Below, piece by piece: positions 1-21,204 of a stretch of 21,204 nucleotides of DNA (positions are counted from its first letter, which is position 1; each line of letters starts with the position of its first letter). The notes under the pieces are model-generated. The model was not told where the DNA came from, did no database searches, and saw only the letters and a program-made list of their open reading frames with translations. The stretch lies in IMG/VR virus record IMGVR_UViG_3300009703_001171, positions 1 to 21,204 of that record. One strand, given 5' to 3'. The stretch comes from a virus. A program made the position numbers and the translations under genes.

Positions 1-1
1 C

Positions 2-355
2 GACCTAACCGGAAATAATGCGATATGTATTACAGGAGAGCTACCACATGAGCAAAGAGATCCACTATTACAAAAGATTAAAGATGGAGAAGCAGATATC
101 CTATATGGATCGCAAAGCATCTTCAGTGAGGGTATTTCAGTTAATGAGCTTAGTTGCCTCATTCTGGGTACTCCAATTAATAATGAGCCACTACTAATAC
201 AACTGATAGGAAGAGTTATTAGAAAGATGCCCGGCAAGGTACAGCCGGTAATCTTAGATATTCAATTAAAGGGTAATACCGCTGCAAGACAAGCTAAGTC
301 ACGTTCAGCAGTATATATCAAGCAAGGTTACGATATAAAGGTGGTGGCAGCATGA
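2..355 (+). CDS. uvsW: UvsW-like SF2 helicase, C-terminal fragment (5' end outside window)
   Basis: This is the last 117 codons of an open frame that enters from the left edge, so the start and the ATPase domain are not visible. The fragment is the second RecA-like lobe of a superfamily 2 helicase. Motif V appears as GSQSIFSEGISVNE and motif VI as QLIGRVIRK, with the Q-x-x-G-R-x-x-R arginine-finger pattern. The same arrangement is found in T4 UvsW (a G-V-F-S-T-G-I-S type motif V, then a G-R-V-L-R-K motif VI), a branch-migration helicase that unwinds R-loops and processes recombination intermediates. The nearby gp46/gp47 homologues support the recombination assignment. The stop overlaps the next start by four bases (ATGA), implying translational coupling. 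Another phage DEAD/DEAH helicase is possible because only one lobe is seen. Confidence 0.82.
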   Translation, partial: DLTGNNAICITGELPHEQRDPLLQKIKDGEADILYGSQSIFSEGISVNELSCLILGTPINNEPLLIQLIGRVIRKMPGKVQPVILDIQLKGNTAARQAKSRSAVYIKQGYDIKVVAA

Positions 356-744
356 TTATACTAGTTATGGGCCTGTCGGGGTCAGGTAAGACCACCCTAG
401 CTAAGAAGCTATCAGCATCCCTAGGGTGCCTCCATATAAACGCCGATGAAGTTCGCAATATGTATAATGACTGGGACTTTAGCCTCTCCGGCAGAGTTCG
501 ACAGGCCTCTAGGCTACACAGCCTAGCCCATGAGGTAGAAGGTGATGTAGTTGTAGACTTTATATGCCCCACCCACGCAGTACAGGAGATATTTAACGCG
601 GACTATACTATATGGATGGACACAGTTAGTAGCAGTAAATACAAAGATACAGATGAAGTATTTGAATCTCCGAAGTATTACGACCGGAGAGTAACAGAGT
701 GGGTAGACAGTACCCTATACACAATATTAAAGGACTTAAAATGA
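352..744 (+). CDS. Adenylylsulfate (APS) kinase-like P-loop kinase, short form
   Basis: A 130-residue P-loop protein. Walker A is G-L-S-G-S-G-K-T-T at residues 7-15, the exact form typical of APS kinases (CysC). The next CysC landmarks follow in order: N-A-D-E-V-R at 30-35 (compare D-G-D-N-V-R), a D-x-x-F-S stretch with arginines at 48, 50 and 54, V-V-V-D-F-I-C-P at 66-73 (compare A-F-I-S-P), and a late D-E-V-F-E-S-P (compare D-x-V-Y-E-A-P). CysC phosphorylates APS with ATP to give PAPS. The protein is much shorter than the roughly 200-residue bacterial enzyme, mainly through loss of the lid region between the last two landmarks. It is coupled by ATGA overlaps to the helicase upstream and a sulfotransferase-like gene downstream, which supports PAPS supply as its role. 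A related small-molecule or polynucleotide kinase cannot be excluded. Confidence 0.7.
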   Translation: MIILVMGLSGSGKTTLAKKLSASLGCLHINADEVRNMYNDWDFSLSGRVRQASRLHSLAHEVEGDVVVDFICPTHAVQEIFNADYTIWMDTVSSSKYKDTDEVFESPKYYDRRVTEWVDSTLYTILKDLK

Positions 745-1349
745 TACAAAATTCAGAATTTTATAGTACCCCCGAGCAAAAGTACTTGTTAATACACAAG
801 AATGCTTGTAGCACTATACGAGATAACCTTGCTAAGGAGTTCGCGGACACTGTAGCAGAAGGGAAGCAGGGGGAAGGAGTCTCCTGGGCTGTAGTTAGGG
901 ACCCCTACGATAGGTTTGTATCTTCCTTAGCATATGATATAGGGGTTCAGTACCCAGACGCTGTGTGGGGTTCTAAGGACCGCTTAGAACAAATAATCCA
1001 TGGTATTAACTATACTAAATATATAGTGAACAATGTGCCCCACGCTTCAAATTATTTAGGGAAGGCGCAGCATTCAGTACTACAGACTATATACTTGTTT
1101 GATAATAATATAGATATTCTGGTAGACCTCCAGGACTTAAAACACTTTATACCTATGCATTTCAAAGCCCCTACTGAAGCAAGTAACCTAGGGGTTTCAG
1201 ACAGGAAGCGGCTAATTAGTGATTTAATGGACGGCAGCCCTTTTTTAAAGGACCAGGTACACAGTTTACTAGAGGTAGATTATATTACTTTAACCTCTCT
1301 AAGGTCCCAGGGGCGAATGTGGAGCTGGGGTAGCGGGAAAATATGGTAG
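741..1349 (+). CDS. Small PAPS-dependent sulfotransferase-like protein
   Basis: A 202-residue protein. The ATG at 741 is preferred over one at 699 because it forms an ATGA overlap with the kinase stop and leaves the usual short N-terminus before the first motif. Residues 15-27 (Y-L-L-I-H-K-N-A-C-S-T-I-R) match the 5'-phosphosulfate-binding loop of Sulfotransfer_2-type enzymes (H-x-K-x-A-x-S/T-S/T). Residues 50-63 (A-V-V-R-D-P-Y-D-R-F-V-S-S-L) match the 3'-phosphate-binding motif R-D-P-x-x-R-x-x-S. The late V-D-Y-I-T-L resembles the Y-x-x-D-Y end seen in many family members. Such enzymes move sulfate from PAPS to a sugar or protein hydroxyl or amine. The acceptor cannot be read from the sequence. 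A PAPS-making kinase directly upstream strongly suggests a functional pair. Confidence 0.75.
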   Translation: MIQNSEFYSTPEQKYLLIHKNACSTIRDNLAKEFADTVAEGKQGEGVSWAVVRDPYDRFVSSLAYDIGVQYPDAVWGSKDRLEQIIHGINYTKYIVNNVPHASNYLGKAQHSVLQTIYLFDNNIDILVDLQDLKHFIPMHFKAPTEASNLGVSDRKRLISDLMDGSPFLKDQVHSLLEVDYITLTSLRSQGRMWSWGSGKIW

Positions 1350-1366
1350 TTACCTAAAAATAACAC

Positions 1367-1395
1367 TTGACAAAGTGGTTAAATGTTGGTATAAT
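1367..1395 (+). promoter_or_regulatory. Perfect sigma70-type promoter
   Basis: TTGACA at 1367-1372 and TATAAT at 1390-1395 are separated by exactly 17 bases, the full consensus. It lies in the short gap after the sulfotransferase stop. Transcription would start near 1402, about 20 bases before the ATG at 1422, giving a very short leader. It would drive the unknown 139-residue protein and the ssDNA-binding protein. Confidence 0.88.
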
Positions 1396-1421
1396 ATAAA
1401 TTCGAAAATAGAGATTTAAAG

Positions 1422-1841
1422 ATGATATTTTACGACTGGGAAAAGGTGCTTAAATTAAGTAAGGGCAAAACGAAAAATACAATAAGGTTGATGGTTATCT
1501 ACACTTATGGTATTAAGATGCCTAAAAATAAGAAAAGTATAAGCCGACTTTACAGACAAGATATAGTTGGAGATAGTTTTTTACTAAATCCTAAAGAACT
1601 ATTTAAGAATAAACTTCAAGTAACTCTGGAACAGATGGTTGCCTATATGGAACTAGCAAGTTATAGGAATTACTTAGACTACAAATGGTCGGGTATAACA
1701 ACCTTACCTTTAAAATACACAGAGATAACTCACCAAGGTATAGAGGACAACCCTTTATTAGAACTTGATGAGCAAGATAATATAAAATTTTACTACGAGG
1801 AAATAGATAATGGCAATAAAATTCGGAAATGTCACAGGTAA
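1422..1841 (+). CDS. Unknown 139-residue protein upstream of SSB
   Basis: I do not recognise this family. The protein is lysine- and tyrosine-rich, starts M-I-F-Y-D-W-E-K-V-L, has a basic N-terminal half (several K/R residues between 10 and 45) and an acidic C-terminal part, and has no signal peptide or clear membrane segment. It is the first gene after the consensus promoter. It overlaps the ssDNA-binding protein gene by 32 bases, an unusually long overlap for this genome, which suggests tight co-translation with that protein. A weak GAG about eight bases before the ATG can serve as ribosome-binding site. Base composition is as AT-rich as the recombination genes that follow, so it belongs to the same early or middle block. 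A DNA-metabolism accessory role is inference from position only. Confidence 0.8.
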   Translation: MIFYDWEKVLKLSKGKTKNTIRLMVIYTYGIKMPKNKKSISRLYRQDIVGDSFLLNPKELFKNKLQVTLEQMVAYMELASYRNYLDYKWSGITTLPLKYTEITHQGIEDNPLLELDEQDNIKFYYEEIDNGNKIRKCHR

Positions 1842-2451
1842 GGCAAAAAAATCAAGTGTAGACGCATACACTTATAAAGAAGGTAACAATGTTGTTCGTA
1901 TGGTAGGGGATGTTCTTCCTAGATACGTTTATTGGACAACAACAGCAGACGGTAAGCGAGTTCCTATGGAGTGCTTAGGGTTTGACAGAGATAAAGAGCA
2001 ATTTACAAATATTGAAAAGGATTGGGTAAGACACTACCACCCAGACATGAAGTGTTCTTGGGCATATGCGGTACAATGCCTTGATCCAGACGACGGAAAG
2101 GTTAAAGTATTAAACCTTAAAAAGAAATTATTTGAAGCAGTAATGGTTGCAGCGGAAGATTTAGGTGATCCTACAGACCCTACTACAGGTTGGGACTTAG
2201 CTTTCAAGAAGCAAAAGACTGGACCACTTCCATTTAATGTTGAGTACACACTACAAGTATTAAAGTGTAAGCCTCGCCCATTAGATGAAGCAGAGCTAGA
2301 AGCTATTAAAGATCTTCCTAACATTGACGATGTTATTAGCCGACCTACTCCAGACCAGCAAAAAGAGTTCATCGAAACCAGAATTCTAGATAACGGTGGT
2401 TCTGACAATGTTCCGGACGAAGTGGCAGAAGAAGTAGCTGAGTTACTGTAA
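1810..2451 (+). CDS. gp32-like single-stranded DNA-binding protein
   Basis: A 213-residue protein resembling the T4 gp32-type ssDNA-binding proteins of large and marine phages. The recognisable stretch is residues 119-150: a G-D-P-T-D-P-x-x-G-W-D-L segment followed by a basic strand (F-K-K-Q-K-T) and N-V-E-Y-T-L-Q-V, the OB-fold part of this family. The C-terminus is acidic (D-N-V-P-D-E-V-A-E-E-V-A-E-L-L), as expected for an SSB tail that recruits partner enzymes. Cys55, His75, His77, Cys82 and Cys90 could hold a zinc site but do not form a clean CxxC pair. A GAGGAA ribosome-binding site precedes the start. It lies between a consensus promoter and a terminator, consistent with high stoichiometric expression. 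It would coat ssDNA during recombination-dependent replication with the neighbouring gp46/gp47 proteins. Confidence 0.72.
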   Translation: MAIKFGNVTGKAKKSSVDAYTYKEGNNVVRMVGDVLPRYVYWTTTADGKRVPMECLGFDRDKEQFTNIEKDWVRHYHPDMKCSWAYAVQCLDPDDGKVKVLNLKKKLFEAVMVAAEDLGDPTDPTTGWDLAFKKQKTGPLPFNVEYTLQVLKCKPRPLDEAELEAIKDLPNIDDVISRPTPDQQKEFIETRILDNGGSDNVPDEVAEEVAELL

Positions 2452-2464
2452 GTAAAAAAGTAAG

Positions 2465-2493
2465 AAGGCTTCACTATATGTGAGGCCTTTTTT
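2465..2493 (+). terminator. Intrinsic terminator after SSB
   Basis: A 10-bp stem (AAGGCTTCAC with GTGAGGCCTT, one G-U pair) closes a five-base loop and runs into six T residues. It starts 14 bases after the SSB stop. No promoter is visible between it and the next gene at 2514, so downstream expression probably depends on read-through. Confidence 0.85.
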
Positions 2494-2513
2494 AACGCAT
2501 AAAGGAATAACCA

Positions 2514-3449
2514 ATGAAAATTTTGTTCAGCGCCGATTGGCACATTAAGTTAGGGCAGAAAAGTGTACCGCGTGAGTGGGCGACTAATAGGTACGAGTTA
2601 CTTTTTAAAGAGTTGTATAAACTTGAGAATACAGTGGATTTACACGTCATAGGTGGAGACCTATTTGATAGAATGCCAACACTGGATGAACTTAGTCTAT
2701 ATTTCAAGTATATAAGGGACATTAGTGTTAAAACTATTATATACCCAGGTAATCACGAAGCCCTAAAGAAAAACACTTCGTTCTTATCAAACTTGAAAGA
2801 CGTGACTAAAGCCATTAACCCGTTAGTGGAAATCATTGATGACTACTATACTTTAGAAGATATGGACTTTATTCCATATAATAAACTAAAAGAATTTGAC
2901 CCTAAAGACTTCGAGGGTAGAACTTTGTTCACCCATGTAAGAGGAGAAATTCCTCCACACGTACAGCCTGAGATTGACTTGAAGAAGCTGGAGCAGTGGG
3001 AGTTAGTTATTGCGGGAGATTTACATTCGCATACTAATTCACAAGGTAATATAGTTTACCCAGGAAGCCCGGTTACTACGTCTTTCCATAGAAACCCTGT
3101 AGACACAGGAGTGCTGTTATTCGATAGTGAAACTATGGACTGGTCTTGGATGAAACTAAAGCTCCCACAACTTATTAGACAGACAGTTAGTCACCCCGAT
3201 CAAATGATTAAAACTAACTATCATCATACTATCTATGAATTAGAAGGAGATGTAAGTGAGTTAGTAAAGGTTGATAAAGACAACGATTTATTAGATAAAA
3301 AACTAATAAAGAGACATAACGACTCTGCACTTATTCTAACGGCCGAGATGTCCTTAGAGGACGAGTTATCAGAATATCTACAGTTTATTATGGGATTAAA
3401 TGAAAAGAAAGTTAAAAAAGTTTTAGGGGTGTTTCATGATTATACTTAA
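2514..3449 (+). CDS. 47: SbcD/Mre11-type nuclease subunit (T4 gp47 homologue)
   Basis: A 311-residue calcineurin-like phosphoesterase with every metal-binding motif of the Mre11/SbcD family: D8-x-H10, G-G-D49-L-F-D, G-N80-H81-E, T-H141, and G-D-L-H171-S-H173. In T4 the gp47 nuclease pairs with the gp46 ATPase to resect double-strand ends for recombination-dependent replication and host DNA degradation. The next gene is the matching ATPase and overlaps by 14 bases, the standard pairing. Length is close to T4 gp47 (about 340 residues) and well below cellular SbcD. An AAGGA ribosome-binding site lies just before the ATG. The catalytic set is complete, so it should be active. Confidence 0.95.
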   Translation: MKILFSADWHIKLGQKSVPREWATNRYELLFKELYKLENTVDLHVIGGDLFDRMPTLDELSLYFKYIRDISVKTIIYPGNHEALKKNTSFLSNLKDVTKAINPLVEIIDDYYTLEDMDFIPYNKLKEFDPKDFEGRTLFTHVRGEIPPHVQPEIDLKKLEQWELVIAGDLHSHTNSQGNIVYPGSPVTTSFHRNPVDTGVLLFDSETMDWSWMKLKLPQLIRQTVSHPDQMIKTNYHHTIYELEGDVSELVKVDKDNDLLDKKLIKRHNDSALILTAEMSLEDELSEYLQFIMGLNEKKVKKVLGVFHDYT

Positions 3450-5238
3450 AAAATTAAAATGGTCTAACTGCTTCTCGTATGGAGATAACAATGAGTTAGA
3501 TTTAGAAAAAGACTTAATTGTACAACTAGTAGGAACTAATGGTACAGGTAAAAGTTCTATACCTCTATTAATTGAAGAAGCTTTATTTAATAAAAACTCA
3601 AAAGGTATTAAGAAAGTTGATATTGTTAATAGAAATAATGATAAAGCAGGGTATAGTATATCATTAGACTTTGAAGTAGACGATAGAGAGTACAATATAT
3701 CAATAGAAAGAAAGTCTAGTATTAAAGTAGTTTTAACTTGTGATAGGGAAGATATTTCTTCACACACGGCTACTAACACATTTAAGTCTATTCAGAACGT
3801 AATAGGTATGGATTTCAAAACTTTTAGTCAGTTAGTATATCAAAGCACTACGAGTTCTTTACAGTTCTTAACTGCAACAGACACTAATAGGAAGAAATTC
3901 CTTATTGAGTTGTTAAACTTAGATAAGTATCTTACCTTATTTGATAACTTTAAAACTGCTCATAAAGATGCAGCTAATGAAGTATCTGAAATTAGAGGTA
4001 GTATAGAAACTATTAATAGTTGGATAAGTACTAATCCTATAAAAAGTACTACTAAGAAGGAATTATTAGAAGTACCTAATGCTCCAGAAGGAATCATATC
4101 TGAAAGAGCTTTAGTACAAGAAAAACTTGACAATATACTTGAAATTAATAATAAAATTAATATTAATAATCAGTACAAGAGTCAATTAGCTGAGCTCAGT
4201 GCATTAGAACTTACGAAAGAAGTAGAAATACCGGAAGGTATAGCAGAACTCAACGAAGAGTTCACTTCCTTAAAGACTATTATTTCTCAAGCTAACACAG
4301 TTCTTCAAAAAATTGAAAAACTAGGAGATACTTGCCCTACCTGTCTACAAGATATTGACTCAGAAAAGACAAAAGAACTTGTAGAGGAGCAAAAAGGTAC
4401 GGTCTCTATTAGTACCCAGAGAAAAAATGAAGTACAAAATCTTGTTATAAATTTGAAAAAACAATTAACAGATTATAAAAATCATCAATCCGTTGTTGAA
4501 AAATTTGAAAAGCTTTCATCTCTTGTAGATAATAAGCTGCCTAGTGAGACGGAAGACAAGTTAGAGCTAGAAGAGAAAATCAATAAGTTTACTGAAGAAA
4601 TTTCTAAAAAACAAATTGAGATTAGGGATATATCATCTCAAAATAATGAAATAACAAAATTTAATACTGAGTTAGACTATTTAGTAGCTCAAGTAAAGGA
4701 TTTTAAGTTAAAGTTACTTTCTGAAGAATCTAAACTAAAGAAAACCAATGATGTGTATGCCAATTTAGAAGTGCTAAAGAAAGCTTTTAGTACTAATGGT
4801 TTAGTAGCTTATAAGATTGAGAACTTAGTTAAAGACTTAGAAGATTTGGTAAATCAGTATTTAGCTGAATTATCTGATGGTAGATTTGGGTTAGAGTTTG
4901 TAGTTACTAATGATAAACTTAATGTTGTCATCTCTGATGAAGGTAGGGATATTGATATCCTTGCTTTAAGTAGTGGGGAACTAGCACGAGTTAATACTTC
5001 AACTTTATTAGCAATTAGAAAGTTAATGAGTACCCTATCTAAGTCTAGAATTAATGTATTATTCTTAGATGAAGTTATTGGGGTACTAGATGATGAAGGT
5101 AGAGAGAAGTTGATTGAGGTTCTGCTAAAAGAACATGATCTGAATACTTTCTTAGTTTCGCATGGTTGGTCACACCCCTTGCTTAGTAAGATAAACGTTA
5201 TCAAAGAGAAAAAGACTTCGAGGTTAGAATGGCAGTAG
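3436..5238 (+). CDS. 46: SbcC/Rad50-type ATPase subunit (T4 gp46 homologue)
   Basis: A 600-residue SMC-like ATPase. Walker A is G-T-N-G-T-G-K-S-S at 33-41. The middle (about 190-450) is heptad-rich coiled coil rich in E/K/I/L, interrupted by a zinc-hook C300-P-T-C303. The ABC signature L-S-S-G-E is at 511-515, Walker B L-F-L-D-E at 542-546, a D-loop follows, and the H-loop histidine is 576. This is the full Rad50 architecture, close to T4 gp46 in length (about 560) and much shorter than cellular SbcC because the coiled coils are short. It forms the end-resection complex with the nuclease encoded just upstream. It overlaps both neighbours (14 and 10 bases), so the three recombination genes are translationally coupled. 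It is AT-rich like its neighbours. Confidence 0.95.
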   Translation: MIILKKLKWSNCFSYGDNNELDLEKDLIVQLVGTNGTGKSSIPLLIEEALFNKNSKGIKKVDIVNRNNDKAGYSISLDFEVDDREYNISIERKSSIKVVLTCDREDISSHTATNTFKSIQNVIGMDFKTFSQLVYQSTTSSLQFLTATDTNRKKFLIELLNLDKYLTLFDNFKTAHKDAANEVSEIRGSIETINSWISTNPIKSTTKKELLEVPNAPEGIISERALVQEKLDNILEINNKININNQYKSQLAELSALELTKEVEIPEGIAELNEEFTSLKTIISQANTVLQKIEKLGDTCPTCLQDIDSEKTKELVEEQKGTVSISTQRKNEVQNLVINLKKQLTDYKNHQSVVEKFEKLSSLVDNKLPSETEDKLELEEKINKFTEEISKKQIEIRDISSQNNEITKFNTELDYLVAQVKDFKLKLLSEESKLKKTNDVYANLEVLKKAFSTNGLVAYKIENLVKDLEDLVNQYLAELSDGRFGLEFVVTNDKLNVVISDEGRDIDILALSSGELARVNTSTLLAIRKLMSTLSKSRINVLFLDEVIGVLDDEGREKLIEVLLKEHDLNTFLVSHGWSHPLLSKINVIKEKKTSRLEWQ

Positions 5239-5696
5239 CAAATAAGAGTAAAGCCAAGGGTACCAGAGCAGAAGCCGCCTGCTGTGCAGTGCTTAGAAAG
5301 TCCACGGGATGGAATTGGGAAAGGATACCTCTTAGTGGTGCGCTAGACGCGAAGCACGGTCTCAAGGGTGACGTATATATACCTAAAGAACTAATGAAGT
5401 ATAGTGTAGAAGTGAAGCATTACAAAGATGATCACCTTACAAGCAAGTTACTTACTGGAAAAACCCCCCAAATTATGGAATGGTGGGAGCAAACGGTAAG
5501 AGAACAGCAAGAGAACGAAGCAGAGCACCCTTTACTAATATTTAAGTTTGATAGGAGTAAATGGTTCTGTGCCTTTCAACAAGAGCCAGTAAATGACTAT
5601 AGACACTTATACTATTCCGAAGGCATCTATTTAGCAAAACTAGATGACTACCTTACCGATCGTTGCAAAGACGATTGGGTTTGGCAAAGACAGTAG
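5229..5696 (+). CDS. PD-(D/E)XK nuclease, Holliday-junction-resolvase-like
   Basis: A 155-residue protein with the order of archaeal Hjc-type resolvases and related phage nucleases: K-G-T-R-A-E15 in the first helix, S36-G37 before the core, K-G-D48-V-Y-I as the catalytic aspartate strand, and V-E61-V-K63 as the E-x-K motif. The metal-binding set E15, D48, E61, K63 is complete. Expected roles are branch cleavage before packaging or recombination-intermediate resolution, matching its place as last gene after gp47 and gp46. The start overlaps the gp46-like stop by 10 bases and has GAGG upstream. The stop codon is the outer edge of the bidirectional terminator. A general phage PD-(D/E)XK endonuclease without junction specificity is the main alternative. 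Confidence 0.78.
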   Translation: MAVANKSKAKGTRAEAACCAVLRKSTGWNWERIPLSGALDAKHGLKGDVYIPKELMKYSVEVKHYKDDHLTSKLLTGKTPQIMEWWEQTVREQQENEAEHPLLIFKFDRSKWFCAFQQEPVNDYRHLYYSEGIYLAKLDDYLTDRCKDDWVWQRQ

Positions 5697-5747
5697 ACAA
5701 TAAAAAACCCCGTCACTAATTAAGGTACTGGGGTTTTTTATTGTCTA
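5694..5747. terminator. Bidirectional terminator, 18-bp perfect inverted repeat
   Basis: TAGACAATAAAAAACCCC at 5694-5711 is exactly complementary to 5730-5747, with an 18-base loop. The stem has a CCCC/GGGG core with a run of six A on one side and six T on the other, so it gives a GC hairpin followed by U-run in both directions. The outer three bases of each arm are the TAG stop codons of the two convergent genes. Confidence 0.92.
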
Positions 5748-6116
5748 TTGGGCTCTATCAGGCCTAATTAATCTTGGCACAAACGTTGTACCGTCATACC
5801 CTTCCATAGAGTCTCTTAAAGCCTGTCTATACACTCTCCACTCCTCCTTGTCTGAGGCACTTAATGGGGAATCTGGCATCTGCGTCCAATCTGAGATTGC
5901 TAGCTCCTCATCCCTCTGAGCTCTACGGGTCTCAGGGGTAGGTACGGGTATATTCCATTGATTACCCGCCACGTCCCATAAGGTACCCAACGCGGGGTAT
6001 GTCTCATACTGCGGGACTGATTCTTTGTAGTCTGCAGGAGGCGTTACTCCATCCTCTAAAGTAAATAAGCCTTCTACGGCTATGTTATTTTCGTCTATTT
6101 TATAATAATGTTTCAT
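5745..6116 (-). CDS. Tail fibre assembly chaperone (phage_tail_APC-like)
   Basis: A 123-residue protein whose C-terminal half carries the signature of the phage tail assembly chaperone family (APC type): R-R-A-Q-R-D-E-E-L, then D-W-T-Q-M-P-D-S-P-L at about 77-86, then E-W-R-V-Y-R-Q-A-L-R-D. The N-terminal half (Y-Y-K-I-D-E-N-N-I-A-V-E-G) is the usual small beta part. These proteins are encoded directly after tail-fibre or receptor-binding genes and help fibre folding or attachment. It is the last gene of the fibre unit, eight bases after the glycine-rich adhesin-like gene, with a TAGGAGA ribosome-binding site. Its stop lies in the bidirectional terminator. Confidence 0.85.
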   Translation of the reverse strand: MKHYYKIDENNIAVEGLFTLEDGVTPPADYKESVPQYETYPALGTLWDVAGNQWNIPVPTPETRRAQRDEELAISDWTQMPDSPLSASDKEEWRVYRQALRDSMEGYDGTTFVPRLIRPDRAQ

Positions 6117-6124
6117 AATATCTC

Positions 6125-6622
6125 CTACCAGCTTACTAAAACGTAGGGCGTAGTTCCAACTGGAGTTATGGCCCCTACAGGACCGTTACCGGAGCCCCCC
6201 GCACTGCCGGGGCTGTACCCGGCTGCGGTTCCGCCTCCTCCTCCGTTTACAGTAATAGTACCAAAAGAACTAGAGCCTCCGGAGCTTCCGCTGTTGCCGG
6301 AGTAAGCGGCGCTATTTCCGCTATTTCCGTTACTTCCTACCGTTACCGTCATATTACCATTCACTGCTTCTAGGGTGGAAGGCAATGCTGCTCCAACGCC
6401 TCCGCTGCCTCCAGACTTGGGGCCCCAGCCGTGAGTATTGCCTCCGCTGCCTCCGTTGCCAGCGGCCATAGCTACACTTACTGCCCCTACTCCTGCAGGC
6501 CTGTTCCAGATTCCTGTACTATTAAAGGCTTGGTGAGATCCTGTAGTGCCCCCACCTGCCGCAGCATTTTGAGTACTGCCGTCCGAGAACGTAATTCCCG
6601 TACTTGTTAATGTTACTGCCAT
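6125..6622 (-). CDS. Glycine-rich adhesin-like tail tip protein
   Basis: A 165-residue protein. The N-terminus (T-G-I-T-F-S-D-G-S-T-Q-N) is a common phage tail-fibre start. Residues 40-95 resemble the glycine-rich beta domain seen in receptor-binding tips: W-N-R-P-A-G-V-G-A-V-S-V, G-N-G-G-S-G-G, then M-T-V-T-V-G. Residues 110-155 are dominated by G, S and N with a G-G-G-G-G run. Such polyglycine segments form the distal loops of T-even gp38-type adhesins and of Gly_rich_2-like domains. Here it follows the S74 fibre by a TAATG overlap and precedes a chaperone, the expected position for a fibre-tip adhesin. It is clearly GC-richer than its neighbours, partly because of glycine codons. The receptor role is inferred. 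Confidence 0.72.
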   Translation of the reverse strand: MAVTLTSTGITFSDGSTQNAAAGGGTTGSHQAFNSTGIWNRPAGVGAVSVAMAAGNGGSGGNTHGWGPKSGGSGGVGAALPSTLEAVNGNMTVTVGSNGNSGNSAAYSGNSGSSGGSSSFGTITVNGGGGGTAAGYSPGSAGGSGNGPVGAITPVGTTPYVLVSW

Positions 6623-8499
6623 TATTTATCTCCTTTTAAGATGTTGATTTCTTCGCGAAGCTCTTTTACTGCTTCAATTAATAAAGCGTGAAGAGCGTCA
6701 TACTCAACTACTTTGAATTTTTCACTACCTTCTTCAAAAGGCATTTCTTTTTCTGTTACAGCACTAGGTAGAACTTTCTCTACGTCTTGCGCGATAACAC
6801 CAGCAGAACGTCTGCCGTCTTTCTTGTACGTAAACTCTACACCGTTTAACTGTGCTACTTTATCAAGTGCTCCAGTTACGTTTGCAACGCCCGTCTTTAA
6901 TTTCTCATCTGATACTGTACCAGAGTAAGCGATAACTTGACCGTCTGCATGTAAGTGCCCCGCGTTAGTGATCCTAACGCGTTCTCCGCCGTCTAACACA
7001 AATCTAAAGTTAGTAGCGTCTAGACCGATGTAGTCATTAATATCTCTGCCAATATGTGTAATACCGTCTCTTAAGTCTGGTTCAACTGAGAAAGTGGTTC
7101 CAGTTAGATCCATACCAGAGCCTGCCGAATACGTAGTATTCGTATTATTGTCTGCTGCCCAAACTGCTGTACCTGCTGAAGTATACTTTAAGAACTGACC
7201 CGCAGAACCGTTAGCAGGTATGTGGTTATTACCATTACCTGTAGGATGAGAATAATTATTAGCGTTAGTAGCAATACCGTCTAGTTTAGTATTATCTGCT
7301 GTAGTAAAGTTAACTTGCGTTAGTCCACCGTCGCCTACTACATAAGTAGTATTAGTATCAATAGAGCTAATAACACCTGTAGGAGAGATAGAAACGTTAG
7401 TACCTGCTGTTAGAGCAGCTACAACATTTGCAGTATCTGTAACATCCGCAGAAGCCTCTATACCGTCTAGTTTAGCGTTATCTGCTGTAGTAAAGTTGAT
7501 TTCTGTTAAACCACCGTTACCTACTGAATAAGTAGTATTGTTATCAGGAACTGTAACTATATCAGTAGTACCATCACCACGATTTAACGTAATAGTATGC
7601 CCACTAATAGTCATCGCATTAGCTGCAGAGCTTAGGGACTGATTAGATGTTTTAGCTGTTTTAGTTGCTAAAGAAGTAGTCAATGTAGAAGCGTAAGATG
7701 CGTCATCATTGATAGCAGCCGCTAGCTCATTAAGAGTATCTAAAGTACCTGGGGCTCCTCCGATTAAATCAGTAAGTTCAGTTTGTACGTATGCAGTTGT
7801 AGCTACCTGTGTAGTATTAGTATTCGCAACAGCTGTAGGAGCGGTAGGAGCACCAGTAAATGCAGGGCTAGCTAAAGGAGCTTTCGCTGCTAAAGCTGTG
7901 TCTAGTCCGTCTACGTTTGCTGTAGTGTGATTATGTGAATCATCAGCAACTGTAGCTATAATAGTAGCATTAGCACTTCCATCAAAAGATACAGAACCAG
8001 AAACGTCGCCTGATAACCCAATAGTTCTAGCAGTTGCTAAAGTAGTTGCTGTAGCAGAGTTACCTGTACAAGATCCTGCAGACCCTGAAGTATTGCCGGT
8101 AACATTACCTGTTACATTACCTGTAACATTGCCAGTTAAAGCACCTGTAAATGTAGTTGCGTGAATTTCAGCCCACTTCTTAGTAGAAGAGCCTAGATCG
8201 TATAGATTAGTTGCATCAGGGATAACATCAGAATTAACTTCACCGCCGAAGCTAACGTTATCTGTATTTGCATCACCTAATGTGATTGTGCCGCCGTTTG
8301 CGGTCATTGTGCCGGTGATAACTGCGTTACCCCCCACATATAAGTTTTCTTGTGTAGAAATACCACCAGCTACCCTTAGGGCACCTGTAGTAGAACTAGT
8401 AGCGCTAGTAGCGCTAGCTACTGAAACGTCAGCAGTACTATCAATAGTTATAGTACTTCCTGAGTGAGAATCAATAGTATTTACTTTTAAAGTTGACAT
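6622..8499 (-). CDS. Tail fibre with C-terminal S74 autocleaving chaperone (large)
   Basis: A 625-residue fibre. The N-terminus (M-S-T-L-K-V-N-T-I-D-S, then G-A-L-R-V-A-G-G-I-S-T-Q) is a module also found alone in the 79-residue gene at 9767. The shaft has low-complexity beta repeats: three tandem G-N-V-T units near 125-137, and a repeated G-G-L-T-x-x-N-F-T-T-A-D-N-x-K-L-D-G-I block. The C-terminus is a peptidase S74 intramolecular chaperone. Ser530 and Lys535 have the Ser-x4-Lys spacing of the endosialidase chaperone dyad, followed by L-N-G-V-E-F, the R-S-A-G-V-I-A-Q-D-V-E motif and a terminal coiled coil. Cleavage before Ser530 would free a 96-residue chaperone after trimer folding. The C-terminal 170 residues are paralogous to the fibre at 12889. 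Confidence 0.9.
   Translation of the reverse strand: MSTLKVNTIDSHSGSTITIDSTADVSVASATSATSSTTGALRVAGGISTQENLYVGGNAVITGTMTANGGTITLGDANTDNVSFGGEVNSDVIPDATNLYDLGSSTKKWAEIHATTFTGALTGNVTGNVTGNVTGNTSGSAGSCTGNSATATTLATARTIGLSGDVSGSVSFDGSANATIIATVADDSHNHTTANVDGLDTALAAKAPLASPAFTGAPTAPTAVANTNTTQVATTAYVQTELTDLIGGAPGTLDTLNELAAAINDDASYASTLTTSLATKTAKTSNQSLSSAANAMTISGHTITLNRGDGTTDIVTVPDNNTTYSVGNGGLTEINFTTADNAKLDGIEASADVTDTANVVAALTAGTNVSISPTGVISSIDTNTTYVVGDGGLTQVNFTTADNTKLDGIATNANNYSHPTGNGNNHIPANGSAGQFLKYTSAGTAVWAADNNTNTTYSAGSGMDLTGTTFSVEPDLRDGITHIGRDINDYIGLDATNFRFVLDGGERVRITNAGHLHADGQVIAYSGTVSDEKLKTGVANVTGALDKVAQLNGVEFTYKKDGRRSAGVIAQDVEKVLPSAVTEKEMPFEEGSEKFKVVEYDALHALLIEAVKELREEINILKGDK
7276..7533. repeat. 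Pair of diverged direct repeats in fibre shaft
   Basis: Segments 7276-7347 and 7462-7533 are highly similar over about 72 bases, offset by 186 bases. Both encode the G-G-L-T-x-x-N-F-T-T-A-D-N-x-K-L-D-G-I shaft block of the S74 fibre. They are in frame, so recombination between them would change shaft length by 62 residues. Confidence 0.8.
8095..8130. repeat. Three tandem 12-base units in fibre gene
   Basis: Three consecutive 12-base units (form RCCKGTWACATT) encode tandem G-N-V-T. They are in frame and could expand or contract by slippage without breaking the fibre. Confidence 0.7.
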
Positions 8500-8512
8500 A
8501 TTATTATTTCCT

Positions 8513-9070
8513 TTATGATATGGTTAAGTAGGCGTTATCGTCCACTTCCACGGTTATACCAGTTGCAATATCAACAGTTCCAGAAGAGGAAGCATTGTTA
8601 TTTGGAGCAACAGTATAATCTGTTGTAATAGTAGGTTGAGTCAATAGAAAAGGAGGGTTGCCTCCAGTTACTTGAGCTCCTCCAACGTATAGGGCAGTAC
8701 AGTTTACAGTTCCATTTACATCTAATTTATAGCTTGTATCTGGTGTAGAAGTACCAATTCCTACTGTTGAAGTATTATAAATAAATCCTGAAGCAACATC
8801 TTCAGTCCAAATATTAGATAAAGTGGTATTTTCCCACTTTGAATTAGAACTGTTATATTGTAGAATTTGATTATTTGATAAACCACTTATATTAACATCA
8901 TCTAAAGAGCTTATATTTCGAGTAGTTAATTCTAATACGTTATTAGAAGTATCTCTCACAAAAAGTTTTTTATCTGCTAAGTTAATAGCGATTTCACCAG
9001 CCTCTAAGTTAGCGGTACTAGGTACGTTACTCGCGGTGGTGGTTCTTTTCGGTTTAAATTTAATGGCCAT
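8513..9070 (-). CDS. Fibre-associated structural protein, paralogue of the 9138 gene
   Basis: A 185-residue protein. The N-terminus (K-P-K-R-T-T-T, then N-L-E-A-G-E-I-A-I-N-L-A-D-K-K-L-F-V-R-D at about 22-41) is a widespread phage fibre/structural N-terminal module and is nearly identical to the one in the gene at 9138. Similarity continues through Y-N-S-S-x-S-x-W-E-N near 68-78. A short S-T-V-G-I-G-T-S-T-P-D-T-S-Y-K-L-D-V-N-G segment follows, a motif that often precedes S74 chaperones, but no chaperone is present. The C-terminus (residues about 140-185) is a different beta segment ending in Y-L-T-I-S. It has a GGGAGA ribosome-binding site and its stop sits just before the ribosome-binding site of the S74 fibre. 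Probably a base or collar protein of the fibre; function not proven. Confidence 0.75.
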   Translation of the reverse strand: MAIKFKPKRTTTASNVPSTANLEAGEIAINLADKKLFVRDTSNNVLELTTRNISSLDDVNISGLSNNQILQYNSSNSKWENTTLSNIWTEDVASGFIYNTSTVGIGTSTPDTSYKLDVNGTVNCTALYVGGAQVTGGNPPFLLTQPTITTDYTVAPNNNASSSGTVDIATGITVEVDDNAYLTIS

Positions 9071-9680
9071 GTGGCTCTCCCTTTTTCTGTGTTTGCTATA
9101 TAGCGGGGGTTATGTTAAAAGTCTATATAAGACTTAATTAGTCGGTAGTTATAAGGTCTGTAACCTTAAATGTAGAGCCGGTACATACTTTAACTACCAC
9201 ATCTACGGCGATTGCCGTATCTGCCCTAGCTTCTGCATCATAGGTGCAGGGTATGTCGTAGCTTTCATCTACTAAAGTAGTTGATTCTAAGAACCAACTA
9301 GGTCCGACTTTCTTGCCCGAGGCAAGTGTAATTTGTTCCGAACTATTAAAAGATCCGTCAATTTCTAGATTATAAGTACCTGAGTGAGTATTTTTACCTA
9401 TAGACACTTTAGAGCCATTTGCGTTATAATATAACTTACTAGCCCCCGTAGTCCATGGGCCCATATCTCTATTATAATTCTCCCACCTACTGGTAGATGA
9501 ATTATAGTGCATAGGCTGGTTATTAGTTTCACCAGATAAGTATATATCCTCCAAGGAGTTTAAGGTCCTTGAAGTTAGTTCTAGGATGTTGTTTGACGTA
9601 TCTCTTACAAATAGTTTTTTATCTGCTAAATTGATCGCGATTTCACCCGCTTCTAAGTTAGAAGTAGTAGGAACAGTTCC
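8921..9680. repeat. Direct repeat encoding duplicated fibre N-terminal module
   Basis: Segments 8921-9030 and 9571-9680 (about 110 bases, 650 bases apart) are closely similar and encode the same E-A-G-E-I-A-I-N-L-A-D-K-K-L-F-V-R-D-T-S-N-N module at the N-termini of two adjacent genes. The remaining parts of the two genes are less alike, so this is a module duplication with diverged C-termini. Confidence 0.8.
9119..9135 (-). terminator. Small hairpin after the 193-residue gene, weak terminator candidate
   Basis: Read on the - strand, AAGTCT-TATAT-AGACTT forms a 6-bp stem that begins two bases after the stop at 9138 and is followed by TT. It lacks a GC core and a long U-run, so it may only pause transcription or protect the transcript end. 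Confidence 0.35.
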
Positions 9681-9719
9681 CGCATTTGCACTGCGTTTTG
9701 GTTTTATGATATGATTCAT
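9138..9719 (-). CDS. Fibre-associated structural protein, paralogue of the 8513 gene
   Basis: A 193-residue protein. The first 80 residues are a paralogue of the next gene downstream: K-P-K-R-S, N-L-E-A-G-E-I-A-I-N-L-A-D-K-K-L-F-V-R-D, then Y-N-S-S-T-S-R-W-E-N. A middle piece (K-V-S-I-G-K-N-T-H-S-G-T-Y-N-L-E-I-D-G-S) corresponds to the V-G-I-G-T-x-x-P segment of the neighbour but is diverged. The last 60 residues differ and contain two cysteines. An AAGGAA ribosome-binding site precedes the ATG. Codon use is richer in AGG, CCC and GGG than in the 8513 paralogue, which suggests separate histories rather than recent tandem duplication. Likely a virion fibre component; no precise function can be assigned. 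Confidence 0.75.
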   Translation of the reverse strand: MNHIIKPKRSANAGTVPTTSNLEAGEIAINLADKKLFVRDTSNNILELTSRTLNSLEDIYLSGETNNQPMHYNSSTSRWENYNRDMGPWTTGASKLYYNANGSKVSIGKNTHSGTYNLEIDGSFNSSEQITLASGKKVGPSWFLESTTLVDESYDIPCTYDAEARADTAIAVDVVVKVCTGSTFKVTDLITTD

Positions 9720-9735
9720 ACTGTTTCCTTATGAG

Positions 9736-9758
9736 AATAGGGCGACTAGCACCCTATT
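9736..9758 (-). other. Intergenic hairpin AATAGGG/CCCTATT
   Basis: A perfect 7-bp stem with a 9-base loop lies in the 47-base gap between the 79-residue gene and the 193-residue gene, just upstream of the ribosome-binding site of the latter. No U-run follows on the - strand. It could stabilise or separate the transcript segments. Confidence 0.45.
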
Positions 9759-9766
9759 ACTTTTAC

Positions 9767-10006
9767 TTAGAAAGACCCGCCATCTAAAACGCTGGAGTCT
9801 AATGAAGCCTCTAGCGTTCCAGTTACGGTGGCGTTACCACTAACGTTTAAATTATTTTGAGTGGATATACCCCCCGCTACTCTAAGTGCTCCTGTTGTCG
9901 CACTAGAAGAGGCGGTGGTAGACTCAATATTAAAGTCAGAAGTGCTGTCCACGTCAATTTTAGTTCCGGTGTACGAATCTAAGTTATTTACTTGTAAAGT
10001 TGACAT
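9767..10006 (-). CDS. Stand-alone fibre N-terminal module (79 residues)
   Basis: A 79-residue protein matching the first 70 residues of the S74 fibre at 6622: M-S-T-L-Q-V-N-N-L-D-S at the start, then T-T-G-A-L-R-V-A-G-G-I-S-T-Q-N-N-L and G-N-A-T-V-T-G-T-L. It then stops with L-D-G-G-S-F, the same C-terminal tail as the 642- and 124-residue proteins upstream. It is the first gene after a perfect promoter with an operator-like dyad, and has AGAGGA before the ATG. It may be a fibre remnant left by recombination, or a functional cap or plug that competes for the same attachment site as the full fibre. The intact ribosome-binding site, promoter and shared C-terminal motif favour a real product. 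Confidence 0.72.
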   Translation of the reverse strand: MSTLQVNNLDSYTGTKIDVDSTSDFNIESTTASSSATTGALRVAGGISTQNNLNVSGNATVTGTLEASLDSSVLDGGSF

Positions 10007-10043
10007 ATGGTATCCTCTGTTCTAAACTTTTTTGAAAAATTAT

Positions 10044-10077
10044 TCCAATCTAAATATAATATTATACCTAGATTGGA
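10044..10077. promoter_or_regulatory. Operator-like dyad around the -10 box
   Basis: TCCAATCTA at 10044-10052 and TAGATTGGA at 10069-10077 form a perfect 9-bp inverted repeat with a 16-base centre. The centre contains the -10 box (10061-10066) of the adjacent - strand promoter, and the right arm lies in its spacer. Placement and symmetry fit a dimeric repressor site; the regulator is not in the window. As RNA only the left arm would be transcribed, so a DNA-level role is more likely than a hairpin. Confidence 0.6.
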
Positions 10078-10089
10078 GGTGTTTGTCAA
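10061..10089 (-). promoter_or_regulatory. Perfect sigma70-type promoter for the distal fibre unit
   Basis: On the - strand, TTGACA (10089-10084) and TATAAT (10066-10061) are separated by exactly 17 bases. The -35 box begins nine bases after the stop codon of the 642-residue gene. The start would be near 10054, giving a leader of about 48 bases to the ATG at 10006. It would drive the 79-, 193-, 185-, 625-, 165- and 123-residue genes. Confidence 0.87.
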
Positions 10090-10098
10090 GAAGTATAC

Positions 10099-12027
10099 TT
10101 AGAACGTACCTCCGTCCAACTCGTTAGACCATTCAGGAGCTGTTGCACCAGAATTCATCTTCATAAATTGACCGCCTGTACCTTTACTAAGCTTAGAGAT
10201 TGTTGTAGCGCCTGAAGCATACATGATATCGCCAGAACTAAAGCTAGAAATACCTGTTCCTCCGTAATCTACGCCTACTGTATCACCCTGCCATGTCCCA
10301 GAAGCAATTGTACCTAATGTAGTAATTGCTGATTGTCCAGACCATGTAGTATCAATTTGTACTGAGTTAGCATTAGCTGTAATACCTGTTCCGCCTATAA
10401 CGTCAAGTGTATTACCAGTCTTAGTCATACCAGAGCCAGCAGTAATTTGTCCAGCACCAGAGAATTGGGCGTAGCTTAGAGAAGTTGTACCAACAGTAAT
10501 TGAACCATCGTTTGAACAAACCCAACCAGAGTCAGCATTTGTAGTACCTTCTTCAACAAAACAGAATGAACCCCCAGAAACTTCAGCAGTCTCATCGTAG
10601 TCTGTAGCTCTTGTTGGAGCACCAGAAGCAGCTACTACATAAATACCGTTTTCAGAAGCAGTAGCTTGGTTCTTTAATAAGATACGATCGCCTGTAGCAA
10701 GAGTAATTCCATCAACTGTAGAATTATTAGCAAATGCAGAAGATAATGTACCGCTAGCTGTAGTAGCTACACGTACTGAATCTTTAACATCTAGACCAGT
10801 TTTAACTGCGTCTACATAAGACTTAGTTGCTGCATCTTGAGCCTGTGAAGGATCTGCAACATTAGTAATTCTGTTTGAACCCATTGTAACAGTTTGTGAA
10901 GCAGAAACTGCTAAACCGTCTAATGTGCCAACTGAAGTAACGTTAGTTTGGGCTGCTGTTTGCAATGTACCCGTTACGTTAGTAGCTGTGATATCACCAG
11001 AACCTAAGTTAATGTCTTTATTAGCATCTACAACTAGAGCTTTAGAAGCTACTGCAGTACCTGCTGTTGCTCCGTCTAATACGTTGATCTCACCAGAGTC
11101 AGCAGTAACAAGTACGCCGCCTAGTTTCAAACCATTAGTACCGTCGTGAGAAGCTACATCAAAGTCGTTAGCGCCGTCCGCAATAGTAGCATCACCACCA
11201 ACTGTAAGACCTGTTAAAGTACCTACTGTAGTAATATTACCTTGAGAGGCAGTAGCGATAGAACCCGTAATGTTAGTAGCAGTGATATCACCAGTACCTA
11301 AGTTGATGTCCTTATTTGCGTCTACAACTAGCGCTCTAGAAGCTGTTGCTGTACCCGCCGTAACACCTAGTTCAGCTGCTTGAACTTTATCAGAACCAAT
11401 AGCTGTAACACCTGCAGAACTCATAGTAACGTCTCCAGACATAGCTACTGACTCCCAGTCTACGCCATCCGCAATCATCATATTGCCAGAAGTTGCTGTA
11501 TCAGTACCAACGTTATCTAGCTCTGCTAAAGAGTTAGAACCTAAGTACTTAGCTGCAATTTTCTTATATCCCGAAGCTGAATTGTCATAAATCAATACAT
11601 AGTCGTTATCGCCATCTGGGTTAGCTGCTAAAGCAGTTTGTCCAGTGATGACATCAGTATGTACCATTGCTTTTTGTACAGCATTAGAACCAATTGTCGC
11701 AGTTAATGTTGCGTCAGTTAAGTTTGTTAATGTTGCTGAGCCAGATAAGTCTCCACCTAAAGTGATCGTAGGATCTGCTGTAAGTGCGAAGTCTAAAGTG
11801 TTATCTAAATCATCATAGGTTACCGCAATACCAGTTTCTGTATTGCCAGAGACCATTGCTCCAACTGCATCTGCGATTCCTTCAGAACCGCCAATTACAG
11901 TTACGTTACTACCACTAGTACCAATAAATAGATTATTGGAATTTTCAGAATAGGCTAATTCGCCTTCTGCTAAGCTGGTAGGTGTTGCAGTAGTAGTACT
12001 GCGTTTAATTTTAATTACGTTTGCCAT
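10099..12027 (-). CDS. Large repetitive tail-fibre protein
   Basis: A 642-residue virion protein. The N-terminus (K-I-K-R-S-T-T-T, then S-L-A-E-G-E-L-A-Y-S-E-N-S-N-N-L-F-I-G) is a variant of the fibre attachment module found in the 185- and 193-residue proteins. The centre has two long internal repeats, each reading A-L-V-V-D-A-N-K-D-I-N-L-G followed by G-D-I-T-A-T-N and T-V/S-V-G-T-L. Downstream is an A-A-T-K-S-Y-V-D segment with R-I-L-L-K-N-Q and E-N-G-I-Y-V-V, a combination frequent in tail fibres of large and marine phages. It ends in E-L-D-G-G-T-F with no S74 chaperone. The start follows the previous stop directly. Low-complexity A/T/G/S composition fits a trimeric beta shaft. Which receptor or partner it binds is not visible. 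Confidence 0.82.
   Translation of the reverse strand: MANVIKIKRSTTTATPTSLAEGELAYSENSNNLFIGTSGSNVTVIGGSEGIADAVGAMVSGNTETGIAVTYDDLDNTLDFALTADPTITLGGDLSGSATLTNLTDATLTATIGSNAVQKAMVHTDVITGQTALAANPDGDNDYVLIYDNSASGYKKIAAKYLGSNSLAELDNVGTDTATSGNMMIADGVDWESVAMSGDVTMSSAGVTAIGSDKVQAAELGVTAGTATASRALVVDANKDINLGTGDITATNITGSIATASQGNITTVGTLTGLTVGGDATIADGANDFDVASHDGTNGLKLGGVLVTADSGEINVLDGATAGTAVASKALVVDANKDINLGSGDITATNVTGTLQTAAQTNVTSVGTLDGLAVSASQTVTMGSNRITNVADPSQAQDAATKSYVDAVKTGLDVKDSVRVATTASGTLSSAFANNSTVDGITLATGDRILLKNQATASENGIYVVAASGAPTRATDYDETAEVSGGSFCFVEEGTTNADSGWVCSNDGSITVGTTSLSYAQFSGAGQITAGSGMTKTGNTLDVIGGTGITANANSVQIDTTWSGQSAITTLGTIASGTWQGDTVGVDYGGTGISSFSSGDIMYASGATTISKLSKGTGGQFMKMNSGATAPEWSNELDGGTF
10911..11366. 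repeat. Two long in-frame repeats within the 642-residue fibre gene
   Basis: Segments of roughly 10911-11070 and 11208-11366 are diverged direct repeats about 297 bases apart. Each encodes a block of about 50 residues containing A-L-V-V-D-A-N-K-D-I-N-L-G. The 297-base offset is a whole number of codons, so unequal recombination would add or remove 99 residues. Edges are approximate. Confidence 0.75.
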
Positions 12028-12402
12028 TTAAAAATACCCTCCATTAAGAGTAACATCAGAATACTCTGCAGTATCTGAGCTTTCCGATAATTGAGCTGCT
12101 ATAGTTATTTCTTCCCACGTAGTGTTCCGATAAACCATTAACTTATCATCAGTTGTGTTATACCACAAGTCACCTTCTTCGAGATTACTATCTCCGGTTG
12201 GTGCTGCAGCTTGTACGAATTGTTGATCCGCGATTTGATGCAAAGCATCTTGAATATTCGTAGCAGTAATAGGGCCTACAGGAGTAAATGATATGTCCCC
12301 TGCACCCCCAATTGCTACTGAATTGGTTGTTATTACTACCTCATCCGAGGTTACTGTTATATTATTGCCGGTGGTTTCTGTTACCGATACTACTACACTC
12401 AT
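12028..12402 (-). CDS. Small fibre-associated protein with L-N-G-G-Y-F tail
   Basis: A 124-residue protein of unknown precise function. Residues 75-98 (L-E-E-G-D-L-W-Y-N-T-T-D-D-K-L-M-V-Y, then W-E-E-I) carry the E-G-D-L-W-Y/F-x-T motif common in phage tail-fibre and neck-fibre proteins; the 302-residue fibre has the same motif as G-E-V-W-Y-D-T-T-N-T-L-F-K-V-Y. An I-x-D-A-L-H-Q-I-A segment near 49-58 is also typical of fibre attachment regions. It ends in L-N-G-G-Y-F, matching the C-termini of the next two upstream-driven fibre proteins. The start overlaps the preceding stop (ATGA) and its stop abuts the next ATG, so it is co-translated with both. Confidence 0.75.
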   Translation of the reverse strand: MSVVVSVTETTGNNITVTSDEVVITTNSVAIGGAGDISFTPVGPITATNIQDALHQIADQQFVQAAAPTGDSNLEEGDLWYNTTDDKLMVYRNTTWEEITIAAQLSESSDTAEYSDVTLNGGYF

Positions 12403-12737
12403 GAAGTAACTCCCGCACTAATAGTAGCTCTGCCTTGGATAAGGCGAGTTACTAATCCTGCAGGAGAAGTCATTTCAACGTCATAAATATATTCTACCGC
12501 AGGATCTAACGCCGCTGTCTGTGCAGGGGAGAGAGTCAACTTAAAAGTACCTGTAGTAGCATTAATAATTGTAGAAGTCATAGATACCGGAGTTTCATCG
12601 TAATGAGACTTTGCCAATTTGGAAGCGAAAGTATACCCCGTAATATCTAGGTCATTCCCGGCTGTAGAATCTACGTCCAGCTGTAGCTGCCAAGAAGACC
12701 CCTGCTCAATACTTAAATTATACGTACCTGCTGCCAT
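12399..12737 (-). CDS. Small beta-rich tail/baseplate-associated protein
   Basis: The start chosen is the ATG at 12737 (M-A-A-G-T-Y-N-L-S-I-E-Q-G-S-S-W), 112 residues, with AGGAA seven bases upstream; a longer frame to 12767 adds ten residues without a comparable site. The sequence Y-N-L-S-I-E-Q-G-S-S-W-Q-L-Q-L, then D-I-T-G-Y-T-F-A-S-K-L, G-T-F-K-L-T-L-S-P and Y-I-Y-D-V-E-M-T-S-P-A-G resembles the small N-terminal beta domain of BppU-like and other fibre-holding phage proteins that start with I-x-x-G-x-x-F/W. It is the first gene after the promoter at 12848-12876 and overlaps the next gene by ATGA. It probably anchors fibre components, but this is by resemblance only. Confidence 0.7.
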   Translation of the reverse strand: MAAGTYNLSIEQGSSWQLQLDVDSTAGNDLDITGYTFASKLAKSHYDETPVSMTSTIINATTGTFKLTLSPAQTAALDPAVEYIYDVEMTSPAGLVTRLIQGRATISAGVTS

Positions 12738-12788
12738 AATAAAATTCCTACTAAAAACTGTGCACATTCCCGACTATGCTGGGATGCG

Positions 12789-12806
12789 CTTTTAATTGAT
12801 TAAAAG
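12789..12806. repeat. Palindrome in the leader of the 12737 gene
   Basis: CTTTTAAT-TG-ATTAAAAG is an 18-base palindrome (8-bp arms) in the roughly 100-base leader between the promoter and the ATG at 12737. It may be a protein-binding site or a weak leader hairpin. Confidence 0.5.
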
Positions 12807-12847
12807 GTACACACCTAATTATTTTAATGACCTTTTCTTATACTGTT

Positions 12848-12876
12848 ATTATATCAAATTCCATCAAAAAAGTCAA
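12848..12876 (-). promoter_or_regulatory. Near-perfect sigma70-type promoter for the middle fibre unit
   Basis: On the - strand, TTGACT (12876-12871) and TATAAT (12853-12848) are 17 bases apart; only the last -35 base departs from consensus. It sits just after the stop of the 302-residue fibre at 12889. The start would be near 12841, leaving a leader of about 100 bases before the ATG at 12737, long for this genome. Confidence 0.85.
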
Positions 12877-12888
12877 GGGATAAATTTT

Positions 12889-13797
12889 TTAACCCTTCTG
12901 TAATTCTTTAATCTCTAGTGCTTGTTTTTCTACTACATCTTTGAGCTCTTTTATAGCTTCAATATATAAAGAGTGTAAAGCATCGTACTCTACTGTCTTA
13001 AAAACTTCTTCTGTCCCAGTATGTAGGGGTAAGCTTCTCTCTACTACTGCTTGGGGTAGGACTTTCTCTACATCTTGGGCTATCACCCCTGCAGATCTTA
13101 CACCACTGTCCTTACGTGTAAACTCTACTCCATTAAGTTGAGATACTTTGTCTAGAGCGCTGTCTACCACGGATATTGCAGACTTTAAGTTTTTATCTGA
13201 TACAGTTGCTGAGTACGCCACTACGCTACCATCACAGTGTATATCTCCGTCATTCTCCATTCTGAAACGCTCTCCACCATCTAAGAAGAACCCAAAATTG
13301 GCAGTATTAAGAGCAATATAGTCGTTGGAGTCCCTACCTATATGAGTAATCCCGTCTCTTAGGTCTGCCTCAATAGAGATGGTGGTGCCCACCATATCAA
13401 GCCCTGCACCTGCTGAATAAGTAGTATTAGTATCCGTAGGAGTCGCCCAAGTAAAAGACCCGTCCGCGTCTGAGCGCAGATATTGAGAAGTAGTACCATT
13501 TCCAGCAACATTTAATTTAGAGGCAGTAACTGAGTTATCTAGAATCTTGCTTGTAGTAACTGAGTTACTAGTTAAATCTGCAGCTACTATATCACCGGAC
13601 TTTATCTCCTCAAAGGCGCTACCGTTATACACCTTGAATAGGGTATTAGTAGTATCATACCAAACTTCCCCCAATACCGGGGAAGTTGGTGCAGTTGCAC
13701 TACTATTACTACTTTTAATAGCAGTCAGTACGTTATTAATATCCGCCCTAGTTGCGGGGAAAGATTGGTTTGCTATGTTGTAATCATGTATTGCCAT
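12889..13797 (-). CDS. Tail fibre with C-terminal S74 autocleaving chaperone (short)
   Basis: A 302-residue fibre. The N-terminus (M-A-I-H-D-Y-N-I-A-N-Q-S-F) and the G-E-V-W-Y-D-T-T motif near 43-50 fit a tail-attachment domain. A linker rich in S and T carries S-V-T-T-S-K-I-L-D-N-S-V-T-A-S-K-L. From about residue 130 it parallels the 625-residue fibre: R-D-G-I-T-H-I-G-R-D, L-D-G-G-E-R, then the S74 domain. Ser200 and Lys205 form the Ser-x4-Lys dyad, followed by L-N-G-V-E-F, R-S-A-G-V-I-A-Q-D-V-E-K-V-L-P, and a coiled-coil end (E-L-K-D-V-V-E-K-Q-A-L-E). Self-cleavage would leave a 199-residue fibre and a 103-residue chaperone. It is the last gene of the lambda-like tail unit, one base after the J-distal gene, with an AGGA site. 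Confidence 0.9.
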   Translation of the reverse strand: MAIHDYNIANQSFPATRADINNVLTAIKSSNSSATAPTSPVLGEVWYDTTNTLFKVYNGSAFEEIKSGDIVAADLTSNSVTTSKILDNSVTASKLNVAGNGTTSQYLRSDADGSFTWATPTDTNTTYSAGAGLDMVGTTISIEADLRDGITHIGRDSNDYIALNTANFGFFLDGGERFRMENDGDIHCDGSVVAYSATVSDKNLKSAISVVDSALDKVSQLNGVEFTRKDSGVRSAGVIAQDVEKVLPQAVVERSLPLHTGTEEVFKTVEYDALHSLYIEAIKELKDVVEKQALEIKELQKG

Positions 13798-13798
13798 A

Positions 13799-14899
13799 TT
13801 AGTATCCTGAACTTAGCCAGTTAAAAGTCTGTTGCGACGGCTGGCTCGTGTTATTATCGTAAAAAGTTATAGTAAAGCCCGAAGCCGTACTACTAGTTAT
13901 ATTATAGTATATTCGGTCTCCTGCATTAATAGTAGTTATACCCACAGAAGGTACGGTTTTAAAAGGTACAGCATAGGTAACCACTTTGGTCCCATTCCCC
14001 GTACCTGAGTCTGTCTGTACATTAATATCCCTCTTGATAGTATCTGGCATATCAACTGTTACCGATAAACTATCTACCTGTATATTATAAGAAGGATTAT
14101 CAGTTTTTAGCTGTAGACGAAATTGCACCCCTCTAGCTATGTAATCTCCTACGAAGAAAGATCCCCAAGAGGACCAAGTAGGGGAACTAGAAGGATCATC
14201 GGAAGTGGTTCTAATCTGCAGTGCGGCATTAGTTCCCGAGATATCGGCTCCATCAAATAACCCTGCCTTTGCGTCAAAGTTACCTGTAGAGCTGTCGAAT
14301 AGGTCACTTACAGAAAATCCCGTACTAGAGTAAGAAGATGTTATTCTACTAGTGTATACTTGACCCAGGTCTATAGACTGGTCGGTGAAATAGTAATATC
14401 CCTCCCCCAGGCTAGTATTAGTTAGCTTAATAGTATTATTACCAGAGTCAAAGGAAACATTAGTATTAGAAGGGTCACCTACTCCTGTAGAGGTGCCATT
14501 ACCAAACCCAGGGTGCTGAGTAGACGTAAGTACTACATTAAGACCTAGGATATCGGCCACATTAGAGGACACGATAGCCGCATTTTCCGATTCATTCCCT
14601 GAAGAGTCTAAAGCCTTAATAAGGTATGACCCAGCTAAAAGAGGTACTGAGTAAGTGTCTAGGGAGCCGGGTACATTCTTTGTTATGTCCGAGGAGCTAG
14701 CCCAGGTGACTCCACTGGTCTTACTTGTGTGTCTTATCCAGTATGTGCCCCCATTTACTACGTCTAAGTCAGTGACTTTATCCCACTTAAGGTTGGCTAA
14801 ATCAATTCGGGCTACCATTGTGAAGTTAGTCACGTCACTAGGAGGAGTTAGCTTGCCAAATACTTCCGACTCCAGAGAGGTGAATGGTGAGTATAGCAT
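13799..14899 (-). CDS. J-distal tail protein (separated C-terminal part of tip attachment protein)
   Basis: A 366-residue protein that follows J by a TAATG overlap, with its own AAGGAG site, so it is a genuine separate gene. Residues 18-105 form a fibronectin-type-III-like domain (T-P-P-S-D-V-T-N-F, L-K-W-D-K-V-T-D-L-D-V, a Y-W-I-R-H strand, L-L-A-G-S-Y-L-I-K-A-L-D-S-S-G-N). Residues 225-290 resemble a beta segment common in J-like distal regions (A-L-Q-I-R-T-T-S-D-D-P, W-S-S-W-G-S-F-F-V-G-D, V-Q-F-R-L-Q-L). The last 60 residues end in S-G-F-T-I-T-F and F-N-W-L-S-S-G-Y, typical of phage receptor-binding termini. In lambda the corresponding distal functions are part of J, where host specificity maps. 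Here they form a second chain; the receptor role is inferred. Confidence 0.8.
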   Translation of the reverse strand: MLYSPFTSLESEVFGKLTPPSDVTNFTMVARIDLANLKWDKVTDLDVVNGGTYWIRHTSKTSGVTWASSSDITKNVPGSLDTYSVPLLAGSYLIKALDSSGNESENAAIVSSNVADILGLNVVLTSTQHPGFGNGTSTGVGDPSNTNVSFDSGNNTIKLTNTSLGEGYYYFTDQSIDLGQVYTSRITSSYSSTGFSVSDLFDSSTGNFDAKAGLFDGADISGTNAALQIRTTSDDPSSSPTWSSWGSFFVGDYIARGVQFRLQLKTDNPSYNIQVDSLSVTVDMPDTIKRDINVQTDSGTGNGTKVVTYAVPFKTVPSVGITTINAGDRIYYNITSSTASGFTITFYDNNTSQPSQQTFNWLSSGY

Positions 14900-17304
14900 T
14901 AGAAAATTCTCCTTGTCTTAACTCGAAACTCTAGCGTACCTGCTGGAGCGTCATCAATAGTAATACTCTGTGCTGAAGTTTCTCCCATAGAGGTCCAGTT
15001 TGTAAGGGCCGGCGTTTTTCTTCTCCATTCAACATAATATGACGCAATATACGGATAAGTAGTTGCTGTACCCGCTGTATTTGGAGCATCCCAAGAAAAC
15101 GTTGCTCTATTTTTAACGTTACCCATAGAGTCTACATATAATTCTTCATCTATACTAAGATTGGAAGGTGCAGGTATAGGGTCACTTGGATCTGGTAAAC
15201 TACTAGTGGACTTACTAGAGAATGCTATATCTTGCTCAATGTAGTTATACTTAGCAGGGTGATACTTCAGAGCCGAAATTTCAACAATATTTGGACCAGA
15301 TTCTCTAGTTAATAGAACTCTAAAGTCATGGGCCTCTACTGAGCCAATCTCTTCTAATATCCACATATAGTTCGCGGTTGGAGTGTTAGCAAAGGCAGAA
15401 GTAACAGTAACTTCTGATACTTCCTCAGTAACAGACATATAGCTGACGTCTTTGGTCTCAACCCATACGTAAGGCTTCCACTCATTGTCTACGTGAGCAT
15501 TTAAACAGGTCTCTTGAGTAGTCTCCGCTTGCTTATCTCCTGAACGAATACACGCTTCTTCAGTATTAATTAAAGACAGCTTATAAGTATTTCCAGCAGT
15601 AACCGGAGTAGCCGCATCTAATTTAATAATAGTAGTTGTGCTACCTGCTGCAATTCTTCCCCCATAACGAACACCAGCTTTATGCGAGTCCGCTACTTTA
15701 ATAATATCTCCAGGTCTTACAGATGCTCCATCCATACCAGTAGAGAAAGTCACTGTTTCAGTTTCATATCTCTCGGTATATAGAATCCATTTACCAACTC
15801 TACGAGCCTGGCTTTGAGTAGTACAACCTACAGCAACTACGTCAGTAGAGAATATTTGGTTATTATTATTCTGAATACCTGTAGCATCTTCTACATACTC
15901 AACATTTTGTCTATAGAAATCTTCTGGGTTATTCCACGTTACGTGTGCAACATTGTGTCGCTGCTTTCTAGAAGTTCCTTCATAAGTGAATTTACCGTCA
16001 ATAACGTTAGCATCCGAAAAGTTCATTACTGGGTCTTTGGGCGCGTCCTGCACAGCAGAGATTTGCCCCTGTTGCCAGTATATCATACCTCTAAAGATTG
16101 AAGCAATATCGTTTAATACTTTAAATGCTTCTTCTCTACCTTGTAAGTAGATATTAGCGGCAAAACGTGCTTCTTTATTTCCCCAACCGTCATCAACTCC
16201 AACAAAGTTTCCACTATTGTCTACAGAGTCACAGTACTTCCCAATTTCGTATAAAGACCATTTGTCCATCTGATTAGCCGATAGCCATTTACCTAGTCCG
16301 TACCTTTCATCAGTACATAAATCGTATAAAATCCAAGCAGGGTTACAAGTCCATTCAGTATCGAATGTACCATCCCACGAACCACTGTATAAATTTGCGC
16401 CAGGCGACGTTCCCGTCCAAGTGCCGCCCGCTTGCGTGCACCTGTCCTTGCGCCTATACCCTGATAAAGAGCAGTGCCCTGGATCGTACGGAGTATAGTT
16501 ACTAGGTACCTTAATCTTTACACCCTTAATCTCGTACCCACGCTTAGGGATACTAGTAAATTGTCTAGCATCAATCTGTAAAGCCATCAAGGCACTATTA
16601 GGGTACCTTAGCTTATTATCAATAATTTTAGTATACGCCCCAAAGTATAAATCGTTAGATAGCTTAGTAGACGTAGAGTCTGCCGTTATTCTCTCTACTT
16701 TAATAGCAATTTGCGTAAACCCACTAGTTTTCCAAGCAGCAGGAATATCAAGTCTAAAAGACTTCTCATACTTATTTGAAGTTTTGCCCACAAAGGAGGA
16801 ACTTTTCATTTCCGTCCAAGAGCCGTTATTATCTTTTTCTAAATATATTTTAAAAGCAACACTGGACCCGTGCAGGTCTCCATTATCATTAGTAGCGTCT
16901 AATAACGCAGGAGTATACAGTAAAACTCGCACCGCGTCCACAGTAGTAGAGCTAAAGGACTGGATGATAGCACCTGGAGAAGCTATTTTTACTTGTATCC
17001 CTACAGGAGTTTCTGTTTCTGTACCCGCAAACCCTGGAATATATGTCTGCGAATTAGTACCTTCACGAGTAGCATATGTAACGCTCTCAAAGTTATAATT
17101 ACCTGCAGAATCTTTTAAAGGGGTTTCATTTAGATATATTGACTTTTCAGCATTTATTAGCCCTACAATTTCTCCCTCAGAAACTAAATCTACTGTTCGT
17201 GCTTTTGAAGCGGAGAATAACGAGTCATCGTCCTCTGTAGGAGAGCCCCCGCCCCCGCCTTTTCCGCCGCCGCCTGATCCTCTTATCCAGTCCTTCTCAC
17301 TCAT
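14899..17304 (-). CDS. J: Tip attachment protein J, shortened, with inserted Cys/Trp motifs
   Basis: An 801-residue homologue of lambda J. Aligned features include S-E-G-E-I-V-G-L near 41-48, Y-P-N-S-A-L-M-A-L-Q-I-D, V-P-S-N-Y-T-P, G-x-W-D-G-T-F, Y-G-L-G-K, a D-K-W-x-L-Y-x-I-G-x-Y-C-D segment, F-x-Y-E-G-T-S-x-K-x-R-H-N near 450, and T-Q-S-Q-A-R-R-V-G-K-W. The N-terminus is a glycine-rich linker. The gene ends inside a fibronectin-III domain, about 330 residues short of lambda J, and the rest continues as the next gene. Two inserts absent from lambda carry the pattern Cys, variable loop, Cys, then Gly/Glu-x-Trp or Glu-Trp: Cys278/Cys289/Trp296 and Cys585/Cys600/Trp609. The start overlaps the I stop by ATGA. 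J forms the tail tip and drives host contact. Confidence 0.93.
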   Translation of the reverse strand: MSEKDWIRGSGGGGKGGGGGSPTEDDDSLFSASKARTVDLVSEGEIVGLINAEKSIYLNETPLKDSAGNYNFESVTYATREGTNSQTYIPGFAGTETETPVGIQVKIASPGAIIQSFSSTTVDAVRVLLYTPALLDATNDNGDLHGSSVAFKIYLEKDNNGSWTEMKSSSFVGKTSNKYEKSFRLDIPAAWKTSGFTQIAIKVERITADSTSTKLSNDLYFGAYTKIIDNKLRYPNSALMALQIDARQFTSIPKRGYEIKGVKIKVPSNYTPYDPGHCSLSGYRRKDRCTQAGGTWTGTSPGANLYSGSWDGTFDTEWTCNPAWILYDLCTDERYGLGKWLSANQMDKWSLYEIGKYCDSVDNSGNFVGVDDGWGNKEARFAANIYLQGREEAFKVLNDIASIFRGMIYWQQGQISAVQDAPKDPVMNFSDANVIDGKFTYEGTSRKQRHNVAHVTWNNPEDFYRQNVEYVEDATGIQNNNNQIFSTDVVAVGCTTQSQARRVGKWILYTERYETETVTFSTGMDGASVRPGDIIKVADSHKAGVRYGGRIAAGSTTTIIKLDAATPVTAGNTYKLSLINTEEACIRSGDKQAETTQETCLNAHVDNEWKPYVWVETKDVSYMSVTEEVSEVTVTSAFANTPTANYMWILEEIGSVEAHDFRVLLTRESGPNIVEISALKYHPAKYNYIEQDIAFSSKSTSSLPDPSDPIPAPSNLSIDEELYVDSMGNVKNRATFSWDAPNTAGTATTYPYIASYYVEWRRKTPALTNWTSMGETSAQSITIDDAPAGTLEFRVKTRRIF

Positions 17305-17942
17305 GGTGTGTAATCCTCCGGTTCTACGCCCGAGCTAATAACTGCTCCGCCTACTATTAATTGACCATAACAGACGGGGATACATACTCCCTGTCTTGTT
17401 GTATTTGCTGCACCATTAAATGCATAATTCTGTACGGATTCTTTAGTTTCTACAGGTTTCGGAGTAGGGGCTAGCATAGAAGCAATACCTCCTAGTATTA
17501 AAGCTCCTCCGAACTTAACCATCATAGCATAAGTATTGGTTACTGTTACCCCTCCTAATGTTGTTGTTGATAAAGCAGCAGTTTCTGCAGTCATAGCCCC
17601 CATGTTACTCATAGCACCCCACCCCATAGGATTCCATATTAGTAAGGCTCCCAAAAGCACCATTGCTATACCACTCTTCTTTGCACCTAATACTACAGGT
17701 ACAATCTTGATTTCCTGCTTACCAGAAGGATCTGCTAGTTCGGAGTAGTCTTTAATATAGGACTTACCCACCATAACCTTGTACCCAACGCCCCGCTGCT
17801 CAGAAGAGCCAACAAACTGTCTAAATCCTGGATTATTAACATCTAAAGCTCTAATAGCTTCGGCAGGGTTCTCAATATCTAAGGACCACTCTTTCCCGTA
17901 CTTCTCTGCTAATTCTCCATATAATTTTACCGATTTTAACAT
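17301..17942 (-). CDS. I: Tail assembly protein I
   Basis: A 213-residue homologue of lambda gpI. The ATG at 17942 is chosen; it gives M-L-K-S-V-K-L-Y-G-E-L, matching the R-I-C-L-Y-G-D-L start of the lambda domain. The alternative is a TTG at 17984 with GGAGG only a few bases upstream, which adds 14 residues. The N-terminal 85 residues are a ubiquitin-like fold (A-E-A-I-R-A-L, N-P-G-F-R, I-V-P-V-V-L-G-A-K-K-S-G). Two hydrophobic segments follow (about 90-115 and 140-158), the second ending in G-G-I-A-S-M-L-A-P as in lambda. The C-terminal part (V-C-I-P-V-C-Y-G-Q-L-I-V-G) is also conserved. It acts in tip assembly with K, L and J. It overlaps K by 7 bases and J by 4. Confidence 0.9.
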   Translation of the reverse strand: MLKSVKLYGELAEKYGKEWSLDIENPAEAIRALDVNNPGFRQFVGSSEQRGVGYKVMVGKSYIKDYSELADPSGKQEIKIVPVVLGAKKSGIAMVLLGALLIWNPMGWGAMSNMGAMTAETAALSTTTLGGVTVTNTYAMMVKFGGALILGGIASMLAPTPKPVETKESVQNYAFNGAANTTRQGVCIPVCYGQLIVGGAVISSGVEPEDYTP

Positions 17943-18649
17943 AATGATTTGTGCCTTAAATGATGCGTGGTATGCTTTCTCCAATATCCTCCATAAAGTT
18001 CTCTATTGGAAAGTCTTCCGTGTACGTGGTGTAATATTTTATCGTCGCCGATGAAAACTGCGGCATGGTTTGGTACAGGTGAAACTAATTTTATCAAAAA
18101 GACATCATATTTTTTAATGTCATTTTCATCAAGTATCCGTACAAAACCTTGTTCTTCATAGTTTTCTAAATATCGGTTCTCACCTTTATCCCACCAGCCA
18201 TCTTGACCACTGTGACAAACAAAATCGATATTTAGCTCTTTTTTGTAATAATCTCTAAGTAAAGTACAACAGTCTAAAACTCCATAACTGAATTGTCTAC
18301 CTACTATTGGTGCTTCATACCCGTCTGGCTCCCAACTAAATAGTCGGTTGCCTGGCCAGCTTAAGATGTGCCAAGGCTTATTAGAAGCTTCACAAGCAAC
18401 TTTATCTGCTTCAGAAGGCTCACAACCCTCATTAGGGTGTGAGTGACATATGCCAAGAATGTCTCCAGTATCCTCTGCGTCTGCGTAAGATACTGGGTCT
18501 ATAATGAAGTGCTCTTCTGCAAGCTCCGCTATATTATTAGCAGGAAAGTATCTTTCTTTTTTACCTACTCCAATAATAAAACCGCAAGCCTCTTTAGGGT
18601 ACTCGCTTTCTGTATGTTTTCTGAAATCTTCTAAAGTTTTCTCATTCAT
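17936..18649 (-). CDS. K: Tail tip assembly protein K: JAMM protease plus NlpC/P60 domain
   Basis: A 237-residue lambda gpK homologue with both expected domains. The first is a JAB/MPN metalloprotease: Glu20 (P-K-E-A-C-G-F), His69-Ser-His71, Ser79 and Asp82 give the complete E, H-x-H-x7-S-x2-D metal set. The second is an NlpC/P60 hydrolase: Cys127 in V-L-D-C-C-T-L as nucleophile and His195 in N-H-A-A-V-F-I-G, with His207 or His210 as possible third residue. The protein is longer than lambda K (199 residues) at the N-terminus. It likely processes a tail-tip partner and may cut peptidoglycan for DNA entry. The start overlaps the L stop by ATGA. Confidence 0.93.
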   Translation of the reverse strand: MNEKTLEDFRKHTESEYPKEACGFIIGVGKKERYFPANNIAELAEEHFIIDPVSYADAEDTGDILGICHSHPNEGCEPSEADKVACEASNKPWHILSWPGNRLFSWEPDGYEAPIVGRQFSYGVLDCCTLLRDYYKKELNIDFVCHSGQDGWWDKGENRYLENYEEQGFVRILDENDIKKYDVFLIKLVSPVPNHAAVFIGDDKILHHVHGRLSNRELYGGYWRKHTTHHLRHKSLC

Positions 18650-19515
18650 CCCATATTGATTCCCGCTCCTGGAAACCCTCCAAAAGGGCTCTCGACAGAT
18701 TCAGGGAATCTTAGCTCGCAAGCCGTAAAAGTTTTAGCGCATACATCATTAGCTGAAGTAGTACTATTATTATTTATATCCCAGTAACTAGAGCCAGCAT
18801 ATCCACATTCAGTACCTTTGTAAAGCCAAGGGCAGGAATTAGCAACTACTGTTCTTGAAGGTAGTTTAACTCCGTGAATGTCGTGTGCTGCAGTTAGTTC
18901 AAACTGTATATGAGTATTAGTCTCTACTGCCTTTCTATCAATATACCAAATTTCTTCAGCAAAATGAGCAGTATCATCGGCCAAGGCTGATGCATACCAT
19001 ATGCCTGGCCCAGTTGCAGCTTCGCAAGTAGTCTGATTGTATACAGTCCAAGTGCCTGCAGAGCCGTTTTTATTGGCATCTAGACAGTCTGCCTTACTAA
19101 GACTCGGATCTGACCCCGACTCCCCTGTACATACTCCACCTACTGGGTACCCACTTGTATAACAATATGAATCTAAGTATTTAGCAAAGGTCTTCTTTCT
19201 GGTAACTTTTGCACCAATTAGATCATCATAAGCAGTTACAACCCCTGTTATAATAGAAGTTATATTAGCTACAGTAAGTGTAGGTCTTGGAATAGACCCC
19301 TTTCCTGAAAACTCAAACCCCTCTGCTTCAATAGGAAAGGCCGCGTACTTATTCCCCTGCCACACAATTTCTTGCATGTTCTCGTTCTGGCCAGAGTGCC
19401 ATCTAAGAACCGGTTCTGAGTCTGGGGCAGTACCTGTAGAAAGGTCTAACTCGAATAACTCAATAACCGCCCCTGGTTCAAACCCGTGAACATCTGATGT
19501 AATTTTATCACTCAT
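18646..19515 (-). CDS. L: Minor tail protein L with 4-Cys cluster site and inserted Cys-rich module
   Basis: A 289-residue homologue of lambda gpL (232). The N-terminal part has W-H-S-G-Q-N, I-V-W-Q-G-N-K-Y-A-A-F-P-I-E-A-E-G-F and R-P-T-L-T-V-A-N-I. The C-terminal domain keeps four cysteines, Cys228, 237, 259 and 266, in the S-C-P-W-L-Y-K-G-T-E-C-G-Y arrangement; in lambda gpL four cysteines of this domain bind an iron-sulfur cluster. Between K-Y-L-D (112-115) and the D-D-T-A-H-F segment near 180 lies an insert of about 60 residues with Cys118, 129, 144 and 164 and Trp156 and Trp173, which accounts for the extra length. ATGA overlaps join it to M and K. It belongs to the tail tip. Confidence 0.92.
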   Translation of the reverse strand: MSDKITSDVHGFEPGAVIELFELDLSTGTAPDSEPVLRWHSGQNENMQEIVWQGNKYAAFPIEAEGFEFSGKGSIPRPTLTVANITSIITGVVTAYDDLIGAKVTRKKTFAKYLDSYCYTSGYPVGGVCTGESGSDPSLSKADCLDANKNGSAGTWTVYNQTTCEAATGPGIWYASALADDTAHFAEEIWYIDRKAVETNTHIQFELTAAHDIHGVKLPSRTVVANSCPWLYKGTECGYAGSSYWDINNNSTTSANDVCAKTFTACELRFPESVESPFGGFPGAGINMG

Positions 19516-20054
19516 GGTTCAAATACCTTTGTAAATGTTGCTGTTATAGTTCTAACTCCTGATAGGGTTTCTTGGGTGCTCCATTTGCTACATACATACT
19601 TCTTATATGGGTAAATAGTGTATGTTTCTCCACTTGATAATATATCTGCGGCTAAAGATAACTGAGTAGAGCTGTCTACGGCAGTTACTGTAGTAGTAGT
19701 CCCTCCAGAGTCTGTAACCGTAGTATTCAAAAATCTGTTAGTAAAGTACTGAGTAGTGTCTACAAGTTTCTTAGTAGTAGCGCTAGTAGTAGTGCTAGAT
19801 ATATCATACCCTGTAGGGTACCAATCAAATGCAGTTACGCCTCCTTGATCCTCTAAAAACTTGACAATCTTATTAGCTTCTGCCGAAGTACGGTTCTTCC
19901 AAGTCAAGTTCCAAGTCTCTGGGAGATTATTGATCCCGCTGGCTACGCGCTGCTCGTATCCATCCCCGTATGTAGCTTTAAGAACTTTAGGCTCCTGATT
20001 AGCCTTAAGTCCTCGGTCTGGATTAATATTTACTTCTGTGTTAAAATTTGCCAT
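19512..20054 (-). CDS. M: Minor tail protein M with inserted beta module
   Basis: A 180-residue homologue of lambda gpM (109). The core is clear: Y-G-D-G-Y-E-Q-R-V-A-S-G-I at 29-41, N-L-T-W-K-N-R, F-L-E-D-Q-G-G-V-T-A-F-D-W-Y-P at 66-80, and V-C-S-K-W-S near 154-159 followed by the closing strands. Between Y-P and V-C-S-K-W-S there is an extra segment of about 60 residues (86-148) rich in T and S, of the form T-K-K-L-V-D-T-T, T-V-T-A-V-D-S-S-T-Q-L-S-L and I-L-S-S-G-E-T-Y-T-I-Y. This looks like a small compact beta module common in marine phage proteins (recollection, not searched). It explains the added length over lambda. It sits two bases after the tape-measure stop. Confidence 0.92.
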   Translation of the reverse strand: MANFNTEVNINPDRGLKANQEPKVLKATYGDGYEQRVASGINNLPETWNLTWKNRTSAEANKIVKFLEDQGGVTAFDWYPTGYDISSTTTSATTKKLVDTTQYFTNRFLNTTVTDSGGTTTTVTAVDSSTQLSLAADILSSGETYTIYPYKKYVCSKWSTQETLSGVRTITATFTKVFEP

Positions 20055-20056
20055 AA

Positions 20057-21204
20057 TTAGTAACTACTTAATAGTCCTCCAGGTCGTTTTTGTTCTACTA
20101 GTTCAGCTTGTACCGCTTGAGAAACCATGTAACCAAGTTGTTTAGCTTTATCCCCGTCCATTCCAGAATCCGTATTAGCTTGAGCACTTCCGTCGCTATC
20201 AATATTAACATTAACTGTAACGTTATTCTCAGTATTACCTCCAGTACTTCCCATTACAGGAATAGACCTGCCATCGGGCAGCGGTACTACTGCTTCATTA
20301 TACTTGCCTTCCCCTATTAAACCTAAGGTAGGCTTGTCTACTGTTCCGCCATTTGCAAAAGCTCTGAAGCCCCCTGGGGCGATACCACCGTTTGCAGCTC
20401 CAAAGAACCCACCAAACATACTCGAACCCCAATTCCAAACTGCATCTACTGCTTTATCCGTAGCTTTACTTGCTAAAGAACCTGCGAAAGACTGAGCAAG
20501 GTTTTGGGCATTAATCTCCCCAGAAGTGATAAGCTCTCGAACCCCCTGTCTAGCAGTAGCTTCTGCGTCTGCCGCAATATTAAGATCTTGGGTTAAACCC
20601 TTCTGGACTCTTGGCGCACCTTTTCCTTCTATCTTATCAGCAGTAGCATCTGCCAATTCCCCGGTATTGTGTACATTAATCCCTAAAGATTTGCCTTGCC
20701 CATCATCCGCCCATACTAATGCTTGATTGGCTGCATCAGCATTCGCCTTATCTGGCATTTTATCCAATATCTGCTGCTGTTTATCAATCAAATTCTGGTA
20801 GTACGCCATACCCGCCTCTGTGGTGAACATACTGTCCCGCATAGAGGTATACTTATCAATATTCTCCTGGGGAGAATTATTCCTATTTGCCCTTTCGGGG
20901 TCATAAGTACTACCTGAGATAGAAGCAGTCTCAAACGCCAACAAGTAAGGGTTGGCTGCCTGCAAAAATTTGAGTATAGGTCCCAAAGTTCTCTCAAATG
21001 CTTGTCGAACTGCTGGACTAGGGCCTGTCTTTAATATTTCCATATCTAGGAAGGCTTTCCAAGGCCTTAAAGTAGATGCACTAGTTGTCCCTTTCTTGAA
21101 AGCGTCCGTAGTGTGCGCCATCTTACTAGCGTCATCCGCCATTAGACCTCCACTGCCCCACCATCTCCTGTTGGATTCCATCCCATTTCTACCTTGGTTC
21201 CACC
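20057..21204 (-). CDS. H: Tape-measure protein, C-terminal part (5' end outside window)
   Basis: The frame is open to the right edge, with no stop in the 23 bases before the first internal ATG at 21181, so this is the last 382 codons or so of a longer gene. The C-terminus is diagnostic for lambda-type tape measures: A-N-G-G-I-A-P-G-G-F-R-A-F-A-N-G-G at about 265-285 (counted from 21181), then L-G-L-I-G-E-G-K-Y-N-E-A-V-V-P-L-P-D-G-R-S-I-P-V, and a T-V-N-V-N-I strand. The part before it is helical (Q-Q-Q-Q-I-L-D-K, A-D-A-T-A-D-K). Such proteins set tail length and are often ejected with DNA; the C-terminal piece binds the tip. Its place directly before M is the standard lambda order H-M-L-K-I-J. 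Confidence 0.9.
   Translation of the reverse strand, partial: WNQGRNGMESNRRWWGSGGLMADDASKMAHTTDAFKKGTTSASTLRPWKAFLDMEILKTGPSPAVRQAFERTLGPILKFLQAANPYLLAFETASISGSTYDPERANRNNSPQENIDKYTSMRDSMFTTEAGMAYYQNLIDKQQQILDKMPDKANADAANQALVWADDGQGKSLGINVHNTGELADATADKIEGKGAPRVQKGLTQDLNIAADAEATARQGVRELITSGEINAQNLAQSFAGSLASKATDKAVDAVWNWGSSMFGGFFGAANGGIAPGGFRAFANGGTVDKPTLGLIGEGKYNEAVVPLPDGRSIPVMGSTGGNTENNVTVNVNIDSDGSAQANTDSGMDGDKAKQLGYMVSQAVQAELVEQKRPGGLLSSY

Follow-up and report, generated by a model that had tools for sequence, protein, structure and literature searches.

Why would a marine phage keep, flanked on both sides by genes for DNA replication, a kinase gene and a sulfotransferase-like gene that are coupled to each other? 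The question is raised by the virus record analysed here (the window, that is, the whole stretch of 21.2 kb), in which the kinase open reading frame (352-744, 130 aa, P0001) and the sulfotransferase open reading frame (741-1349, 202 aa, P0002) are both intact on the plus strand. A sequence-only reading had proposed that the two genes make and use PAPS as a self-contained sulfation system, and herein this proposal is followed through the proteins, their neighbours in related phages, and the genomes in which relatives of the kinase are found.

The gene pair and its two proteins

The pair is set tightly among its neighbours. On its 5' side the window opens with the C-terminus of a UvsW-like helicase (2-355, plus strand). 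This fragment shares 72-96% identity with the same region of the helicase in relatives, and it matches the end of the complete helicase open reading frame in the relative L007. The helicase stop overlaps the kinase start in an ATGA (352-355), and the kinase stop overlaps the sulfotransferase start in the same way (741-744). On the 3' side, and still on the plus strand, a small conserved phage gene (1422-1841, phrog_4258 by profile match and conserved in relatives) bounds the slot that holds the pair, and it is followed by a gp32-like single-strand DNA binding protein (SSB; 1810-2451, likewise recognised by profile match and in relatives), which is the conserved anchor of the operon, and then by SbcD, SbcC and a PDDEXK/RusA-type protein. 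With the helicase on one side and these genes on the other, the setting is therefore a replication/recombination operon, and the earlier coordinates, ATGA coupling and operon assignment were all right. Elsewhere in the window, three tail-fibre-type open reading frames lie in succession on the minus strand (9767-10006, 10099-12027 and 12028-12402) and carry similar short end motifs (LDGGSF, LDGGTF and LNGGYF); the open reading frames 6622-8499 and 12889-13797 (minus strand) have a Peptidase_S74-like C-terminus in common (GVIAQDVEKVLP), and other open reading frames of the block have paralogous N-termini in common.

As a single sequence, P0001 matches mixed P-loop families, with PF01583 (APS_kinase) above the gathering score (24.0 bits, threshold 21.1), and the same family matches 52 of 53 relatives of P0001 at E<=0.001. 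When a profile of the 53 members was compared with solved structures, APS kinases scored best (2yvu at 1.4e-12, together with 2ofw, 3cr7, 1d6j and 3uie), and the alignment to them starts at the P-loop and extends to include the F(I/V)(S/C)P strand, whereas other kinases align mostly around the P-loop and nicotinamide riboside kinase reaches 0.006, far below the APS kinases. Among the NCBIfam models, those of adenylyl-sulfate kinases are the most widely matched by the relatives (PRK05541 in 53/53, apsK in 51/53), and 49/53 are matched as well by a model for archaeal (d)CMP kinase. The best NCBIfam match of P0001 itself is PRK05541, not apsK, and the cut-off of the apsK equivalog TIGR00455 is not reached (20.8 vs 138.7 bits). 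Moreover, the predicted model of a fused Pelagibacter relative (L135, pLDDT 94.8), whose kinase part is 46% identical to P0001 and which served as its stand-in, matched APS kinases and PAPS synthetases at probability 1.00; 47 of its top 50 fold matches belong to APS kinases, to PAPS synthetases, or to ATP sulfurylases that contain an APS-kinase-like domain, and the only intruder from outside the family is gluconate kinase. The profile, the NCBIfam models and the fold of the relative thus favour an APS kinase over a nucleoside or polynucleotide kinase, the alternative that the sequence-only reading had named.

The active-site residues can be compared with CysC of Mycobacterium tuberculosis (Mtb), where APS is held by Arg483, Phe492, Arg497 and Phe576, Asp480 is close to the 3'-OH, and Asp478 contacts the Mg water (PMC4373884). 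In P0001 the alignment places the P-loop GLSGSGKT at residues 7-14 (370-393), the segment NADEVR, equivalent of DGDxxR, at residues 30-35 (439-456), the segment DWDFS..GR..Q at residues 40-51 (469-504), and the strand end FICP, equivalent of FISP, at residues 70-73 (559-570), all on the plus strand. Accordingly R35, F43, R48 and D32 stand for Arg483, Phe492, Arg497 and Asp480, which makes this set of APS-binding side chains complete, and R35, F43 and R48 are invariant in 53/53 relatives; Y97 (640-642, plus strand), in a shortened lid, is the equivalent of Phe576. Asp478, the Mg-water ligand, is replaced by N30, and the lid segment with Lys562/Arg559 of CysC is absent, about 22 lid residues being missing in all aligned relatives. 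The P-loop and substrate landmarks claimed earlier are thus present and the Arg/Phe/Arg/Asp set of the pocket is kept, but the pocket is not intact at the Mg-water ligand and in the lid. Because the profile, the fold of the relative and the APS-pocket residues have to be set against N30 and the short lid, P0001 is, as judged from its sequence, a true but reduced and divergent member of the APS-kinase family, and presumably a catalytically active one. Its relatives are found in five deposited phages, in more than 500 stretches of viral contigs, and in 167 stretches of cellular contigs, mainly from SAR86 and Pelagibacterales.

For P0002, both PAPS-binding motifs that had been claimed are found on the plus strand: a 5'-PSB loop, IHKNACST, at residues 18-25 (792-815), whose H19 and K20 are invariant in the 33 aligned members of its family, and a 3'-PB segment, RDPYDRFVS, from R53 to S61 (897-923). 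This R-x7-S pair consists of R53, which is invariant, and S61, which is not kept in all 33 members. His111 (1071-1073, plus strand) is invariant in the same alignment and may be the catalytic base, so that the family keeps the IHKN loop, the 3'-PB arginine, His111 and a D-L segment. The sequence-only signal is weak. P0002 passes no Pfam sulfotransferase threshold, its match to Sulfotransfer_2 (E 0.044, 14.3 bits) being below the 22-bit threshold, and it has a weak match, at 0.0025, to the Gal-3-O-sulfotransferase phrog_3347; across its family, Sulfotransfer_2 is found at E<=0.01 in 12 of 33 members (best 0.0015) and is the sole family that recurs beyond two of them. Sequence searches with P0002 or its family against the PDB and deposited phages gave nothing useful, and three family members had no match among 50,697 deposited phage records. 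The predicted model of P0002 (pLDDT 86, pTM 0.84) matches viral sulfotransferases with a best E of 3e-6 (probability 1.00, TM 0.58); against the PDB its top matches are mostly sulfotransferases but not significant (best E 0.22, TM about 0.25). Altogether we are moderately sure in predicting that P0002 is a small viral sulfotransferase.

The company of the kinase in phages and cells

The phage group to which the window belongs comprises 75 loci with the SSB region in common, L006 and L007 included. In these loci the slot between the helicase and the small gene of phrog_4258 is a cargo site whose contents vary among relatives, and in the majority of the loci where it can be seen it holds nothing. 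In ten loci (L006, L007, L246, L254, L255, L257, L258, L265, L266 and L308) it holds a P0002-type sulfotransferase alone; in L242 it is occupied by a 2OG-Fe oxygenase-like protein (L242:989-1741), with inserts of like size in L240, L243, L244 and L298; and in the window it holds the kinase together with the sulfotransferase. A search of 50 relative records found the kinase in L002 and L264 only, where it overlaps a sulfotransferase of a different type, away from the cargo slot and close to the RusA-type gene; with the window counted, all three kinases therefore lie next to a sulfotransferase. The three kinases cluster in the tree (support 84/86), and their sulfotransferases are of two types. 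Taken together, the adjacency, the grouping of the kinases and the two types of sulfotransferase point to a kinase that is functionally coupled to a sulfotransferase; the sulfotransferase, for its part, does not need the kinase. In fact, P0002-type sulfotransferases are mostly without a kinase, as seen in the ten close relatives and in the fetched flanks of 65 distant loci, and no kinase was found elsewhere in the sulfotransferase-only relatives, including records of 50, 36, 25 and 15 kb. The expected co-occurrence thus holds in one direction, for the kinases of the three group members; it fails for the sulfotransferase, and also for most other kinases, which are paired with a nucleotidyltransferase.

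This usual partner is an NMNAT-like nucleotidyltransferase of about 130 aa, which accompanies the kinase at 143 of 168 loci, for the most part as the next gene downstream; examples from the viral and SAR86/SAR11 loci are the nucleotidyltransferase L035:3615-4037 and the kinase-nucleotidyltransferase fusion L135:5001-5768, and such fusions also occur in deposited phage members of phrog_10255 and in some Pelagibacter proteins. Its PDB matches are NMNATs (1f9a at 7e-11), and in Pfam CTP_transf_like matches 35 of 36 and ATP-sulfurylase, weakly, 18 of 36. An A4-type nucleotidyltransferase was not found in the whole 21.2 kb window record, nor was a nucleotidyltransferase found elsewhere in the kinase-only virus records.

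Sulfotransferases of other kinds adjoin the kinase as well. They are a Sulfotransfer_2 protein in L021-L023, a Sulfotransfer_3 protein in 12 cellular loci, mostly of SAR86, and a CurM-like sulfotransferase in L036, while the neighbour in L015, L024 and L042 can be called sulfotransferase-like from its PSB-type motif only. The kinases concerned fall on different branches of the kinase tree. Most viral kinase neighbours overall are not sulfotransferases. Among 107 random other genes of the kinase loci no sulfotransferase family with two members was seen, which sets a maximum of one per family and yields no rate, since this background check displays just the largest families. Of the other neighbours, Nol-like carbamoyltransferases are among the commonest (7/126; L033, L036, L075 and other viral loci). 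Oxygenases of the 2OG-Fe(II) or Asp-hydroxylase type recur beside the sulfotransferase-kinase pairs of L015, L024, L042, L264 and L002, and a route that hydroxylates and then sulfates is conceivable, although marine phages commonly carry such oxygenases.

The gene content of the genomes that bear the kinase tells for what PAPS may be used. In 43 kinase-bearing cellular genomes, CysD is found in 1/43, Sat in 2/43 and Sulfotransfer_3 in 38/43; for SAR11 in particular, Sulfotransfer_3 occurs in 29 of 40 kinase-positive vs 9 of 40 kinase-negative genomes (Fisher p 1.4e-5, uncorrected for phylogeny or completeness). The sole kinase-bearing genome with CysD (G042, locus L154) is without the nucleotidyltransferase, which is lacking in two of the six cellular genomes tested. 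This pattern and the counts fit a model in which the nucleotidyltransferase makes APS, the kinase turns it into PAPS, and sulfotransferases use the PAPS. On the viral side, a Sulfotransfer_2 match is present in 10 of 50 virus records, a kinase-bearing set that also includes L007 without a kinase, and Sulfotransfer_1 in 8 of 50 of a near-identical set, with L264 replacing L007; PAPS reductase above the cut-off was found in none of the 50 kinase-bearing virus records, a set outside which the window record stands. Since the SAR86 and SAR11 genomes with the kinase are nearly always without CysD and Sat and usually with sulfotransferases, the kinase and the nucleotidyltransferase may together be a compact PAPS synthase. 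We put forward tentatively, as a possibility that we hold somewhat in doubt, that this synthase has gone unrecognised and leads from ATP and sulfate through APS to PAPS, and that in SAR86, SAR11 and those marine phages without CysDN and Sat it supplies sulfation instead of sulfate reduction; the window phage would then have the kinase half only, coupled to its own sulfotransferase. The NMNAT-like enzyme could also make another adenylylated compound instead of APS.

A probable sulfation cassette and its alternatives

For the pair in the window, we consider it probable that it works as a two-gene sulfation cassette in the cargo slot of the replication operon, where host APS would be turned into PAPS by the phage kinase and used by the phage sulfotransferase. 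This reading builds on the family membership of P0001 and its conserved APS-binding residues, on the sulfotransferase-type loops of P0002 and the viral matches of its model, on the gene coupling, and on the recurrent adjacency with non-orthologous sulfotransferases. P0001 would use ATP to phosphorylate APS at its 3'-OH, with PAPS as the product, and P0002 would bind the PAPS and move its sulfuryl group to an acceptor hydroxyl. A carbohydrate would be the likeliest acceptor, and it is favoured because the weak family signals of P0002 are Sulfotransfer_2 and Gal-3-O-sulfotransferase; perhaps, then, a glycan is sulfated, though a protein, a small molecule and other acceptors together weigh somewhat more. 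No ATP-sulfurylase-type gene was found among the replication-side proteins scanned, and the record may be a fragment. With no APS-forming gene of the types searched in the record, APS would have to be supplied by the host, or else by a stretch of the phage genome that is not sequenced; on present data the cassette is therefore not self-contained, and in this point the sequence-only reading is not supported. A SUP05-type sulfur-oxidising host as supplier of APS is not supported, DsrC, the sole marker tried, being found in 0/50 relative records. By carrying the kinase, the phage would increase the supply of a donor of which its host has little, and relatives that have only the sulfotransferase would draw on the PAPS of their hosts.

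The two genes might instead be unrelated cargo that happens to share a variable slot, with the sulfotransferase using host PAPS and the kinase serving another need. The slot contents that differ among relatives, the ten close relatives with a sulfotransferase and no kinase in the record, and the viral kinase neighbours that are mostly not sulfotransferases would all agree with such a coincidence. We nevertheless regard it as rather unlikely: every kinase of the group has a sulfotransferase next to it, with two sites and two kinds of sulfotransferase involved, the adjacency recurs on other kinase branches, and the 107 random genes of the same loci hold no sulfotransferase family with two members. 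It also seems unlikely, and to a greater degree, that the kinase acts on another nucleotide conjugate and that the second enzyme transfers a non-sulfate group from a 3'-phosphonucleotide donor. There is a precedent in Campylobacter Cj1415, which was reportedly an APS kinase by annotation until it was assayed as a cytidine diphosphoramidate kinase, and P0001 likewise has PRK05541 as best NCBIfam match with apsK far below cut-off, and a family whose usual partner is NMNAT-like and not a clear ATP sulfurylase. Yet the Phe that stacks on the adenine is invariant, as are the two Arg that bind the phosphosulfate; several types of sulfotransferase are found as partners, and no other phosphoramidate-pathway gene was recognised among the listed neighbour families.

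The partner nucleotidyltransferase, nearest to NMNAT and in some proteins fused to the kinase, would also suit a role of the family in nucleotide or NAD salvage, where a kinase and an NMNAT-like enzyme would work together as in NadR and the sulfotransferase neighbour would be incidental; but the window phage is without such a nucleotidyltransferase and the profile places APS kinases far above nicotinamide riboside kinase, and of all the readings we find this one the least credible. Hardly more so is the usual view of viral cysC, by which the kinase would be an auxiliary gene for assimilatory sulfate reduction. It is the interpretation published for short viral CysC proteins (PMC9529941); against it stand the missing PAPS reductase in the 50 kinase-bearing virus records, the kinase-bearing cellular genomes that are nearly always without CysD, and, in the window, a partner that is a sulfotransferase.

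Likeness to known systems

With CysC and the APS-kinase domain of PAPS synthetases (PF01583; Mtb CysC, human PAPSS1), P0001 has in common the kinase fold, as modelled for its relative, the P-loop and the D..R motif, the GFS-like Phe, both APS-binding arginines and the F(I/V)(S/C)P strand; it differs in its length of 130 aa, in a lid about 22 residues shorter, in Asn for Asp478, and in INAD for LDGD. The 'kinase' phrog_10255 of Stenotrophomonas, Xanthomonas and Clavibacter phages is homologous to P0001 in its N-terminal half (5.5e-30), but the phage members seen are kinase-nucleotidyltransferase fusions, whereas P0001 is the kinase half only and stands beside a sulfotransferase. As for P0002, it has the PAPS loops in common with known phage sulfotransferases (phrog_3347, and the 'sulfotransferase family' of cyanophage and uncultured Caudovirales) and would resemble them in fold by its predicted model, and it differs from them in being below the Pfam cut-offs and in having family members unmatched among deposited phages.

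Short APS-kinase-like proteins, with 109-135 residues modelled, have been described from marine virus contigs as viral CysC auxiliary genes and read as sulfate-reduction genes, and the parts of that paper considered here mention no sulfotransferase or nucleotidyltransferase partner (PMC9529941). Judged by length and description, these proteins and P0001 probably belong to the same family. Viral CysC proteins (PMC9529941) and viral sulfotransferases are already known, each singly. A phage kinase-sulfotransferase cassette was not found reported in the open literature, the scope of our search; nor do descriptions appear to exist there of the two being coupled in one operon, of this kinase standing without the nucleotidyltransferase that usually accompanies it, or of a link to sulfation over sulfate reduction. 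Viral cysC is usually read as sulfate reduction, and here the partner of the kinase is a sulfotransferase; moreover, relatives of the kinase are accompanied by a nucleotidyltransferase in streamlined bacteria of the ocean, most of which are without known APS routes. If confirmed, this would hint that SAR11, SAR86 and marine phages sulfate surface molecules, virion molecules or small molecules, and would provide a small and directly testable set of PAPS-making enzymes.

Another likeness is to the rhizobial NodPQ-NodH system, in which NodQ has an APS-kinase part, NodH is a carbohydrate sulfotransferase, and NodPQ also makes APS. There, as in the phage pair, a dedicated donor-making enzyme is linked to a sulfotransferase. 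The phage cassette differs from it in having no APS-forming gene in view, in a kinase that is short and lid-reduced, and in a sulfotransferase that is small and divergent.

Follow-up and report, generated by a model that had tools for sequence, protein, structure and literature searches.

A C-terminal hexapeptide shared by unrelated phage fibre proteins and its pairing with an N-terminal domain of the protein encoded next

Organisation of the fibre locus

The window, i.e. the whole analysed stretch of 21,204 nucleotides of a marine phage (IMG/VR virus record IMGVR_UViG_3300009703_001171, positions 1 to 21,204), carries on its minus strand a run of putative fibre genes, which is preceded by the gene of a collar-like protein (12399-12737; 112 aa counted from an internal MAAG start, with the ORF extending to 12767). 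Directly after the collar gene lies the gene of a 124-residue protein, hereafter the adaptor (12028-12402), terminating with TLNGGYF, in which the codons of LNGGYF occupy positions 12031-12048. The consecutive ORFs on the same strand encode a 642-residue protein, hereafter the shaft (10099-12027), ending with ELDGGTF (codons of LDGGTF, 10102-10119), and a 79-residue stub (9767-10006), ending with VLDGGSF (codons of LDGGSF, 9770-9787). These terminal hexapeptides are referred to as tags.

The shaft additionally starts with a domain that we call the socket (11908-12027, minus strand; MANVIKIKRSTTTATPTSLAEGELAYSENSNNLFIG). Similar domains open two untagged minus-strand proteins encoded downstream of the stub, one of 193 aa (9138-9719; MNHIIKPKRS...GEIAINLADKKLFVRD) and one of 185 aa (8513-9070; MAIKFKPKRT...GEIAINLADKKLFVRD), both matching phrog_29752. 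The adaptor is devoid of a socket, and the window as a whole is balanced, with three tags and three sockets. A 625-residue tail fibre with an S74 chaperone domain (6622-8499, minus strand; Peptidase_S74, E 1.1e-15) has neither tag nor socket; its N-terminus resembles the 79-residue stub, which is a partial copy of it with the tag placed at the end (67 aa aligned at 61% identity; E 6e-21).

The first-pass annotation had reported a C-terminal L(D/N)GG(T/S/Y)F motif in three successive proteins, and this was borne out: in each of them the hexapeptide forms the last six residues, right at the stop codon. The description of these proteins as otherwise different holds insofar as BLASTP placed them in three unrelated families, with the qualification that the 79-residue protein has a relative in the S74 fibre of the same window. 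The region delimited in that annotation comprised the tagged genes; the collar gene, which lies upstream of them, and the two downstream socket genes fell outside it. It should be added that the sole match of the 642-residue protein in the PDB was an internal repeat (23sh_r), and that AlphaFold gave a poor monomer model of the adaptor (pLDDT 55, with both ends below 50).

Position and conservation of the tag

The tag recurs across very many phages. Its position was assessed with IMG/VR DNA encoding IDGGTF in comparison with the scrambled control TGDIGF: among the matches listed, IDGGTF stood directly at a stop codon in 92 of 122 cases, originating from 120 stretches, vs 0 of 120 for the control matches listed. 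A strict pattern, [LIVMF][DN][GA]G.[FY]-COOH, ended 139 of 1288 genes in the loci selected by the tag and none of 1306 genes in the control loci (both sets taken from the matches listed), with a chance expectation from residue composition of about 3e-5 of proteins. The position at stop codons, together with the scrambled control, rules out a chance origin of the tag. The concern that the motif might be random in other phages or not enriched at C-termini, raised in the first-pass annotation, was thus examined directly, and the enrichment at C-termini was found. Furthermore, relatives of the window retained the tag, in its strict form, in 69 of 78 loci (IMG/VR).

Tagged proteins were distributed over 33 single-linkage families and showed 77 distinct 30-residue stretches upstream of the tag. 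Conservation per position rose from 0.6-1.2 bits before the tag to 2.9-4.3 bits inside it, a part of this sharpness stemming from the use of IDGGTF as the query. Core motifs ended at most two residues from the C-terminus in 245 of 268 cases.

The socket and its pairing with the tag

The N-terminus of the protein encoded right after a tagged gene tends to read MANVIKIKRS...P..L..GELAYS....LFIG (in short form, IKIKRS...GELAYS..LFIG). The consensus comprises a hydrophobic strand, K/R-K/R-S/R and then GELAx..D.kLYI. The Pfam domain Mtd_N (PF18454) was matched by 11 of 27 sockets at E values up to 0.1, with the best at 6e-4. In the window, the socket of the shaft, taken as its first 48 aa, aligned collinearly through residues 5-36 to positions 1-33 of the 37 of the Mtd_N profile (E 0.0019); the score of 18.5 bits lies under the Pfam gathering cut-off of 26.3. 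Comparison of socket and Mtd by hhalign gave a probability of 3% (E 0.014), and the search for socket relatives in the PDB returned none with E below 0.03. We consider the socket to be no closer to Mtd_N than a divergent relative and do not file it as a member.

With the socket profile, 296 members were detected in the tagged loci and those of relatives vs none in the control loci, and a socket started the next protein after 178 of 245 tagged genes of the former. For loci selected with the tag as the sole criterion, a socket gene came next after 73 of 115 tagged genes vs 27 of 821 untagged ones (odds ratio 51, p 2e-55; adjacency p-values here and below take no account of shared ancestry). Conversely, in tag-selected and relative loci a tag-like end was observed in 141 of 182 proteins encoded before a socket gene vs 54 of 1253 others and 0 of 1111 controls. 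Some of the remaining pre-socket proteins end in near variants (LTDGGNF, IDCGTY, IDGGTFS), of which a looser pattern counts some. For about a third of the tagged genes in virus loci no socket was detected directly next door; these cases include truncated loci, small intervening genes and unlinked or missed sockets. Among 24 loci with the collar and seven following genes, the commonest class had two tags and two sockets (12/24).

The same pairing was found in bacterial genomes and prophages scanned with the tag only, where the profile identified a socket after 35 of 53 tagged ORFs having a following gene vs 10 of 497 untagged ORFs (p 5.5e-33). In 12 of the other 18 cases the following protein starts, as judged by eye, with a related domain, several of these looking like canonical Mtd_N (RRG...GE.G..TDT...FIG), and the last six include a recurrent Clostridium protein seemingly unrelated to phages. 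Hosts in the positive bacterial records included Clostridia, Paenibacillus, Cohnella, Limnohabitans, Malikia, Rhodobacteraceae, Flavobacteriales and cyanobacteria.

To cover whole genomes, 27 named phage records were searched throughout with the tag pattern and the socket profile, and C-termini were read. All 14 genomes with strict tags had sockets, and 11 of the 13 without strict tags were socketless (Fisher p 6e-6, a value that overstates independence, as the collar or else the 642-aa protein was the main route to the genomes, many of which are mutually related); these 11 records had neither element. Tagged isolates were mostly Kyanoviridae or other marine T4-like phages. Two tags and two sockets each were present in P-HM1, Mosig, P-SSM2, Melnitz, DC31, S-CAM9 and DSL-LC02, with Melnitz, DC31 and S-CAM9 each having one of their two tags in a loose form; one tag and one socket each were present in Sf-CH5, S-SKS1, S-SRM01, ACG-2014f, S-CAM7, S-T4 and AG-345-L05. 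Tag and socket counts were hence equal in all 14 tagged genomes once loose variants were included. Moreover, in ten of these 14 (e.g. P-SSM2, Sf-CH5, S-T4 and S-CAM7) a socket gene is located far from the tags, even tens of kb away. PSS2 has sockets and no strict tag, and the protein directly before one of its socket genes ends in VVGGTF. C48C1 is an exception, with one weak socket and no tag.

Mosig has an 82-aa adaptor with the tag INAGAF, 62 aa of which align at 44% identity with the beginning of a 1020-aa fibre of HTVC008M; this fibre continues past the adaptor-like part without a tag, in a genome lacking both tag and socket. Adaptor and fibre thereby appear to be united in one chain, from which the elements of the joint are gone. 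Natural fusions with a tag followed by a socket in one chain were absent from the loci examined.

Two subtypes of the pair could be distinguished, namely joint 1, where the socket follows a short adaptor, and joint 2, where it follows a shaft that itself bears a socket and a tag. ELA[YFW] and ELAxN occurred in 60 and 8 joint-1 sockets vs 5 and 32 joint-2 sockets (p 2e-14), and tag position -2 is N/T/Y/S at the first joint and T at the second. In the window, LNGGYF precedes the ELAY socket of the shaft, of joint-1 type, while LDGGTF and LDGGSF precede the two EIAIN sockets of the 193- and 185-residue proteins, of joint-2 type.

The collar-like protein

The 112-aa protein matched phrog_1084 (E 2.4e-28), the same PHROG that is matched by p132 of a T5-like phage (E 1e-31). 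Its profile found 8hqz_Q (E 3.8e-9) and 7qg9_R (E 8.6e-8) in the PDB by hmmsearch, and the four best Foldseek matches of its AlphaFold2 model (pLDDT 88) were collar p132 chains of DT57C/T5 (TMq 0.72-0.76). Judged by these profile matches and by the model, the protein is a homologue of the T5 p132/LtfC-like collar protein with a predicted Ig-like fold, and it is probably the anchor ring of the fibre, by analogy with T5, in which three side fibres are attached to a dodecamer of p132, probably via their N-terminal ~50 residues (PMC10038345).

The family was present in 82 of 164 tagged loci vs 1 of 120 control loci. Wherever collar and tag occurred together (82/82), the collar gene shared the strand of a tagged gene and preceded it, by one gene in 62 loci and by two in 20. 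Members of the family lie directly before the gp13 neck genes in several cyanomyophages, and, because of this gene order, the ring may be at the neck in those phages.

A proposed plug-and-socket joint and its alternatives

We propose, with a probability of roughly 0.72, that the tag at the C-terminus of one fibre protein inserts into the socket at the N-terminus of the next, so that fibre proteins would be joined serially outward from the collar. The plug, [IL][DN]GG[TSNY][FY]-COOH, would fit the Mtd_N-like socket, presumably trimer to trimer. A ring of the p132-like collar protein, placed on the tail or neck, would grip the short adaptor by its N-terminus, the tag of the adaptor would enter the socket of the long shaft protein, and the tag of the shaft that of a distal, untagged protein. 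For the window this suggests the order collar, 124-aa adaptor, 642-aa shaft, 79-aa tagged stub and distal 193- and 185-aa socket proteins. A docking tag for fibre assembly was among the functions put forward in the first-pass annotation, and at the level of association this is well supported; the likely partner can now be named as the Mtd_N-like domain of the next protein, to which the tag would bind physically.

Could the motif instead act at the nucleotide level, with GGNGG as a Shine-Dalgarno site for the gene that follows, and the peptide arise as a by-product? In the window, GGAGGG at 12037-12042, within the codons of the first tag, does resemble such a site for the shaft gene (ATG at 12027), and GGAGG codons were used in 47 of 94 tags with a gene start within 15 nt. 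In tags without one they were at background (16/91 vs 1103/6068 GG dipeptides), the peptide being still there; such tags made up 91 of the 185 of GG type, so that the motif is not confined to sites near gene starts. Nor would the need for a ribosome site fix I/L, D/N, T/S and F/Y. Since the GGAGG bias exists only near gene starts while the peptide persists in both classes, the tag is a protein-level feature, the bases of which double as a ribosome site where convenient, as at 12037-12042. The codon test refutes the Shine-Dalgarno site as the sole cause, such a site being retained as a secondary role of these bases, and we regard the nucleotide explanation as scarcely credible. Docking of the tag onto the p132-like collar, with the socket as a bystander, would agree with the constant place of the collar gene one or two genes upstream. 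It is disfavoured by collarless tagged loci, the collar being absent from 82 of 164 tagged loci whereas the socket was present in 153 of the 164, and by tagless collars: two Streptomyces phages, two Schitoviridae, S-SM2, S-CAM1, S-SSM6a, HTVC008M and the T5-like phage have collars and no tags, and these genomes are also free of sockets. As collars are also found where tags are missing, it is the socket that the tag goes with, and we hold the collar to be a very unlikely receptor.

The trimer cap, also suggested in the first-pass annotation, would have the hexapeptide close the C-terminal end of its own trimer, with three aromatic side chains as a plug, and would attribute the Mtd_N-like neighbours to inheritance as a cassette. 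The residues preceding the tag indeed resemble common trimeric fibre repeats, and the final residue is nearly always F or Y. A cap leaves unexplained, however, why the next protein carries a socket, why tag and socket numbers match, why sockets are unlinked in ten genomes, why both elements are lost jointly in HTVC008M and why the subtypes correspond; moreover, a cap need not consist of the very last residues, yet this is where the core motif is found (the 245 of 268 cases above). We therefore deem it unlikely. A highly improbable explanation is that tag and socket are remnants of one domain broken by a stop/start pair, as the adjacency of many pairs with gaps of a few bases might suggest; unlinked pairs exist, tags sit on many unrelated families, and the fused HTVC008M fibre carries neither element. 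Even if such an origin were true, both parts would have to associate in trans. The third function named in the first-pass annotation, a sorting signal, found no support.

With somewhat better than even odds, plug and socket constitute an interchangeable joint standard in siphoviruses and T4-like phages as well as in prophages from several bacterial phyla, in which two subtype-matched joints would set the order of the parts. If so, distal fibre parts, even unlinked ones, could be swapped without redesign of the attachment.

Comparison with known fibre systems

The long tail fibre of T4 consists of separate chains, gp34-gp35-gp36-gp37, joined C-terminus to N-terminus. These joints are not known to use a common short C-terminal peptide. 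For few phages is it known how multi-part fibres are held together, and a code in the protein ends would allow prediction from sequence of fibre partners, their order and a distant gene completing the fibre. This would be of use in uncultured marine phages, in which fibre genes are mostly unannotated, and would explain the exchange of distal fibre parts between phages or their distance from other fibre genes. Such a code would also open the joint to a direct test, for which a short peptide and a domain of 45 residues would serve. In the open-licence literature, no phage paper among those listed in searches with the motif strings printed the motif, nor did the combination of a common C-terminal hexapeptide and a fitting socket come up there.

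The neck fibre of Anabaena phage A-1(L), gp82-gp81-gp80, is built of small proteins arranged serially head to tail on a neck ring, with N-terminal hairpins of one bead touching the preceding bead (PMC10966104). It has in common with the window a serial multi-protein fibre on a ring, whereas its ring protein is described as having a different fold; with no hexapeptide tag and no socket in its genome, A-1(L) was rejected as a prototype. Serial-chain fibres (T4; A-1(L), PMC10966104) and the p132 collar were known already, and the new element is the socket in the gene following the tag. The tropism determinant of Bordetella phage BPP-1 carries Mtd_N (PF18454), to which the socket is similar by a weak collinear match and by its N-terminal location in a fibre protein. 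As the fibre gene upstream of mtd is untagged, BPP-1 was also discarded as a prototype.

A parallel for the base of the fibre is the p132 collar of T5/DT57C (PDB 7qg9, 8hqz; PMC10038345), with the same PHROG and the same predicted Ig fold as the 112-aa protein of the window. In T5 the p132 12-mer ring holds the side fibres (L-shaped tail fibre), and in the window the corresponding gene is positioned before the fibre genes. Unlike the T5-like genome searched, in which there were no tags and no sockets, the window has its fibre divided into several tag- and socket-bearing proteins.

Tag variants and related C-terminal endings

In the window, the 79-aa tagged protein (9767-10006) is 61% identical over 67 aa to the N-terminal region of the S74 fibre (625 aa; 6622-8499), and it resembles a partial copy of that region with the tag, the C-terminal hexapeptide, at its end. 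Among Paenibacillus-type proteins of about 137 aa, the core motif of the tag was followed by a short extension (IDGGSFNEGE, VDGGSFYEGE, IDGGSFTRGV; L445, L450, L462, L195, L199). Since a gene for a protein with the socket, the short Mtd_N-like N-terminal domain, still comes after them, the tag does not have to occupy the very last residues in these proteins.

Untagged socket proteins frequently carried an alternative ending, approximately [FILM][IAL][LIA]ALG (distal socket proteins L356-L365; L047, L101), as in TPFILALGGD, NPLIIALG and TMAIALG; this ending may represent a second type of joint at the C-terminus. In cyanophage loci, a gene for a protein of about 113 aa comes after the ALG-ending protein. 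IDGGTF also ends a Clostridium protein with no apparent phage relation (L383, L397, L399, L419, L428), probably by coincidence; in most cases a membrane-protein gene lies directly downstream.

Collar homologues in other settings

Homologues of the T5 p132-like collar protein were encoded in Streptomyces phages Enygma and Beuffert (L333, L334) between the genes for the major capsid protein and the head-to-tail adaptor, with neither tags nor sockets accompanying them. Other structural genes follow, in Enygma with a collagen-like GPxG stretch. In Dinoroseobacter phage DFL12phi1 (L335) and Roseobacter phage RD-1410W1-01 (L344), the proteins after the collar homologue resemble gp81, the neck-fibre bead protein of Anabaena phage A-1(L) (LSGRLDSTMMPTGIG). 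P-SSM2 (L330) has genes for two collar-like proteins that lie close to a halogenase gene and at a distance from the phage's tag cassette, and PDB chain 26dk_M possesses a divergent C-terminal collar-like domain.
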